This document shows, in pieces, positions 1 to 64,000 of a stretch of DNA of 64,000 nt. Each line of letters starts with the position of its first letter. Within the stretch, counting starts at the first letter, position 1. A program made the translations under genes and the position numbers. Source of the DNA: Synechococcus sp. MIT S9220 (GTDB lineage Bacteria > Cyanobacteriota > Cyanobacteriia > PCC-6307 > Cyanobiaceae); NCBI RefSeq assembly GCF_014304815.1, contig NZ_CP047958.1:1798001-1862000 (forward strand), read 5' to 3'. The notes beneath the pieces are model-generated. The model ran no database searches and was not told the origin of the DNA. It saw nothing but the letters and a program-made list of their open reading frames with translations.

Positions 1-327
1 AGGCAAACGGGCCGCCCAAGTGCCGAGCGGGTCCCAGACACTCCCTACCGGCAAGGCATATCCCAGACCCATCAGCCAGTACACCAGGGGTGGTTTGTCG
101 AACCGGGGCAACCCGTTGACCCTGGGTGTGAGCCAGTCACCGGTCTCCGCCATGGCGCGAGCCGACGCCGCGAACAATGGAGGCGTTTCATCAACGAGAC
201 CGGTGCTGCCGAGCTTCCAGCAGAAGATCGCCACTGCCAGCACAAGGATGAGCAGCATTCCATGCCGTCGCTGCCGAACGGTTGGCAGAACGACCGAAGA
301 AGTCGGGGCTGATGAATCCGCTGTCAT
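1..327 (-). CDS. ArnT/PMT-family membrane glycosyltransferase, N-terminal part (runs off window)
   Basis: This is the first 109 codons of a polytopic glycosyltransferase that would move a lipid-linked sugar onto an envelope acceptor. A hydrophobic segment lies at about residues 24-36. It is followed by the first-loop acidic pair DE (residues 46-47), then GDWLTPRVNGLPRFDKPPL, which is the hallmark of the ArnT/PMT N-terminus. The start codon shares its A with the stop of the upstream glycosyltransferase (TGATG), so the two are translationally coupled. The C-terminus lies beyond the left edge. The family call is strong; the substrate is unknown. Confidence 0.85.
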   Translation of the reverse strand, partial: MTADSSAPTSSVVLPTVRQRRHGMLLILVLAVAIFCWKLGSTGLVDETPPLFAASARAMAETGDWLTPRVNGLPRFDKPPLVYWLMGLGYALPVGSVWDPLGTWAARLP

Positions 328-1430
328 CAGGAGATGGTGCCATCTCCTGGTGTCAGCCCCCTGCGGATCCAGGCTTCGACCCGAGTGGCCAATCCCTCCT
401 GACTCGCGCAGCGCTCAACCCAGCGCCGGCAGGCAACACGGTCGATAGCCGAAGCCTGAAGTGTTGCTTGAGCCAGAGCTTCCCGATCATCGGGAGCCAC
501 CAGCCAACCGGTTTCGCCGTTCTGAATAATCTCTCCAGGACCACCGCGGTCGTAGGCGATCACCGGCACACCACAGGCCAAGGCCTCAACAACAACATTG
601 CCGTAAGCCTCGTTCCACTTCGGTGTGTTGAGCAGCGCTCTGCAACCGCCAAGTTCACGCTGCAGCTCAGCGGTGGGCTTGAAGCCGCACCACTCAATTG
701 TTCCTGCTGGAACAGCACTCTCCACTCGCCTGGCATAGGCGTCGTCCTCGACCAGCCCCCAAACACGCAGTGTCTCACCAAGCTGAGCCGCAACCGATGC
801 CGCATCCTCAAGCCCCTTTTCAGGCGCCACTCGTCCGGCCCAGCCCAGTGGACCATCCGTTGTGAGCTGCAGCTGATACCGGGAGAGATCAAAACCATTA
901 CCCACCACTTCAGGTGGCTTAATCAGGGCGAAGTCGTCGGCCTGCCGACAGGTATGAAAGGCGAGGCGACGCTGATCCCAGCGCGCCAGATCGGCCACAG
1001 CACAGTCCATCACCGCAGACACGGAGCCCATGCTCACCAGGTGAAAAATCTTCGGCTCGACGTGGGGAGTCAGCCATAACGGCAGCCAGTCGTATCCAAA
1101 GTTGAGCAGTGCATCAACATCGCAGGCCAGTTCAAGCGCCCGATCCCAAAGTCGAGGCAGCACAGCATCACGAGGAATCTGCATCGGAGCGTTCCGGTCC
1201 GCATGCTGCCAACTCGGCTGATCAACACCCGCAACGGTGTGGAGGGTCACTCGTTCATCCTTCACCGGTGAAGAGGAGCCTTCAGGGGCAACGAGGTGCA
1301 GATGATGGTCACGCTGGGCAAGGCCCTTCACCAACGATCCCAGCGTGAGCTCAACACCACCGCCCCGGCCGCTGCCGAGCTGTCCGACGGGTGTGCTCAC
1401 CAGCACAAGAGTTAGAGGACGATCGATCAT
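327..1430 (-). CDS. GT4-type glycosyltransferase (group 1)
   Basis: A 367-residue GT-B fold glycosyltransferase. The N-terminus LVLVSTPVGQLGSGRGGGVE carries the glycine-rich acceptor-domain loop. The C-terminal half has the family 4 nucleotide-sugar signature, with EAYGNVVVEALACGVPVIAY around residues 270-290. I chose the ATG at 1430 because it overlaps the stop of the upstream EamA transporter (ATGA) and gives the family's usual N-terminus; an open frame continues upstream to 1805 inside that gene. It lies between a transporter and an ArnT-like enzyme on the same strand, which suggests surface polysaccharide or lipid glycosylation. The exact sugar is unknown. Confidence 0.88.
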   Translation of the reverse strand: MIDRPLTLVLVSTPVGQLGSGRGGGVELTLGSLVKGLAQRDHHLHLVAPEGSSSPVKDERVTLHTVAGVDQPSWQHADRNAPMQIPRDAVLPRLWDRALELACDVDALLNFGYDWLPLWLTPHVEPKIFHLVSMGSVSAVMDCAVADLARWDQRRLAFHTCRQADDFALIKPPEVVGNGFDLSRYQLQLTTDGPLGWAGRVAPEKGLEDAASVAAQLGETLRVWGLVEDDAYARRVESAVPAGTIEWCGFKPTAELQRELGGCRALLNTPKWNEAYGNVVVEALACGVPVIAYDRGGPGEIIQNGETGWLVAPDDREALAQATLQASAIDRVACRRWVERCASQEGLATRVEAWIRRGLTPGDGTIS

Positions 1431-2389
1431 GCCTTCAGGTCTCCAGGACGCGTGATCGACGCCGATACCCAGGGCTCCCAGAGGCGCTGTCGCTGACTCA
1501 CCAACAGCACAGAGATCAGCACCAACAGCACTGCCAACCACTGCAGGGTGTCGAGGCGTTCTCCCAGCAACACTCCCCCGGAGGCGAGTGCAAACACTGG
1601 CGTCAGGAAGCCCAGCGTGCTGAAACCGGTGAGGTCCTCGCGGTTCGCGAACCAGAAAAACAGGGAATAGGCCAGAGCACTGCCAAGAAGCGACGCATAG
1701 GCCATCTGAGCCCAGTCGAGGACCGACCAAGCTGGGATCAGAGCTGTGCTGGCGTCGAGACCATGCCAGACGAGCAGAGGCACTCCACCCAACACCATGT
1801 GCCACCCGGTAACCGCCACGGGATCACTGTTTTTGCAGGCGAAGCGACACAGCACAGTGCCCAGAGCCATCGCCAGTGCCGCCAGCAGCATCCAGCCCGT
1901 GCCGTCCTGCCAGCCGGTCTGCAGATCGGAAAGATCAGCCTGCAACCACCAGTGCTGGAGCAGCGGTGCCGGGACCCCAAGACAGACGATGCCGGACAGT
2001 CCGACCACAAGGCCAATCCAGCCGATCGGATTGATCGACTCTGCGAACAGCCAGCGCGCGAGCAGAGCCACGATCAAGGGCTGCGAATCGATCAAGACTG
2101 ATCCGAGGCCTGCACCAGTGCCCTGTAGCCCTTTGGCCAGAAAAAACTGGAAGAGGATTGCATCCACGAGAGTGAACACCAGAAACCAGCCACGATCAGC
2201 AGGATCAACGCTCAGCCGCCTCCCCAAAAAAGGCACAGCGATCAGCAGCACGATGCCAGCAGGAAGCAGACGCAGACAGGCCACCAAAGGAGCCCCGCCC
2301 GACTCCACCAGAGGGGCCATGGCCGCCATTGCGGTACCCCACAGAGCGAAGGGCAACACCATCAGCAGCCCGCGCTGCAGGGTCGTCAT
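1427..2389 (-). CDS. EamA/DMT-superfamily transporter
   Basis: A 320-residue inner-membrane protein with about ten hydrophobic segments in two repeated halves, typical of the drug/metabolite transporter superfamily. The second repeat has the usual pattern (GSALAYSLFFWFANRE, then FLTPVFALASGGVLLGERL). The substrate cannot be read from sequence. It starts the minus-strand operon of transporter, GT4 and ArnT-like genes, and diverges from sppA across about 50 bp. Confidence 0.9.
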   Translation of the reverse strand: MTTLQRGLLMVLPFALWGTAMAAMAPLVESGGAPLVACLRLLPAGIVLLIAVPFLGRRLSVDPADRGWFLVFTLVDAILFQFFLAKGLQGTGAGLGSVLIDSQPLIVALLARWLFAESINPIGWIGLVVGLSGIVCLGVPAPLLQHWWLQADLSDLQTGWQDGTGWMLLAALAMALGTVLCRFACKNSDPVAVTGWHMVLGGVPLLVWHGLDASTALIPAWSVLDWAQMAYASLLGSALAYSLFFWFANREDLTGFSTLGFLTPVFALASGGVLLGERLDTLQWLAVLLVLISVLLVSQRQRLWEPWVSASITRPGDLKA

Positions 2390-2442
2390 GGAAATAGGCC
2401 GACAGGGTCCTTTTTAAGATCCGGCGAGTTGAACAGAGGATC

Positions 2443-3255
2443 ATGGGGTGGCTGTGGCGCCGCAAGTCCAAACGCCGCATGGCGCGCATCGTCATTGAGG
2501 GCGCGATCAGTGGCTCGACACGACGCAGGGTGCTGAAGGCTCTGCGCGACGTGCAGGAGCGGGAGTTTCCAGCTCTCCTGCTGCGCATCGACAGTCCCGG
2601 GGGGACAGTCGGCGACAGTCAGGAAATCCATGCAGCTCTGCTGCGGCTGCGCGAAAAAGGCTGCAAGGTTGTGGCCAGCTTCGGCAACATTTCTGCCTCA
2701 GGAGGTGTGTATGTCGGTGTGGCAGCCGATTCGATCGTGGCCAATCCCGGCACGATCACCGGCTCGATCGGTGTGATTCTGCGGGGCAACAACCTCTCGG
2801 AACTGCTGGCGAAAGTCGGTGTCCGCTTCGAAACCGTGAAGAGCGGTGCTTTCAAGGACATTCTTTCCCCTGATAGGGCCCTCAGTCCGGAGGAGCGCGA
2901 GCTTCTCCAAAGCCTGATCGACAGCAGTTACGACCAGTTCGTGGGCGCCGTTGCCGAGGGCCGTGGGTTGGACAAGGACAAGGTCCGAACCTTCGCTGAT
3001 GGGCGGGTGTTCAGTGGAGCACAGGCCAAAGATCTCGGCCTTGTTGATGAACTAGGCGACGAGGAACAGGCTCGATTGGTGGCAGCCCGTTTGGCTGAGC
3101 TTGATGAAGAGCGCTGCCGGCCAGTGACCCTTGGTAAGCCGCGCAAGCGTCTCCTGCAGGGCTTACCTGGATCAAGCCTGCTGCTGCGACTCGATCAGTT
3201 ACTGACCACGGAACTTGAGCTCAGCGGCCAACCCCTCTGGATGTACAGACCATGA
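2443..3255 (+). CDS. sppA: Signal peptide peptidase SppA, short (36K) type
   Basis: A serine protease of the S49 family that degrades cleaved signal peptides at the membrane. The 270-residue length fits the single-domain form. The catalytic Ser is in GNISASGGVYVG and the Lys in KSGAFKDILSP, following the classical LRIDSPGG strand. There is little N-terminal hydrophobic sequence, so membrane attachment is probably peripheral. Its stop overlaps the aroH start (ATGA). In cyanobacteria a related SppA1 takes part in light-harvesting antenna acclimation; whether this copy does is not visible. Confidence 0.93.
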   Translation: MGWLWRRKSKRRMARIVIEGAISGSTRRRVLKALRDVQEREFPALLLRIDSPGGTVGDSQEIHAALLRLREKGCKVVASFGNISASGGVYVGVAADSIVANPGTITGSIGVILRGNNLSELLAKVGVRFETVKSGAFKDILSPDRALSPEERELLQSLIDSSYDQFVGAVAEGRGLDKDKVRTFADGRVFSGAQAKDLGLVDELGDEEQARLVAARLAELDEERCRPVTLGKPRKRLLQGLPGSSLLLRLDQLLTTELELSGQPLWMYRP

Positions 3256-3632
3256 CAGCCCCCCGGCTGTTGCGAGGTCTGCGCGGTGCCACCACCTGCG
3301 CTGATAACAGCGCAGACGCCATTCGAGAGGCTGTTACCGAGCTGGTGGATGCCCTGATGGATCAGAACGCTTTGGATCCCGAACAGCTGGTCTCGGTGAC
3401 TTTCTCCGCGACCTCCGACCTGGACGCCAGCTTTCCCGCAGCGGCGGCGCGGCACCGATCAGGTTGGGAGGACGTCGCCCTTCTGGATGTGCAGCAGATG
3501 GTTGTCCCGGGGGATCTTGCACGTTGCATCCGGCTACTCGCCCACGCCTGGATTCCTGCTGATCGGCAGCTGCACCATCCGTACCTGAGGACAGCCGCAC
3601 GTCTGCGCCCGGACCGATCTGGTCACAACTGA
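3252..3632 (+). CDS. aroH: Chorismate mutase, AroH type
   Basis: A 126-residue monofunctional chorismate mutase that converts chorismate to prephenate for Phe and Tyr synthesis. It begins RGLRGATTC like the Bacillus AroH family. It contains the SVTFSATSDLDASFPAAAAR region that lines the trimer active site, and a C-terminal ARLRPDRS segment. It overlaps sppA by four bases, so it is probably co-transcribed and coupled. Confidence 0.92.
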   Translation: MTAPRLLRGLRGATTCADNSADAIREAVTELVDALMDQNALDPEQLVSVTFSATSDLDASFPAAAARHRSGWEDVALLDVQQMVVPGDLARCIRLLAHAWIPADRQLHHPYLRTAARLRPDRSGHN

Positions 3633-3731
3633 CAGATCAGGGGCCGACCCCCGAAGCACCTGCATTCGGGAGATTCTCAGGACAATCCGTTCACGACTCA
3701 CGGCATTCGCGCCGACTGCTCCGGAATCACG

Positions 3732-4319
3732 ATGAAACGACTTTTTCCTCCCACTTCAAAACTCAGTGCTGGTGTGACAGCTCTGATCGGCTGCGGAATC
3801 ATCAGCGGAGCGGCTCTGCTGCCAAGCTTGATCAAGCCTGCCGTTGCACAGAACACACCTTCCCTTCTGGAATTCAGATGGGATACAGACGCTGGTTATC
3901 GCAAGCTCTACTTCGTACAAAGCAGCCAACGCCGAAGTGATCGCTCGGAGTACTACTTCATGCTGCGCAAGAAGGATCGCAAGACCGCGATCCTCAAGCT
4001 AAGCATCACTGTTCCCAGTTATTTCGATGCAAAAATCCGTCCGGAAGCTTTATCCCTTTGCAAGATGAAGATGGGAGGAGTGCTCGCTCGAAGCAAATGC
4101 ACAGAAGTTCTTCCGGCGGTGTTTGAAGTCAACGAGAAACAAACGGCCATAGAAGTTTTTCCTGACACTCCGATACCGACTGGCGGCACCTACGCCGTCG
4201 TGATGAACGTCTTCAACCCGAGCCAGGGGGGAATGTTCCAGTTCAATGCCCTGGCGCAAGCCCCCGGAGACGTTCCCATATCTGGCTACCTCGGCAGCTG
4301 GCTTGTGGATATCGACTGA
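3732..4319 (+). CDS. DUF2808 secreted protein
   Basis: A 195-residue exported protein. The N-terminus is basic, then hydrophobic (about residues 15-34), ending near PAVAQ, which looks like a signal peptidase site. The mature part has the DUF2808 pattern found widely in cyanobacteria: an FRW strand, a beta-rich middle and the motif VFPDTPIPTGGTYAVVMNVFNP. The function is unknown; it is presumably periplasmic or envelope-associated. It is a single gene between aroH and rpmH. Confidence 0.88.
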   Translation: MKRLFPPTSKLSAGVTALIGCGIISGAALLPSLIKPAVAQNTPSLLEFRWDTDAGYRKLYFVQSSQRRSDRSEYYFMLRKKDRKTAILKLSITVPSYFDAKIRPEALSLCKMKMGGVLARSKCTEVLPAVFEVNEKQTAIEVFPDTPIPTGGTYAVVMNVFNPSQGGMFQFNALAQAPGDVPISGYLGSWLVDID

Positions 4320-4372
4320 CCCCGGCTGATAAACTCGCTCCTTGACGAAAGGCCGGGTGCCGGAAAAATTCC

Positions 4373-4510
4373 ATGACGAAACGAACCCTCGGAGGCACAA
4401 GTCGCAAGCGCAGGCGCGTTTCCGGTTTCAGAGTGCGCATGCGTACGCACACTGGACGTCGCGTGATTCGCAGCCGCCGCAAGCGCGGACGCTCACGCCT
4501 GTCCGTTTGA
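4373..4510 (+). CDS. rpmH: Ribosomal protein bL34
   Basis: A 45-residue, extremely basic protein starting [20 protein letters not shown] and ending [10 protein letters not shown]. It is a textbook bL34 that binds 23S rRNA in the large subunit. It is too short to stand out as a long ORF but is unmistakable. It sits directly upstream of rnpA, the near-universal bacterial arrangement. Confidence 0.98.
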
Positions 4511-4528
4511 TTCGTTCGGATTGCTGCG

Positions 4529-4930
4529 ATGGTTTTGCCGGCATCCATGCGTCTGCGCGGCCATCGCTGTTTTGACCATCTGCATCGGAAAGGCAAACGC
4601 TTCAACGGCACCTTGATGGTGCTGAGAAGGGCATCAGCCCACAATTCCTTGCTCAAACGACCGGCGACTCCGAAGGGGTCGGTCAGCCCGAGCAGTCCTG
4701 CAACCTGCCGAGTGGCTGTGGTGATCAGCAGCAAGGTGAGTAAGCGCGCCGTGATCAGGAATCGATTGAGGCGACGCCTGCACGATCATCTGCGTTCAAG
4801 ATTCGAACACGCACCAGAACACGCCAGCGCCTGGCTTCTGGTCAGTTTGAAGCCTGGAGCAGCCACAGAGGATCACGACTTGCTGGAAGAATGCGACAGA
4901 TTGCTTGTACAGGCGGGCCTGAAGTCATGA
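4529..4930 (+). CDS. rnpA: Ribonuclease P protein component
   Basis: The protein subunit of RNase P, which helps the catalytic RNA trim 5' leaders from tRNA precursors. At 133 residues it has the RNA-binding signature KVSKRAVIRNRLRRRLHDHL (about residues 70-89). Its position 18 bp after rpmH and ahead of yidC confirms the call. Its stop overlaps the start of the next gene. Confidence 0.97.
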   Translation: MVLPASMRLRGHRCFDHLHRKGKRFNGTLMVLRRASAHNSLLKRPATPKGSVSPSSPATCRVAVVISSKVSKRAVIRNRLRRRLHDHLRSRFEHAPEHASAWLLVSLKPGAATEDHDLLEECDRLLVQAGLKS

Positions 4931-5349
4931 CCAGCTCAATACAGGAAGAAACCTTCTACGAGGGCGGCCCTGCGAAAGGAGATCTCATCTTCAACGTTCT
5001 TTTGGGCTTCACCCTGATTGGCCTGCCATTCACCGTGGGGGCCATCGTGAGGACTCTGTGGCTGCGCTTCCGCATCACCAGTCGACGGGTCTCCGTAAGC
5101 GGCGGCTGGATGGGCAAGGACCGCAGCCAGGTGGTCTACAGCCAGATCCGCGAGGTGCGCTGCGTACCCCGTGGTTTTGGCGCATGGGGAGACATGGTTC
5201 TCGTGCTCACGGATGGATCACGACTGGAGCTTCGTTCGATGCCGAACTTCCGTGAGGTCGAGACCTACATCCAGGAACGCATCAAGAGCAGGCCCGAATC
5301 CAACGGTTCCAGCACTGACAGCATTCCAAGCAAAGGCTTCGCTGCCTAA
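4927..5349 (+). CDS. PH-domain (bPH) membrane protein
   Basis: A 140-residue protein. The ATG at 4927 overlaps the rnpA stop (ATGA). One or two hydrophobic segments at about residues 18-45 are followed by a bacterial PH-like domain of the YdbT/DUF304 type (RFRITSRRVSVSGGWMGKDR, then SQIREVRCVPRGFGAWGDM). It is conserved between rnpA and yidC in picocyanobacteria. The role is unproven; the setting suggests membrane-protein biogenesis. Confidence 0.85.
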   Translation: MTSSIQEETFYEGGPAKGDLIFNVLLGFTLIGLPFTVGAIVRTLWLRFRITSRRVSVSGGWMGKDRSQVVYSQIREVRCVPRGFGAWGDMVLVLTDGSRLELRSMPNFREVETYIQERIKSRPESNGSSTDSIPSKGFAA

Positions 5350-5424
5350 TCCTGAACGTCAACGCAACGGCCTCGACGCTGTTGCACACTGGCATCACCC
5401 TTCACCGCCCATCGGAACGCCATC

Positions 5425-6564
5425 GTGATCGGTTACATCTCCGACAATCTGCTGCTGCCGATCCTGGATTTCTTCTATGGACTGGTGCCCAGCTACGGGC
5501 TCGCGATCGTGGCTCTCACGGTGGTGATCCGCCTGGCTCTGTTTCCGCTCAGCGCAGGATCCATCCGCAGCGCACGGCGCATGCGCATCGCCCAGCCGGT
5601 GATGCAGAAGCGGCAGGCCGAGATCAAGTCTCGCTTTGCCAGCAACCCTCAGAAACAGCAGGAGGAGCTGGGCAAATTAATGAAGGAGTTCGGCAGCCCG
5701 CTGGCTGGTTGCCTGCCCCTCTTGGTGCAGATGCCGATCCTGTTTGCGTTGTTCGCCACGCTGCGTGGGTCACCGTTCGCGGACGTTCCCTACACCCTCA
5801 ATCTCAAAGTGCTGCCCGCCGAGCAAATCGCGGCGGTGGAGCCAAAACCGTTCAGCAGTGCGAGCCATTCGATCTTCGTCACGGAGACTGATCACGTCCC
5901 CGTGATCGCCAGCCTGCCCGGTGGAACCAAGATCGGCACCGGTGACAGCGTCCAGATCCAGCTCCAGACCAAAAGCGGAGAGGCGTTCTCAGAGGTCTTG
6001 GACGAGGTCGAGAACGGCAAGTCTTTCCTTCCTGATTGGACGGTCACCAAAGGCGAATCGATCGTGTCGGTCTCCGAAGCCGGAGAGATCACAGCGCTGG
6101 CTCCCGGTGACGCGACCGTTGAAGGCAAGATCCCCGGTCTGGCCGCCCGCAGCGGTTTCCTGTTCATCAAGGCTCTTGGACAGGTGGGCTTCTACACCGA
6201 CGGAGCCGTCAACTGGGATATCGCCATCCTCGTGGGCTCCTTTGGTCTGAGCCTGTTCATTTCCCAGCTGCTGTCGGGGATGGGCATGCCTGCGAATCCG
6301 CAGCAGTCCACAGCCAACAAGATCACCCCGGTGATGATCACGGGAATGTTTCTGTTCTTCCCTCTGCCGGCGGGCGTTCTGCTTTACATGGTGATCGCCA
6401 ATATCTTCCAGGCTTTGCAGACCTTCCTGCTGACTCGTGAAGCTTTACCGGACAATCTGCAGGCCATCCTGGACGAACAGCTCAAGCAGCAACCCGCACC
6501 AGCCGCCGCCGGTGGTTTTCCTGGAAGCCGCTTGCCTTTCGAGCCAAAGGGCGGCAACAAATGA
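5425..6564 (+). CDS. yidC: Membrane protein insertase YidC/Alb3/Oxa1
   Basis: Inserts proteins into the plasma and thylakoid membranes, alone or with SecYEG. The GTG start gives 379 residues. The groove Arg is Arg36 ([11 protein letters not shown]). The conserved cytoplasmic loop runs to about residue 90, followed by [20 protein letters not shown] (residues 96-115) and the later membrane segments at about 263-285, 303-325 and onwards. Between TM2 and TM3 (about residues 160-247) is an inserted lumenal or periplasmic domain that reads like a bacterial Ig-like (BIG2) fold, with [20 protein letters not shown]. Operon with rnpA upstream and DUF177 downstream (4-bp overlap). Confidence 0.96.
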
Positions 6565-7112
6565 TTCCCGGCCTTGAGCCGGTACCGCTCAGGGAGCTAC
6601 AAGCTCTGGGAACCTCCAGGGTCTGGTCAGTGGATGGTCAACTCGATGAGATGCCCAGCCTCACACCCGTGCGAGGCACTCTCAGGGCAGAACATCTCGG
6701 CAACCTCCTCGAGGTTGAAGGTTCAGTGCAGACCATCGTCTGCCTGCGCTGCGACCGTTGTCTCGGTCATTTCAACCAACAGCTCAACGCTGTCTCCAAG
6801 GAACTGATCTGGCTGGGCCAGGAACCGAGCGACGATCATCTCGCCGAAGCAGGGCTCGACCCGACGTCTCCCGATGGCCTTATGGAGTGCCTGAACCCAC
6901 GCGCTGATTTCGAACCGGAACGCTGGGTGTTCGAACAGCTCAGCCTTCAGATGTCAGTCGTCAATCGCTGCGGGGAGCATTGCCCAGGAATGCCGCAAAC
7001 ACCATCGGACGCTTCCTCAACCAGCAAGGAGATAACTCCTGATCCCCGCTGGCAGGCCCTGAAGGATCTGCAGGCGTCGATGCAACACAACGGGACAAAC
7101 CATGACCGATAA
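6561..7112 (+). CDS. DUF177 (YceD-like) protein
   Basis: A 183-residue protein of the YceD/DUF177 family, linked in bacteria and plastids to 23S rRNA accumulation. It has the family's zinc-binding-like pairs: CLRCDRC near residues 53-59, and C...C around CGEHCPGM near residues 133-140. It overlaps yidC by four bases and the following AAA gene by 11 bases. Confidence 0.85.
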
Positions 7113-8601
7113 CTGGATCGCACAGCTGGATCTCTTGATCCGGTCAGGCACACCGTTGATTTGGATCCGCAGCCATGAGGAAGAGCGCGTGGAAACGCTG
7201 CTGCGCCAGACCTCGGAGCGACTTCCCGATCGCACACTGACCTGCTGGGATTTCGTGGGAGGCCTCAGTGGCGCCTTGGGCCAGGAACAGCTGGGTGCCC
7301 GACAGCCGATGGCGGTGCTGCAGTGGCTACAGGAGCGCTCCCCTTCCAGTCCAACCCTGCTGCTGCTCAAGGATGTGCACCGGTTCTGTGAAGACCCGGG
7401 AATCGCCCGCATGCTGCGGAACCTTGCCAGCCAACTGCGAACCACGCCACACACCTTGATCGTGACCTGCGGGCAATGGACGCCCCCAGCCGACCTGGAT
7501 GAAGCCCTCACGCTGATGGACCTTCCCTTGCCCCAGGAACAGGAGTTGCGAACACTGTTGGCCAACATCGCCAGAGCCAGCGGTCGGGCCCTGGAGGCTG
7601 ATGTGCTCGAGGAACTCACTCATGCCTGCTGCGGCCTGAGCGAAGCAAGGGTGAGGCATGTGGCCGCCAAAGCACTCGCACAACGTGGATCACTCAGCCG
7701 CGAGGACCTGGTGGATGTGTTGGAGGAGAAACGGCTTTCCCTGGCCCGCAGCGAAGTGCTGGAGTTCTGCCGAACCGATGCAACACCTGGCGACATCGGC
7801 GGGCTCGAAACACTCAAGCATTGGCTTGATCAACGACACAGAGCCTTCAACGACGATGCACGCCGCTTCGGACTTCCCCTGCCTCGAGGAGTGCTCCTGG
7901 TGGGACCTCAGGGCACCGGCAAGTCCCTCACAGCCAGAGCAATCGCCCATAGCTGGTCGATGCCTCTTCTTCGACTGGATGTGGGCCGACTCTTCTCCGG
8001 ACTGGTTGGAGCCAGTGAAGCCAGAACCCGCGACATGATTCAGCGGGCGGAAGCGATGGCGCCCTGCGTTCTCTGGATCGATGAGATCGACAAGGGATTT
8101 GGCAATGACAGCCGCAGTGACGGAGGCACCAGTCAGCGTGTTCTGGCCACCGTGCTCACCTGGATGGCAGAGAAACGCTCTGCGGTGTTTGTGGTGGCCA
8201 CAGCGAACGGTGTGGAGCGTTTACCAGCGGAGCTACTGCGTAAGGGACGATTTGATGAAATTTTCCTGCTGGATCTGCCGTCAAGAGAGGAGCGTCTGAG
8301 CATCCTCAGCCTTCACCTGCAACGGCGTCGCCCTGGCCTCAATCTACCGCTTTCAACCGTGGTCGATCGCACGGACGGCTATTCCGGCGCTGAATTGGAA
8401 CAGGTGGTGATTGAAGCGATGCACCTTGCCTTCGCCGAAATCCGTGAACTCACGGAAAGCGACATGATCCTGGCGGCATCGCAACTTGTGCCCCTGTCAC
8501 GCACGGCTAGAGAGCAAATGGAAAGCCTCAAGCAATGGGCCAGCGCCGGGCGAGCCAGACCCGCATCATTGCGAGCCGTAACGAACCCTGACGCGGCGTA
8601 A
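7102..8601 (+). CDS. AAA+ ATPase, Ycf46-like
   Basis: A 499-residue ATPase resembling Ycf46. The N-terminal half is an alpha-beta domain without a nucleotide site of its own (begins LIRSGTPLIWIRSHEEERVE). The C-terminal AAA+ domain has Walker A GPQGTGKS near residue 267, Walker B VLWIDEIDKG near 322, and an arginine-finger region near LRKGRFDEIF. Ycf46-type proteins have been linked to carbon uptake and photosynthesis regulation in cyanobacteria; the role here is inferred. It is co-directional with DUF177, overlapping by 11 bp. Confidence 0.88.
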   Translation: MTDNWIAQLDLLIRSGTPLIWIRSHEEERVETLLRQTSERLPDRTLTCWDFVGGLSGALGQEQLGARQPMAVLQWLQERSPSSPTLLLLKDVHRFCEDPGIARMLRNLASQLRTTPHTLIVTCGQWTPPADLDEALTLMDLPLPQEQELRTLLANIARASGRALEADVLEELTHACCGLSEARVRHVAAKALAQRGSLSREDLVDVLEEKRLSLARSEVLEFCRTDATPGDIGGLETLKHWLDQRHRAFNDDARRFGLPLPRGVLLVGPQGTGKSLTARAIAHSWSMPLLRLDVGRLFSGLVGASEARTRDMIQRAEAMAPCVLWIDEIDKGFGNDSRSDGGTSQRVLATVLTWMAEKRSAVFVVATANGVERLPAELLRKGRFDEIFLLDLPSREERLSILSLHLQRRRPGLNLPLSTVVDRTDGYSGAELEQVVIEAMHLAFAEIRELTESDMILAASQLVPLSRTAREQMESLKQWASAGRARPASLRAVTNPDAA

Positions 8602-8673
8602 CAATCCACCCCCTCAACCCGAGACGAACCCAGTCAGGCTCCGTAAGTTCCAGGAACTGCCGAAAGACCGGAA

Positions 8674-8835
8674 TTGAACCGTTCCTCTGAACTCACCACC
8701 CAATTGGCAGCGGCCTGCCTTGGAGCCGGGGTGATCACCACGGTTGCCGTCGCTCAAGGCCAGAACCCAGTCACAGCTCTCGGAATCACCCTGTTCTCAG
8801 CCGTGGCGGCTGTGATGGTTGGCCAGGTTTTCTGA
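8674..8835 (+). CDS. Small two-helix membrane protein
   Basis: A 53-residue ORF from a TTG start (NRSSELTTQLAAACLGAGV) with two hydrophobic stretches, at about residues 10-27 and 34-52, ending MVGQVF. It fills the gap between the Ycf46-like gene and serS on the same strand. Small proteins of this kind are common here in marine Synechococcus. The function is unknown and the start is uncertain. Confidence 0.55.
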   Translation: MNRSSELTTQLAAACLGAGVITTVAVAQGQNPVTALGITLFSAVAAVMVGQVF

Positions 8836-8894
8836 GCGCAAACAGAGCGCTGACAGCGGACGCCTAGGCTGCCGGCGCGATCATCCGAACCCCT

Positions 8895-10172
8895 GTGCTC
8901 GATCAGCGTCTGGTGCGAGAGAACCCTGAGCTGATTGCGACTCAGCTGGGGCGCAGAGGCCTGAATGTAGATCTCAGCCCTCTGCAGCAGATCGCACAGC
9001 ATCAAAGGGATCTCGAACAAGAGCGCAGCAATCTGCAGGCGGAGGGCAACCGCATCGGCAAGGATGTCGGGCAAAAAATCAAAGCCGGTGCCGATCCCAA
9101 GGGGGCCGAAGTCGCCGATCTGCGTCAGCAAGGCAACGCCATCAAGCAGAAGGTGTCCGTTCTCGAGGACGAGGAGAAGCAGCTTGCCTCACGCTTGAAG
9201 GAACAGCTGCTCACCTTTCCCAACCTGCCATCGACCGACAGCCCTGATGGCAAGGATGAAAACGACAACATCGAAGTGCGCAGCTGGGGCAACCCACGCC
9301 AACAAGAGGGCTTGGAAGAGCATTGGGCCATCGCTGACCGTCTTGGCTTGCTGGACAGCGAGCGATCCGTGCGGATTGCCCAGAGCCGATTTGTGACCCT
9401 GTTCGGCCAGGGCGCTCGCCTGGAGCGAGCTCTGATCAACTTCATGCTCGACCTGCATGGCAGCAAGGGCTACCGAGAGGTGCTTCCACCTGTACTGGTG
9501 AATAGCGCCAGTCTCACAGGATCAGGGCAGCTGCCGAAGTTTGCCGAGGAGAGCTTCCGATGTGCTGAGGACGATCTCTGGCTAACGCCCACGGCAGAAG
9601 TTCCTGTCACCTCTCTGCATCGCGACGAAATCATTCCAGGAGATCAACTGCCTCTGAAGTACGTGGCCTACAGCCCGTGCTTCCGCAGGGAAGCGGGGAG
9701 TTACGGCCGAGACACCCGAGGACTGATCCGCTTGCACCAGTTCAACAAAGTGGAGCTGTACTGGTTTGTGCACCCCGACCACTCAGCGGAAGCTCACGCG
9801 CAGATCACGGCGGATGCGGAGGCGGTGCTTCAGGCTCTGGAACTGCCTTACCGGGTGCTGGAACTCTGCACAGGTGATCTGGGATTTTCCGCGTCGCGCA
9901 CCTACGACCTTGAAGTGTGGCTCGCAGGCGCCGGTGCCTACCGGGAGATCTCCAGTTGTAGCGTCTGCGGTGATTTCCAGGCACGGCGTTCCTCGATCCG
10001 CACCAAGGAAGGGAAAGTGACCCGTCTGGTGCACACCCTGAATGGCAGTGGTCTGGCGATCGGCCGCACCATGGCAGCTCTGCTTGAAAACGGTCAGCAG
10101 CCCGATGGAAGTGTGTTGCTGCCTCAGGCACTCGTGCCTTACTTCGGTGGGGACAGAATCCAGCCAGAATGA
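8895..10172 (+). CDS. serS: Seryl-tRNA synthetase
   Basis: Charges tRNA-Ser. The 425-residue protein has the N-terminal coiled-coil arm that grips the long variable arm of tRNA-Ser (about residues 30-100). The class II motif 2 is [17 protein letters not shown] with HQFNKVE, and motif 3 is [17 protein letters not shown]. It is full-length and starts at the family's [12 protein letters not shown]. Confidence 0.97.
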
Positions 10173-10191
10173 GCCGACTGAAACGGGTTCT

Positions 10192-11274
10192 ATGAACGTT
10201 CTGGCCTCACTGCTGGCTCTGGGGCTGTTGATCGTCATTCATGAAGCGGGCCATTTCCTGGCTGCCCGACTGCAGGGCATTCGCGTCAACGGCTTTTCCG
10301 TGGGATTTGGGCCGGCCTTGCTCAAAACCGAGCAGGGGGGCGTGACCTACGCCCTGCGATTGCTCCCCCTGGGTGGATTCGTTTCATTCCCCGAAGACGA
10401 TGAAGAGAGCGACATTCCCAAAGATGATCCGGATCTACTGCGTAACCGGCCGATTCCTCAGCAAATCTTGGTGATCAGCGCTGGCGTGCTGGCCAATCTG
10501 CTGCTGGCCTGGTTGGTTCTTGTGGGACACACCGCCACCACTGGAGTTCCTGGAGAACCAGGACCAGGCGTAATGGTGATGAGCGTGCAAGGCGGTGAAC
10601 CGGCAGCTCTCTCTGGACTCAAACCTGGCGACCGCATCCTGTCGATCGACGCCATTGATCTCGGCCGTGGAGAGCCGGCCGTCCAGGCCGCCGTCGACCC
10701 GATCCGCAACAGCCCTGGTCAGCCGCTCAAGTTGCAGGTATTGCGTAACGATGTGCTCACGCCGCTCCAGCTGACGCCAGCCGACCAGCAGGGTGTCGGT
10801 CGTATCGGCGCCCAGCTTCAGGAAGTCGTCAGCGGCTCCACCCGTCCCGTGCGCTCGCTGCTGGAAGCGATCAGCGTGTCTAGCCAACAGTTCGGCGGGC
10901 TCTTCAGCAGAACGGTGTCGGGCTATGCAGGCTTGTTCACCAATTTCGGTGCCACCGCTCAGCAGGTTTCAGGCCCCGTGAAAATTGTGGAAATGGGAGC
11001 ACAGCTCTCGAGCCAGGGAGGCTCGGGTCTCGCCCTGTTTCTGGCGCTGATCTCGATCAACCTGGCCGTCCTTAACGCCTTGCCCCTGCCGCTGCTCGAT
11101 GGCGGACAGCTGGTGTTTCTCCTGCTCGAAGGTCTGCGCGGACGCCCACTGCCGGAACGGTTTCAGCTGGCTGTGATGCAGTCCAGCCTGCTGTTGGTGC
11201 TCGGCCTCAGTGTGTTGCTGATCGTGCGTGACACGAGCCAGTTACCTGTGGTGCGTCAATTGATTGGCCAATGA
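10192..11274 (+). CDS. rseP: Site-2 zinc metalloprotease RseP
   Basis: An intramembrane protease (M50) that cleaves membrane-bound regulators and signal-peptide remnants. The zinc motif HEAGH is at residues 17-21 in TM1, and the third ligand motif [10 protein letters not shown] lies in a late membrane segment. A PDZ domain sits between them (about residues 125-205, [13 protein letters not shown]). I chose the ATG at 10192 because the active site then lies in the first helix; an open frame continues upstream inside serS. Confidence 0.95.
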
Positions 11275-11317
11275 AACTGTATGGTTGCTGATTGAACTGC
11301 TCCTTTTCACTCGCTGC

Positions 11318-11620
11318 ATGGCCAAGAAGTCGATGATCGCCCGCGATGCGAAGCGCAAGAAGATGGTTGAGCGCTTCTCAGCCAAGCGGACTGCCCTGAT
11401 GGCCGCCTTCAACGCAGCGCAGGACCCCATGGAGCGCCTTGAGATCCATCGCAAGATCCAGGCACTTCCCCGCAACAGTGCACCCACCCGCATGCGCAAC
11501 CGCTGCTGGGCCACGGGCAAACCCAGGGGTGTTTATCGCGACTTTGGGCTTTGCCGCAATCAACTGCGCGAGCGTGCCCACAAAGGGGAGCTTCCTGGCG
11601 TGGTGAAGTCCAGCTGGTGA
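11318..11620 (+). CDS. rpsN: Ribosomal protein uS14
   Basis: A 100-residue 30S protein of the long (zinc-free) class: [20 protein letters not shown], with the conserved C-terminus [20 protein letters not shown] and [13 protein letters not shown]. It is followed by a strong intrinsic terminator. Confidence 0.98.
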
Positions 11621-11655
11621 TTTGTCGAGAGTTTGCTCAAAAGTGATGCAGTTGA

Positions 11656-11681
11656 GGAGGTGTTTGAACACCTCCTTTTTT
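11656..11681 (+). terminator. Intrinsic terminator after rpsN
   Basis: A perfect 8-bp stem GGAGGTGT / ACACCTCC with a TTGA loop is followed directly by six T residues. It ends the rpsN transcript before pnp. Confidence 0.92.
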
Positions 11682-11780
11682 GATGGATGTCACAGAGCGA
11701 TTCGAATTGGATTCAGTGGGATTGACGTTTCAATCCTGTGAAGTGCCAGAATCAACCTTGACAGAAAGACATAAACAACA

Positions 11781-13946
11781 GTGCAAGGTCAGACACAGTC
11801 GATCTCCTTTGACGGTCGGGAGATTCGGTTGACCACGGGGCGGTATGCCCCCCAGGCCGGTGGCTCGGTGATGATCGAATGCGGTGACACTTCGGTGCTC
11901 GTCACAGCCACCCAATCCAAAGGGCGCGAAGGCATCGATTTCCTTCCCCTCATCTGCGACTACGAAGAGCGCCTTTACGCAGCAGGGCGCATTCCAGGAA
12001 GTTTCATGCGCCGCGAGGGCAGACCTCCCGAGCGCGCCACACTGATCTGCCGTTTGATCGACAGGCCGATGCGGCCTCTCTTCCCCAGCTGGATGAGAGA
12101 CGACATCCAAATCGTGGCCACCTGCATGTCTCTCGATGAGCGCGTCCCTGCGGATGTGCTGTCGGTGACTGGCGCTTCAATGGCAACACTGTTGGCGGGC
12201 ATTCCTTTCCAGGGACCGATGGCCGCGGTACGGGTCGGCCTCCTGGGCGACGACTTTGTGCTCAACCCCAGCTTCCGAGAGATCGAACGCGGAGATCTCG
12301 ATCTGGTCGTGGCAGGCACCCCTGATGGTGTGGTGATGGTGGAGGCCGGGGCGAATCAGCTGCCTGAAGGGGATGTGATTGAAGCGATCGACTTCGGGTA
12401 CGAAGCGGTCTGTGAGCTGATCAAGGCTCAGGAATCGATCCTTAAAGACGCTGGAATCGAGCAGGTGAAGCCCGAGGCTCCCAGCGAAGACACCACCCTG
12501 CCGGTTTATCTGGAGAAGGCTTGCAGTAAGTCGATTGGCGATGTGCTCAGCCAATTTGATCAAAGCAAAGCTGAGCGCGACGAAAAGCTCGATGCCATCC
12601 GTGATCAAACAGGGGAAACCATTGATGGCCTGAAGGACTCCGACCCTGTCCGTCAGCTGGTTTCAGGCAACGGCAAAGCACTGCCCACCAGCTTCAAAGC
12701 CCTGACCAAGAAGCTGATGCGTCAGCAGATCGTCAAGGACGGCAAGCGTGTTGACGGCAGAAGTCTCGATCAGGTGCGTCCGATCAGCGCGGCCGCCGGC
12801 GTGCTGCCTAAGCGAGTGCATGGCTCTGGCCTGTTCCAGCGCGGCCTCACGCAGGTGCTGTCGACCGCAACCCTGGGCACACCCAGCGATGCCCAGGAGA
12901 TGGACGATCTCAACCCCAACACGGAGAAGACCTACCTCCATCACTACAACTTCCCTCCCTACTCGGTGGGCGAGACCAAACCGATGCGCTCCCCTGGCCG
13001 GCGCGAAATCGGCCATGGAGCTCTTGCCGAACGGGCCATCTTGCCCGTGCTGCCAGCGAAGGACACCTTCCCCTATGTGGTGAGGGTGGTGAGTGAGGTG
13101 CTGAGTTCCAATGGCTCCACCTCAATGGGTTCGGTGTGCGGGAGCACCCTGGCCCTGATGGACGCCGGAGTGCCCTTGAAAGCACCCGTCAGCGGCGCCG
13201 CCATGGGTCTGATCAAAGAGGGCAAAGAGGTTCGAATCCTCACCGATATCCAGGGCATCGAGGACTTCCTCGGCGACATGGACTTCAAGGTGGCCGGCAC
13301 CGACAAGGGCATCACCGCCCTGCAGATGGACATGAAGATCACCGGTCTGGAGATCAAAACCATTGCCGAGGCCATCAACCAGGCGCGTCCTGCCCGTCTC
13401 CACATCCTCGAAAAGATGTTGGAGGCGATTGACACCCCCCGTGATGGCATGTCACCCCATGCCCCTCGCCTGCTCAGCTTCCGCATTGACCCGGAACTGA
13501 TCGGCACCGTGATTGGTCCTGGTGGCCGCACGATCAAAGGCATCACCGAGCGCACCAACACCAAGATCGATATCGAAGACAGCGGCATTGTCACCATCGC
13601 GTCCCATGACGGTGCGGCGGCTGACGAAGCTCAGAAGATCATCGAAGGTCTCACCCGCAAGGTGAATGAGGGCGAGGTGTTCAGCGGTTCGATCACCCGG
13701 ATCATTCCAATCGGCGCCTTTGTGGAGATCCTTCCTGGCAAGGAGGGCATGATCCACATCTCCCAGCTGTCAGAGGCTCGGGTCGAGAAGGTGGAAGACG
13801 TGGTGAAGGTGGGCGACGAGGTCACCGTTCGTGTCCGCGAAATCGACAACCGCGGCCGGATCAACTTGACCCTGCGCGGTGTACCCCAGAACGGCGAAGA
13901 CACGGAGCCGGAACCTGCTCCAACACCTGTTGCGCCCCTCTCCTGA
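11781..13946 (+). CDS. pnp: Polynucleotide phosphorylase
   Basis: A 3'-5' phosphorolytic exoribonuclease of RNA turnover. At 721 residues it has two RNase PH-like domains (N-terminal from residue 1, C-terminal from about 330), a KH domain with [14 protein letters not shown] near 575, and a C-terminal S1 domain ending [13 protein letters not shown] start ([15 protein letters not shown]) follows an AT-rich promoter-like gap downstream of the rpsN terminator, so it probably has its own promoter. Confidence 0.97.
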
Positions 13947-13955
13947 GGGGTCGCC

Positions 13956-14873
13956 TCAGACCTGAAAACCAGGATCGATTGTCTGCATGGCCCCTGCCGC
14001 TCGCTTTTCAAGCGCGGCATGGGCTTTTCCATGGCTGGCAATCAGACAACCCGCCTGACGCACATCACCGGTGTTGTAAGAGAGCGGTCGACCGTCCGCA
14101 TGGGTGAAGGCACCACCAGCCGCCAGCAAGACGGCCTCAGGGGCTGCCATATCCCAGTCTTTGGGAGCACTCTTGCCTGAGAGCGAGATGTAGAGATCGG
14201 TCTCACCGCGCAGGATGGTGGCCACCTTGCAGCCCACACTGCCGACTGCCTTGGAGCCGGCGAGAGGCAGAGCCGCGATCAGTCGCTCGAGGCGATCATC
14301 CCGATGACTGCGACTCGCCACCATGATCAGTTCGCCCTCAGCACTGCGGTCGCTGAAGCGCACGGGGCTGCGCTGACCGGTCCGATCTTCACACCAGCTG
14401 CCATCACCCACCAGACCGAACCACAGCTCATCCGCCTCCGGAAGCAACACCACACCCAGCACCGGACGCTGACCCTGCACCAGCGCCAGATGCACCGCAT
14501 ATTCACCAGTGCCTTGCAAAAAATCCTTGGTGCCATCCAGAGGATCGAGAATCCAGAGCCATTCAGCAGGCAATGGCTCGCCCTCCGTGAGTTGCTCCTT
14601 GGCCGTCTCCTCGCTGAGCAAGGTCCAACCAGCATCAGGAAACGCTGCATGCAGACCCTCCAGCAACCATTGATTCACGGCCAGATCCGCCGCAGACACA
14701 GGTCCCTCACCACCATGGTCAACACTCAGTGCCCGTGAAAAGCCATGGGGAGGCTGCTCACCGCGGGCATAGGCCCGCAGGATGTCTGCAGCTCCCCAGC
14801 AGAGAGGGCGCAGTGCCTCTAGGAGGCTGTCCTGACTGATGCCGGCAGGCAGGTTCATCGCAGTCGGCATCAT
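13956..14873 (-). CDS. cysQ: 3'(2'),5'-bisphosphate nucleotidase, CysQ family
   Basis: An inositol-monophosphatase-fold enzyme that removes phosphate from PAP/PAPS, a by-product of sulfate assimilation. The metal site motifs are visible: SEE in LLSEETAKE, WILDPLDGTKDF, and KDWDMAAPEAVLLAAGG. The start is taken at the first of two adjacent ATGs (14873), about 305 residues; an open frame runs further into rsmI but is not needed. Divergent from rsmI with only 23 bp between starts, so the promoters must overlap. Confidence 0.9.
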   Translation of the reverse strand: MMPTAMNLPAGISQDSLLEALRPLCWGAADILRAYARGEQPPHGFSRALSVDHGGEGPVSAADLAVNQWLLEGLHAAFPDAGWTLLSEETAKEQLTEGEPLPAEWLWILDPLDGTKDFLQGTGEYAVHLALVQGQRPVLGVVLLPEADELWFGLVGDGSWCEDRTGQRSPVRFSDRSAEGELIMVASRSHRDDRLERLIAALPLAGSKAVGSVGCKVATILRGETDLYISLSGKSAPKDWDMAAPEAVLLAAGGAFTHADGRPLSYNTGDVRQAGCLIASHGKAHAALEKRAAGAMQTIDPGFQV

Positions 14874-14896
14874 GGAGTGATCTGGGCGGAGCCATT

Positions 14897-15763
14897 GTGA
14901 AGCAGCGCGCCGAACCGGAAGCTGGTGTTCTGTATCTGGTTGGCACACCGATCGGTCATTTGGGTGACCTTTCACCGAGAGCACGGGCACTGCTCATCGC
15001 CGTAGACACAATTGCCTGCGAAGACACCCGCCATAGCGGACAACTGCTCACAGCCCTGGGATCGAAAGCGCGCCGCTGCAGCTTTCATCAGCACAACACG
15101 CACAGCCGCATTCCCCAGTTGCTGAATGAACTCAGCAGCGGCCACAGCGTTGCCGTGATTAGCGATGCCGGATTACCCGGGATCAGTGACCCTGGAGAAG
15201 ACCTTGTAGCTGCAGCACGACAAGCCGGCCATGCCGTGATCTGCATTCCCGGCCCCTGCGCTGCCACCACAGCGCTGGTCAGCAGTGGCCTTCCCAGTGG
15301 CCGCTTTTGCTTTGAAGGGTTTCTGCCTGCCAAGGGGCGCGAGCGACGCGAACGATTGGCAGCAGTGGTCGCCGAACAACGCACCACCGTGCTTTACGAG
15401 GCCCCCCATCGCATGCTGAAACTGCTGGAAGAACTCCAGGAACTCTGTGGTGATCAACGGGCTCTGCAGGTGACCCGTGAACTGACCAAGCGACATGAAC
15501 AACAGGTGGGACCAACCGTGATCGCGGCCCTGACGCATTTCAAAGAACACCCTCCCCAGGGTGAATTCACCCTGGTGCTGGGTGGGGCTCCGCAACAGGA
15601 GCAAGTCGCCATGAATGACGCTCAATGCCGCGAGCAACTGGCAGCACTGATCGAGCAAGGCATGAAGCCCGGTGATGCAGCGAAGGATCTGGCCAAGAGC
15701 GCCGGACGATCACGACGCGAGCTCTACGCACTACTGCATGAGGAGCAGAAACAGGCAGACTGA
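14897..15763 (+). CDS. rsmI: 16S rRNA (cytidine1402-2'-O)-methyltransferase
   Basis: A 288-residue tetrapyrrole-methylase-fold enzyme that methylates C1402 in the ribosomal P site using S-adenosylmethionine. Signature motifs are LYLVGTPIGHLGDLSPRA at the N-terminus, CEDTRHSG, and VISDAGLPGISDPGEDLV. The C-terminal extension is helical and basic, as in the family. Confidence 0.95.
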   Translation: MKQRAEPEAGVLYLVGTPIGHLGDLSPRARALLIAVDTIACEDTRHSGQLLTALGSKARRCSFHQHNTHSRIPQLLNELSSGHSVAVISDAGLPGISDPGEDLVAAARQAGHAVICIPGPCAATTALVSSGLPSGRFCFEGFLPAKGRERRERLAAVVAEQRTTVLYEAPHRMLKLLEELQELCGDQRALQVTRELTKRHEQQVGPTVIAALTHFKEHPPQGEFTLVLGGAPQQEQVAMNDAQCREQLAALIEQGMKPGDAAKDLAKSAGRSRRELYALLHEEQKQAD

Positions 15764-15787
15764 GCAAAGTTTCGCGGAACCCGCGGC

Positions 15788-16015
15788 ATGTTGCTGCGCC
15801 TGAGACTGCTGCTGATCACCCTGGGCGGCAGTGTCGCCTTGCTTGTCGTGCTTTGCCTTGGAGCACAGAACCTGAGTGAGCGCTACAGGCTGAAACTGGG
15901 CGTTGGCACGACAGCCCCACTCCCTGCAGGGTTCATTGTTGGCGTCAGCACTGTGCTGGGAGTGATCAGCGGTGGCAGCCTCGCAGTGGTGTTAATGCCG
16001 AACTCACAACGTTGA
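15788..16015 (+). CDS. Small two-helix membrane protein, LapA-like
   Basis: A 75-residue protein with two hydrophobic helices (about residues 6-27 and 47-68) joined by a short polar loop, the arrangement of LapA/DUF1049-type proteins. It follows rsmI by 24 bp on the same strand. The function is unknown. Confidence 0.6.
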   Translation: MLLRLRLLLITLGGSVALLVVLCLGAQNLSERYRLKLGVGTTAPLPAGFIVGVSTVLGVISGGSLAVVLMPNSQR

Positions 16016-16016
16016 A

Positions 16017-16793
16017 TCAGGCGTCGAGTGAATACAGGGCGCCTTCGAGCAGGAGGCGGGTGATCCCCCTGGCTAGCAGGTGGCGAGACGTGCTCTCAAA
16101 CACCTTCGTATCAGGAACCTTGATCACGCGCTGACTGCGTCCGCACTGACGCTTTGCAGAGCGTGGGCTGGAATACAGGCAGAGGGCCTGGCGGACCAGC
16201 TCCTCGGGATTCAGGACACCCAATTCAGGGAACTCACTGAGCGGCCTTGGATCCAGCTCAACGGTCTTGTCCACCAGCATGTACACACTGTCGGGGAGCA
16301 CGCCGGCGGCAAAAGGTCGACAGCTGACCTGCTCCCTGCTGACTTGCGGCAGATCCACAGGCAGAACGGCGATCTCCTGAAAGGCATCATCCGATGGCCC
16401 ATCGAAGGCCTCGTCATCCCCGACATCATCAGCATCGTCGCCTCCAAAATCGTCGGCATCATCAAGGGCGAGCGGCGCACTGCCATCGCCGTCTTCTGCC
16501 TCCAACTGCTCAGGCTCAACAAGCCGTTCAGAGGGTTGCTTACCAGGACCATTTGCAGCTTCAGGCAGCTCAGGCGCAGCCAGGGGATCAGCCTCGGGTG
16601 TGGTTGTGGCAGCGCGAGCGCGCACTGACTTGAGTTCGTCGTATTGCTCTGGAGTCAGCAGAGCGCGAACCGTGCGGCTGACCGTGTTGGGACTGCATCC
16701 GTAAAACGCAGCGAGGGCAGCGCTGGACTCGCCGGCGCGATAACGGACTAAAAGCTCATGCTTTTGACTGTCAGTAAGCCGGCTGGGTGCCAT
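16017..16793 (-). CDS. Cyanobacterial protein with N-terminal helix-turn-helix and acidic linker
   Basis: A 258-residue protein. Residues 1-45 form a resolvase/sigma-like HTH (LVRYRAGESSAALAAFYGCS then NTVSRTVRALL), suited to DNA binding. A long acidic, Ala/Asp/Glu-rich linker follows (about residues 60-130), and the C-terminal domain (about 140-258) is conserved-looking but of unknown fold. The ATG at 16793 gives the natural MAPSRLTDSQ start. It is convergent with the small membrane gene and sits just upstream of the tRNA-Arg that hosts the integrated element. Confidence 0.7.
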   Translation of the reverse strand: MAPSRLTDSQKHELLVRYRAGESSAALAAFYGCSPNTVSRTVRALLTPEQYDELKSVRARAATTTPEADPLAAPELPEAANGPGKQPSERLVEPEQLEAEDGDGSAPLALDDADDFGGDDADDVGDDEAFDGPSDDAFQEIAVLPVDLPQVSREQVSCRPFAAGVLPDSVYMLVDKTVELDPRPLSEFPELGVLNPEELVRQALCLYSSPRSAKRQCGRSQRVIKVPDTKVFESTSRHLLARGITRLLLEGALYSLDA

Positions 16794-16860
16794 GGAGCAA
16801 TTTGAGCAGCCTTCAACCTTAGATGCAGCTCTTTGGTTTGACTGCAAGAATGCCCAGAAG

Positions 16861-16934
16861 GCTCCCTTAGCTCAGCTGGATAGAGCAACTGCCTTCTAAG
16901 CAGTCGGTCGATGGTTCGAATCCATCAGGGGGCG
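16861..16934 (+). tRNA. trnR-TCT: tRNA-Arg(TCT)
   Basis: A complete cloverleaf of 74 nt: acceptor GCTCCCT / AGGGGGC, D arm AGCTCAGCTGGATAGAGC, anticodon stem ACTGC / GCAGT with loop CTTCTAA (anticodon TCT, reading AGA), and T arm GATGGTTCGAATCCATC. Its 3' part from 16887 is duplicated exactly at 28986-29034, so the present 3' half was supplied by the integrated element. Confidence 0.97.
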
Positions 16935-16935
16935 T
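16887..16935 (+). repeat. attL: 49-bp direct repeat inside tRNA-Arg
   Basis: From AACTGCC in the anticodon stem to the GGGGGCGT at the tRNA end, this 49-bp stretch is identical to 28986-29034. It is the left attachment site of the 12.1-kb element. Crossover in the anticodon-to-3' part of a tRNA is standard for tyrosine integrases. Confidence 0.95.
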
Positions 16936-16947
16936 GAGTTACAGCAA

Positions 16948-16977
16948 GGGTTCTCAGCGACGCCGGGAGCCCTTTTT
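16948..16977 (+). terminator. Terminator after tRNA-Arg (element-borne)
   Basis: GGGTTCTC pairs with GGGAGCCC (two G-U pairs) and is followed by TTTTT. A terminator of the same design sits just past the right repeat (29046-29078), so the element appears to bring a replacement for the host tRNA terminator. Confidence 0.8.
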
Positions 16978-16995
16978 GATTGGTTGACACTTTTC

Positions 16996-17017
16996 GTGGC
17001 CCAAAGTGTGGCCCAAA
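16996..17017. promoter_or_regulatory. Two GTGGCCCAAA repeats near attL
   Basis: GTGGCCCAAA occurs at 16996-17005 and 17008-17017 in direct orientation with a 12-bp period. Four more copies lie beside the integrase at the other end. They are probably integrase arm-type binding sites; see the matching feature at 28823-28908. Confidence 0.6.
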
Positions 17018-17078
17018 CCGCCTTATCGTCGAGAAGAACAGGCTGGTTGGTCCAGCGGATTTCCAGGGTTGATGGGCA

Positions 17079-17444
17079 ATGCCAAAAGCCACCGCAGCAG
17101 AAACCGCCGCTCGCGTCGAGCAACTCCAGCTGATGATCCTGGAGGGGACGACAACAACCGAGTGTTTGGCATATGCCGGACAAACATGGGGGGTCCGTCG
17201 CTCTCTGAGTTACGAGCTACTCAAGCGGGCCTGGCAGCAGATCAAGCTCGACATCGATAAGACCGGAATTGATCGACAGGAGCTTCTGTCGTGGTCTATC
17301 CAGATGCTGATGGCAGCCACTGGTCAGGCGATTAAGCAGAAGAATCCTGGAGCGGTTGTGAGTTGCGTACGTCAGCTGGATTGGATGACTGGGTTGGGGG
17401 TCAACTCAACAGCCGGACACCGCTTCCAGCGGAGTCGGTCTTGA
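17079..17444 (+). CDS. Small-terminase-subunit-like HTH protein
   Basis: A 121-residue protein. The first half (about residues 5-55) reads as a DNA-binding HTH (VEQLQLMILEGTTTTECLAY, then TWGVRRSLSYELLKRAW). A helical region (about 60-110) follows that would suit oligomerisation. This order resembles phage small terminase subunits, which select DNA for packaging. As the first gene inside the element it could redirect a helper phage's packaging, as in other satellites. The resemblance is by eye only; a plain transcription factor is the alternative. Confidence 0.5.
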   Translation: MPKATAAETAARVEQLQLMILEGTTTTECLAYAGQTWGVRRSLSYELLKRAWQQIKLDIDKTGIDRQELLSWSIQMLMAATGQAIKQKNPGAVVSCVRQLDWMTGLGVNSTAGHRFQRSRS

Positions 17445-17526
17445 CGCAGCGTTTTAAAAAACCACACACCTGCTCTTGAATCACAGCATTCATCGCTGTA
17501 CGGTCACACACCCCCTCGTAGGTCGC

Positions 17527-17964
17527 ATGAAGCCAGAAGCGATTACTGAGCCACGGTTCCCGCAAAACCCCGAGTCACAGGTGCTCCGGAAGACGTACAA
17601 CGACCTGCGGAAGACAGCAATCAGCATTAACCGCAGTCGTGGTCAGATCAGGGCAGATCGAGACAGGCAGCTCGCGATCGTCGTCGAACAGCAGGAGAGG
17701 CTCAGAGCTTTTGCTGAGCAGTCAGGCCTTTTGTTTCAACAGAAAGCTGAGCTGAACAAAATCCTGAAGCAATATGCCGAGTCACTCGAGGTTGTTGAGC
17801 GTGCTGGCGACGATCTCGAACTTGCCATGGAGGATTTCAAGGGCGGTCTCGCAAGCTGGCAGAAGCTGTTTGCAGCTTTCAGCCGGTTCATGTCATTCCT
17901 TCGGAATTCCCGCCAAGGTGCGCGTACCGCTCCCAAGGTGATTACCGATGGGTCTGGCCAGTGA
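17527..17964 (+). CDS. Coiled-coil hypothetical protein
   Basis: From the ATG at 17527 the protein is about 145 residues and almost wholly alpha-helical, with heptad-like spacing through residues 35-110 (QQERLRAFAEQSGLLFQQKA). No catalytic motif is seen. Its stop overlaps the start of the next gene by 17 bp. The small-terminase-like, coiled-coil and SAP-like genes form one plus-strand group, perhaps a DNA-handling or packaging module. Not recognised. Confidence 0.55.
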   Translation: MKPEAITEPRFPQNPESQVLRKTYNDLRKTAISINRSRGQIRADRDRQLAIVVEQQERLRAFAEQSGLLFQQKAELNKILKQYAESLEVVERAGDDLELAMEDFKGGLASWQKLFAAFSRFMSFLRNSRQGARTAPKVITDGSGQ

Positions 17965-18307
17965 TCTCAAGGCAGCAGTAGCGGCGGTCAACGAGACCGA
18001 TCGAAAGCTCGCACGCCTCGTTGGTCAACACATCGAAGACACTGCAGCAGGCCTGCAGGAGCTTCGTAGTGCCATCGAAGCGAAACAACTCGCGCCTGCA
18101 CACTTCCGGTCGCTGCCACCGGCATCAGCACAGGAGCTTCAAAGCCTCAAGATTCCTGAGCTGAGAGCAATTGCCACCCGCATGAATCTGCCAGGCCGGA
18201 GCAAAGCCAAACGCAAGGCAGACATCGTCGATTTCCTTGTGCGCAATAATGCGCCGATGGCACCTTCTTATGAGCAGCTGCTGGCTTTTTGGGTTGAGCA
18301 TCAATAA
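17948..18307 (+). CDS. Small protein with SAP/Rho-N-like domain
   Basis: A 119-residue protein: an N-terminal helical part (about 1-55), then residues 60-100 with LKIPELRAIATRMNLPGRS and KAKRKADIVDFLV. This is the helix-extended-loop-helix pattern of SAP or Rho N-terminal domains that bind nucleic acid. It is the last gene of the left plus-strand group. Confidence 0.55.
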   Translation: MGLASDLKAAVAAVNETDRKLARLVGQHIEDTAAGLQELRSAIEAKQLAPAHFRSLPPASAQELQSLKIPELRAIATRMNLPGRSKAKRKADIVDFLVRNNAPMAPSYEQLLAFWVEHQ

Positions 18308-18573
18308 AAACAATCTTTCGTAGCTGTTTTTCAGGTCCGCAGGCGAATGATCCGGCATAACGCCATCTAAGCCCTGGAAACGATGCAGGGGCCAGGAATG
18401 AACCCAAAGAGATTCGCATCGTTGTCGAAATCCGCATCTCCAGAGCTAATTTCAAATTCTTATCCCACAAACGGTTTTGCTGCCGTCGTGAGTTGGATTC
18501 GCTGCTAGGGCTCGGGGTTAACAGCAGCAACTATGGTCGATTCGGCAGGCTACGCTGAATTTCCGTACTGTGA
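18308..18573. other. Intergenic gap at the change to AT-rich cargo
   Basis: About 265 bp with no convincing ORF. Base composition shifts from GC-rich to AT-rich near 18.54 kb, marking the left edge of the cargo insert. I see no direct repeats or transposon ends here. Confidence 0.5.
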
Positions 18574-19227
18574 TTGTTTAAAAACCTTGGTATTGTTAGA
18601 GATGGTTTTATTGACGAAAATCAGTTGACACATAAAACTGCAATTTTTTATCTTCTAATAACAATATTAGCAACAGTTCCTGCGGTCCAAGCTCATGGTG
18701 GAGGCTTAAATTCCCAGGGATGCCATACAAACAAATCGAATGGTAACTATCACTGTCACCGTGGTGACGACAACTCTTCAAGTCAAACAGCTAGGTTCGT
18801 GAAAGAACCAGTCAGGTTGGTTTCTGTAGGAGATGGCGACACCATACGCGTCATAGACAAGGTGGGGAAGAAAATCACAATTAGGTTGGCTTGTATTGAT
18901 GCGCCAGAAACTTCTCAACGCAGAAGTGGCGATTGGTCAACAAAAACTCTTCAGGAGCTGATAAGCAATCAAAAACTCTTTATAAAAACGCAGGCAAAGG
19001 ATAGATATGGCCGCACAGTAGCGGAAGTCTACGTAAATTCAAAGAATATCAATCTTCAACTTGTACGCATTGGAGCTGCTTATGCCTACCGAAAATATTT
19101 AAATCAGTGTGATCAATCCGCGTATATTTATGCAGAAGACAAAGCGCGTCAATTAAATCTGGGCATTTGGGGGATTTATATGCCTAATGAAAAGCCGTGG
19201 GAGCACCGTCAATTAAGACGAAAATAA
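18574..19227 (+). CDS. Secreted thermonuclease (SNase-like) with YHYH-type N-terminal motif
   Basis: A 217-residue exported nuclease. A hydrophobic signal segment (KTAIFYLLITILATVPAVQA) ends near residue 42; a TTG at 18625 may be the true start. Next comes AHGGGLNSQGCHTNKSNGNY followed by HCHR, a YHYH-like histidine motif common ahead of secreted nucleases. The SNase fold starts near residue 85: VSVGDGDTIRVIDK with the catalytic Asp, RLACIDAPET with the first Arg, and GRTVAEVYV with the catalytic Glu region. It would cut DNA and RNA with calcium outside the cytoplasm. It is convergent with the ZorAB-like operon and shares its AT-rich composition. Confidence 0.85.
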   Translation: MFKNLGIVRDGFIDENQLTHKTAIFYLLITILATVPAVQAHGGGLNSQGCHTNKSNGNYHCHRGDDNSSSQTARFVKEPVRLVSVGDGDTIRVIDKVGKKITIRLACIDAPETSQRRSGDWSTKTLQELISNQKLFIKTQAKDRYGRTVAEVYVNSKNINLQLVRIGAAYAYRKYLNQCDQSAYIYAEDKARQLNLGIWGIYMPNEKPWEHRQLRRK

Positions 19228-19272
19228 ATCAAACCAAATTTCTGGTTGGGATAGCAGTGGCTTGGGATCGCC

Positions 19273-19899
19273 TTAGGAGCATTTTGGAATAAAGGGCGTT
19301 TTTGATCTCCTTAAAAATCTAATTTCTATCCTTCTCCTCGCTTTATCGTCTTTGTTTTTTGCCGGTGAAAAGCGTCCATCTATATTAATAGTACTACCTG
19401 CCGAGAGAACTCTAAAACCTATATTATTAACCCCTCGTTTTGTCAATATGTTACTTATTTTGTCTTGTACAGCCATCGCTCTCAAAAACCCTAAATCAAT
19501 ATTGCTCCCTGGTATTACTTTGCTCATATCCTTAGCTTCAAATCCTTTCACAAGTGCCATATCTATATTTCCACCAGGCGTGCTAGGCCTACCGTCCGTA
19601 TGTCCGACAATTTCAATAGTATCTATTCCGTAGCATTTAATTGTACTTTCTATATTTGGGATTGCCTTTGCTTTAAGAGTGTCCTCGAAGTTTTGACTCA
19701 GAATAAAACTACCAGTCCTGAATCTATAGTCTTCCGTATCTTCTAGACTTATTATTGGCGGCTTGGCATTCATTGCTCTCAAGATTGTGCTTACGGCTAT
19801 GAAGAGAAAGGTAATCATCAATGTACTCGAAAGCATGTCTGTCATTGGCATCCAGGTGACATGATCCTTCTGCGAACTAATTTTAAATCTCTTTTTCAT
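19273..19899 (-). CDS. ZorB/MotB-like stator subunit with OmpA-type peptidoglycan-binding domain
   Basis: A 208-residue protein. One membrane helix (about residues 22-42) is preceded by PMTDMLSSTLM, placing an Asp (residue 21) where MotB, TolR and ZorB carry the ion-binding Asp. A plug or linker region follows. The OmpA-C-like domain shows IEIVGHTDGRP (residues 96-105), a later NIDLGFLRAMAVQDK (133-147) with the cell-wall-contacting Asp/Arg, and RRRIEIRF near the end. This is the architecture of ZorB and MotB. It overlaps the ZorA-like stop by four bases and is the last gene of the operon. The family is clear; the defence role is inferred. Confidence 0.85.
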   Translation of the reverse strand: MKKRFKISSQKDHVTWMPMTDMLSSTLMITFLFIAVSTILRAMNAKPPIISLEDTEDYRFRTGSFILSQNFEDTLKAKAIPNIESTIKCYGIDTIEIVGHTDGRPSTPGGNIDMALVKGFEAKDMSKVIPGSNIDLGFLRAMAVQDKISNILTKRGVNNIGFRVLSAGSTINIDGRFSPAKNKDDKARRRIEIRFLRRSKTPFIPKCS

Positions 19900-21380
19900 T
19901 CTCTAGTTTCAATATCTCGAAGTCTTTGGTCTAATTCCTCCATCTGCGATAGACCTCGCTTGATTTCAATCGCATCTTGCTCTTGCCTCTTAAGCGTCTC
20001 TATAAATTCTTCTGATTGGGACGAGAGGTCTTTGATTTCTTTTTTATAGGCATCTATGGTCGACTCACTAGACTGAATAATTTTATCGGTGATGATTGAG
20101 TATTTGATGACTAGTTGCGTGAGATTTTCATTGAGTTGAGAAAGCTTACTGTCTGTTTTTGCTCGCATGCTAAGCCATGTCATTCCTCTTTTCTGTATTC
20201 CTTCTACTGCTTCTACTGCTGAGCTTAAATGTTGAGTCGATGAATTAACTGTGAACCTCATCAGGTCAGAATGTTCGCCAAGAGCTTTATATGATTCATC
20301 TAAATTCTCAAGAGATTTTTCTTGCATTGAATTCGAGGATTCAATGTATGAAGACAAAGTATTTATTTCTTGCTTAAGTTCCTTCGCTGAATCAAGTAAA
20401 TACCCAGAAGCCTGTCCAAGCAAGCGTGTGTGATCTATAAACATCTCACAGCTATTCGAGAATTCCGTTGCGAATCCACTGGCCGACAGTGCGTCGGACG
20501 CACCAGCAAAGAGCTTGCCAGCTGCTTCCAACTTGGTTGCCCCATCTGTTATCGCCATTACAAAACGAGCCGTTTCATCGACTTGATCGGAAAGCTTGCA
20601 TACAAGTTTTTCAATGGACCTGTTGATCGAAAATTCAATACTCTTTCCTACATGATCCGAAAATGCACTTAAGTATTCCGTTAAGTATGTCTCCATTCTT
20701 TCCATCGATTCACCAACTAACGAGTAGCAGCGACAATTGGACTGGACTACTTGCTCAAGATATCCAGTTAAAAGTTGTTCAAGCACGACCTTTGTTCTTG
20801 ATATCCCCAGCAATATGCCCAAAATCCATACACAACTACTCAAAAATATTCCCAAGAGACTTGTCGCAAAGGCTGCTCCCATTGCTGGAAATAATTCTGA
20901 AAAGCCTTCAATCAGTCCTTTTTGATTCGATATTCCTTCGCCTGTCAACAATAAATCCGACAAGCCGCTCATATTAGCTATTAGTCCCCAGAATGTTCCA
21001 ATTAATCCTAGGGTTATTAAAAAGCCTGGGCCTCCTTGAAGAAGCTCATCCATTTGCTCAAAGGTCCATTTAACCTTTCCTAATCTAATTACAGGAAATC
21101 GTGCGATTTCACTTTGTACAATTGCTTCTGAATCTACACTTTCTATTCTTTCAGCTGCGTTAGCATATCTCGTTCGACAATCTGAAGCTAGCCTCTCCAT
21201 TCCATTCTGACTATTTATGCAATCAATTGAGGTTCTAAGGCTTTCTTCTAATTTTCGTCTTAGAGTTTTGGTCTTAGATGTTGCATAAATTCCAGAAAGA
21301 ATAATCGCAGCAAAAACTGTTGCCTGTAATCCAATTATTACGAGGCCTATTTCTGAAATATTGGAGTATAGATTTTCCAT
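19896..21380 (-). CDS. ZorA/MotA/TolQ-like proton-channel subunit with long cytoplasmic tail
   Basis: A 494-residue protein with three membrane helices: about residues 11-32, 119-138 (LITLGLIGTFWGLIANMSGL) and 166-193 (AMGAAFATSLLGIFLSSCVW). The GTFWGL and AFATSLLG blocks are the conserved MotA/TolQ/ExbB channel motifs. The last 300 residues are a long helical coiled-coil tail, a feature of ZorA rather than of MotA or ExbB. With the ZorB-like partner it should form a 5:2 ion-driven motor in the inner membrane. It lies directly after the 166-residue gene and overlaps ZorB-like by four bases. Confidence 0.85.
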   Translation of the reverse strand: MENLYSNISEIGLVIIGLQATVFAAIILSGIYATSKTKTLRRKLEESLRTSIDCINSQNGMERLASDCRTRYANAAERIESVDSEAIVQSEIARFPVIRLGKVKWTFEQMDELLQGGPGFLITLGLIGTFWGLIANMSGLSDLLLTGEGISNQKGLIEGFSELFPAMGAAFATSLLGIFLSSCVWILGILLGISRTKVVLEQLLTGYLEQVVQSNCRCYSLVGESMERMETYLTEYLSAFSDHVGKSIEFSINRSIEKLVCKLSDQVDETARFVMAITDGATKLEAAGKLFAGASDALSASGFATEFSNSCEMFIDHTRLLGQASGYLLDSAKELKQEINTLSSYIESSNSMQEKSLENLDESYKALGEHSDLMRFTVNSSTQHLSSAVEAVEGIQKRGMTWLSMRAKTDSKLSQLNENLTQLVIKYSIITDKIIQSSESTIDAYKKEIKDLSSQSEEFIETLKRQEQDAIEIKRGLSQMEELDQRLRDIETRE

Positions 21381-21881
21381 TTACTCATCATAAAAATCTG
21401 CTTTAGTCCGTAGTTTCTCCTCAAGCGGTGGAAAGTAGGTCTCGCCTGTTTTGCTTACGTGAGCTATATATAGTTCTAATAATCGTATTCTAAATTCATC
21501 GTCGGCTTCGTTTTTGACTTTTGTGTTCGGCGCGTTTGCTCTAAACCACCGTAACGGATTACCGATTTCGTCGACTACAGGTGGGACAACCTCTATCCCA
21601 TCATCAGCAGTTTCTTCAACGCCATATTCAGTAGCGCTTTCGGGCATGGGCTGAAGCTTCTTTATCTCATCTGCACTCAAGCACTTGCTTTTTCTTGCCG
21701 ATTCAATAAGTCCTCGATATAAGACTCCATCATTTAGTAAGCCCCAGTCTTGCTGTTCGTATAAATCTATTGGTGCTTCAAATAATTCCTTATCGGCTAA
21801 ATTTTCGAATAAATCTTTAACTTTTTTTTGAATCTCGACAGTCCGTTCGCCAAGTGGACGCCATGCTTGTTGATTTGTCAT
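21381..21881 (-). CDS. Unrecognised acidic soluble protein in ZorAB-like operon
   Basis: A 166-residue protein with no membrane segment and no motif I recognise. It is acidic and looks helical at both ends (about residues 15-35 and 125-145), with a proline- and glutamate-rich middle (about 75-110). It overlaps the upstream membrane-protein gene by four bases and abuts ZorA-like, so it is almost certainly co-translated with the motor genes. It does not look like ZorC, ZorD (helicase) or ZorE (HNH nuclease). It is a possible cytoplasmic adaptor between motor tail and effector. Confidence 0.75.
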   Translation of the reverse strand: MTNQQAWRPLGERTVEIQKKVKDLFENLADKELFEAPIDLYEQQDWGLLNDGVLYRGLIESARKSKCLSADEIKKLQPMPESATEYGVEETADDGIEVVPPVVDEIGNPLRWFRANAPNTKVKNEADDEFRIRLLELYIAHVSKTGETYFPPLEEKLRTKADFYDE

Positions 21882-23233
21882 TGCTGTTCTCCCGTAGATC
21901 TAGTCTCTTGAGCACGCCTTTCTCTCTGTTGCTTAAGTGCTAATGGTAAATTTTCTTGGTACGACTGCAAGAGTTCCATCCTGTATCTCAGCAGCCTTGT
22001 GTTGTAAGACATTTTCATTTCCTTGGTTAGAGATAAGCCCCATAGGAATAAGGTTGCAAAAAAGCTTAGAATTACGCTTATAGCCATCCAAAATAGTGAA
22101 GTTCCTATTTCGGATATTCGACTTGGATCGTTTAGTTTTTCCCAGAATTGAAGTGTAGCTTGGCTGACAACATCTTGGCCTGATCTGATTTCAACAGTGT
22201 CATCATCATTTAATTTGAATTTATCTTTGAACACTTTGGGGAATTCTTCTTGAAGCATGTTGACTGCTGGTAATGTCCCTATTTTTGAATTTGTGGTCGC
22301 GATTATTTCTTGAAGTTTGTCAGCTTGCTTTAGGTCTATCGCTAGCTGGGCATCTGCTCTGTTGCAAACTCCCGGAATCCCTGATACACCTCCATACTTC
22401 TCAAGTATTTGATTGTTTGTTAAGCCTATAAGCGACGTTTTCTGGGCATAAGTCCCATAAGCTTGCACATACAAGGTTTCATATGTTTGTGGTTGCAGCT
22501 CTTTACTTGTGGTCCTGATCTTGTTTTGAAGTGGCTCACATGAGTTTTGCAGGTTAATTAGTTTTGGATTTGAGAGTGTTTGAAGCTCACTCAATTTATC
22601 CTGCCTCTTTTGTATTTGCTCTTGCAGGGTCTGGGCTGCGAACTCCTTTGCTATTCCCTCTTTGTTGACAAGAATATCGAAACCAATTCCCGACGCGGCT
22701 GTCTTGGCCACAGAAAGAAAAATAAATCCGGCAAGGCCACAATTGGCTATGAACGATTTCCCTTTAGCCCTGTTAGCTCCTGTTTTTCCGCATCCATTCG
22801 AAAAAACCATAAGCCCTAAAGATGCGCCTATGGCTGCTGGCATTGCGACAGGGCCAAGAATATTTATTAGTGCGAACTGGACGAAGGGAACTGTGCTGAC
22901 AGCATCCCATAATGTACTTCCTGCCATTGTATTGGCAGCTCTATTGCAGCTGTCATCAAAACTTTTTGTTCCGTAGCAGTCTCCACGCATACTGCGAGCT
23001 GTAGGCCAGAAAAAATCTCTTATTTTTGCTCTTTTGCTTTCAAAACGTCTATTTACTACGTCCTCTTTAAGTGGGGCTATATTTAATTCGTTAGTGCTGG
23101 TGGTATAAAGAGCTTGGGTGTCATTTGCCGCTTTTACTAGGTACGACAGGTCGGGTTGTCCTTCTATCCATCGGGTTAATTGGATTGGAAATACCCTTAC
23201 GGTTTCCTCGTAATGACGTGGTGATTGTCCCAA
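21878..23233 (-). CDS. Unrecognised three-helix membrane protein heading the ZorAB-like operon
   Basis: A 451-residue protein. Residues 1-105 are polar, with several Cys and Arg residues. Two membrane helices (about 113-145 and 162-188) are followed by a roughly 190-residue region rich in coiled-coil and paired Cys (about 190-375, C232 and C290). A third helix (about 378-402) and a basic helical tail complete it. If the N-terminus is cytoplasmic, the central region is also cytoplasmic unless one hydrophobic segment does not span; topology needs prediction. It matches no Zorya component I know. As the first gene of the operon it may be the sensor. Confidence 0.75.
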   Translation of the reverse strand: MGQSPRHYEETVRVFPIQLTRWIEGQPDLSYLVKAANDTQALYTTSTNELNIAPLKEDVVNRRFESKRAKIRDFFWPTARSMRGDCYGTKSFDDSCNRAANTMAGSTLWDAVSTVPFVQFALINILGPVAMPAAIGASLGLMVFSNGCGKTGANRAKGKSFIANCGLAGFIFLSVAKTAASGIGFDILVNKEGIAKEFAAQTLQEQIQKRQDKLSELQTLSNPKLINLQNSCEPLQNKIRTTSKELQPQTYETLYVQAYGTYAQKTSLIGLTNNQILEKYGGVSGIPGVCNRADAQLAIDLKQADKLQEIIATTNSKIGTLPAVNMLQEEFPKVFKDKFKLNDDDTVEIRSGQDVVSQATLQFWEKLNDPSRISEIGTSLFWMAISVILSFFATLFLWGLSLTKEMKMSYNTRLLRYRMELLQSYQENLPLALKQQRERRAQETRSTGEQQ

Positions 23234-23557
23234 TTATTTTCTCCTCCTGTAGAGAATATTTGTCTGTTTTTTATATGTCTGATCGTTTTCGGGTCCCTTT
23301 GTCAAGTGCAGAACTTGGCTATGCGGTATCGGTATCATCACGTTTTCGTCCTCAACCAGACGACTGCCTACAGCAGAACCGATAGCAATACGACTACGAC
23401 CTTTCATTGGCTGCTTGTGTCTGCAGACACACTCGTTGAAACGGTAGTGAAGGCGCATCCCCCAAACGAGTGAAAACGGGCTGGAGACAATGCCCCAGGC
23501 CCGTGCGTGGACTTGCCATAAGGCGGTTTGAGACATCAGCGCTTCACTGTCGTCGGC

Positions 23558-23815
23558 ATGCCAAACAAGGACCACCCACTTGTTGATCGCCATGCACCGA
23601 AGAACGGTATCGGCTGGTTGCTGAACGATCAGGAGCAAAAGGTCTGCATCTTTACCAACGCGAATCCAACGGCACACGCGCAGTGGGTTGTTGTTGAGAT
23701 CAGACCGCTAAGGGGTGGAGGTCAGCCCGTGGTTCGCAGGATGCTCAGGCACAACGCCATTCGAAAGACCCTGGAGCAGCTACAGGGAGGCACCCCCAAC
23801 GTCATCGATGTTTGA
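23558..23815 (+). CDS. Small hypothetical protein
   Basis: An 85-residue protein from the ATG at 23558 (an upstream ATG at 23528 is possible). It is beta-rich by appearance, with IGWLLNDQEQKVCIFTNANP and a C-terminal helix (RRMLRHNAIRKTLEQLQGG). Not recognised. It precedes the nuclease-like gene on the same strand by about 35 bp and diverges from the motor operon. Confidence 0.5.
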   Translation: MPNKDHPLVDRHAPKNGIGWLLNDQEQKVCIFTNANPTAHAQWVVVEIRPLRGGGQPVVRRMLRHNAIRKTLEQLQGGTPNVIDV

Positions 23816-23850
23816 TCAGCAAGCAGACTGACTGAAACGATCGCAGTCAT

Positions 23851-24399
23851 ATGGCTTTTCAAACAGGTCATCGCAGGGGTCAAGTCTGGGATGACGTTCA
23901 GACGCTGAACAAGATCATCCACAACACCCGCTTCAACCTGACAGGCAAGTCAGAGCGCGAGTTTGAACTCGCTTTCATGTCCTCAGTCAATGCCAATGCC
24001 GACCGCGTGAACGGACAGATAATGTCCCAAGTGGACAAGGACACGACCGTTCGCAGCGTTTACCTCTTTGGCAAGAAGCACCGGCCTGACCTCACGATCA
24101 ACGATGACGGCATCGCGATCGAAATCAAATACCTCTCAGGCAGCTTGGATGGCTTGAAGCAGGCCATCGGTCAAAGCATCTTTTATCGGGTGCGGTATCG
24201 CTTCGTGATGAACGTGTTCGTCATCGCCGAGAAGTACAAGGAGACCTACCTCAAGGGCGCAAACGAAGAGGAGAAGGACCTGGAAGAGATCTTTCAAGAC
24301 CTCAGCAGCGAAATGAACATCTTCAGCTACATCGTTCCGGCGTTTACGCCCGGACCAAACGTCAAGGCGTTGCTGGCATGGAATGACATCGAATCCTGA
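23851..24399 (+). CDS. PD-(D/E)XK-superfamily nuclease-like protein
   Basis: A 182-residue protein with the order expected of a restriction-type nuclease core: a helix with Glu (SEREFELAF, about residues 31-40), then RPDLTINDDGIAIEIKYL (about residues 73-91), which supplies PD, ExK and a following Tyr. No DNA-recognition domain is visible. Hypotheses: a defence nuclease working with neighbouring genes, or a resolvase-like enzyme of the element. Not the VSR, RecB or Cas4 type by eye. Confidence 0.65.
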   Translation: MAFQTGHRRGQVWDDVQTLNKIIHNTRFNLTGKSEREFELAFMSSVNANADRVNGQIMSQVDKDTTVRSVYLFGKKHRPDLTINDDGIAIEIKYLSGSLDGLKQAIGQSIFYRVRYRFVMNVFVIAEKYKETYLKGANEEEKDLEEIFQDLSSEMNIFSYIVPAFTPGPNVKALLAWNDIES

Positions 24400-24640
24400 G
24401 AAACTGCCTCGGACAATTTTTTATCCGAGGTTGCACTAACCCCAGTTCCTGCAAAGGGTTGTGAGGAATTGAGGCCTCGCTCGGATACTTGCGGATCAGC
24501 AACGCCGAAGGTTGCTCCCAGCTCTAGCTCCACTTTGTTTTTTTGAATTGAGGTCTGAGGTTGATCGACAGGACCCGTTGCCTTTGCTGGGGTTTAGCCA
24601 ACCTCGGATGGTTCCTCTGATCCGAGGTCATCCGAGGTTG
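24400..24640. repeat. Cluster of TCCGAGG / CCTCGGA repeats downstream of the VapE-like gene
   Basis: CCTCGGA at 24407-24413 and TCCGAGG at 24424-24430 form a stem-loop around CAATTTTTTA. Further copies occur at 24602-24608 (CCTCGGA), 24621-24627 and 24631-24637 (TCCGAGG). The 11-mer TCCGAGGTTGC is present at 24424 and 24631. GAATTGAGG also recurs (24467, 24545). The cluster spans the convergent gap and the last codons of the helicase gene. It may be a bidirectional terminator, or iterons of a replication origin. Confidence 0.5.
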
Positions 24641-26006
24641 CTGTCCGTCTCCAGCGGCGTGGCTGCTTACGCCCCTTCACCGTCTGCTGGTGTTTGTCCA
24701 GTTCGAAGCCCAGCTCACGCAGAGCCTCCGCCACCTTGCGCTGCATCCCCGTTTGGATCTTTCCTATCTCGGTGCAGATCTCTGCCCCGATGATGGCCTC
24801 ATCGGTGGTGAACTCATGGTGAGGACCATTGTTCCGCCAACCCAAACCTTCGATCCACTTCCGTAGTGGTTCGGTGAAGACGTTCTCCACCATGAACCCG
24901 GCATTGCGTCGTGCTGATTCGGCTTCGTTCTCAGGGCTAAGCATTGGCAGCCGCCCCGCCTCATAGGCGAGATGGCCAGCCTTCCAAATGCGGTCACGGT
25001 CGCGGCGCACAAGATCCAGGTCCAGATGCTCCCCGGCAGCAAGGCCGGTGGGGATCACCCAGAAACGACGGTTGCCGGTTGGATCGCGCAGGAAGTCCGT
25101 GTTGTTGACACTGGCCACGAAGATCGAGCCCCGTGGCTCTTTCGATAACCCCTTGCCGTAGGGCTTGCGATAGCGACAAACCTTGTCGGTGATCATCGCT
25201 TTCAGATCCCCCGCCTCCTTACCGGCGGTGAGAGTTTCCAGCTCGGCCAGCTCAATCAGCCAGCTCGTTCCGATGATCATCATCAGGTCTTTGTTGTTGT
25301 GCTGCTTGGTGGAGCAGTACCAGTCCTTATGCCCGCAGAGCCTCTCCAGCCAGGTGCTCTTCTTCTCTCCCTGCTCCCCTTTCAGGGTCAGGCAGTAGTC
25401 CATCTGTGAGCCAGGGTTTTGCACCCGCTGCACTGCACCAATGACCATGCCAGCGAGCATGTCGTCGTACAGCGGATCGCCAGTGCCCAGGTAGGTCGTC
25501 GCCAGCGTGTCAATGTCTGCAGGCTTGATGTCGTCATCGTCCAGCAATCTGTCGAGATATTCCCGGATTGGGTGGTAGCCATTGCCCATGGCGGCGAAGA
25601 GCATCGCGTCGATAGCGGCGTTCTTGCTGATCCCGATGTCGGCCTGGCTCAGTTGCACGTACAACAGATTCACCAGTTCTTCCGGCACCTCTCTGCCGTC
25701 GAACTCCATCATTTCGGTGAGCCAGTTGAAGCGAAGCCGCTCCTTCCATGTGGTGCTGAACAGCAGGGCTAGCTGGCCCACCGTTGGCTTGGAGATTTCC
25801 CCCTCCTCCCCTTCTCTGAGCTGATCAACGGGTAAGTCGATCGCGGAGCCGTTGGGTGAGGGTTGGTCGCACTCTGGTGAAGATGGCGAAACCGCCCCAG
25901 CTGACGTGTTGATCGCGCTTGTATCTCCACTCCCCTGTGCGCTCTCCGGGTTGGAGATCAGGTGGGTAGAAGGTGCTGCCTTTGAAGCATCGGATGGTTT
26001 CGCCAT
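24594..26006 (-). CDS. VapE/D5-like replicative helicase
   Basis: About 470 residues from the ATG at 26006 (a GTG at 26045 is also possible). The N-terminal 70 residues are low-complexity Ser/Pro. The SF3/VapE ATPase core follows, with Walker A GEQGEKKST, Walker B-like SWLIELAELETL, and SVNNTDFLRDPTGNRRFWVI, the family's sensor block. A C-terminal winged-helix-like region is basic. It is expected to unwind the element's origin. It overlaps the primase gene by about 182 bp if the ATG is used, far more than normal. VapE-type proteins are typical of phage satellites and plasmid-like islands. Confidence 0.85.
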   Translation of the reverse strand: MAKPSDASKAAPSTHLISNPESAQGSGDTSAINTSAGAVSPSSPECDQPSPNGSAIDLPVDQLREGEEGEISKPTVGQLALLFSTTWKERLRFNWLTEMMEFDGREVPEELVNLLYVQLSQADIGISKNAAIDAMLFAAMGNGYHPIREYLDRLLDDDDIKPADIDTLATTYLGTGDPLYDDMLAGMVIGAVQRVQNPGSQMDYCLTLKGEQGEKKSTWLERLCGHKDWYCSTKQHNNKDLMMIIGTSWLIELAELETLTAGKEAGDLKAMITDKVCRYRKPYGKGLSKEPRGSIFVASVNNTDFLRDPTGNRRFWVIPTGLAAGEHLDLDLVRRDRDRIWKAGHLAYEAGRLPMLSPENEAESARRNAGFMVENVFTEPLRKWIEGLGWRNNGPHHEFTTDEAIIGAEICTEIGKIQTGMQRKVAEALRELGFELDKHQQTVKGRKQPRRWRRTATSDDLGSEEPSEVG

Positions 26007-26709
26007 CGGTGTGGATCTGACAAACAGTGTTTTCGTTGCGCCCACAGATCGGGCAGTGAGCTAATCGCATCCAGTTACCGCGCGAAGTGCTCACGGTGCG
26101 GTGTGCCCCTGCTGCTGGTTTGGGGTAGTCCCGTTCCTGTTCGACGATGTAGTCGCACCATTGCGATGGGAGTGGGGCCAGCGCCTCCGGGCCTTGGCCA
26201 TCGGGCCAGCAATAGTTGCCGCCGGTGTAGTGGCGACCAACAACGACCATCTGGGAGCCGTTGTGAAGAGCGAACTGGTCTACTCCCTCGCCTTTCTGCA
26301 GGACCTCCTTGCCTTCCTTGACCGGAGGCTTGGTGGGGTCTTTGCCGCAGTACTGCTTCGGGAGCACACGGCGCTGTTCTGGCGTTGGCCGCCAGATCAA
26401 CTTGAACCTGTGGGGATCGTTGTCGCGATTAATCCGCCAGGTATTGGTCAGCTCAGGATCCAGCAGGTCAAGAGTGAGCAACCGCTCAATGGCGGTGATG
26501 CCATCAACATCCGCGCAAACGAGGTGATCCATGGCGATGCCGATGGACTTCAGCCCTCGCCAACTTTTGAGCCGCTCTATCGACACGCCGGGTTTGTTGG
26601 GCCAATCCGTCAAGAAAGGTCCTTTCCATTCCTTGCCATTGCCAATAGGCAGCAGCCTGTCTGTCTTGCTGAGTGGTTCGAGCCGCTGAAAAATCTCGGC
26701 GGTGATCAT
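25825..26709 (-). CDS. Prim-Pol-like primase with C-terminal zinc finger
   Basis: About 294 residues from the ATG at 26709. The N-terminal half resembles the bifunctional primase/polymerase fold (LLPIGNGKEWKGPFLTDWP, later LVCADVDGITAIERL with the catalytic acidic pair, then WRINRDNDPHRFKLIW). The C-terminal region has CPICGRNENTVCQIH and a final Cys (IRCFKG), a zinc-ribbon-like arrangement. Together with the overlapping VapE-like gene it makes a two-gene replication module, which in many satellites is one fused protein. Confidence 0.8.
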   Translation of the reverse strand: MITAEIFQRLEPLSKTDRLLPIGNGKEWKGPFLTDWPNKPGVSIERLKSWRGLKSIGIAMDHLVCADVDGITAIERLLTLDLLDPELTNTWRINRDNDPHRFKLIWRPTPEQRRVLPKQYCGKDPTKPPVKEGKEVLQKGEGVDQFALHNGSQMVVVGRHYTGGNYCWPDGQGPEALAPLPSQWCDYIVEQERDYPKPAAGAHRTVSTSRGNWMRLAHCPICGRNENTVCQIHTDGETIRCFKGSTFYPPDLQPGERTGEWRYKRDQHVSWGGFAIFTRVRPTLTQRLRDRLTR

Positions 26710-26887
26710 GGCCACCTCCGCTCTGGGCCACGGATTGGGCCACACCAACCCCTGAGGGCCATCCCAACGTCAGTCTCTGAGGGGTGTTTGGGTTGTGTGC
26801 ACGACTGCTCCGATGGCAGTGGGTCACCTAAATTGGGCTCATCCTTGGCAGGGAGTGAGCGCCACGCAAATTGTGTGGGGCTCATTT

Positions 26888-27124
26888 TTATGCCCCCACC
26901 TGTTCGCGGATGACCTCAGCGGCTGTGCGCTGAATCATTCCACGCCAGGCGAGCTTTTCGCGCACGCTGCGCACCTCCCAGAGGTAGGCGCTGTTGCTGC
27001 TGAAGCCCACTTGGTAATGGATGCCCTCCTCGAGGACATCGCCGCGAAGGCGTTTCAGGGTTCGCTCTGACACACCGCAGGCGATCGCAGCCTGTGGCGT
27101 TCGAAGCCATTGTTCTTCGGGCAT
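26888..27124 (-). CDS. Excisionase-like winged-HTH protein
   Basis: A 78-residue protein starting EEQWLRTPQAAIACGVSERT, a MerR/Xis-like helix-turn-helix with a wing (GIHYQVGFSSNSAYLWEV). Its position between primase and integrase in the same orientation fits an excisionase or element regulator. Confidence 0.6.
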   Translation of the reverse strand: MPEEQWLRTPQAAIACGVSERTLKRLRGDVLEEGIHYQVGFSSNSAYLWEVRSVREKLAWRGMIQRTAAEVIREQVGA

Positions 27125-27139
27125 GGGGCAGACGCACCG

Positions 27140-27388
27140 TTAGGTGCGTGGGGTGCCATCCCAGTGCTCATGGAGCAGAAGTTCCTTTTGAAGGACGCGG
27201 GCGAATTTCAGAAAACGCTCGCGCCCCTTCCGCGTTTCATCGGAACCTTTCCAGACGTAATTGCTGAGGTTGATCCTCTGTCGGGTACGTCGTCGGACCC
27301 ACGCCTCGGCAGCCGCGTAATCGACACCATCAGGTGGAGTCAGATGCTGTCGAGTCGGAATGGGCCGATGGGGAGCCTGCAACTCCAT
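27140..27388 (-). CDS. Small hypothetical protein of the element
   Basis: An 82-residue basic protein (YAAAEAWVRRRTRQRINLSN) of unknown function. It lies 15 bp upstream of the excisionase-like gene on the same strand, so they probably share a transcript. It could be a DNA-binding accessory factor. Confidence 0.5.
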   Translation of the reverse strand: MELQAPHRPIPTRQHLTPPDGVDYAAAEAWVRRRTRQRINLSNYVWKGSDETRKGRERFLKFARVLQKELLLHEHWDGTPRT

Positions 27389-27525
27389 GAGTTGTAGATG
27401 ACTTGATCAGGCGCTCCACCGGACCGCGCGCAGCGACTACCCGACTTCACAAAAAAACGATGACACATGTCATGCCACGTCGCAACATTTGCGCGCAGTG
27501 ATAGCCAGCGAATGTCCTAGCAGCT

Positions 27526-28821
27526 TCAGGCAGATTGCAGGGCTTCGTTGTACTTCTTGCCAGCCTCTTCCAGCTCCTTTTTGTTAACCCAGCTCGAATA
27601 ATATTTGAGATGCGTTTCAACACTATGGCCCATAAATGCCGCTGCCTGACTGTAATGAAGCGGGCGGCTTGAATATTTATGCGCCCTCCATGCCCAACCA
27701 TGCCGCAATCCATACGGTCGCAATCCTGGATTCCTCTTAACTAATTGCTGCCAGGGCTTGTATCGCTGAAGGATTTGGGCGTAAGCAGCACCCACCTCCC
27801 GGTAACTATTGCGCTCGGCCACACGATCAATCTGGGTTTTTACGGGGCGGGGGAGGCCAATTCGACCAGAAAGGAAGAGTTGAGCAACCCTGCGGGCTTC
27901 GCCGGGCTGCCCCTTCAGATCGAGGCCCAAGGCGAGGCGCTCCTCCTTCTCTGCCGCGGACTGCAGGGCACGAAAGTCCCTCTTCAGCTCGCCGCCCACA
28001 TAAACGTCTCCGCTTTCATCAACATCGAGCAGGCAAATCTCGCCCTCGCGCAACCCGAAGAATCCGAGCATTGCGGTCATCAGCCAAAGCTGCTCCTTGC
28101 CATCCGCGAGCATCCGCTCCAGCAGCCAACTGAAGTCCTCAGGCATTACAGGGACAGTCGGTTGCTTTTTCTTCTTCCCGGTAGTGGGAGGTGATCCCAC
28201 TAGCTCCTGACGCTTGGCCGTCGACAACGGCATCCAGCGCGCCGGAAATCCCAGGTCGTCGCAGCAGAACAACAGGAAGGCGCTCACATCCTGCAGTTGG
28301 CGCTTCCGGCCTTGGCCACCGGGAGGACAATCCGCAAAATGCAGCGCGGCATAGCGACGCATCAAACCTGGACCATCGGTAACCCTGGGCTTGCTGGCCA
28401 TCACCTCCCGAACTCGCCGCAGCCGGGTCCGCAGATCACTGAGAGTGCTGCTGCGCCGGTTAGAGCGTGACTCGAAGAATCGGTCGCTGGCCGCATTCCA
28501 ATCCACCTGCTTGGTGGCCTTCGTGGTGCCGGTGCTGTGGACGGTCAGCTCAGTGCGCGCGGCGACGGCTTTGTCCCAGTCCATGCCGCCATCGAGATAT
28601 TCCCGAAGCTGGGCCACGGCCTCAAGCATCAGCCGGGCATTCTTGCTGGCCCAAATAATGTCGAGCTTGGTGCTGCGCCTGCTGCGGTCTTCCAGGATCT
28701 GAACGAGCTGGGCCCGGCCACGGCTTTCCCTGAGGCTCCAGCCCTTACCGTGCTCGGCCTTAAGAGTGCGACGCAGGGCCTGCTCCCAGACGGCAACTGC
28801 TTTTTTCTTCTGCTCCGCCAC
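27526..28821 (-). CDS. int: Tyrosine recombinase (integrase)
   Basis: A 431-residue integrase from a GTG start. There is an N-terminal arm-binding region (about 1-110), a core-binding domain (about 120-200), then the catalytic domain: first Arg in GFFGLREGEICLLD (about residue 265), second box PYGLRHGWAWRAH with Arg-His but Tyr in place of the usual first His, and GHSVETHLKYYSSWV carrying GH and the nucleophile Tyr. It drives insertion into tRNA-Arg. Its start lies beside four GTGGCCCAAA repeats that may let it autoregulate. Confidence 0.93.
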   Translation of the reverse strand: MAEQKKKAVAVWEQALRRTLKAEHGKGWSLRESRGRAQLVQILEDRSRRSTKLDIIWASKNARLMLEAVAQLREYLDGGMDWDKAVAARTELTVHSTGTTKATKQVDWNAASDRFFESRSNRRSSTLSDLRTRLRRVREVMASKPRVTDGPGLMRRYAALHFADCPPGGQGRKRQLQDVSAFLLFCCDDLGFPARWMPLSTAKRQELVGSPPTTGKKKKQPTVPVMPEDFSWLLERMLADGKEQLWLMTAMLGFFGLREGEICLLDVDESGDVYVGGELKRDFRALQSAAEKEERLALGLDLKGQPGEARRVAQLFLSGRIGLPRPVKTQIDRVAERNSYREVGAAYAQILQRYKPWQQLVKRNPGLRPYGLRHGWAWRAHKYSSRPLHYSQAAAFMGHSVETHLKYYSSWVNKKELEEAGKKYNEALQSA

Positions 28822-28822
28822 T

Positions 28823-28908
28823 GTGGCCCAAATGCTCGGGTGTGGCCCAAAGTGTGGCCCAAATAGTCAGGACACGCCATGACACGCTTGGACAACGTGT
28901 GGCCCAAA
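28823..28908. promoter_or_regulatory. Four GTGGCCCAAA repeats at the integrase start / attR side
   Basis: Exact copies at 28823-28832, 28842-28851, 28854-28863 and 28899-28908, all in the same orientation as the two near attL. The 12-bp spacing of two copies is the same at both ends. They match the layout of integrase arm-type sites, and they cover the region where the integrase promoter should be. Confidence 0.65.
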
Positions 28909-28985
28909 TTCGGAAGACCTCAGCCGCGACAGAGGTTCTGGGCAGTGATTTCAGTCCATTATGCAAATCGATTGAACGTATGACT

Positions 28986-29034
28986 AACTGCCTTCTAAGC
29001 AGTCGGTCGATGGTTCGAATCCATCAGGGGGCGT
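28986..29034 (+). repeat. attR: 49-bp copy of the tRNA-Arg 3' end
   Basis: Identical to 16887-16935, starting in the anticodon stem. It is not a working tRNA because the acceptor 5' strand and D arm are missing (upstream sequence is unrelated). It marks the right end of the element and the displaced original tRNA 3' half. Confidence 0.95.
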
Positions 29035-29045
29035 CAGTCGTTACG

Positions 29046-29078
29046 GGGTTTTCGGGAATACCGGGAACCCTTTTTTTT
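29046..29078 (+). terminator. Original tRNA-Arg terminator, now beyond attR
   Basis: GGGTTTTC / GGGAACCC stem with G-U pairs, followed by eight T residues. It has the same architecture as the terminator at 16948-16977. Confidence 0.75.
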
Positions 29079-29157
29079 GCCTGCCCGAGGCTGCTCTCAC
29101 GTTGCACTCAACCAGCAAGCAGTAATAGCTAAATAAGAGAAAAGCCATTGGAACGAT

Positions 29158-29523
29158 ATGGAGTGGCACCAAACCGCTAACTGCATTGAAGAGAGACTTC
29201 AAACCATTCAGCGAATGCACAGGTTGAATGGAATTTCAGAACTGATGGCACTGGCTGATTACTGCACCAAACACAAATTAACGACTAAGTGCATCACAAA
29301 AGAAGAGCACGATGCCCTTATCGACCTAGAAAATGGCGATGGAGCATGGGTTCTCCATCGGAATGGAGGAATCAGACTGAAGATCACATCTGAATCAGGA
29401 GAAGTCATTCTTAGCCTTCGCATTGAAGACAACATTTGGAATGGCTATGCCGAGCATGTAGCCGACTGGCATCAGTTAGCTGAAAACGCCAAAGCACTAT
29501 TCCAAATTCCATCCAAGAACTAA
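29158..29523 (+). CDS. Hypothetical protein
   Basis: A 121-residue soluble protein, not recognised. The N-terminal helices (about 1-45) are followed by a strand-rich segment (WVLHRNGGIRLKITSESGEV). It is the first gene of the hypervariable island to the right of the element. Confidence 0.55.
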   Translation: MEWHQTANCIEERLQTIQRMHRLNGISELMALADYCTKHKLTTKCITKEEHDALIDLENGDGAWVLHRNGGIRLKITSESGEVILSLRIEDNIWNGYAEHVADWHQLAENAKALFQIPSKN

Positions 29524-29633
29524 AAAACCGGCGAGTCAGCGAAGATCAGAGACCCCAAGAGCAAGAAGAGATTCACAGCCAACAGAATAAAGAGGTCGAA
29601 GACATCAAGCCACTCGCAGGCAATGACTAAAAT

Positions 29634-29864
29634 CTAAGTCTTGAGACACGTTTTACCCCAGTTGAACACCAAGACCCAAAAGAAAACAGCTCCTCCCAAC
29701 GCCACCTTCCAGGTATGACTGGAGAAGAAACCATCTCTTTCAATCTTCTTTGCCTTATTTTCATCGGTACCATAATTAGCCGCAAGAGTATGCACAAGAC
29801 CGTACAACTGCAGACAAACAGCAAGGCCTACAATTCTTGCAATTTCCGCAAACAATTGGTTCAT
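29634..29864 (-). CDS. Small two-helix membrane protein
   Basis: 76 residues with hydrophobic helices at about 5-28 and 52-70 joined by a charged loop. Unknown function. Confidence 0.5.
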   Translation of the reverse strand: MNQLFAEIARIVGLAVCLQLYGLVHTLAANYGTDENKAKKIERDGFFSSHTWKVALGGAVFFWVLVFNWGKTCLKT

Positions 29865-29930
29865 GACAGGCCTGGCATTACAGAAAGACTACCAAGCAAG
29901 CAACAAAGCTGATTAAAAAAGTGCAGATCA

Positions 29931-30071
29931 ATGACCACAAAAAGACTGATACTGACCGCTTTATCTCTGGGCGTACTCGTGGGCCTACTGGCAATCGCTC
30001 AAGGAATGATGACCAACACCAGTGAACAGAACGAAGCGATGCCGGCGACAGAAGCATTTAACTCAAAATAG
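29931..30071 (+). CDS. Small single-helix membrane or secreted peptide
   Basis: A 46-residue ORF, TTKRLILTALSLGVLVGLLA then an acidic tail. It has a typical signal-anchor layout. Unknown function. Confidence 0.45.
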   Translation: MTTKRLILTALSLGVLVGLLAIAQGMMTNTSEQNEAMPATEAFNSK

Positions 30072-30142
30072 TACCCAGAGAGAATGGCAACAATTCACCC
30101 CACTAACTTCATCAAATAACACTGGTCAATGATCTGCTGCAA

Positions 30143-30607
30143 TCAATAACGGTAGCGCTTAGCCACTTCACCCTTACCTTTGGCTCCTTGCTTATTCTGC
30201 CAGACGCTTGTGATAACTTTTTTATTTTCATAACCGAGGATTTGGTTGATCGCGCTGTCTGTTCTGCACCAGCGGGCAGTGACTTGATGATCAATCATTT
30301 CAAGACCCTTCTGATCCTCCTCCACAAGAGCAGCGAAAAAATCAATCTGGAATGCTCTTGTTTCTGCGCGAAACTTTTCGGCATCTCTATAAGAGCTTAA
30401 ATCTTCCTTGTCGATTTCACTCAAAGCGAGTTCCAACTCTTTGGCTCTGTCGACTGGTTGAGCTGGCTGCTCATCTCTGAAGCTAGTAATCGTAACTTCA
30501 GCTCGCTTCATTCTCCACTTTTCGCAGGCTTGTTTTGCTTTCTGCTCAGACGAATAAAAGCATCCCACAAGACTGATCGAAAGCAGAGTGATGAGCAGCG
30601 ATTTCAT
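30143..30607 (-). CDS. Putative lipoprotein
   Basis: From the ATG at 30607, 154 residues. Signal MKSLLITLLSISLVGC ends in a lipobox (LVGC), so the mature protein should be lipid-anchored at its N-terminal Cys. The rest is charged and helical, with no recognised domain. Confidence 0.6.
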   Translation of the reverse strand: MKSLLITLLSISLVGCFYSSEQKAKQACEKWRMKRAEVTITSFRDEQPAQPVDRAKELELALSEIDKEDLSSYRDAEKFRAETRAFQIDFFAALVEEDQKGLEMIDHQVTARWCRTDSAINQILGYENKKVITSVWQNKQGAKGKGEVAKRYRY

Positions 30608-30873
30608 CATTGGCTCGATGAACAAGCAAGACCTTTACTCTTGCATTCAGCTTACCAAAGCGATACGAGTGAGGCCTACATTATTATCATTGCGGCTTCA
30701 CTGAATACTTGCTCTTTCATTTAAAGTTAATTCAACAAATGTATTAGAAATATTGCCTTCATCGTGGTGACGTTCCATTCAGAACGCATCAGTTGATGCG
30801 CAATGGTGGTCGCTGAGGAACTGGGAAAACCGTCCAAGCATGTTCGCCTTCAGGACCTTGCACGAGACAAGGG

Positions 30874-31032
30874 ATGAGGCCAATTGGCTGTGCTCAGACA
30901 TGGAGAGGCAAGGCTGTGATTGGACAAACCAGGCTGTATTGCAGCAAAGGTGAAGGATTCCGCCTCGTTGAAGTGCCAACGGAACAAGCATCCATCGAAG
31001 CCAAAAGGCAACAAGCAAGGCTGGCAAGTTGA
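30874..31032 (+). CDS. Small hypothetical protein (52 aa)
   Basis: ATG start; contains TWRGKAVIGQTRLYCSKGEG and a basic helical end (EQASIEAKRQQARLAS). The residue pattern, short strands then an amphipathic helix, looks like a real small protein. The following frame starts with a TTG overlapping the stop and may be a second small gene (31029-31319, weak). Confidence 0.45.
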   Translation: MRPIGCAQTWRGKAVIGQTRLYCSKGEGFRLVEVPTEQASIEAKRQQARLAS

Positions 31033-31522
31033 CGTACAACAAAAACAACCGGAAGCACCGCAGGCGACCAATTCAGCACATCGACCTAAAACCAGGCGTG
31101 ATAGAAGACCAGCCTCAATTGAGAGCAATCATTCCCAACATCCATCCTCGAGACGATCAACCTGTCTTCAAAGCCTCAACCGATGACAGCCGTGTGCGGG
31201 CACGTCTGGGAATGATGGTGTTTTGGGTTCTGGCGCTGCAAAGACACCCACAAGAAAGATCACCAGTTCTGACCTATGGGGTGTGCGACCGAACCAGAAG
31301 CGCTTTATCGCTTCAATAACGCAGGACCTTGAGCACACTGAAACGTCATGCTGACCTGCACTGAGCATGCGATGGAAAGCCTCTACCACAAGCGCAACAG
31401 GGCGACTGCCCTGCATGCGCAAAAACTCCTTCAAAGGCCACGCTGGCCAAAGGCGCAACATTTGACCATTTACAAACCGTTACGGTTCGACTATTTTGTT
31501 AATAATCTAAAGTTGATATCAG

Positions 31523-31648
31523 ATGGTCAGCTCGCAAAGCTCAGCCCAAGCGGCGTCAACCTTGAACTACGAAGAGCTCTTAGAAGAAATGGAAAAACTC
31601 GATATCGCAGACCTACTCTTGATTCACCGCCGAGTCGCGATGCGATGA
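31523..31648 (+). CDS. Small acidic hypothetical protein (41 aa)
   Basis: Reads VSSQSSAQAASTLNYEELLE followed by helical EMEKLDIADLLLIHRR. No function recognised; coding by residue pattern only. Confidence 0.35.
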   Translation: MVSSQSSAQAASTLNYEELLEEMEKLDIADLLLIHRRVAMR

Positions 31649-31746
31649 GTCCATTTTTTAAAGCATCTTAATATCAAGAAATCGCATCAATTTTAGCCAT
31701 TTCAAGGTGAGCATTATATAGAAATTGTAATAATCTCGTCGAGCAA

Positions 31747-31899
31747 ATGATGGCGCCAATTAATTCACTTTCAGGATTACATGATTTAATTCAACTTACG
31801 GATGGGTTGAATGTTGCTGAAATGATTCGTACTAGATATGCGCTGAGATGCAATTCGCTGCAAAAGAGCAAGGATACCATTTATGTCTTGAACGGTTAA
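31747..31899 (+). CDS. Small hypothetical protein (50 aa)
   Basis: Contains LSGLHDLIQLTDGLNVAEMI. Unknown. The sequence beyond its stop (to 32026) continues as an open, protein-like frame without a usable start. Confidence 0.35.
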   Translation: MMAPINSLSGLHDLIQLTDGLNVAEMIRTRYALRCNSLQKSKDTIYVLNG

Positions 31900-32120
31900 T
31901 GATGATCAGCGCGTTACTTTCGAATCAAAAGTTAGTGCAAGTCTGATCACAACAGCTACTGATGTTGGAGGGGGTGACAGAGACAGTGCTCAGGCGGAAT
32001 CCGCAGGAAATCCTTCTAGTCCTTAAAACAGGAGGATGAGTCACCGAACTCAGCTGAGTTCCGTGACATCAGGATTTAGCTGCAACACACCAGCTGAACA
32101 AGGGGTGCTTCAACAGCAGC

Positions 32121-32300
32121 TCAACCTCGGACCGTGGTCTTTTGATTGTGCTTAACAGGTCGCTGACGGCTTTTCAGAGCCTTCAGCATCCCCTTCTCAA
32201 GAGACGTCAGCTTGGGAGAGGTCTCGTGCATCGCAGCCCTAGCACGCTCCTTAGCGGCATCCATAAACCTCTCAGTCTTGTCCTTCGCTTCAAAAGCCAT
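32121..32300 (-). CDS. Small basic hypothetical protein
   Basis: 59 residues from the ATG at 32300 (AFEAKDKTERFMDAAKERAR). Helical and basic at the end. Unknown; it overlaps the next minus-strand small ORF by about 10 bp. Confidence 0.45.
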   Translation of the reverse strand: MAFEAKDKTERFMDAAKERARAAMHETSPKLTSLEKGMLKALKSRQRPVKHNQKTTVRG

Positions 32301-32430
32301 GGTCTTCCAACGGTCCTCCATCAAAAGTTACACACACAACACGACGGTGTCCGCAAATCCATCCAATCTTCTCGGACTGAAGTTGACAAACTGCCTTAGC
32401 AGCCATCTGATCCGTCTGACGTTGAGCCAT
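32290..32430 (-). CDS. Small hypothetical protein (46 aa)
   Basis: AQRQTDQMAAKAVCQLQSEK then a Cys-containing strand-like end. It is in tandem with, and overlaps, the basic 59-residue gene, suggesting a pair. Unknown function. Confidence 0.4.
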   Translation of the reverse strand: MAQRQTDQMAAKAVCQLQSEKIGWICGHRRVVCVTFDGGPLEDHGF

Positions 32431-32699
32431 GAGGCCTAACCAGCTGCCATAAGAAAGTCCTGGCAACCAACAAAGTTTGGCCACTCAAGTCAGAGGATGG
32501 CATACAAAACAATCCACACGCTCCTCGAACAACATACGAAGCACAGTTAAGGCCAGAGGCTCAATCAAGAGCGAGGCCCAAAACTATGACTATCCATCCA
32601 CAAAACATTCATAAGCTTGATGTGAACATAATGCACAGCAAGCCAATGCAGCAAAGTCAAGTGGGGTTCTCAGACACCCGATTCATCCATAACTAAGTG

Positions 32700-32897
32700 T
32701 CAAGATGGCTCGACCTGAGAGGATGCCTCTCGCTGAATCTCTGCACGACGCCACTTGACCCAAGCCTGACCGAGAATGGTCGCCTTTTGGGTATCGACAC
32801 GACCAAGATCAGCATTGCCAGGAAATTGACGCCTTTCTGCGGCAAGCAGCTCTTCTTTTTCGTCGTTGGTCAGCATGAGGATCAACTCTTGAAGCAT
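32700..32897 (-). CDS. Small hypothetical protein (65 aa)
   Basis: From the ATG at 32897: LQELILMLTNDEKEELLAAE, helical and charged, with a Trp-rich C-terminal half. Unknown. Confidence 0.5.
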   Translation of the reverse strand: MLQELILMLTNDEKEELLAAERRQFPGNADLGRVDTQKATILGQAWVKWRRAEIQREASSQVEPS

Positions 32898-33058
32898 CTC
32901 ACTGTAGAGAAAAGATGAAGCATGCCTGCCAAACAACAGCACTCAATCTTTGAATAGGTTCTAATGCTTATGGCCCTTTCCAAATTCAGACCTTAGAAAA
33001 CACCTACGCCTTTGGCGACAGCAGGTTGTGAGGTTCTGAACAGCAAAGCTGGAGAGCC

Positions 33059-33337
33059 ATGCCATCAAGCAATAACCGACCTCCCTTTATCGGGGTCAAA
33101 GCAGGAGACTTGGTTCTCGTGCAGTCAACGCTCAATCCTGACCCAACTGATACTGACTGGTGGATGGGATGGATTGTTGGCAATCCAGATCAATTCAATG
33201 AGATTCACGGCGTGAAGATATTGGCTGTTGTCGATACCGACAGTGGGGAGCTTCGGCATGTCAATGCCGAACAGACCACACGATTAAGCCTTGCGGGCAT
33301 GGAGCAGAACAAAGTCGTGCCACTGGTCAGAGGATGA
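33059..33337 (+). CDS. DUF3104 protein
   Basis: A 92-residue member of the picocyanobacterial DUF3104 family: FIGVKAGDLVLVQS, DTDWWMGWIVG, and ILAVVDTDSGELRHVNAE, in the family's order. The fold is probably a small beta barrel. Function unknown. A second copy is at 41154-41477. Confidence 0.75.
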   Translation: MPSSNNRPPFIGVKAGDLVLVQSTLNPDPTDTDWWMGWIVGNPDQFNEIHGVKILAVVDTDSGELRHVNAEQTTRLSLAGMEQNKVVPLVRG

Positions 33338-33724
33338 GCTTGAATAACGTTCAATGAGCAGACAGCAAGAGCAAAATAACAAGCATTATCCAGGCCTCCC
33401 AAACTTAATTTCAGGAATCGTGCTTCTCATTACCCCGTCATCTCTAATGGTTGATTCAGGTCAAAAAGGCTAGGAACAACAAACACTATTAACACAGTCA
33501 TTCGGAAGATGTATGGAGAAAGCACCCTTCAAAAGCTCATCAAAATTCCACGCTTCAGAACAAACATGACAACTAGATAATCTGCAAAAATTTAAATGAA
33601 TTCAATCAAATCTTCGATGCAACCGGATTACCCCCAATCTGAAATGGGAAGAGACTGCTTCCTTGGAAGGAGTTCCACCAGAAATCCATTCAGATCGCCA
33701 AAGAGTGTCATCATGAACTTGGAA
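33338..33724. other. Gap without a convincing gene
   Basis: AT-rich sequence between the DUF3104 gene and a weak minus-strand ORF. A 78-codon plus-strand frame at 33596 has no protein-like character. Confidence 0.4.
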
Positions 33725-33934
33725 TCACACGACCCCAACAGGGGCTACGCGGCTCTCACTCCAAGCCGGTATGGGATCCAATGTCAGACGTCTGGCAATC
33801 TGATCAAGCCCCAAGCTGACCTCCTCACTTGAGATGTCGAAGCTTGAGCATTGGATCAAGAGCGAATCATCCTTGGGTTGACGTGCGTCATCAGCCCCCC
33901 ACCAGAGCTCATCAGCACTGATCGAATGATCCAC
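33725..33934 (-). CDS. Weak small ORF (69 aa)
   Basis: GTG start; acidic (DHSISADELWWGADDARQPK). The residue pattern is protein-like but nothing else supports it. Confidence 0.3.
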   Translation of the reverse strand: MDHSISADELWWGADDARQPKDDSLLIQCSSFDISSEEVSLGLDQIARRLTLDPIPAWSESRVAPVGVV

Positions 33935-33984
33935 GTGATTGTGTGAGCTGAGGCAACAGGAAGCAGATCCAAGAAGACATCATC

Positions 33985-34545
33985 ATGGAGTTGCAGAGGG
34001 GCGAGGACCCTGTGGCGTCCAACACTCAGCCTTTAGCAGGGCTCACCGAAAGCCAACGCCTTGGACTACGTGATGTCCTACTGGATGTCAGCAAAGCCAG
34101 AGCCTGGTCATGGGAGCTTCCAGTGCTCCTGAGAGATCGATGCTGGTTGCGACTCGATCGCATACGACTCAGCGAGCTAATGCGATATATCCCTCCTGAT
34201 GGACGCGAGGAGGCGCCTGAGCTGATGCATTACCAGCAACTGATGGCGCAAGGCATCGATCCGCTACTAGCCCAACAGAATTGTTGGCTGGAATTTGGGA
34301 TGGAAGATTGTCAACGGGCTCTGCATGCCTACTGGCAAAGTCGCGACAGAACAAACCATGGCTGGTCAGCGCAACGGTATCGGCAGCTTGTAAGCCTTTA
34401 CCGTGACCAGATTGAACGAGGTCTACCGTCAGTTCCGATGCTGATCCTGGCGCGCAGGGAAACTGATGAAGAACATCAAATCCACTGGATCACGCGCACG
34501 ACTCAGACCAAAGACCTCGTCAACATAAGGCCCTTTCACCTCTGA
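33985..34545 (+). CDS. Hypothetical protein (186 aa)
   Basis: A soluble, mostly helical protein with many Trp, Arg and Gln residues. Codon use and length support a real gene. No motif recognised. It stands alone in the island. Confidence 0.6.
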   Translation: MELQRGEDPVASNTQPLAGLTESQRLGLRDVLLDVSKARAWSWELPVLLRDRCWLRLDRIRLSELMRYIPPDGREEAPELMHYQQLMAQGIDPLLAQQNCWLEFGMEDCQRALHAYWQSRDRTNHGWSAQRYRQLVSLYRDQIERGLPSVPMLILARRETDEEHQIHWITRTTQTKDLVNIRPFHL

Positions 34546-34806
34546 GACAGATTCGTATTGCGACCATCAAGATCTTCACAACTGTGAATCTGTCGCACTT
34601 GAACAACGTCTAGTAGAGAACAACAGAACAGATTGAGAGAGGGCTTGGCTCAGACCTAGTCGCCAGAACGATGAATTGCTGTTTAAAAACTCAGCGGGAG
34701 TACCGCACAGACAGAAGAGCAATCAAATGCTACAACTTTACGTATGAAGACGCTCATGCGCGGTCAAAGCGCAGTGTTAATCAATGACAGAAGAAGAGAT
34801 GATTCC

Positions 34807-35004
34807 ATGAGGCCAAGTTTCTACGAATTTAAAGCCAACTATGACGGACAGCCAGAGCAATGGAGAAAAAGACTCATGGCAATTTATGTGACCGATCAAG
34901 ACGCAGCCGTCGCTGCATGGACACTGATCATGTCGATGGATGATTTAATGCTGGAAGTTGAAGAAACCGCCACTTTTCTAGATCAGATCTACTCCAAAAA
35001 ATAA
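34807..35004 (+). CDS. Small hypothetical protein (65 aa)
   Basis: From the ATG at 34807: RPSFYEFKANYDGQPEQWRK, with a helical acidic second half. A start at 34744 would add 21 less protein-like residues. Unknown. Confidence 0.5.
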   Translation: MRPSFYEFKANYDGQPEQWRKRLMAIYVTDQDAAVAAWTLIMSMDDLMLEVEETATFLDQIYSKK

Positions 35005-35028
35005 ATACTCAACAATCAACGCAAACTA

Positions 35029-35439
35029 ATGAAGGTATCAATAAAGCATCACATGTCACCCAAGACATTTAAGAAAAGATTAGCGTCGTTGATTCATTTT
35101 ACTTGGGGCTTGATTCTGGCAGCTGTCTTATTACTGACATCGCCCGCTAGCGCGAGTGCAACTACGCAAAAATACAACATCGTTACCGATGAATTCTATG
35201 GGCTCAATGCAGAACGAATCTTACTTGTTCCCGTTGCTGATGCAGCCGATCAAACCGTGCTGATGACGGGCAAATGCCCAAGCAGGGCACCAAGTGACCT
35301 CTATCTTGAAGACGGTCCAGAGAATGCCAAAGAAAAATGGTTTGTTGTTACTGAAAAGGATCATATTGAACCCGATCAAACAATATGCCTGTCAGGGAAT
35401 TTACCAGCTTGGTTCGAAAAAATATCATCACTTTATTAG
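35029..35439 (+). CDS. Secreted hypothetical protein
   Basis: 136 residues. A basic start and hydrophobic stretch at about residues 24-40 end near PASASA, a signal peptidase site. The mature part carries two Cys (CPSRAPSDLYLEDGPE and TICLSGNLPAWFEK) that could pair in the periplasm. It lies 24 bp after the 65-residue gene. Unknown. Confidence 0.6.
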   Translation: MKVSIKHHMSPKTFKKRLASLIHFTWGLILAAVLLLTSPASASATTQKYNIVTDEFYGLNAERILLVPVADAADQTVLMTGKCPSRAPSDLYLEDGPENAKEKWFVVTEKDHIEPDQTICLSGNLPAWFEKISSLY

Positions 35440-35462
35440 ATTCAGTATCAATCAGAACAAGC

Positions 35463-35627
35463 ATGACAATCCATCAAACAAACCCTCCAACTTGGTGCTC
35501 ATCGGTCCAATGCGCCACTGAATATGCGATCAAAAAAAGAATAGAAAGAACCATCAACGCCTTCGCCAAGACGCAAGGAGATATGGTGATGGCTCCAATC
35601 ATGGGGCGTTGGGCAATCCGTAGCTAA
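35463..35627 (+). CDS. Small hypothetical protein (54 aa)
   Basis: TIHQTNPPTWCSSVQCATEY then a basic helix. Unknown; it lies between the secreted protein and mscL on the same strand. Confidence 0.4.
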   Translation: MTIHQTNPPTWCSSVQCATEYAIKKRIERTINAFAKTQGDMVMAPIMGRWAIRS

Positions 35628-35653
35628 AGAGTAGGAGAGACGATCATGTCACC

Positions 35654-36037
35654 ATGGCAAAAAGGACAACATTCCTTTCGGATTTCAAAGCCTTTATCAA
35701 CAAAGGCAACGTCGTCGACTTAGCCGTTGCTGTGATCATCGCAGGTGCATTCGGGAAGGTGGTTAATGCAACTGTCAAGTTAATCATGACCAATGCACTT
35801 GAACCAGCATTGGAAAAAGCGAATGTTCAATCCTTAGCACAATTACCAGGGGGAGAAATTATTGTGGCGACGATTAATTTTATTGTCATTGCTTTTGCAT
35901 GCTTTATTGTTGTGAGAGTTGTTGAAAAAATGAAGCGTCAAGAAGAAGTCGTTGAATCATCAAAGCCTGACCCCCAATCTCAACTGGCATCAGCTATCAC
36001 ACGCCTAACCGAAGTCATGGAAGAGCGCTCTTCCTGA
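35654..36037 (+). CDS. mscL: Large-conductance mechanosensitive channel
   Basis: A pentameric channel that opens under membrane tension to release solutes on hypo-osmotic shock. At 127 residues it shows the MscL N-terminus FKAFINKGNVVDLAVAVIIA with TM1 gate residues, FGKVVNATV, and TM2 at about 75-95. The periplasmic loop is short and the cytoplasmic helix is kept. It is a recognisable adaptive gene in an otherwise anonymous island. Confidence 0.9.
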   Translation: MAKRTTFLSDFKAFINKGNVVDLAVAVIIAGAFGKVVNATVKLIMTNALEPALEKANVQSLAQLPGGEIIVATINFIVIAFACFIVVRVVEKMKRQEEVVESSKPDPQSQLASAITRLTEVMEERSS

Positions 36038-36129
36038 GATTGAAATCATTGATGGTTGATCATCAACATCAAAGGCTTCTGAAAGGACATAAGACATTTA
36101 CAACGTCATGTCTTCAAGCTCAGCGGCTG

Positions 36130-36339
36130 TTATGCAGCCTTACGTCGTCGCAAAGGCAAGTTTGGAATGGAGCGCTTGAAAGTCTCGACCTTCTCGTCCA
36201 ACCTCTTCCTTGCTGAGGCCAGTAGGGCCTCGCTTACCCAGAAGCTGTAAAGCTGGACAGCGGTCACAAATAGGACGGCGCCAACGATACCAAGACAAGG
36301 CCTGACAGTTTGCTTAGATCCATTGAGCAACACATGCAT
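36130..36339 (-). CDS. Small single-helix membrane protein
   Basis: 69 residues from the ATG at 36339. A helix (PCLGIVGAVLFVTAVQLYSF) is followed by a strongly basic tail ending LRRRKAA. Unknown. Confidence 0.5.
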   Translation of the reverse strand: MHVLLNGSKQTVRPCLGIVGAVLFVTAVQLYSFWVSEALLASARKRLDEKVETFKRSIPNLPLRRRKAA

Positions 36340-36507
36340 CCCTCTACTCAATAGACATGATCCTTGGGTCTGTCAGCATTCCCGCTGGTCCAGTCGCGAA
36401 TCGTTAATCCCGCCGGATGTTTGGGATCGAGCAGTCAAGCTAGTATTGACCAGGAATGTCTTATGCGCTCAGCCATAGATCTTACTCATGGCCATTGAAA
36501 TATCATC

Positions 36508-37077
36508 ATGAATCATGATCTCAATGAAGAGCTCAATTCACGCTCAATTGAATTAGAAAAATTATCAAAGATGCTTCCAGACGATCGAATCGCAAGAATT
36601 GTCTGGTTGAGAATCCAAAACGATTTAGAGGAAAAAGATAGCCTTATCTATGGAATACAATACTGCATATCAAACATTTATTATTTCATCAAGACACAGA
36701 TTCAAGAGGACGCACAAACTCGCTCTGCGCTTGTTGACTGCAGAGAACTGATTGAACACTTGGGATGGAAGCCTGAGGATGCATTCGCCCAAGACAACTC
36801 AAAAACTATTTTTATAGACTACATCAAAGAAGTTGTGGCAATGTACACAGACACTCGACAACATCATTGCGAAGAAGCCCAGTGCATCCTGGCAATGAAC
36901 ATGATTCACATGGTTTTAAAAGACATTGAATACGTCATCAAAAAAAGACCCGCCCAAGAGAAGCGCCTGCTACCAGCGATAAAAATTGCGGCTCATTTGA
37001 GAAATCAAATGCTGGATATTTTCGGGTATAACCCCACAAAGACAGACGATAATTTCTCACAAAAAGGAGAAAATTGA
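36508..37077 (+). CDS. Hypothetical helical protein (189 aa)
   Basis: All-helical soluble protein with scattered Cys and His (QHHCEEAQCILAMNMIHMVL, about residues 117-136). It could bind metal, but the pattern is not one I recognise. AT-rich codon use. Confidence 0.6.
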   Translation: MNHDLNEELNSRSIELEKLSKMLPDDRIARIVWLRIQNDLEEKDSLIYGIQYCISNIYYFIKTQIQEDAQTRSALVDCRELIEHLGWKPEDAFAQDNSKTIFIDYIKEVVAMYTDTRQHHCEEAQCILAMNMIHMVLKDIEYVIKKRPAQEKRLLPAIKIAAHLRNQMLDIFGYNPTKTDDNFSQKGEN

Positions 37078-37194
37078 AAGGCATAGCACTTTTCGCGGCA
37101 ATGGCCTGCCTCGCTATATGATCTAAAATGATCTGCAGCATAACCCTACTGTTGTGAACGATACTTTCAATATCCCAATGAAACCTGGCCATCA

Positions 37195-37776
37195 ATGAAG
37201 ATCACCATTTACGGAGGGCCGCAAACGCGTGCATCAATGCCCAGGTGGTACCTGGAAGAGAAAGGAATTCCCTATGAACTCGTCGACATCGCTCTGAGTT
37301 CTGGTCAGAACTTACAAGCCGACTTTCTTTCGGTGAACCCTTTTGGGAAACTTCCGGCAATGTGCGACCAGTCGGTTAAAGATGCAGAAGGAAGGCCGAC
37401 CACCTTGTTCGAATCAGGTGCCATTCTGCTTCACCTTGCCGAACATCACGGCAGAGAAGCGACGACTGCATCTGAAAAGTCACTGATCAGCCAGTGGACT
37501 CATTTCGCTAATTCGACTCTAGCTTTTGCCATTTTTGTGCCAGACCAAAAAGCGAAAGTACTCCCAAGACTGCTGAAGCAGCTCAACATGCAGCTGTCAA
37601 AGGGCTTTCTCGTCGGGAATACTTGGGGTGCTGCTGACTGTGCGGTGACAGCTTATCTTGCCTACATCAAACTATTTTTTCCGAATGAAGATCTCAGCCC
37701 TTATCCGCAGATTGACTTACTCATCGAGGAGACCAAACAAAGACCTGCCTACAAAAAAGTTATGGGAATCGGTTAA
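37195..37776 (+). CDS. Glutathione S-transferase
   Basis: A 193-residue cytosolic GST. The thioredoxin-like N-terminal domain (ITIYGGPQTRASMPRWYLEE, NPFGKLPAM, and LFESGAILLHLAEHHG with the glutathione-binding Glu-Ser) is followed by an alpha-helical C-terminal domain with GNTWGAADCAVTAYLAYIKL. It conjugates glutathione to electrophiles; the substrate is unknown. Confidence 0.88.
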   Translation: MKITIYGGPQTRASMPRWYLEEKGIPYELVDIALSSGQNLQADFLSVNPFGKLPAMCDQSVKDAEGRPTTLFESGAILLHLAEHHGREATTASEKSLISQWTHFANSTLAFAIFVPDQKAKVLPRLLKQLNMQLSKGFLVGNTWGAADCAVTAYLAYIKLFFPNEDLSPYPQIDLLIEETKQRPAYKKVMGIG

Positions 37777-37939
37777 GCCATTCCAAAGTTCTTTCAACTT
37801 ATAAAAAGACAGCAGATATCAAGTGCATCAAACCAATCGACATCACAGAACGATGAATCTTGTTACGCGAGAAAGCACCATTTCTCATCCTCATCATCAG
37901 TTCTAGCAGTTTGAATACCGCAAAGCCTCGCGGTTAAAG

Positions 37940-38134
37940 ATGAATCAATCACATCCAAAAACACCTGCAACATGGGTACTACCTGTTTCAATCGCCTTCA
38001 CTGGTCTTTGCATCTTCGGAGCAGGCTTGGTGATCCACGAACCTTTAGAAAAAATCGCGACCCGTCAAAGCCACACCATCATCATCAAACAGGCAATGAC
38101 TGAGCCTCTGGTCATCGGACCCAGCAAGCCATGA
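37940..38134 (+). CDS. Small single-helix membrane protein
   Basis: 64 residues with one hydrophobic helix (about 12-33, WVLPVSIAFTGLCIFGAGLV) and a polar C-terminus. Unknown. Confidence 0.45.
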   Translation: MNQSHPKTPATWVLPVSIAFTGLCIFGAGLVIHEPLEKIATRQSHTIIIKQAMTEPLVIGPSKP

Positions 38135-38379
38135 TTAGCGGTTGAGTCCCTGTCATGGACAGGGCTGAAACTCAAAACAGCAAGACAGCCCGTTCATCGA
38201 GAACCATTGAACGAAGCAGCCGCAGAACAAGACCTCTCAATCAAACACTCACGCTCATCTGAGCTGAACAGACTTCGGTGCACTGTTATCCGCCCGAGGT
38301 TTCGCAGAACACAGTATAAATACTCATGGGCATTCATAATTGCTGGGATTCACCGGTTTAACGCACTGACGATCTGACA

Positions 38380-38466
38380 ATGATTGCGTTTCTAGCCTTG
38401 TTCTGGGTGTTTGTGCTCGCGGTTTATTTCCGCTTCCGGGATGATGAGATGAACCCAGACAGCTGA
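38380..38466 (+). CDS. Tiny membrane peptide (28 aa)
   Basis: IAFLALFWVFVLAVYFRFRD, a single helix with a charged end. Its stop overlaps an even shorter hydrophobic frame (38466-38528, 20 residues) by ATGA. Both are below normal gene-calling limits. Confidence 0.3.
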   Translation: MIAFLALFWVFVLAVYFRFRDDEMNPDS

Positions 38467-38659
38467 TGCTGATCGCCGTAGCCCTGCTGCTGCTTCTCTC
38501 TTTCTGCTTGTCAGACGGTGAGAGATAACCAACGGGTGCACCCCTTGATCGCATGCCAAGGGGATGCATCACTGTGTCTGAGCGAACAAAGCTGAAAACA
38601 ACGAGAACTGCATGCATCAAACGCGATGATCAGAATGAAAAATAGAGATTGATCAATTC

Positions 38660-38876
38660 ATGGCGAAGGGCTACTGGCTGGCAACAGGTACCCTCAACGA
38701 TCGCAGAGGCTTCATGATTTATGCAGCCGCCGCCGAACCCTTTCTCCAGAAATGTGGGGCAAAAAATGTTTATCCGAGATGCGCATACTGACGGAAGAGA
38801 AGGGAACCCTGGCCATTTCACTGTTCTGATTGAATGTCCGAGCGTTGAAGCAGCGAAAGCGCGTATGCAGAGCTGA
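38660..38876 (+). pseudogene. DUF1330 protein, frameshifted in an A6 run
   Basis: The first frame begins MAKGYWLATGTLNDRRGFMI and continues to residue 43 before a stop. After the A6 run at 38761-38766 another frame continues the family pattern (FIRDAHTDGREGNPGHFTVL, then IECPSVEAAKARM). Removing one A gives one open frame of about 71 residues with the expected DUF1330 layout. It is a one-base insertion, a sequencing error or slippage, in a dimeric ferredoxin-like small protein of unknown function. Confidence 0.8.
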
Positions 38877-39217
38877 ATATCAGGATAATTCGACTAAGAG
38901 CTAACAACAGCGAAGCCTGTTTCAGCATTCTTGAGGAAGGAGACAAGCTCGCCCACTGAGTTTGACGAAGAATCAGCGCCGTGAACGCAAGAAGTCAACT
39001 ACGAATCCAAGAAGGTCATTTCACCATGCGTGAAGATACAAGTGATGCAGACTGATCAAGAACTTCATGCCATTTTGAAGACCTGATCGTGGTCTCGACA
39101 GGATGCGATTGGTCGTCTACAAAACAGCCGACACTGTGTTCCTCTGCAGTGTCGGACTAGACGGCAGGATTGTATTGAGACACTGAGAAGGGACTCATTC
39201 GAGCCTCCTAACAACCT
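38877..39217. other. Gap holding structured repeat copy A
   Basis: No ORF seen. The middle contains a hairpin element (39096-39164) described separately. The rest is featureless to my reading. Confidence 0.5.
39096..39164 (+). repeat. Structured hairpin element, copy A
   Basis: CGACAGG, then CGATTGGTCGTCTA (39106-39119), then a perfect 9-bp stem CCGACACTG / CAGTGTCGG (39128-39136 with 39147-39155), then TAGACGG (39158-39164), which pairs with TCGTCTA to make an outer stem. The block recurs at 40916-40985 with a different inner stem that still pairs. Confidence 0.65.
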
Positions 39218-39415
39218 TTAGCTCTGATGAATCTTAGTCTTCATCCATTCAATAATATCTTGTTCTAACCACACCACTGTCCGTGAACCAATTTGTATCT
39301 GCTTTGGAAAGCTACCTTTTTCCATGTGAGTATAAATAAACGTTTTGCCAACACCGGTCATCTCAATCACCTGTGAAAGCCTAAGGAACCGAGGTGCACC
39401 AGTTTCATTGACCAA
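39218..39415 (-). CDS. AlpA-family HTH regulator
   Basis: A 65-residue phage-type regulator: FLRLSQVIEMTGVGKTFIYT, then FPKQIQIGSRTVVWLEQDII. This is the AlpA/excisionase MerR-like fold, which binds DNA and usually activates an integrase. No integrase is nearby, so it may be left over from a lost element, or act from a distance. Confidence 0.85.
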   Translation of the reverse strand: MVNETGAPRFLRLSQVIEMTGVGKTFIYTHMEKGSFPKQIQIGSRTVVWLEQDIIEWMKTKIHQS

Positions 39416-39456
39416 AACGAAGGATATTCGATACGGACATGGGATAACTCAAGAGC

Positions 39457-39702
39457 TCAGGAGTTGATGACATCATGGCTTGGATGAGGATGACCGCCAC
39501 GTGCGACTGCCCTGCCTTGTCCTTGATGAGAATGAGCAATACCAAGCTTATGCAGCCTTGAATGCTCTTCAATCTGATCTGTCAACTGCGCAGAGCCAGC
39601 ACCAAATGCGGTGTAAATCCCATACAAGAGCGTTCCTAAGACCAAAACAGCCAAAGAGCCAATCATTAAATATGCAGAAAGATCTTGATTTGCAAGCTCC
39701 AT
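39457..39702 (-). CDS. PsbN-like small membrane protein with C-terminal extension
   Basis: 81 residues from the ATG at 39702. A helix (about 10-30, LMIGSLAVLVLGTLLYGIYT) runs into AFGAGSAQLTDQIEEHSR. This matches the PsbN end, in which AFGPPS, a leucine and an acidic DDHED-type tail follow the single helix. An extra His-rich tail of about 28 residues follows. PsbN is needed for photosystem II assembly and repair; this copy lies in the island rather than opposite psbH, so it is probably an accessory or diverged version. Resemblance by eye. Confidence 0.55.
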   Translation of the reverse strand: MELANQDLSAYLMIGSLAVLVLGTLLYGIYTAFGAGSAQLTDQIEEHSRLHKLGIAHSHQGQGRAVARGGHPHPSHDVINS

Positions 39703-39847
39703 GAATCCCTTTTGATGCTGACTGAATCTTGGCTGCGCAAAAAACTTGTGCTGTAACGATTGCTTCGCCAAACATTTACAATTAGCATCAATACAGCCCT
39801 TAAAGATTAACACTCACTCGTTAATTCCTTATACCCATATTGAGCGA

Positions 39848-40018
39848 ATGCAACCAAGAGCAAGACAACACGATGCAGATCTACGTGAGCAAATGCGCGG
39901 CAAAAACATGCAAAAGTATGACTTCGACACTGCCGCTCGGCATTTTTCTCAAAAAAATAATCAACAGTCTCCCGGCGGGCTTTGGCGGCGAACTTCTACG
40001 AACATCGACGAACACTAA
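39848..40018 (+). CDS. Small hypothetical protein (56 aa)
   Basis: QPRARQHDADLREQMRGKNM followed by YDFDTAARHFSQKNNQQSPG. Other frames across this stretch are also open, so the choice is uncertain. Confidence 0.3.
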   Translation: MQPRARQHDADLREQMRGKNMQKYDFDTAARHFSQKNNQQSPGGLWRRTSTNIDEH

Positions 40019-40065
40019 AATCGTTATGACGAGCGAAAGGGCCTTCGTGGCAAAGGAGCCGGTCA

Positions 40066-40206
40066 GTGAGTAGTCAATCTCTTGACTTTTGGCCACCGCA
40101 GATCAAGCCATGCAGCGCCGAGATCATGGCCATGAGCTGGCGCGACAACGAAAGCTCAATAGAGCATTGGCATCACCCATGGCTCAGCGAAGGAACCAAC
40201 ACCTGA
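40066..40206 (+). CDS. Small hypothetical protein (46 aa) with strong RBS
   Basis: GTG start 7 bp after AAGGAG (40053-40058), giving SSQSLDFWPPQIKPCSAEIM then a Trp/His-rich end (IEHWHHPWLSEG). The ribosome site and residue pattern support translation. Unknown function. Confidence 0.5.
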   Translation: MSSQSLDFWPPQIKPCSAEIMAMSWRDNESSIEHWHHPWLSEGTNT

Positions 40207-40346
40207 TGATTTGATCTCTGAATGATCAAACAAGGCTCAACAACAGCGCACTCGCGCCGTGACTGGCTGTACGATGAAGATGCTTAACCGCGTTTTAACC
40301 TTCAAAGCACGATCGAGCGACAGGCCACTGAAAGCAGGAGAAATAG

Positions 40347-40493
40347 ATGAACCCAGACAAACAGCATCGCAAACTTGTGAAGCTCAAGCTGAAAGCAGAA
40401 GAGTGCTTAACGAGGGAGCAAGCTCAAAAAATCATTCGCAAAGCGGATAAAGCTCATAGAAAGCTCTCTGAGGGCCAGAACAAGGCTGCATAA
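40347..40493 (+). CDS. Small basic helical protein (48 aa)
   Basis: ATG preceded by AGGAG at 7 bp. Very basic (DKQHRKLVKLKLKAEECLTR, KIIRKADKAHRKLS), two helices, likely nucleic-acid or ribosome associated. Unknown. Confidence 0.5.
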   Translation: MNPDKQHRKLVKLKLKAEECLTREQAQKIIRKADKAHRKLSEGQNKAA

Positions 40494-40601
40494 CGGTATC
40501 AAGGGCAACATCTTTCTGAGACCTTCGAACCGGTAAAGATGCGGGTCGACAGATGGGTTGATTGTGGTGACGATCGGTTGAGCTGCCACCGTCTCTGGTC
40601 C

Positions 40602-40802
40602 ATGGACGAAACCACACTGGCAATGGAGGAGCATTGGCCCGTTGAGGAGCAGCTCAAACGAGTCAATCAAGCCTGTGATCAGATTGAACAGATCCTTGAT
40701 GACCTTGTTCAGGACACGGCATGTTCCAATCATGCGATTCGCGATCTGCTGAGCACACTGTCAGAAGACTGGTCTGACAGCCAGCAACTGGAAGCCTGTT
40801 GA
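40602..40802 (+). CDS. Small acidic coiled-coil protein (66 aa)
   Basis: From the ATG at 40602: EEHWPVEEQLKRVNQACDQI followed by a heptad-like helix. Unknown. Confidence 0.45.
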   Translation: MDETTLAMEEHWPVEEQLKRVNQACDQIEQILDDLVQDTACSNHAIRDLLSTLSEDWSDSQQLEAC

Positions 40803-40915
40803 TCGAGGCCAGTGCCGCACAAATGCAAGGCCTGGTGGCTCAATTCATTGCTTTGCATGCAGCATGCGATGCCGGGAGTTGAGACCAACAGATGCCAGGT
40901 TGTCAATCCAATCGT

Positions 40916-40985
40916 CGACAGGTTCGATTGGTCGTCTAACTGCGACTCCGATGCTTCCACTCAATGGCAGCATCGGACTAGGCGA
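40916..40985 (+). repeat. Structured hairpin element, copy B
   Basis: CGACAGG (40916-40922) and CGATTGGTCGTCTA (40925-40938) are identical to copy A. The inner stem TCCGATGCT / AGCATCGGA (40947-40955 with 40969-40977) has different bases but pairs perfectly, and TAGGCGA (40979-40985) pairs with TCGTCTA using one G-U. Confidence 0.65.
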
Positions 40986-41153
40986 AACCATGCGCACGCT
41001 GGGTTCCTAGCGGAGGCTGGCTTGAAGACCAGTCATGACACGACATCGGCAAGGCAGCAGAGAAGTAATACCTAATCCTTGTAAGTGCGTGTGTTTACTC
41101 TTTCCTTGGTCGTCGAACCAGGGTTAGACCAGAGGAAGAACAAACGTACTTCC

Positions 41154-41477
41154 ATGCCAACTTATCCTCCCTTGGGGCCACCCACCTCAAACCTCATTGA
41201 TGCAGCTTCGTCTTTTTTGTCGGTCCGACCTGGTCAGTTTGTCATCGTCAGAGAGCTAACTCATGCCAGTGAAAGAGTTGATATCGAAAAGAACTGGTGG
41301 CTTGGACAGGTGATTTTTTGCGAGGGATGGGAGAAACATTCAAGACTTCACTCGCTTTTTCAGGTCGCGGACGTTGATGACGGAGCCATTCGCTGGGTTC
41401 ATCCGACCCAGGTGACCCACGTTCTGCACGGACTCGACGGAATTGGGCAGGAAGGCTGGGATGGGTTCGAGGATTAA
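41154..41477 (+). CDS. DUF3104 protein
   Basis: 107 residues from the ATG at 41154. Core FLSVRPGQFVIVRE, NWWLGQVIFCEGWEK, and LFQVADVDDGAIRWVHPTQV match the DUF3104 pattern more fully than the copy at 33059. Probably a small beta-barrel protein; function unknown. Confidence 0.8.
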   Translation: MPTYPPLGPPTSNLIDAASSFLSVRPGQFVIVRELTHASERVDIEKNWWLGQVIFCEGWEKHSRLHSLFQVADVDDGAIRWVHPTQVTHVLHGLDGIGQEGWDGFED

Positions 41478-41503
41478 TTGATTCTCCGCAGCAGCTGCCA
41501 GAG

Positions 41504-41530
41504 AAAAAAAGGAGGCCTTCGCGGCCTCCG
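41504..41530 (-). terminator. Minus-strand intrinsic terminator
   Basis: GGAGGCC TTCGC GGCCTCC hairpin (41511-41529) preceded by AAAAAAA on the plus strand. Read on the minus strand it is a stem followed by T7, so it should stop transcripts coming from the right. On the plus strand there is no T run after the stem. Confidence 0.7.
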
Positions 41531-41725
41531 TCTACCTATCACCAAAGGAGAAGTGCTCGACGCCTCTCCTGCCTTCAGTATGTGTATCGCAAAGAACATG
41601 TGCCTGAGATCACATACTCATTGCCGAAGGGCGACGTGGTCTGGTAATGGGTTGGCGAAACCAGAAAGCTGTTAGCTCAACCTTTGAAGTCCTGCAACAG
41701 GGCCACAATCGACAGCCAAAGCATC

Positions 41726-41857
41726 ATGTCCAGTGAGTGGGGGTGCAGCGTCAGCTCGACTGAAGGACCCTGGAGTGACTTTGAGAGAGCATCAGAGAAG
41801 AATGAGTTTGGAGACGATCACTTTAACGACGCACCGGGAGAGCATAGATCTAGATAG
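41726..41857 (+). CDS. Small acidic hypothetical protein (43 aa)
   Basis: SSEWGCSVSSTEGPWSDFER then an Asp/Glu/His-rich end. Coding by residue pattern only. Confidence 0.35.
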   Translation: MSSEWGCSVSSTEGPWSDFERASEKNEFGDDHFNDAPGEHRSR

Positions 41858-42027
41858 ATCGCGAAGGATATTATTAATTTGCAGACTGAATTAGGCTATT
41901 AAGCAGAGCAATGGCTCAGACAAGAAATACATCGCCATGGCTTACAGACTGACGGTGTCTGTGTACCGGCAAAGCGATAGCAAAGCCCTTGTCATTTAAA
42001 AAGCTTGAACTGGCGATCACGTCGCAT

Positions 42028-42207
42028 TCATGCACTTTGCGGCTGGTCCACAAGAGCTGCAGAGAATTCTTGAAAAGCAGCAGCTGCATCTGCCGGGCTT
42101 GAGTTGTATTTTAATTCCCATTGCTCAACCAAAGCACGCATGTCTTGCCACATATCGACCATGGCGAGTGGATTGAATCCGGAGGCTTGGGAAGAAGTCT
42201 TGGACAT
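42028..42207 (-). CDS. Small helical hypothetical protein (59 aa)
   Basis: SKTSSQASGFNPLAMVDMWQ followed by a long amphipathic helix (QDMRALVEQWELKYNSSPAD) and an Ala-rich end. It has a clearly protein-like residue pattern. Its transcript would run left toward the minus-strand terminator at 41504-41530. Confidence 0.5.
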   Translation of the reverse strand: MSKTSSQASGFNPLAMVDMWQDMRALVEQWELKYNSSPADAAAAFQEFSAALVDQPQSA

Positions 42208-42360
42208 GGATGAACAATCGGCACCAGACCACCTCCTTCTAATTGATCAGCAGCGACACTGCTGATCGGCGATCGGCGGCAGCAAGAATCAGCGATCTCA
42301 GATCAAGGCGGCTCCTCGCCCCGCAAAGAGGCATGATCCAGAGAACTTCCGCCCTAATTC

Positions 42361-42600
42361 ATGTCGCGAGCTACGCAACTCTTCAAAAAACTCGACAAAT
42401 TGCTGAGCAAGCACGACACGTTTGGGGACAGCCCGGAAGCATTTGTCGATGAAATGCTTGACAAGCTTGATGATGAAATCAAGGCGATCCATGACAAAAA
42501 CAAGCCGGAGCACTGGGCTGCGATCTATGTAGAGCGAGACCGCGCTCGCATCAAAACAGCCGTGCTCAACAAAGTGATGGACCGCAGCAGCTCGGGCTGA
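42361..42600 (+). CDS. Small helical hypothetical protein (79 aa)
   Basis: SRATQLFKKLDKLLSKHDTF with a helical, charged core (VDEMLDKLDDEIKAIHDKN). It is convergent with the next gene. Unknown. Confidence 0.55.
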   Translation: MSRATQLFKKLDKLLSKHDTFGDSPEAFVDEMLDKLDDEIKAIHDKNKPEHWAAIYVERDRARIKTAVLNKVMDRSSSG

Positions 42601-42619
42601 AACCAGAAGAGCGAGATGC

Positions 42620-42868
42620 TCATCGAACCTCTGCCCTCCTTGCATCAATGATCCGGGCCAGTTCCAGCATGTATCCAGCAGTACACCAGCGACCATGGCT
42701 ACGAGCACGGTTTTCGACGTCTGAACGGATTTCTGCGGTTTCTGCCATCAGCAGATCTAATTCACTCTGAGGAAGCTCATAGAGCTCTTGAAGCTCCACC
42801 TCACGGCCCAACAGGTGACTACGAAACCATTTGCGCACCTGTTCCTGAAGCGGGATCTCCTGTGACAT
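42620..42868 (-). CDS. Small hypothetical protein (82 aa)
   Basis: SQEIPLQEQVRKWFRSHLLG, helical, with a Cys/Trp patch near residue 60. Unknown. Confidence 0.5.
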   Translation of the reverse strand: MSQEIPLQEQVRKWFRSHLLGREVELQELYELPQSELDLLMAETAEIRSDVENRARSHGRWCTAGYMLELARIIDARRAEVR

Positions 42869-42989
42869 GCAACCGAAGCAGCAGAGACCAGTCTGACCAT
42901 TGAACCCAGATTCAGGAATCAGCTCGCACGCTTCAAAAAGTTGCTCATTGAACCAGAGCTCGGTTTATTGATGCAGATGCGCACACTGA

Positions 42990-43082
42990 ATGACTCGCGT
43001 TCTCAAAGACAATTGGCTTTCGCTTGCCATTGCAGGGCTGTCTCTCAGCGGCCTGCTTTGGCTTGAGCTCATCGCTGTTTAG
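42990..43082 (+). CDS. Tiny single-helix membrane peptide (30 aa)
   Basis: TRVLKDNWLSLAIAGLSLSG then hydrophobic to the end. The layout is like other very small thylakoid or plasma-membrane peptides; no homologue recognised. Confidence 0.35.
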   Translation: MTRVLKDNWLSLAIAGLSLSGLLWLELIAV

Positions 43083-43144
43083 GCCTAGCCCACTTCCGCT
43101 CACCGCAGACATAGGACACAATCGGTCATGACCAAGAGGGCTGT

Positions 43145-43399
43145 ATGTGGGTCGCATTGCTTCTAACAGGACCAATCACACCGCCGATGCCACCCTTGGA
43201 AAGGCCAAACCCCATACCCAAACAACAACCAAACCTGCAAATAGACACCTTTCAATTAAACATTGATCAACAGAGATTTGATTGCTCAGCCGGAGCATTA
43301 GGCACGGGCAATAAAGCCCCGCATGCTTATACTCCGTCGAACAATCGCTTTGAAAGCGAGCTACAAATTCATGCTGCTCGTTGCAAAACCCGCTTCTAA
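43145..43399 (+). CDS. Putative secreted small protein (84 aa)
   Basis: A short hydrophobic start (WVALLLTGPITPPMPPLERP), then a polar part with two Cys. An overlapping minus-strand frame also exists, so this choice is tentative. Confidence 0.4.
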   Translation: MWVALLLTGPITPPMPPLERPNPIPKQQPNLQIDTFQLNIDQQRFDCSAGALGTGNKAPHAYTPSNNRFESELQIHAARCKTRF

Positions 43400-43462
43400 G
43401 AAGGATGCCTAAATAGCGCAAACCGGTAAAAAATCAACCAAAATAATCAAACCAATGCAAAA

Positions 43463-43654
43463 TCAGAGTGGCTCGTCCGGACCTGGCAAAGGCTTCCTAT
43501 TCTTCCTTTGAGGCAACAAAGATTTCAAGGAACCAATCATGTCATTGGTCCTAGAAACGAAGATAAAACTGCCCAAAAAGAATACTGTTGCAATCACAAA
43601 AACAGTTGAAGTCAGCGCATCAAGTTCAAGATTTCCAATCACCAAACCATTCAT
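43463..43654 (-). CDS. Small single-helix membrane protein, weakly PsbM-like
   Basis: 63 residues from the ATG at 43654. The helix and flanks (STVFVIATVFFLGSFIFVSR, then TND) align loosely with PsbM, in which FV...TVF and a terminal QTN occur at similar spacing. A basic, proline-ended tail follows. The similarity is too short to be sure; an unrelated small membrane protein is equally possible. Confidence 0.45.
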   Translation of the reverse strand: MNGLVIGNLELDALTSTVFVIATVFFLGSFIFVSRTNDMIGSLKSLLPQRKNRKPLPGPDEPL

Positions 43655-43681
43655 GCTATACAGGCGGAAACAACTCAACAT

Positions 43682-44000
43682 TGCGATGCATTAACAGTAA
43701 CCTCCATCGCTGCGTCGAGGCAACATCGCAACAAACACCACTCCCTGGACGCTGGCAAAAGCAACAGTGATGACTGCGATTAGATCAAGACATCAAAACC
43801 AAGCTATCGAAATCAAGCTGCAGAGACCCAAACGGCATCAAAGCGAGTCGTCGAGCGCGATCATTGACTCAGCCCACGCACGACCATGCGTTGTTGCGGG
43901 TCGACCAGCGAGCCTGCAGGAGAACTGGATTTAGTCGGATCACTAGCCGTTACGGTAGACCTGTCTTCAAACACATCTCCAAGAACAACCAAAGCTAACG
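43682..44000. other. Gap without a convincing gene
   Basis: About 320 bp. Overlapping frames on both strands near 43.86-44.04 kb look like shadows and have low-quality residue patterns. Confidence 0.4.
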
Positions 44001-44231
44001 ATGCGCCCTTCACTCCTGATTCTGCTCGCTCTGCTCGTGGCACCGAGTGCTGCCCTCGCCCAGAAAAAAATCCCCAAAGCTCAGGGACATAACCAATGCC
44101 CCCTGGGTTATGTCAACACACTTGGTACAACGTGTGTTTCACCGATCTACTATCAGGTTGCACCCACGAATGGAGAAGCCTGCAAGGAAGGGTGGATGAA
44201 TATCGGAGCCGGCTATTGCAGAAAAAAGTGA
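44001..44231 (+). CDS. Secreted Cys-containing small protein (76 aa)
   Basis: A clear signal peptide (RPSLLILLALLVAPSAALAQ) cleaved after ALA. The mature part is about 56 residues with four Cys (NQCPLGYVNTLGTTC and EACKEGWMNIGAGYC), giving two likely disulfides. Unknown periplasmic or secreted role. Confidence 0.65.
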   Translation: MRPSLLILLALLVAPSAALAQKKIPKAQGHNQCPLGYVNTLGTTCVSPIYYQVAPTNGEACKEGWMNIGAGYCRKK

Positions 44232-44280
44232 GCTCCGATCAATCCTCAATCTTAATGACTAGTCCTTAGCAGAATCAAAC

Positions 44281-44315
44281 ATCCGTTGCTAGACGTCGAC
44301 TAGTCAGCAACGGAT
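44281..44315 (+). promoter_or_regulatory. 10-bp perfect inverted repeat before the secreted 82-aa gene
   Basis: ATCCGTTGCT (44281-44290) and AGCAACGGAT (44306-44315) flank a 15-nt loop that itself contains GACTAGTC. The repeat ends 5 bp before the ATG at 44321, where the ribosome site should be. It is either an operator or a translation-controlling hairpin. Confidence 0.55.
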
Positions 44316-44320
44316 CATCC

Positions 44321-44569
44321 ATGAGACTTTTCTTCAAGTCTTCACTATTAATCGCGGCGGGAATGGTAGGGATGACAGCAACCACTGCGCATGCCCAACC
44401 CCGGACTATTTCCGAGTGCGCACAAACACTCACCGCACGAGGTTTTAATGTGATCGACAAAGATATTGATGATGGCCTCTACGAATTCGAAGCCATCAAA
44501 CACAACCAAAAATGGGATGTAAAGATGGACCAACAATGCAACGTCTTATTAGAGCGAATCGACGACTAA
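44321..44569 (+). CDS. Secreted PepSY-like small protein (82 aa)
   Basis: Signal peptide RLFFKSSLLIAAGMVGMTAT cleaved near AHA. The mature part has GFNVIDKDIDDGLYEFEAIK and WDVKMDQQCNVL, the strand pattern of PepSY/PepSY-like domains. Periplasmic; role unknown. Confidence 0.6.
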   Translation: MRLFFKSSLLIAAGMVGMTATTAHAQPRTISECAQTLTARGFNVIDKDIDDGLYEFEAIKHNQKWDVKMDQQCNVLLERIDD

Positions 44570-44625
44570 TTCTTACTCTCAAGACTATATTGGAACCAAA
44601 GCCAATAGGATTACCGCTGACAGCC

Positions 44626-45015
44626 TTACATTAATCCCAAAGAATGAAATAGGCCCCTGCTAACAAACACAAGGATGCAAATCGAAGTAAATGCCACGAG
44701 ATTAATTGCTGCAATGTCGAAGACAATCGGACTACGCTCCGCCTTCTGAGAAACACCAGAAGAAAACGATTGATTGATATTGTCCCAATAGGCAATCACA
44801 AAACCTTTTTTGGCCGTAAGGCTTCCGCCACCAGTCAAGATTTGGCTTTGACCCTGACTTGCCAACTGTTGACGGTCGATCTTTTCAGCCTCACGCCTAA
44901 AAGCGTTTTGAAACCAGCTGACGTGACTGAAAAACCCGATCGTGAACCAAAAAATCAGTGAGACACCAATCAGAGCACTAAGAAAAACCATGCCGAAACG
45001 ACTCGCTTGTATCAA
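44626..45015 (-). CDS. Two-helix membrane protein (129 aa)
   Basis: Hydrophobic helices at about residues 8-28 and 101-122 enclose a roughly 70-residue polar loop. Unknown. Confidence 0.5.
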   Translation of the reverse strand: MIQASRFGMVFLSALIGVSLIFWFTIGFFSHVSWFQNAFRREAEKIDRQQLASQGQSQILTGGGSLTAKKGFVIAYWDNINQSFSSGVSQKAERSPIVFDIAAINLVAFTSICILVFVSRGLFHSLGLM

Positions 45016-45192
45016 CTAACCAAATATCATCTTCTCAACGCAATCCAAGAGAGTGTCATATGAACCAGAGGCGAAAATCATTTATCAGGATGGGCGAGCA
45101 ACCAAAAATTTTTAACAGGTCTTCGTATCAATTCTCCATTTCGTAAGGCGTCAAGCCGGCCTCCTTTCTTCGGTACACGCAATGGAAACCGA

Positions 45193-45477
45193 TCAGGATT
45201 TCCCAGATGGCAACTGTGCTCGGTAATCGTCGGCAACAACATCCAGAAGCCCTAAGACATAGCGATCGCTCGCTCCAATGTCAGATTGAAGGGTCTGAAG
45301 ACTCATGCGGATATCTTCGATCGCACTATTGATTTGATTTTCAAGCTGTGACTGGCTTGGCTGCCATTCTTCAGTCAATGAAGTTGACGAGGCAATTTTC
45401 AAATTTGTGGAATCTTGGTGCTTCGGAGGCATGGAACCTCGCCGTGGAGCCTGAGAATTCCGCGCTTGGTATGCCAT
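45193..45477 (-). CDS. Small helical hypothetical protein (94 aa)
   Basis: A polar N-terminus, then an amphipathic helix (QLENQINSAIEDIRMSLQTL). Possible coiled-coil dimer. Unknown. Confidence 0.5.
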   Translation of the reverse strand: MAYQARNSQAPRRGSMPPKHQDSTNLKIASSTSLTEEWQPSQSQLENQINSAIEDIRMSLQTLQSDIGASDRYVLGLLDVVADDYRAQLPSGKS

Positions 45478-45642
45478 GTTGATCCGTTTTGCTAAATCTT
45501 TTCATCGAAATCCCAGGAAGACTGTCAAATTGCTAACGATCGAACAGTGCATCGACGACGCAGCAGCAAGAACAGATCAGCAAAGCCCCAATAGACATGC
45601 GATTAGAACGCGCGACTGGGCTGGACGACCCGATTCAGCGGA

Positions 45643-46005
45643 TCAAGAACCACGCTTGCGCCCAAGCACTTTTCTCGTCACCACACCGTCTTCCTTCTGA
45701 TAGAGAACAAGGCGGTTCTCTTCCAATGTATTCAAACTCAGGATGCCTCTAGAACGATATTGACGATTAAATGGAACCACCCATGATGTACCCATTGCCA
45801 TCACATAGATCAATTCTTGCTGATCAGCACTGATGCAAAAACGCACCTTCGAATCCTTATAAACACCAACATCGCTGACATACTCAGCTTTAAAAAAGTC
45901 ACAACCCTGAGCACGTTGAAACTCGTCTTTGATATTGGCAAATGCAAAGCTGTTAAAACTGAGACCGAGCAGCGCCAAGACCCCAATCCCTGGGATGCAT
46001 TTCAT
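45643..46005 (-). CDS. Secreted hypothetical protein (120 aa)
   Basis: Signal peptide KCIPGIGVLALLGLSFNSFA ends near residue 22. The mature domain is beta-rich with two Cys (GCDFFKAEY, RFCISADQQ). Unknown periplasmic role. Confidence 0.6.
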   Translation of the reverse strand: MKCIPGIGVLALLGLSFNSFAFANIKDEFQRAQGCDFFKAEYVSDVGVYKDSKVRFCISADQQELIYVMAMGTSWVVPFNRQYRSRGILSLNTLEENRLVLYQKEDGVVTRKVLGRKRGS

Positions 46006-46200
46006 AAACCCTCACGCGTTACACAACAGAAGCAGCATGGCGCGTCATGGCAGCGATGCAAGCCGCTTTGAAGCCAGCAACTAGCGAAATAGCCGTGGCC
46101 AACAACGCATCCCAGAGCTGATCAGGGATTTCAATCGCTACTTGAGAGTGATCTGATCAATACATGCTGTTCTGAGCGGGGCAGTAATTTTTCGCCACCA

Positions 46201-46404
46201 TTGAGATCAGTCTTGTCAACACGCGACTTCACAGAATCTGAGGACGCGAAGCCTCAATTCATTGATCCAGTGTTTCTCCAACATGCTCAGGCCAGCGTTG
46301 GGCCATGGTGGGAGGCTCGCATTCGTGCACTGATCAATCAGGATTGTGCTGAAGAAGCCGGTGCTCTGTTCAGAGAGTTCGAAACACCTGAAAAGGGCTT
46401 CTAA
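46201..46404 (+). CDS. Small hypothetical protein (67 aa)
   Basis: TTG start, uncertain. Trp- and Glu-rich (GPWWEARIRALINQDCAEEA). Unknown. Confidence 0.4.
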   Translation: MRSVLSTRDFTESEDAKPQFIDPVFLQHAQASVGPWWEARIRALINQDCAEEAGALFREFETPEKGF

Positions 46405-46589
46405 CGTTGAGCGAACTGACCCCAGCTCAATCGTCCAGCCCACGCCTTGAATACTCACAAGCTGCTGAACCGCTCAACAAGAGGGAGAGCTGGGAAACTG
46501 ATCTCAGACGATCCTGAACCAAGCAGATCGCAAAGACTTGCCATCCCAGCAAGTCGCGCTCATGATGCTCCTAATTGCAAGGATCCTTG

Positions 46590-46733
46590 ATGAGCCACCG
46601 CCTCGTTCGTGCTCACAAGAGATTGATTGTCAAAATACAACAAAAGACTGGGCTTTCTGATTATCAGATCTTGTGGCTAGCTTTTGCGAAAGGGATCATC
46701 GTTGGCATCGTGCTCACGATTATTTTACTTTAA
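46590..46733 (+). CDS. Small membrane-anchored basic protein (47 aa)
   Basis: A basic N-terminal helix (SHRLVRAHKRLIVKIQQKTG) and a C-terminal membrane helix (LAFAKGIIVGIVLTIILL). The arrangement suggests a membrane-surface binding peptide. Unknown. Confidence 0.5.
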   Translation: MSHRLVRAHKRLIVKIQQKTGLSDYQILWLAFAKGIIVGIVLTIILL

Positions 46734-46800
46734 AAATCGACACGCATACTTCGATCTTCAACCATATCGTTCTACTTTTTTCTCCCAGCCTTTCACCCAG

Positions 46801-47019
46801 ATGACAACAGACAATTCAGCATCTAATCCTAACAACAGTGAAATGAATAGAGCGCTGACTTACTCAGAAATGATGAACGAAGGCAGGCAGAATACGAAAG
46901 CCGAAAATCGAGGCCAGAAAGATCAACTTCATCAACGAGTGGAAGAACTTGAAAGAAAAGTGGAACACCTTCAGAACGTCATCCAACGCCAACTTCGCCT
47001 TGGCAGAATGACTGAGTAG
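46801..47019 (+). CDS. Small coiled-coil protein (72 aa)
   Basis: From the ATG at 46801: a polar Asn/Ser start and a C-terminal heptad coil (HQRVEELERKVEHLQNVIQR). Likely forms a parallel dimer. Unknown. Confidence 0.55.
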   Translation: MTTDNSASNPNNSEMNRALTYSEMMNEGRQNTKAENRGQKDQLHQRVEELERKVEHLQNVIQRQLRLGRMTE

Positions 47020-47145
47020 GCAGCAAAAACCATCAAGGGATATATTAGACTGAAGGATTTTTCTTCAAAAAATCCAACCTTGGAACAAATAAACATCAAA
47101 GGGATTATCAGACAATGGAAGAGATTCTGAGAATAATTTAAAGAC

Positions 47146-47742
47146 TTATGAATTTGCAGAACGAATGTTCAGGCTTATGCAATCAAGACTGTCGTAGGTC
47201 TCAACACCAGAGTCTGGATTGACGCCAGTAGCCCTCGAGCACATCTCCTCTCGTTGAGGGGCATCAATAATGGCTCCGGAAAAATCTGCTCCATCGATTG
47301 TCGTTGCCATAAAGAAGCTCTTGGTCAAAACGGCATCTCTAAAGTTCACATTGGTGAGGTTTGCCTCTTCAAAATGCGTTGCATAGGCGATACTGCCCTC
47401 AAGATTTGCTCCCTCGAGATCTGCTCTTTTCAGAGTCGCCACACTAAATAAGGCACCTCTCAGGTCAAGACCAGACAGGTCATAATTGGCCAAATCATAT
47501 TTAACAAACTCCTTGGTGATCGGCTTTCCATCCTCATCTCGTTCGTAGAAAGGAAATTTTTCCTTGAAGGCCTCTGTGGCCTGATCGCTTCCCTGCAGAC
47601 TTCGATCAAGCCCGAGATCTGGAAGACCTCCACCACTGGGATAAATCGCCAATGCCTTTGATGGCAGCATCAGCAGTGCGCCGAACAGAATCGCAACAAA
47701 GGATCGAACTAACGGCCTAACAATGCGATTAACTAATTTCAT
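47146..47742 (-). CDS. Pentapeptide-repeat protein with signal sequence
   Basis: A 198-residue protein. The basic-hydrophobic start (about 1-32, LVRSFVAILFGALLMLPSKA) ends near ALA, so it is probably exported, in cyanobacteria often to the thylakoid lumen. About a dozen pentapeptides of the A(D/N)LXX type follow from residue 84 (LSGLDLRGALFSVATLKRAD) and form a right-handed beta-helix. The tail has two Cys. Structural or protein-binding role; no enzyme motif. Confidence 0.8.
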   Translation of the reverse strand: MKLVNRIVRPLVRSFVAILFGALLMLPSKALAIYPSGGGLPDLGLDRSLQGSDQATEAFKEKFPFYERDEDGKPITKEFVKYDLANYDLSGLDLRGALFSVATLKRADLEGANLEGSIAYATHFEEANLTNVNFRDAVLTKSFFMATTIDGADFSGAIIDAPQREEMCSRATGVNPDSGVETYDSLDCISLNIRSANS

Positions 47743-47939
47743 CAGGCACTCCTTTTATTGAAAAACCTAAGGCAAGCAAGTGCGGCACTTTGACAACATG
47801 ACCCGCTGAGATGAAACAAATCGAGCAGTGACGAGCGAAAAATCTCACTACGCTGAATCTCATTGATCGCCTGCAAAGGACCAAGATGATGAATCAAAAA
47901 TTGTGCGCAACGTAAGATAAATGGAGAGTTCTCTACCAA
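47742..47939 (-). CDS. Weak small ORF (65 aa)
   Basis: Adjacent to the pentapeptide gene on the same strand, with a Cys-rich second half. It could be part of the leader rather than a protein. Confidence 0.3.
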   Translation of the reverse strand: MVENSPFILRCAQFLIHHLGPLQAINEIQRSEIFRSSLLDLFHLSGSCCQSAALACLRFFNKRSA

Positions 47940-47940
47940 A

Positions 47941-48099
47941 TTGGAAGATCAAACTCAGGCACTTCTTGCAGAACTGATTCGACAAGCTCTTATCAGAATC
48001 CACAGTGGCGAAGCAGGTGCCGACTCAGCACTTTACAGAGCTATCTACACTCTTCAGGAGCAAAATATCATCGAAAACATAGCATCAACTTTGCAATAA
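47941..48099 (+). CDS. Small helical hypothetical protein (52 aa)
   Basis: TTG start. Two helices (EDQTQALLAELIRQALIRIH, GADSALYRAIYTLQEQNIIE). The residue pattern is strongly protein-like. It diverges from the minus-strand ORF at 47939 with almost no gap. Confidence 0.45.
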   Translation: MEDQTQALLAELIRQALIRIHSGEAGADSALYRAIYTLQEQNIIENIASTLQ

Positions 48100-48299
48100 A
48101 TTCCAATCTCCTCAATGATTGCAAAATGCAAGAAAAAAGCGAAAAAGAAGACAAAAACTCAATCTAAAAGCAAGATTCTAACCATCAGCTTACCAAATAA
48201 ATATAGCCAGACACCAAATTCATGGAGAGCCAAATCAAAGCCGAGAAATAAACAGCAGCAAAGACAAACTCTTCAATAAATCCAAATGAATTCATGTGC

Positions 48300-48599
48300 T
48301 CAGTAAAGCGTTGCTCTACGGATAAATTGCATTGCAGCAAGTGCTCCTAAAAAGAAGACTGTTGGGATACCCAATGCATTCACGGCCAGAGTCCTAACGG
48401 TAAACACAGGGTATCCTCCATCTTTCCTTTTGAAAGGTGCCAATGGGCTATCGATCCACTCTTTACGATTCTGAATCGAAGGCACCCCAAAAAACTGTTT
48501 TCCCCAGACAAGAATTTCCCATCGGGTTAGCCAGAACGCTGTGCTGATGACTGAGAAGGCTATTGGGGAAGCAACCAATAGGATCTTGTAGTTGAACAC
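48300..48599 (-). CDS. PsbF-like (cytochrome b559 beta) protein with extra N-terminal helix, no haem His
   Basis: 99 residues. The C-terminal half, [20 protein letters not shown] then [14 protein letters not shown], is nearly a canonical PsbF, but the haem-ligand His of the VRWLAVHTL motif is Asn (AAT). Residues 1-60 add a first helix and [20 protein letters not shown]. This part loosely recalls the region after the PsbE helix (FG.P......PL...F), which would make the protein a PsbE-PsbF-like fusion; that half also lacks a clear haem His. It should be a two-helix membrane protein that cannot bind b559 haem normally. Context: small-gene island, not psbEFLJ. Confidence 0.75.
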
Positions 48600-48746
48600 A
48601 ACAACAACGTCGTTTGCAACAGACTAGAAGGACGTCATGCTCTCTAAGTATTGATTGATGCACAATTTTGGCCTCAATGCGTCACCCGCATTGACTCATT
48701 TTTATCAATCAGATTGATAGCGGCAAGGTGATTTTTTCAGGGATCC

Positions 48747-48860
48747 ATGCATCATTTGCACTACAAAACCGGGGAAATGAATCAATCCGCCTTGATTTGC
48801 ATCGACAATGCCAATCCTGATGCGGCAATGAGCAACATACACATCAATTTCGACTCATGA
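48747..48860 (+). CDS. Tiny hypothetical ORF (37 aa)
   Basis: HHLHYKTGEMNQSALICIDN; overlaps the next frame by ATGA. Weak. Confidence 0.25.
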   Translation: MHHLHYKTGEMNQSALICIDNANPDAAMSNIHINFDS

Positions 48861-48994
48861 TTTTACGCACTGCCGATACAGATGTTTCAAGCAAAAGCTT
48901 CGTGCAGCTGAGACATTCGACCATCTTTAAGAAACATATTGGTTCATTGACAGACAAGAAATTGGGTCACCTGCTTAAGCAATTTCCTGATTGA
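48857..48994 (+). CDS. Small ORF (45 aa), faintly MazF C-terminus-like
   Basis: KSFVQLRHSTIFKKHIGSLT then DKKLGHLLKQ. The order 'strand, basic stretch, IG.L.D..L..L' loosely recalls the C-terminus of MazF/PemK toxins. If so it is a truncated remnant. Speculative. Confidence 0.3.
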   Translation: MILRTADTDVSSKSFVQLRHSTIFKKHIGSLTDKKLGHLLKQFPD

Positions 48995-49112
48995 TCAAGG
49001 CACAACTTGAGCACAAGTCTGAAATAGCAAACCCAAGCCCACAGGCTTCTCTGCGCAGTGAGGGCATGACAGCCTTGGGTGAACAAAGACTCACGACCCG
49101 CCTGATAACCAC

Positions 49113-49757
49113 ATGGACAACACGCTGGTGTGTGGGCCTACAACCGGGTCAGCAACCGTGGTGCTGGCCCATGGTGCCGGCGCTGGCATGGAGAGTCCTT
49201 TTATGCAGCACATGGCCGAAGGACTTGCGCAGCAGGGGTGGCAGGTGATCCGCTTCGAATTTCCCTATATGGCCCAGCAGCGCGTCAGTGGTCGCAAAAG
49301 ACCACCCAACAAAGCTGACATCCTGTTGCAGTGTTATGCCGAGCAACTCCAGTCTCTTCCTGCCAAGCAGCCGCTGATCATCGGAGGCAAATCCATGGGT
49401 GGGAGGATCGCCAGCCTGCTTGCCGATGCGTTGTGGAGCCAAAACAGGATTCTGGGATGCATCTGTCTGGGCTATCCCTTTCACCCTCTTGGCAAACCAG
49501 AGACATTGCGCGTGGAACATTTGCAGAATCTGCAAACGCCAACCCTGGTGATACAGGGAGAGCGGGATGCGATGGGCAACAGGAAGGACGTGAACAACTA
49601 TGCGCTGTCAGAGCAAATACAACTCGCCTGGATGCCCGATGGTGATCACAGCTTCAAACCACGCAAACAATCAGGGCATAGCGAACTTCAGAACTTGAAT
49701 CTGGCTGTTGAACACATGCATGACTTCCTCAGCAAGGTGGTGCAGCCAGCAAGCTGA
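49113..49757 (+). CDS. Alpha/beta-hydrolase, KANL3/Tex30-like
   Basis: A 214-residue serine hydrolase-fold protein. Oxyanion region VLAHGAGAGMESPFM, nucleophile elbow GKSMGGRIASLLAD, acid in VIQGERDAMG, and catalytic His in MPDGDHSFKPRK. All three triad residues are present. Substrate unknown. First core gene to the right of the island. Confidence 0.85.
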   Translation: MDNTLVCGPTTGSATVVLAHGAGAGMESPFMQHMAEGLAQQGWQVIRFEFPYMAQQRVSGRKRPPNKADILLQCYAEQLQSLPAKQPLIIGGKSMGGRIASLLADALWSQNRILGCICLGYPFHPLGKPETLRVEHLQNLQTPTLVIQGERDAMGNRKDVNNYALSEQIQLAWMPDGDHSFKPRKQSGHSELQNLNLAVEHMHDFLSKVVQPAS

Positions 49758-49767
49758 GGGTGGTCCA

Positions 49768-50052
49768 TCACGTCTGGTTGCCACCCAGCATGTCGTCGTA
49801 CCCCTCGTAGGGGTTGTATTCCGCCCAGCCAGGACTGGCCTGATCCATTAGGCCGAACTCACCGTCAATCATGTCGGCCCGGGTGTTGCCATAAGGAACT
49901 GTGTTGCAAGTGATCCCACCACCCGCAACAGGCTTGCAGTCATCAAAACGCACCTGCCCCCGAACAGGATTGGCCAGACTGGTGCCGATCGTGACCAGAG
50001 CGACAACGCTCGTTAACAACACGCGCACGACGCTTGATGCATGGAACCCCAT
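49768..50052 (-). CDS. Secreted hypothetical protein (94 aa)
   Basis: From the ATG at 50052. A signal sequence (HASSVVRVLLTSVVALVTIG) is followed by a short acidic, Tyr-rich mature part with two Cys. Unknown. Confidence 0.5.
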   Translation of the reverse strand: MGFHASSVVRVLLTSVVALVTIGTSLANPVRGQVRFDDCKPVAGGGITCNTVPYGNTRADMIDGEFGLMDQASPGWAEYNPYEGYDDMLGGNQT

Positions 50053-50077
50053 TGTGAATGGGATCGTGAGCAGTGGA

Positions 50078-50380
50078 TCAAAGGCCTGCACAGAGGCGTT
50101 CACTGTCCCGCAATGTCTCAAAAACTTTCTGACCCCGTTGTTCACCAAGCTGCACCATCACCACTTCCGCCTGCACACCAAGCAGCAGGGTCTGGCAGGG
50201 ATAGAGCTGGCGATCGGCGGCACGACGCTGCATCGCCTCAGTGAGCATCAGAGCTCGATCACAGCTGGGTGCATCAGCGCTCTTAAAACATGCCAAAAGA
50301 AGCGGACGCACTCCATCGAGAGACGCTGCATGACCCGGCGCTGCAACACTGCCAATCACAAGAGCAATCGTTCCAGACAT
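50078..50380 (-). CDS. Secreted Cys-containing hypothetical protein (100 aa)
   Basis: From the ATG at 50380 (an ATG at 50464 is possible). Signal SGTIALVIGSVAAPGHAASL, then a helical mature domain with four Cys (LLACFKSADAPSCDRAL, YPCQTLLL, RLCAG). Unknown. It is in tandem with the secreted 94-residue gene. Confidence 0.5.
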   Translation of the reverse strand: MSGTIALVIGSVAAPGHAASLDGVRPLLLACFKSADAPSCDRALMLTEAMQRRAADRQLYPCQTLLLGVQAEVVMVQLGEQRGQKVFETLRDSERLCAGL

Positions 50381-50528
50381 CCATGCCCTGAGCAAATTGT
50401 TCAAGAGGTTGTTACCCAAGAGGTGTAAAAAGAGCAACGACTTGACGTGCTTCCAAGCATTCACAAACCAACTCTTGAGCTGGCCGCGAGAACAACTGAA
50501 AGAATGAGATCACTCGATCGATGATCGG

Positions 50529-50645
50529 ATGTATACCGACTGGACCGCAGTCGCACTCTTACTGTTCACGGCTGTACCCCTGTTGGCTGTCGTGGCAGCA
50601 GCGGCATTTTTTATTTGGCAAAAGCGGAAATCACCGCTTTCTTGA
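50529..50645 (+). CDS. Tiny single-helix membrane peptide (38 aa)
   Basis: YTDWTAVALLLFTAVPLLAV then a basic end (IWQKRKSPLS). It has the layout of photosystem or cytochrome small subunits, but I cannot match it to one. Overlaps the 3' end of the zinc-finger gene. Confidence 0.4.
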   Translation: MYTDWTAVALLLFTAVPLLAVVAAAAFFIWQKRKSPLS

Positions 50646-50835
50646 TGACCACTTCTTTGAGCTTTTCAGATCCCTCCTCGAGGGAGCCAACGACAGAACG
50701 CGCTGGGAATGTTGATGTTGTGGGAGAGGCGACAGGCCGAAGCACACCTCTGCCCAGACAGTCATGACAGGTCCGGAAGCGCTGCTCGCTGATGCGTTTA
50801 ATTCCACTGCCTCCGCAGCTGGAGCAGATCGCCAT
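50611..50835 (-). CDS. DnaJ-type zinc-finger small protein (74 aa)
   Basis: From the ATG at 50835: CSSCGGSGIKR and CHDCLGRGVL form two CxxCxGxG motifs, as in the DnaJ/BSD2 zinc domain. A basic helical tail follows. Possibly a thiol or assembly chaperone; in plants BSD2 helps Rubisco assembly, but that role here is only a suggestion. Confidence 0.65.
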   Translation of the reverse strand: MAICSSCGGSGIKRISEQRFRTCHDCLGRGVLRPVASPTTSTFPARSVVGSLEEGSEKLKEVVIKKAVISAFAK

Positions 50836-50899
50836 GCCTGAACCAAAAAAACCAACTTCAGTGTGGAAGCCACAAGCGGCTGCGATCCCGAAGGATTCC

Positions 50900-51796
50900 T
50901 TAAGAATCTGGGTCATCCCAACATCCCTGCAGCGGCAGGGGTCGAGCCTGAATCTCTTGCAGCAGCTCGCAAGCCGATAAGGAGCAGTGCTCGTCGACCA
51001 AACCCAGCGAAGCGGCCAGCCATCCCACCACCTGCTGCGATGACCACTGCTTCTCCTGAAGAGGTGCCAACCCTTCGGCCTGTTCACGTTTGGAGAGCTT
51101 CTGCCCTTTCGAATCGCAAAGCAGCGGTGTGTGTCGATAGCTGGGCGATTGCTCCTCCAGAGAGGCGATCACCGCCTGCTGGGCAAGACACACGGCAGCC
51201 AAATCAGAGCCCCGAACCACCTCGGTGATACCCAGTGCCAGCTCGTCCACTGCCGTTGAAAGGTGATAGGCGATAAATCCATCGGCTCGGCGCAGAACCA
51301 GATCACCGCAGCGGGGTTCATCCACGGCCTTCACTTTCAGCCTCCAGGCAGGCAGACGTCCATCCTGCAGACCCCAGCCCCTTGCCATCTCCCTACAGGT
51401 TCCTGGATAGCGCCGACCGGCACCCAGCTGACGACGACTGCAGCGGCAGGGATACAGCAGCTGGTCACGCCGAAGTGCAGAGAGGCAGGAGTTGTATAGC
51501 CCGAGCCGCTGGCTCTGCATGATCACTGGACCATCCCAGTGCAATCCAAGCCATTGCAAGTCTTCGAGAGCTGAGTCGACCGCGCCAAGCCGGATGCGCG
51601 GAGTATCGAGATCATCAATCCGCAGCAACCATTCACCACCCTGAAGACGGGCCTGCAACCAGGAGATCAGCGCCGTGCGCAGGTTGCCCAGATGCAGGGG
51701 ACCCGAGGGAGTCGGAGCGAAACGGCCGCGATAACCCAGGAGACGCTGTTGACGCCCCTGCTCAAAAACGGCCTGGAGACAATCAGGAAGGTCCAC
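50900..51796 (-). CDS. gluQ: Glutamyl-Q tRNA(Asp) synthetase
   Basis: A paralogue of the GluRS catalytic domain that attaches Glu to queuosine in tRNA-Asp. Length 298 with no anticodon-binding domain, as expected. Signature RFAPTPSGPLHLGNLRTAL, zinc ligands in PCRCSRRQLGAG, and KLSKRE in place of KMSKS. GTG start. Downstream of HU on the same strand. Confidence 0.93.
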   Translation of the reverse strand: MDLPDCLQAVFEQGRQQRLLGYRGRFAPTPSGPLHLGNLRTALISWLQARLQGGEWLLRIDDLDTPRIRLGAVDSALEDLQWLGLHWDGPVIMQSQRLGLYNSCLSALRRDQLLYPCRCSRRQLGAGRRYPGTCREMARGWGLQDGRLPAWRLKVKAVDEPRCGDLVLRRADGFIAYHLSTAVDELALGITEVVRGSDLAAVCLAQQAVIASLEEQSPSYRHTPLLCDSKGQKLSKREQAEGLAPLQEKQWSSQQVVGWLAASLGLVDEHCSLSACELLQEIQARPLPLQGCWDDPDS

Positions 51797-51800
51797 ACAA

Positions 51801-51826
51801 GAAAGGGTGGCCCGAGAGGACCACCC
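51801..51826 (-). terminator. Terminator between HU and gluQ
   Basis: On the minus strand GGGTGG / CCACCC forms a stem around TCCTCTCGGG and is followed by TTTC, ending the HU transcript. Confidence 0.65.
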
Positions 51827-51849
51827 CGATCAAGCGTTCAGGCAGTCAA

Positions 51850-52125
51850 TCAGCCCTGAACACGATCCTTGAACATCTTGCCTGCGGTGAAAGCGGGCAC
51901 GCGCTTGGCGGGGATCTTGATCTTTTCGCCGGTCTTGGGGTTCAGACCCTGACGGGCAGAGCGCTCACGAGGCTCAAAGGAACCGAAACCAAGGATGGAG
52001 ACCTTTTTGCCCTCCACAACGGAATCGATGATGGTTTCGATGGCGGCATCCACCACCAGAGACACATCGGTCTTGGTGAGCTCGGTGCGGGCGGCAACCA
52101 GGTTGACGAGATCAGCTTTGTTCAT
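51850..52125 (-). CDS. hup: DNA-binding protein HU
   Basis: 91 residues: NKADLVNLVAARTELTKTDV, GFGSFEPRERSARQGLNP with the DNA-intercalating arm, and ending KDRVQG. A nucleoid architectural protein. Probably also the host factor that helps bend attachment sites during integrase reactions. Confidence 0.96.
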   Translation of the reverse strand: MNKADLVNLVAARTELTKTDVSLVVDAAIETIIDSVVEGKKVSILGFGSFEPRERSARQGLNPKTGEKIKIPAKRVPAFTAGKMFKDRVQG

Positions 52126-52277
52126 TGGGTGGGGGAAAGTGGCGGAAGCGGTTGGATCGACGATGCGGAGGTCGACATCCGCACGGCTTCCCTAGGCGGG
52201 CTAATCGTATGGAGACAATCGCTGTGCTGCAACCGAAAAACACCGTGCCGCAATGCTTTCACCGAATCTCATGTGAA

Positions 52278-52952
52278 TCAGACCGTGTCAAATGCTGCAT
52301 TGGCCTGCTGATTCCAGCTGTTAAAGGGAGCCAGATGACTACCACGCAGAGCACCTAGACCAGCCCCAGAAGCCAGTGCCGGAGCGGCTTCTGAAGGAAG
52401 CCACCGGCATAATTGACGCAGACTGTGCTGCTGCCGAGGCCAGTGAAAGGTGCGCCGGTGCTGCAAAGGTGCCAATTGATCCTTGGCCACTGGCACAAGC
52501 AAACGTCCGCAGAACAGCACATTCACAGGCAGCGGCGCATGCACAACGGCATGACCAGGCGTAGGGCCTGGCGTCCAGAGCAGTCGCAGGCCTGAAGGCG
52601 TGACGGTCTCCTCGGAGAACGTTTCGAGCTGCTCAACGCCCGGCAACAGATAGGCCTCCTGTTCCTGGACGAGCACGGGCCATTGCATGCGCTGCTGCAA
52701 ACTCCGCAAGCGTCCATGGCTCTCTCGACTGGTGAGAAGAATGCGGGCGCAACGGCCTTGCGCCAGTTCCCGCAGAGCCTCCAAGGTGGCTTCGCTGAGC
52801 GGCGGACAGTCGATCAAAACGGGCTCAGGGTCGACGTCGAGCCACCAGGACGAGCCACCACGACAGTCGCGGTTCGGCGGAAACAGCCAGAGATCAGGCC
52901 GGATTTGCACAGGCGGGCGGCCTGGCTCCAGCGAGGAGGTCATCACAGACAC
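52278..52952 (-). CDS. Metallo-beta-lactamase-fold protein lacking the HxHxDH motif
   Basis: 224 residues resembling MBL-fold hydrolases in layout (VLIDCPPLSEATLEAL, LLWTPGPTPGHAVVHAPLP, VLFCGRLLVP). The metal box after the second strand reads LTSRESHGRLR instead of THxHxDH, so catalysis with a dinuclear centre is unlikely. Divergent from glgX. Conserved-looking cyanobacterial protein of unknown function. GTG at 52952 or ATG at 52943. Confidence 0.7.
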   Translation of the reverse strand: MSVMTSSLEPGRPPVQIRPDLWLFPPNRDCRGGSSWWLDVDPEPVLIDCPPLSEATLEALRELAQGRCARILLTSRESHGRLRSLQQRMQWPVLVQEQEAYLLPGVEQLETFSEETVTPSGLRLLWTPGPTPGHAVVHAPLPVNVLFCGRLLVPVAKDQLAPLQHRRTFHWPRQQHSLRQLCRWLPSEAAPALASGAGLGALRGSHLAPFNSWNQQANAAFDTV

Positions 52953-53012
52953 GATGAATCACCGGAGCTATCACTACTTTGAAGGCTTCACCCGCCTCCT
53001 GGGAGTGGATCT

Positions 53013-55094
53013 TTGAGCACGGTCCGGCGAGGCAAGCCTTGGCCTCTTGGCAGCAGCATCACCGCCGATGGTGTGAATTTCTCGGTGGCAGCGCCAGGTG
53101 CAAACCGGGTTGAACTGCTGATTTTCTCCACCGCTGAAGCCAGCAGTCCAGAGCAACTGATCGATCTCAACGACAGCAACCACCGCTCTGGCGATTACTG
53201 GCATGTGGAGGTGGAGGGACTGACGGCAGGTTGCTGCTATGGCTATCGAGTGTTCGGGCCGCTCGCACCGGGAGGCCATGGCTTCCGGCCCGCGAAGGTG
53301 CTGTTGGATCCGTGTGCTCGCGCGATCACGGGCTGGTCGATTTATCAACGCGAAGCCGCCACCGGTGCTTCACCGAACACCCATTGCTGCCTGAAAGGAC
53401 TGGTCTGCGAACGGGACCGCTTCGATTTCGATGCGCATCCCAGACCTCGACACAGTTGGCAGCAGACGGTGATCTACGAGCTGCATATTGGAGGCTTCAC
53501 CCAACGCAGCGACAGCGGCGTGGCTCCTGATCGACAGGGCAGCCTGCTGGGAGTGATCGACAAGATCCCGTATCTCAAGCAGTTGGGCGTCACCACGATC
53601 GAACTGCTGCCCGTGCAGGCCTTCGATCCCCAGGATGCGCCTCCTGGGCGAGACAACATCTGGGGCTACAGCCCACTGAGCTGGTTTGCTCCGCATCAGG
53701 GCTATGTGGGCGGCGGTGACCCCATGAAGGCCAGAGATCAGATGCGCGATCTGGTGGCGGCCTGTCACGACGCTGGCCTGGAGGTGTTGCTTGATGTTGT
53801 CTACAACCACACCACCGAAGGCAATGCTGATGGCCCCACCCTGAGCTGGCGTGGCTTCGCCGATCGCACCTACTACCACCAGACCGATAAGGGTGATTAC
53901 CAAGACGTAAGTGGCTGTGGCAACACCATTGCCGCCCACCATCCGCTCAGCCGTGAACTGATTCTGGAGTCGCTGCGCTGCTGGGCACTGGAACTGGGAG
54001 TGGATGGCTTTCGCTTCGATCTCGGCATTGCCCTGAGTCGCGGCGAAGGTCTGAAGCCATTGGACAAACCCGCACTGTTCGAAGCGATGGAGGCTGACCC
54101 GCTACTCAGTGAGCTCAAGCTTGTGAGCGAGCCCTGGGACTGCGGTGGTCTCTATCGACTGAATGACTTCCCGGCTCGGCGCATCGGGACCTGGAACGGG
54201 CGGTTTCGTGATGCCTTGCGCAGCTTCTGGAAAGGCGACGATGACAGCACTTGGGCCATGGCACAGCGGCTGCGCAGCAGCCCTGATCTCTATGACGGCA
54301 AACCCGCAGGTTTAGGCAGCTCCGTGAATCTGCTCACGGCCCACGATGGTTTCACACTGATGGATCTGGTGAGCTTCAACAGGAAGCACAACCTCGCCAA
54401 TGGTGAAGACAACCGCGACGGTGAAAATCACAACAACAGCTGGAATCACGGAGTTGAAGGTCCCAGCAGTGACCCTGCCATCACTGCTCTGCGCAAGCGT
54501 CAGCAACGCAACATGCTGAGCACCCTGCTGCTGGCGCGCGGCGTACCGATGCTGTTGATGGGCGACGAGGTTGGCCGCAGCCAGGGAGGCAACAACAACA
54601 CCTGGTGCCAGGACACACCGCTCAGCTGGATGATCTGGTCCGAGGAGCACTGCGATACAGAGCTGCTCACCTTCGTGCAGCGACTGCTGCGGCTGCGCTC
54701 AGAGCTCGCCGAGCTGTTGAACCCAGTGATGAGCCACTACGAACCGCAACAGCAGCGACGCAACAGCGATCCCGATGGTTTGTGGCGCCAGTGGCATGGA
54801 GTGGAACTGGGCAAGCCCGACTGGGCCAGCTGGTCCCACTGCCTGGCAATGAGCCTGCATCGCGGCAAACGCGGAGCAGTTCTCTGGGCTGGCTTCAACG
54901 CTTACTTCAAGGCCATGCACTTTGATCTGCCCCAGCCGGCATCTCCCTGGCACCGCCTGATCGATACGGCCCTTCCTGCCGGTGAGGACCTTCCCCAGAC
55001 CCTGGAACCTTGGAGTCCGGACGGCGTCCCCCTCGAAGCCCGAAGCCTGGTGGTGATGGTGGCTCGCGAGTACGCCGACAACATCAAGCTCTAA
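53013..55094 (+). CDS. glgX: Glycogen debranching enzyme (isoamylase type)
   Basis: Cleaves alpha-1,6 branches of glycogen. TTG start, 693 residues. An N-terminal CBM48 (GVNFSVAAPGANRVELLIF) is followed by the GH13 barrel: region I DVVYNHTTEG, region II GFRFDLGIAL with the nucleophile Asp, region III VSEPWDCG with the acid Glu, and region IV TAHDGFTLMDLVSF. Full length. Confidence 0.95.
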   Translation: MSTVRRGKPWPLGSSITADGVNFSVAAPGANRVELLIFSTAEASSPEQLIDLNDSNHRSGDYWHVEVEGLTAGCCYGYRVFGPLAPGGHGFRPAKVLLDPCARAITGWSIYQREAATGASPNTHCCLKGLVCERDRFDFDAHPRPRHSWQQTVIYELHIGGFTQRSDSGVAPDRQGSLLGVIDKIPYLKQLGVTTIELLPVQAFDPQDAPPGRDNIWGYSPLSWFAPHQGYVGGGDPMKARDQMRDLVAACHDAGLEVLLDVVYNHTTEGNADGPTLSWRGFADRTYYHQTDKGDYQDVSGCGNTIAAHHPLSRELILESLRCWALELGVDGFRFDLGIALSRGEGLKPLDKPALFEAMEADPLLSELKLVSEPWDCGGLYRLNDFPARRIGTWNGRFRDALRSFWKGDDDSTWAMAQRLRSSPDLYDGKPAGLGSSVNLLTAHDGFTLMDLVSFNRKHNLANGEDNRDGENHNNSWNHGVEGPSSDPAITALRKRQQRNMLSTLLLARGVPMLLMGDEVGRSQGGNNNTWCQDTPLSWMIWSEEHCDTELLTFVQRLLRLRSELAELLNPVMSHYEPQQQRRNSDPDGLWRQWHGVELGKPDWASWSHCLAMSLHRGKRGAVLWAGFNAYFKAMHFDLPQPASPWHRLIDTALPAGEDLPQTLEPWSPDGVPLEARSLVVMVAREYADNIKL

Positions 55095-55128
55095 GAAGCA
55101 AGCCCAAAGGCCTGGAGCAATAAAACAA

Positions 55129-55199
<71 letters not shown>

Positions 55200-55335
55200 A
55201 TTGATACAAACGAACCAGATTCCAAAAGGGCGGAGCTGGTGCGGTCATATCCCCAAGCATTATGACGGTCAGCGAGCCCCCTCATTCGGATTGACCACTT
55301 CTGCAGCTCGCCCTGAGGGCTCCCGCCGCCGTCTG

Positions 55336-56652
55336 ATGTTTTCGTATGGACTTGGAGACGCAGGGACCGGACTCGCCGCGACAACACTCGGTTTTTACCT
55401 GTTTCCCTTTTTCACTTGTGCAGCAGGCCTTCCAGCGTTCATTGCTGGCTCACTGCTCACGGTGATCAAAATCTGGGATGGCGTGAATGATCCGCTGATC
55501 GGCTGGATGAGCGATCACACCACAAGCCGGTGGGGGCCAAGACTTCCCTGGATGTTTGGGGCCGCCCTGCCGTTAGGCATCAGCTTGGCCGCCATGTGGT
55601 GGGTTCCAGAGGGAGACATCACCCAACGCACGCTGTATTACGTGCTGATGGCCATCCTGCTGATGACCGCTTACACAAGCGTGAATCTGCCCTTTGCCGC
55701 GCTCTCTACAGAACTCAGCCCAGACACTGCAATCCGAACCCGTCTCAACGCAGCTCGCTTTACCGGTTCCATCATCTCAGGAACGATGGGGTTGCTCGTT
55801 GCCTTTTTTGCTTTGCGCGAAGGCGGAGGCGGCTATGTCTTGATGGGACAAATCACTGGCACGATCGCTGCCTTAGCGACCTTGCTCTGCTGCTGGGGTT
55901 TGGCCCCCTATGCCAAAAAAGCTCAACAACCAAGTTGCAATAAGGAGCCTCTACGCAAACAACTTCATCGCATTCGCTCCAATTCCCGTTTTCTGATGGT
56001 GCTGGGGCTGTATCTGCTGCTGTGGTTTGGCCTCCAGCTCATGCAGGTTGTTGCACTGATCTGGCTTGTTCAAGTCATTCACGTTCCGGCAAGTATCGCC
56101 ACCTTGCTCCTGCTCGCTTTCAACATTGCGGCCTTGATCGGACTCCAACTCTGGAGCGTGCTGTCCAACCGCCATGGGCGAATCAAGGCTCTCGGCTGGG
56201 GGTCGAGCATCTGGATCACCGCTTGCCTGCTCTCGATGGCCCTATCTCCAATCGCTGAAAACAGTGGCCGAAACGCTTTGATTCCCGTTGTCACACTGAT
56301 CATGCTGGTTGGGCTGGGCGCATCAACGGCATACCTGATTCCTTGGTCTTTGCTTCCCGATGCGATCGATGCTGATCCAACACACCCCGCGGGTCTTTAC
56401 ACCGCATGGATGGTGTTCGGTCAAAAACTGATCATCGGGCTGAGCATGAGCGTGTTTGGCACATTGCTCTCTCTAACGGGATACATCTCCACCAAGAGTT
56501 GCGACGGAGCCTTAAATTTCGTCGAACAGCCTCAAACAGCTCTGATTGCCATCCGCCTTTGCATGGGCCTCATTCCAGCAGTTTTAGTGGCTCTGGGACT
56601 TGTGGTGATGCGACGCTGGCCTGACCGCGGCGCTCATCTGCAACGCGCATGA
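55336..56652 (+). CDS. MFS transporter, GPH (glycoside-pentoside-hexuronide) cation symporter type
   Basis: About 438 residues from the ATG at 55336 with 12 hydrophobic helices. The MelB-like motif GVNDPLIGWMSDHTTSRWGP lies between TM2 and TM3. An open frame extends up to the tRNA edge, but those residues are not family-like. Likely sodium- or proton-coupled uptake of a sugar or related solute; substrate unknown. Stop overlaps the next start. Confidence 0.88.
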   Translation: MFSYGLGDAGTGLAATTLGFYLFPFFTCAAGLPAFIAGSLLTVIKIWDGVNDPLIGWMSDHTTSRWGPRLPWMFGAALPLGISLAAMWWVPEGDITQRTLYYVLMAILLMTAYTSVNLPFAALSTELSPDTAIRTRLNAARFTGSIISGTMGLLVAFFALREGGGGYVLMGQITGTIAALATLLCCWGLAPYAKKAQQPSCNKEPLRKQLHRIRSNSRFLMVLGLYLLLWFGLQLMQVVALIWLVQVIHVPASIATLLLLAFNIAALIGLQLWSVLSNRHGRIKALGWGSSIWITACLLSMALSPIAENSGRNALIPVVTLIMLVGLGASTAYLIPWSLLPDAIDADPTHPAGLYTAWMVFGQKLIIGLSMSVFGTLLSLTGYISTKSCDGALNFVEQPQTALIAIRLCMGLIPAVLVALGLVVMRRWPDRGAHLQRA

Positions 56653-57425
56653 TGTCTTCCCGCTTCCGAGCCCGCATCCAATCGCCCCGCTGGTTAAAGA
56701 GGCTGGGCAGCAGCTTGATCATTGGCGGTCAGGCAGTCACCGCCACCGCCAAGGGAAGGATTAATACTGTCGATCTGCTGGATCAACTCCAGGAAGCCGG
56801 ACCTGGAAGCTTCCTCATCGTGATCATCACGGCACTGGCTGCGGGCACGGTGTTCAACATCCAGGTCGCCAAGGAACTCAGCAACATGGGCGCCAACTCC
56901 ACGGTTGGCGGCGTCCTGGCGATTGGCCTGGCTCGTGAGATTGCCCCTCTGCTGACGGCCACCCTGCTCACAGGCAAGGTCGCGACCGCCTACGCGGCAC
57001 AGCTGGGGACCATGAAGGTCACCGAACAGGTTGATGCCATCACAATGTTGCGCACCGACCCGGTGGAGTACCTGGTCGTTCCCCGCCTGATCGCCATGGT
57101 GGTGATGGCCCCAGTGCAGTGTCTGTTGTTCTTTGCTGTGGCAATCCTTGGAGGCCAGATCAGCAGCACTGAGATTTACCAGATTCCGCCCGCTGTGTTC
57201 TGGACCTCAGTGCGCACCTGGCTCGATCCTGACGATTTGCCGTTCATGCTGGTCAAAGCCTTGATTTTCGGCCTTCAAATTGCGGTGTTGTCCTGCGGCT
57301 GGGGCATGACCACCCAAGGAGGGCCGAAAGAGGTTGGCACCAGCACCACAGGTGCCGTGGTGATGATCCTGGTCACCGTGGCCCTGATGGACGTCTTCCT
57401 GACTCAGATCCTCTTCGGAGGCTGA
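56649..57425 (+). CDS. MlaE/TGD1-type ABC lipid-transport permease
   Basis: A 258-residue permease with five to six helices, starting with an amphipathic helix. Signature ELSNMGANSTVGGVLAIGLA and REIAPLLTATLLTGKVATAY is typical of MlaE/YrbE. In cyanobacteria and chloroplasts (TGD1) this family moves glycerolipids between membranes with an MCE-domain protein and an ATPase, which are not in this window. Overlaps the MFS stop by four bases. Confidence 0.92.
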   Translation: MMSSRFRARIQSPRWLKRLGSSLIIGGQAVTATAKGRINTVDLLDQLQEAGPGSFLIVIITALAAGTVFNIQVAKELSNMGANSTVGGVLAIGLAREIAPLLTATLLTGKVATAYAAQLGTMKVTEQVDAITMLRTDPVEYLVVPRLIAMVVMAPVQCLLFFAVAILGGQISSTEIYQIPPAVFWTSVRTWLDPDDLPFMLVKALIFGLQIAVLSCGWGMTTQGGPKEVGTSTTGAVVMILVTVALMDVFLTQILFGG

Positions 57426-57442
57426 AGCAACCTCTTAACTCC

Positions 57443-57850
57443 ATGACCACAACACCCTCTGAACCTGACCAAAACAGCGTGAGCATCAGCTCCAGCCCCC
57501 GTCTGGCGCTGCTGATCATCGTCTTCAGCCTCTGCCTGCTGCCACTGCCGTTCAATCCATGGCCGACCGTGGTGGTGGGGCTGTTTGGTGTTTTCCTATT
57601 GGTGCAGACCTACAGCCTGCGGCTGGAATTCACTAACGACACGCTGGTGGTGTGGCGAGGCCAGCAGGAGCTGCGCAGCTTCCCTTACGCCGAATGGCAG
57701 AGCTGGCGACTGTTTGCCCCCTGGCTGCCAGGACTGTTTTATTTCCGCGAAATCAAGAGCATCCACTTCCTGCCGATCCTCTTCAACCCTGCTGAGCTGC
57801 GGCAACAGTTGGAACAACGGGTCGGCTCCCTGGAAACCCCGAAGCCCTAA
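57443..57850 (+). CDS. DUF3119 protein
   Basis: 135 residues: two helices (about 15-50), then a PH-like strand region (SLRLEFTNDTLVVWRGQQEL) and YAEWQSWRLFAPWLPGLFYF. Matches the cyanobacterial DUF3119 layout. It follows the lipid permease by 17 bp. Function unknown. Confidence 0.82.
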   Translation: MTTTPSEPDQNSVSISSSPRLALLIIVFSLCLLPLPFNPWPTVVVGLFGVFLLVQTYSLRLEFTNDTLVVWRGQQELRSFPYAEWQSWRLFAPWLPGLFYFREIKSIHFLPILFNPAELRQQLEQRVGSLETPKP

Positions 57851-57938
57851 GCCAAACCAACACTTGAACACAACGAGAACGTTGTGTTTGGGCCATGAGC
57901 CCCGCAATCCGCTGAAATGAGTTGAGGAGAAGCCGACC

Positions 57939-58925
57939 ATGCCTGACGACAACGATCTGCCACTCCAGGACACGCCGCAATCCACAGAGGCAGCCAACGA
58001 TGCATCCAGCGAGGCATCCCACGCCGCCAGCGAAGACGTGCAGCCTGCGTCTGAAACGCTGATCCAACTGGCCCTGGTGGATCTGCAGACGCGGCGCGAC
58101 GGCCTCCAACAGGAGATTGAAAGCCTCCAACAGCGCAAGCAGCAACTGGAGAAAGACATGGCCGCCAGCTTTGCTGGCCAATCCGATGCAATCGCCAGAC
58201 GTGTGAAGGGGTTTCAGGAGTATCTGGGTGGAGCCTTGCAGGGGCTGGCCCAGTCGGTGGAGACGCTGGAGCTAGTGGCGCAGCCTGTGGTGGTGAAGCC
58301 TTCACCACTGGATGCCCAGGCAGCCGAAGCCGCCGCCGAACAGGCCATGGCGAACAGCGGCGGCGCGCCGGCGCTGGCCGACACTTTCCGTCCTGACGAA
58401 GAGCTGATCCGAACCAACCTCAGGCGTTTTCTGGAGCAGCCCGACTTCTATGCCGAACCCTGGAAACTGCGCCGTAGCCTCGACGACAGCGACATCGCTG
58501 TACTCGAAGACTGGTTTTTCAATCAGGGCGGCAGGGGTGCTCAAGCCAGCCGCGGTAGTCGACCTCGCAACGTGCTGCTGGGGGCTGCCCTGATCGCCAT
58601 CATCGGCGAGCTTTACGGCGATCAGTTCCAGACGCTGGTCCTAGCGGGACAACCCGAACGCCTCGGTGACTGGCGACGAGGCCTGCAGGATGCGCTCGGC
58701 CTGGGGCGGGAAGATTTCGGGCCCAGCAGCGGCATCGTGCTGTTTGAACGTGGAGATGCTCTTGTAGAGCGAGCCGACCGGCTGGAGGAGCGCGGTGAAG
58801 TGCCCCTGATCCTGATCGATGCAGCCGAACGGGTGGTGGATGTTCCCGTGCTTCAGTTCCCGCTCTGGCTGGCCTTTGCAGCCGGTCCAGGCGAAACCTA
58901 CGACTACGAAGACGACCTGCTCTGA
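57939..58925 (+). CDS. DUF3086 protein
   Basis: 328 residues: an acidic disordered N-terminus (1-40), a coiled coil (about 45-85, GLQQEIESLQQRKQQLEKDM), then the DUF3086 domain ending QFPLWLAFAAGPGETYDYED. Conserved in cyanobacteria next to plsY. Function unknown. Overlaps plsY by one base. Confidence 0.85.
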   Translation: MPDDNDLPLQDTPQSTEAANDASSEASHAASEDVQPASETLIQLALVDLQTRRDGLQQEIESLQQRKQQLEKDMAASFAGQSDAIARRVKGFQEYLGGALQGLAQSVETLELVAQPVVVKPSPLDAQAAEAAAEQAMANSGGAPALADTFRPDEELIRTNLRRFLEQPDFYAEPWKLRRSLDDSDIAVLEDWFFNQGGRGAQASRGSRPRNVLLGAALIAIIGELYGDQFQTLVLAGQPERLGDWRRGLQDALGLGREDFGPSSGIVLFERGDALVERADRLEERGEVPLILIDAAERVVDVPVLQFPLWLAFAAGPGETYDYEDDLL

Positions 58926-59524
58926 TGCCCTTCTTCACGCTGCTGCTGGGTTACCTGCTCGGCTCCCTACCCAGCGGCTTCCTGGCCGGTCAATGGTGCA
59001 AGGGGATCGACCTACGCACCATCGGCTCCGGCTCTACCGGCGCCACCAATGTGCTGCGCAACGTGGGCAAAGGCCCTGCACTGGTTGTGTTCCTAGTGGA
59101 TGTAGCCAAAGGAGCAGCTGCGGTTCTGATCGCTAGCGCCCTCACCCAGAACAATCCACTCAACGATTGGATCCAGGTGCTGGCCGGTCTTGCAGCCCTG
59201 GCCGGCCATATCTGGCCGGTATGGCTCGGCTTCAAAGGCGGCAAGGCCGTGGCCACCGGGCTTGGTTTGTTCCTAGGCCTGGCCTGGCCAGTGGGGCTGG
59301 CTTGCTTCGGGATGTTCATGGCCGTGTTCAGCCTCAGTCGGATCGTGTCACTCGCCAGCGTGGTGGCAGCGATCAGCCTGCCGCTGCTGATGGCCGCCGA
59401 CTCAGGGAGCAACGCCAATCTTGTGGTGGCCCTGGTCGCGATGGCGCTGGTGCTTTGGCGACACCGCAGCAACATTCAACGGCTGATCAACGGCACCGAA
59501 CCCAAGGTGGGCCTGAAATCTTGA
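58925..59524 (+). CDS. plsY: Acyl-phosphate:glycerol-3-phosphate acyltransferase
   Basis: First step of phospholipid synthesis. 199 residues, about five helices. Conserved motifs GSLPSGFLAGQWCKGIDLR, GSGSTGATNVLRNVG, GLAALAGHIWPVWLGFKGGK and the later HRSNIQRLINGTE are all present. Confidence 0.95.
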   Translation: MPFFTLLLGYLLGSLPSGFLAGQWCKGIDLRTIGSGSTGATNVLRNVGKGPALVVFLVDVAKGAAAVLIASALTQNNPLNDWIQVLAGLAALAGHIWPVWLGFKGGKAVATGLGLFLGLAWPVGLACFGMFMAVFSLSRIVSLASVVAAISLPLLMAADSGSNANLVVALVAMALVLWRHRSNIQRLINGTEPKVGLKS

Positions 59525-59567
59525 GTGCAGCTGGTGTACCTGAGATGGTCTCCACAGGAGGCTCGCG

Positions 59568-60287
59568 TCAGTCCAACAGCTCCGTGCAGCAGGCAGAGAA
59601 GGCAGCAGTGGGGTCTGCTGACCTGGTGATCGGGCGACCGATCACCAGCTGACTGGCGCCGGCTGCAATCGCCTCAGCAGGACCCATCACCCGGGCCTGA
59701 TCGCCCACTGCGGTTCCTTTCGGGCGAATGCCTGGCGTCACCAACGCAAATGGATTCGGGTGCTGTGAACGCAGAGCCGCGGCCTCTAAAGGTGAACACA
59801 CACAGCCGCCGATGCCAGCAGTTGCCGAAAGCTGCGCTAACGCCGGCACGCGCTCGGCGATGCCCTGGCTGATGGCGAGTTCACGTTGCAAACGCTGCTC
59901 CTCCCAGCTGGTGAGCACCGTCACCGCCAACAGCGTTGGAGCATTGAGGCCAGCCTGCTGAGCACCCTCCACCGCTGCAGCCTGAGCCGCCTGCAACGCT
60001 TCGCTGCCGGCACAGGCATGCACCGTGATCAACTCCGCGCCCAGCGCCGCCGCACGACGACAGGAGCCGGCCATGGTGGCAGGGATGTCGTGGAATTTGA
60101 GATCGAGAAACACCCGCAGGCCCTGATCGCGCAGCTGCGCCACAACCTCAGGGCCAGCCTGGACGAACAGCTCCAGACCCACCTTCACCCAGCACAATCC
60201 CTCCACCTGAGTGGCAAAGGCCAAGGCCTGATCCGGGGCCATGCCGTCGAGGGCCACGATGATCCGATCGGCGGGATGGATCGCCAT
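59568..60287 (-). CDS. pyrF: Orotidine 5'-phosphate decarboxylase
   Basis: Last step of UMP synthesis. 239 residues. Catalytic motif [14 protein letters not shown] with the Lys-Asp pair; the phosphate-binding end has LVTPGIRP and QLVIGRPIT. Stop/start overlap with tyrS upstream on the minus strand. Confidence 0.96.
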
Positions 60288-61531
60288 TAGCCCACCAGCC
60301 GGCGGAAGGTCTTCTTGCCGAGCTGGAGCACCTTGCCTTCGAGTTCAGCCGCCGAGGCGAACTCCTGATTCGGATCGGTGATCTTCTCCCCCTCCAGGCG
60401 AGCGGCGCCGCCTTTGATCTGACGCCGGGCCTCGCTGCTGCTGGCGCAGATGCCCACAGCACTGAGCAGATAAAACGCCTTGGCTGGAAAATTCACTGCC
60501 GAAAGAGAGGCTTCAGGCACATCCGCTCCGGCATCGCCGCCACTACTCACCAGGGTGGCCGCATCGCTCTGCGCTTTTTGGGCTGCCTCCATGCCATACC
60601 GGCTGGCGGTCACAGCCAGAGCCATCGCCTTCTGCTTCTCGCGTGCGTTATCCGGCAAATCCTGCGGACTCAGATCCGTCAGCAAGGTCACGTAGTCATC
60701 AATCGCGGCATCGCCGACCTTCTCGAGCTTGGAATACATCGACAGCGCGTCTTCCTCCAGACCCACCGTGTTGCCAAGGCTTTTGCTCATCTTCTGCACG
60801 CCATCCAGGCCGACCAGAATCGGCAGCAGCAACCCGAACTGGGTGCCCTTGTTGAAATGGCGCTGCAGATCGCGGCCCATGGCCACGTTGAACTTCTGAT
60901 CAGTGCCGCCCAGCTCCACATCGGCATTCACAGCCACGGAGTCGTAGCCCTGCAGCAGCGGATAAAGGAATTCATGCAGGGCAATCGGTGCACCACTGCC
61001 GTAACGCTTGGAGAAATCGTCTTTGGCGAGCATCTGACCCACGGTGGCGGTACCCAACAAGCCAATGACCTGAGGGAGATCCAAACCTGCTAGCCACTCA
61101 CTGTTACGGCGCACCTCCAGGCGGCCAGGGGTCTCGAAATCAAGCAGTGCCGTCTGCTTTGGCTGGCCCTGGCCGAGCTGAGCCAGATAGGTGGCGGCAT
61201 TGGCCTCAACTTCTTCAGCGGTGAGCTGCACCCTTGTGGCGCTCTTGCCGGTGGGGTCGCCGATGCGGGCAGTGAAATCGCCGATGATCAACACTGCTGT
61301 ATGCCCCGCATCTTGAAAAGCCCGCAGCTTGCGGAACAGGATGCTGTGGCCCAGATGGATATTGCTGCCAGTTGGGTCAATTCCCAACTTGATGCGCAGG
61401 GGCCGGCTCTCTTGCTCTGCCTGCCTCAGCCGCGCCGCCAGCGATTGATCGGCGTCATCACCATCGCCGGCTGGAAACAGATCGGCCATGCCACGCGACA
61501 GCCATGCCGGCAGAGACGGTGTCGAGGCCAT
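60287..61531 (-). CDS. tyrS: Tyrosyl-tRNA synthetase
   Basis: 414 residues of the long (TyrZ-like) class: HLGH in [29 protein letters not shown], and a C-terminal S4-like RNA-binding domain ([20 protein letters not shown]). Overlaps pyrF by one base, so transcribed together. Confidence 0.96.
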
Positions 61532-61571
61532 GGGCGAGTGAGCGATTGCGGGCTGAATCGTACGGGCCGCC

Positions 61572-61898
61572 TCAGCTGGGTGGCTGTTCCAGCTGACTTT
61601 TCATCCGCTCCAGGGTGCCTTGCATCTGCTCAAACATCTGCTCCGGGGTGATCCCGAACTGGCCCAACTGACTGCGCAGCTGCTCCACCGTGAGCTTGGC
61701 CTGGAAGTCTTCCGACAGCTCAAAGCGTTTCATGAATACGCGGTAGCGCTCCATGAGCTCCTCCATCGTGTCGATGAACTTCTTTTTGCCCTCGCGGTCG
61801 AACTTGCCGTAATCGGAACCGAGCTGCATCAACTGCTGGTAGTCGCCGAACAGACGCTTGGCCTCCTCCTGCACGATGTCTGAGTCGAAGAACGCCAT
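61572..61898 (-). CDS. DUF1825 protein
   Basis: 108 residues from the ATG at 61898: [20 protein letters not shown] is the invariant start of cyanobacterial DUF1825. Helical throughout. Function unknown. About 40 bp upstream of tyrS on the same strand. Confidence 0.88.
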
Positions 61899-61986
61899 GG
61901 CCCACCGATCAACTGGCGTGATTCTGAACAATTTGAGCTCCCCGTAACAGTGCGGATCCACGCCCCCTGATTCGGGTCAACATGAA

Positions 61987-62748
61987 TTGGTCAGCGGCAA
62001 CGGCCTCGAGCCTCTCCCTTCCTTGGATCTCAGCGAACGGATCCCGTCTCTGCAGCAACGGTCACGCCAGGGCCACAGCCTGCTCAAGCGCAGTCGCACC
62101 GCCATCGCTTCGGCCGACCTTGTGCTGCTCAGCAGCTGGACGGCCTGGTTCGAAGGCCAGGGACCTCTGGTGGCGGCCTGCACCAGCGAGGACGACTGCC
62201 TGCTGAGGCTTCAACGCAGCGCGGCCAACCTGTTGCTGTGTACGGACACCCTCGAGGGCGGCAGTGGCACCAGCCTCGTGCGTCGGGCAAGAGACCACAA
62301 CCCCGACATCAAGGTGTTGATACTGCTTCAGCGCCCCATCCCGCGCACGATCCTGGATGCCATCGATGCCCGCTGCCATGGGATCTGCTCGGCGCAGGCC
62401 ACCGGAACGGGCACGGTGGCGGCAGCGCTCACGGCCATCGACACCGACGGGCAGTATCTCGATCCACTGATTAGTGGCGTGTTGCACCACAGCAGGCTGC
62501 GCTGCAGCGGCGATCAAGTGCCATTACAGGAACTCACCATGCGGGAAGAGGACGTGCTGCGCGGCCTCTGCCGAGGAATGACCAATCAGGAGATCGCCGA
62601 CGCTTTAGTCGTGTCGATTGACACCGTGAAAACTCATGTCGGCAGCCTGCTACGCAAGTTGCCGGCCCGGGACCGAACCATGGCTGTTGTCACAGCATTT
62701 CGTGAGGGGCTGGTGCAGGTTCCCACCAGGCCGCCGCGCTGGACCTAG
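61987..62748 (+). CDS. LuxR/NarL-type transcriptional regulator
   Basis: 253 residues. The N-terminal part looks like a degenerate receiver fold (NLLLCTDTLEGGSGTSLVRR, IKVLILLQRP) without a clear phospho-acceptor Asp set. The C-terminal LuxR HTH (about 186-235) reads LTMREEDVLRGLCRGMTNQE and ALVVSIDTVKTHVGSLLRKL. TTG start, uncertain. Target genes unknown. Confidence 0.82.
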   Translation: MVSGNGLEPLPSLDLSERIPSLQQRSRQGHSLLKRSRTAIASADLVLLSSWTAWFEGQGPLVAACTSEDDCLLRLQRSAANLLLCTDTLEGGSGTSLVRRARDHNPDIKVLILLQRPIPRTILDAIDARCHGICSAQATGTGTVAAALTAIDTDGQYLDPLISGVLHHSRLRCSGDQVPLQELTMREEDVLRGLCRGMTNQEIADALVVSIDTVKTHVGSLLRKLPARDRTMAVVTAFREGLVQVPTRPPRWT

Positions 62749-62782
62749 GGTCCTGGCCAGGCTGCAAGGGAGAAACGCGGCG

Positions 62783-63364
62783 ATGGCTCGCCGGCACTGG
62801 CTCGATCCACTGGCCCGCAAGGTGCTCCAGGCCATGGGTGATCTACCCAAGGACTCCGTGCGCGTGGACACCAGCCCCTGGCCTGCAGAAGAAACAACGG
62901 TCGCTCCGAGTTGGTGCATCGACGTAAACAGGGCCACGGCGGAACAGTGGCGCCAGTTACCTGGCTGCAGCGAAGTGATGGTTGATCAGCTGCTGCGTTT
63001 ACAGCAGGGCGGGGTGCAATTCAGCCAGATCGAGGATCTGGCTCAGCTGCTCGACATCTCGGAGAGTCTCTGCGAGCGGTGGAGACCCCATCTAATTTTC
63101 CGCTGGCACGGCGATGCCCCACAGTTACCCGAGCAGTCACCGCTTGATCTGAATGCCGCCAGCCCCACCCTGCTGGCCAAAACCCTCCCGTGGCCCGATG
63201 AGCGGCTGGAACGCCTGATCGCCGAACGACGGCGCGAACCGTTTCAGAACCTCGCGGATCTACAGGAGCGACTCTGCCTGCCCCCGGCGACGGTGGAGGC
63301 TTTGATCGGGCGTGTCCGCTTCGGGGCCAGACCAGCCGGCCCGAGCCTGCCGCCGCGAGGTTGA
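62783..63364 (+). CDS. Helix-hairpin-helix protein, ComEA-like
   Basis: 193 residues from the ATG at 62783. Two HhH-type blocks: IDVNRATAEQWRQLPGCSEV (about residues 47-66) and LDLNAASPTLLAKTLPWPDE, each followed by a helix with F..ieDL. Non-specific DNA binding expected. No signal peptide, so it is cytoplasmic, unlike secreted ComEA. Confidence 0.75.
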   Translation: MARRHWLDPLARKVLQAMGDLPKDSVRVDTSPWPAEETTVAPSWCIDVNRATAEQWRQLPGCSEVMVDQLLRLQQGGVQFSQIEDLAQLLDISESLCERWRPHLIFRWHGDAPQLPEQSPLDLNAASPTLLAKTLPWPDERLERLIAERRREPFQNLADLQERLCLPPATVEALIGRVRFGARPAGPSLPPRG

Positions 63365-63369
63365 CGGCA

Positions 63370-63957
63370 ATGCCTTCCCCTCCTCGCCAGGGCAATCTTT
63401 TCGAGCAGCCCGCCCCTGCTTCTCATGAGAACGAACCTGCTGAATGGGCACTGAATGAGCAGCAGCTACAAAGCTGGCAGGAACGCATCCACAGCTTCCA
63501 GAGCCCTCTCTTTGAATCCAACAGCCCCAGACAAGAGCAAAGCAGCCTGTTCGGTAGTGAAGAGGCTGAAGCGGCCGGGGTTCAGCCTTTGTCGCTCAAA
63601 CCACTGCCGCTGAGTTTCTGGCGCTGGCCGCAAAGCCCCCATCAAGGGGCGGCGTTGTACTGGGTCATGGATCGACCCGCCGGCCTGAAACACCCGATCC
63701 TGCTTTACATCGGAGAAACCATGGCGGCCGATCGGCGTTGGAAGGGGGAGCACGATTGCAAGGCTTACCTCGCGGCTTATCAGGAAGCCTGCGTGCACTG
63801 CGGTCTGAGCTGCAGAACCAGCATTCGTTTCTGGGGCGACGTGCCCAGAGCCACCAAGGCGCGGCGGCAGTTGGAACAGACCCTGATCCATCGCTGGCAG
63901 CCGCCGTTCAACAAGGAAACGCGCGATCGCTGGGCCACGCCGTTTCAAGCCGACTGA
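63370..63957 (+). CDS. GIY-YIG-like nuclease-domain protein
   Basis: 195 residues from the ATG at 63370. Residues 1-95 are polar and probably disordered. The C-terminal half starts ALYWVMDR and PILLYIGET, which occupies the GIY-YIG position, then has a Glu in LEQTLIHRWQPPFNKETRDR where the family's catalytic Glu and Asn sit. Possibly a structure-specific nuclease. Six bp after the HhH gene, so the two are likely co-expressed. Confidence 0.7.
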   Translation: MPSPPRQGNLFEQPAPASHENEPAEWALNEQQLQSWQERIHSFQSPLFESNSPRQEQSSLFGSEEAEAAGVQPLSLKPLPLSFWRWPQSPHQGAALYWVMDRPAGLKHPILLYIGETMAADRRWKGEHDCKAYLAAYQEACVHCGLSCRTSIRFWGDVPRATKARRQLEQTLIHRWQPPFNKETRDRWATPFQAD

Positions 63958-64000
63958 GCACAGCTCCTAGCATCGGTTCAGGCAACGGCTCAGGCATCAG

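Follow-up and report, generated by a model that had tools for sequence, protein, structure and literature searches.

A clade-limited family of structured elements, probably RNAs, at three fixed loci in marine Synechococcus

Yfr1 and Yfr2/Cyano-1 are small multi-copy structured RNAs of picocyanobacteria. The element described here, first seen as two copies (A and B) in Synechococcus sp. MIT S9220, comes from the same group of organisms; it has no Rfam match, and the Yfr1/Yfr2 signature motifs were not seen in it. By habit, the nearest described RNA appears to be Yfr103, which is reported from numerous marine Synechococcus and Prochlorococcus strains, with seven paralogues in CC9605 (PMC5069720). 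Like Yfr103, the element is intergenic, structured and present at several paralogous loci per genome, and the block at its third locus (C) has a similar length; unlike Yfr103, it was found in seven genomes of one clade and at three loci, and A and B are single modules of ~155 nt, a comparison of distribution and architecture. Two DNA-level systems also share traits with it: as in REP/BIME repeats, a hairpin with a variable stem is framed by conserved flanks, and as in integron attC sites, the outer part is conserved, the inner hairpin is variable and GYCTAAC stands at the start of copy B.

The window analysed here (64,000 nt, positions 1,798,001 to 1,862,000 of contig NZ_CP047958.1) is part of the chromosome of a complete genome of 2,424,175 bases. 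The first-pass annotation had recorded two look-alike elements in it, and its description was confirmed as written: CGACAGG is located at 39096 and 40916, the 14-mer CGATTGGTCGTCTA is common to both copies (39106–39119 in A, 40925–40938 in B), the inner stems pair perfectly in each, and the outer TCGTCTA pairs with TAGACGG in copy A (with one U-G) or with TAGGCGA in copy B. This earlier reading stopped short of the full element: an alignment of copies from several genomes showed that homology begins ~90 nt farther upstream of the 14-mer and that each copy is a ~155-nt module with four helices, comprising the outer and inner stems already seen (P3 and P4) and two additional ones (P1 and P2). 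The likeness of A and B across ~155 nt exceeded that of 500 out of 500 dinucleotide shuffles, and the + strand of the two copies gave folding z-scores of −2.2 and −3.5, compared with weaker values of −0.6 and −2.4 for the − strand. Covariance model R2, representing all classes A, B and C, matched copy A with 118.6 bits (E 6e-30) and copy B with 123.2 bits (E 4e-31); both copies were among those used to build R2. The parts of the two modules are as follows (window coordinates):

39009–39166, + strand: copy A, whole module P1–P4
39018–39047, + strand: copy A, P1, CA(TT)TCAC (39018–39024) with GTGATG (39042–39047)
39083–39112, + strand: copy A, P2, CTGATC (39083–39088) with GATTGG (39107–39112), CGACAGG in the loop
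39113–39164, + strand: copy A, P3, outer stem, TCGTCTA (39113–39119) with TAGACGG (39158–39164)
39128–39155, + strand: copy A, P4, inner hairpin, CCGACACTG (39128–39136) with CAGTGTCGG (39147–39155)
40833–40987, + strand: copy B, whole module P1–P4
40908–40931, + strand: copy B, P2, CCAATC (40908–40913) with GATTGG (40926–40931)
40932–40985, + strand: copy B, P3, TCGTCTA (40932–40938) with TAGGCGA (40979–40985)
40947–40977, + strand: copy B, P4, TCCGATGCT (40947–40955) with AGCATCGGA (40969–40977)

Across the family, P1 (consensus CAWTTCAY...RTGATG) was the weakest helix, with 82.8% of cells paired, and is followed by a linker holding the invariant motifs TGCCA and TTG. P2, formed by CCAATC or CTGATC with GATTGG, was paired in 99.1% of cells and is maintained via G-U changes. 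P3 (TCGYCTA with TAGNCGR) surrounds the variable hairpin P4, four of whose nine pairs change on both sides. The core GATTGGTCGYCTA was identical in all 17 intact copies, the first of which were collected by that same pattern; the decayed copy included in the model (copy B of genome G016) deviates from it.

The exact 14-mer has two sites in the 2.42-Mb genome, both on the + strand, and a reversed control pattern had none. The genome-wide search proposed in the first-pass annotation, run with one mismatch allowed, gave a further site at 1,487,359 at which the fold is also present; this third copy, locus C, lies 350 kb from the A/B pair on the same chromosome. The other sites with one or two mismatches lacked the fold and were not assigned to the family, leaving 1,487,359 as the sole real member among them. 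The annotation had named the lack of further copies as one of two things that together would speak against it; besides the third copy in the same genome, orthologues were found in related genomes. Covariance model R1, built from ten A and C copies and no B copies, recovered B copies outside its training set (E 1e-12 to 1e-16), and the covariance-model check that had been suggested located the family in seven of the 31 genomes of the genus, with the positions of the three loci unchanged from genome to genome. A, B and C were all present in G000 (this genome), G008, G013, G017 and G028, while in G016 and G025 C was present, B was damaged and A was cleanly absent. A and B are spaced 1.8–2.2 kb apart in carriers, with C elsewhere. 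In an rpoB tree the seven carriers formed one clade (100/100), within which G008 and G028 branch first and G016 and G025 are sister to G000, G013 and G017.

Weak matches in G002, G006, G009, G010, G011, G018, G021, G026, G029 and G169 had low scores and were attributed to chance, and those inspected had neither core nor fold. R2 gave no convincing match over 201 genomes sampled across the taxonomic family, a search whose stricter filters may miss divergent copies; the one weak match among them (E 0.004) lacked the core. No match was found in phage and plasmid DNA, nor any model match in viral contigs. The 14-mer was present in 179 viral stretches, none of which fitted the model (160 were scanned with it), and pattern matches in Brevundimonas and Actinomyces were without P3/P4. 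A scan of the window against Rfam 15 at the gathering threshold returned two tRNAs only and no family over the element, and permissive Rfam scans of the element and the three loci returned nothing sensible. Judged from these searches, the element appears to represent copies of a structured family that matches no catalogued RNA family and is limited to a small branch of marine Synechococcus. Descent as a divergent branch of Yfr103, an abundant 290–328-nt multi-copy ncRNA of marine picocyanobacteria, would suit the locus-C block of similar length (~300–325 nt) and the multi-locus, intergenic and strongly structured character of the element, but is very improbable given its confinement to one clade and to three loci at most and the lack of a convincing model match in other genera. 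The distribution of Yfr103 was not reproduced, provided that the genomes searched include CC9605 and similar strains.

In an alignment fitted to the structure (A5), 91.7% of the pair cells were standard, compared to 22–42% when the partner was slid; seven pairs had changes at both positions, with a covariation score that none of 500 shuffles equalled. As the structure had guided A5, RNAalifold was also run on an unfitted alignment; it returned P2 and P3 and these alone, P4 being missed where class B was misaligned. Most changes separate the three paralogous classes, so that independent covariation events are few. With the decayed copy left out, P2–P4 contained 27 G-U versus 2 A-C cells. Since neither folded DNA nor an RNA from the opposite strand is expected to give a G-U bias, this excess points to an RNA read from the + strand and not to a DNA hairpin. 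Pairing is conserved through sequence change and is strand-specific, as is characteristic of structured ncRNAs, and we regard the element as a real feature and probably an RNA-level fold. Of the interpretations offered in the first-pass annotation, a selected RNA structure gained support from the three fixed loci in seven genomes, the maintained pairing and the G-U pairs on one strand, with a small RNA family a probable extension of it; a REP-like repeat or recombination site is not supported, as there are only three loci, these do not move between genomes, and neither a Y1/RAYT transposase nor an integron integrase was found.

A DNA-level element would act as folded single-stranded DNA (attC, REP or IS200/605 ends) or as a recombination site, with A and B forming the ends of a ~2-kb cassette. 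The direct repeats, 1.82 kb apart, do flank a cassette that includes an AlpA-like gene, A is either wholly present or cleanly absent, and the GYCTAAC with which copy B opens resembles an attC R'' box. This explanation is nevertheless improbable: the A–B cassette has a fixed place in all carriers and was found elsewhere in no genome, the intervening genes remain when A is lost, and G-U pairs are tolerated while A-C mismatches are not. Variation of the genes between the copies, which the annotation had suggested as a check, was not observed, the cassette having the same site and the same genes in all carriers. Unlike REP/BIME repeats with RAYT, which are many and dispersed, the element has three fixed loci and four helices over 155 nt, and no match to the Y1 (RAYT) transposase PF01797 was present in the genome (the control matched in five genomes). 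Unlike attC sites (RYYYAAC...GTTRRRY plus integrase), A and C are without R'/R'' boxes (AAC/GTT), GTCTAAC is found only in copy B, where its partner is ACTAGGC, there is no cassette array, and the genome has no match to the integron integrase TIGR02249.

A sits between a DUF1330-like gene and a convergent AlpA-like gene, and B between an ORF of 66 aa and a DUF3104 gene. C in G000 is placed between a divergent hli-type gene (upstream) and two small ORFs, ~110 nt upstream of an ORF of 63 aa. Two of these neighbours have the following positions:

39218–39415, − strand: AlpA-like regulator, convergent with copy A (Pfam Phage_AlpA, E 1.3e-17)
40602–40802, + strand: 66-aa coding ORF, ending 31 nt upstream of copy B

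Each of the seven carriers has an orthologue of the 66-aa ORF and no other genome of the genus has one; the ORF shows mostly third-position changes and in-frame indels. Its confinement to carriers and its distance from B, which may therefore belong to a longer mRNA, would fit a cis-acting element within a longer transcript. In that case A and B would be structures in the 3' UTRs of the short upstream genes (DUF1330 and the 66-aa ORF), or B and C would lie in leaders of downstream genes, controlling the stability or processing of those mRNAs. The same interpretation draws on the position of A closely 3' of the DUF1330-like gene and of C 5' of the 63-aa ORF, and on the lack of a visible promoter or terminator of the copies' own: no sigma-70-type promoter was found in 38200–41600, a TANNNT −10 box is missing from the ~60 nt that precede A and B and from within ~70 nt of where the C block starts, and none of the three copies is followed by a U-run terminator. 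It is possible though rather unlikely, as the arrangement differs among the loci (a convergent gene downstream of A, a divergent hli gene upstream of C in G000), A is intact in G000 although the DUF1330 gene upstream of it is frameshifted, and in G016 and G025 the decaying B lies next to a 66-aa ORF that is still intact. A is not a leader, given that the gene downstream of it is convergent, and stand-alone RNAs are favoured because A, B and C share no cis arrangement.

Our preferred explanation, held with moderate confidence, is that A and B are paralogues within a small family of ~150-nt structured RNAs encoded on the + strand, and that these would be transcribed to function in trans as small non-coding RNAs. 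The family is best read as new, clade-limited structured RNAs, probably small regulatory RNAs. Each RNA would fold as P1, a linker with TGCCA-TTG, P2 (CCAATC/GATTGG) and then P3 enclosing P4; the invariant GATTGGTCGYCTA core and the P2 loop may serve protein recognition or pairing with a target RNA, and P4 could be a hairpin that stabilises the RNA while its sequence varies freely. A and B would act as a pair; C would be a member apart and may itself consist of two modules in tandem. If transcribed, these elements would constitute an RNA family not described before, in a group of ecological importance for whose clade-specific adaptations there is little explanation.

At the A site of G016 and G025 the flanks align and A alone is missing; parsimony places A in the ancestor of the carriers and its loss in the lineage of these two genomes. 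B has orthologues in G008, G013, G017 and G028; in G016 and G025 it has decayed to 24.7 bits (R1) and 27.1 bits (R2), respectively, with pairs lost in P2, P3 and P4, more severely in G025. C is intact in both genomes despite the loss of A and the decay of B. This pattern suggests paired action of A and B, although a single lineage event is no proof of dependence. The stronger proposal, that A and B are an obligate functional pair in a new RNA family, such that B loses its structure once A is lost while the third locus is kept, is doubtful; if true, it would imply that a single Synechococcus clade has its own pair of RNAs acting together, or its own two-part ribonucleoprotein. G016 and G025, in which A was lost naturally and B has decayed, offer a ready-made comparison.

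Locus C comprises a ~300-nt block with 77–100% identity across six genomes, including four 30-nt windows with 97–100%, and identity falls at sharp edges to ~35–40% on both sides. By this measure of sequence conservation, locus C is under strong selection; it is more constrained than the adjoining protein genes (an 88-aa ORF nearby has mostly 72–92% identity), which implies a function. Its core has almost no third-position changes and is not simply coding, since third positions are conserved too. A short protein-coding sequence in the element, with GAT TGG TCG giving DWS in one frame of every copy and open reading frames spanning the core in A and B, is scarcely credible: a stop or a shift breaks the frame within the element in C, and the near lack of third-position changes there is unlike the genuine 66-aa ORF beside B. 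Long-range pairing in locus C was not counted as evidence because it rests on invariant bases. The upstream half of locus C in G000 (L046, 1345–1500) weakly resembles a second tandem module, with CCAAT...ATTGGTCG and a hairpin; this putative module had an E-value of 0.048 in an unfiltered search of 211 bases, 12 of 500 shuffles being as good, so that a tandem double module is only suggested.

Several neighbouring genes had features of their own. The DUF1330-like gene (38660–38970, + strand) is apparently frameshifted here and matches Pfam DUF1330 (E 3e-10) when read across the shift. Between A and B, adjoining the alpA-like gene, lies a gene for a PsbN-like protein of 81 aa (39457–39702, − strand; Pfam PF02468, E 1.7e-7) with a C-terminal extension past the match. 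Also between the copies is a 48-aa ORF (MNPDKQHRKLVKLK..., 40347–40493, + strand), which has no Pfam family above the cut-off and is conserved in the six relatives aligned. The DUF3104 protein (41154–41477, + strand) belongs to a highly multiplied family, of which this genome has seven matches and its relatives as many as 17; several matches contain internal stops.
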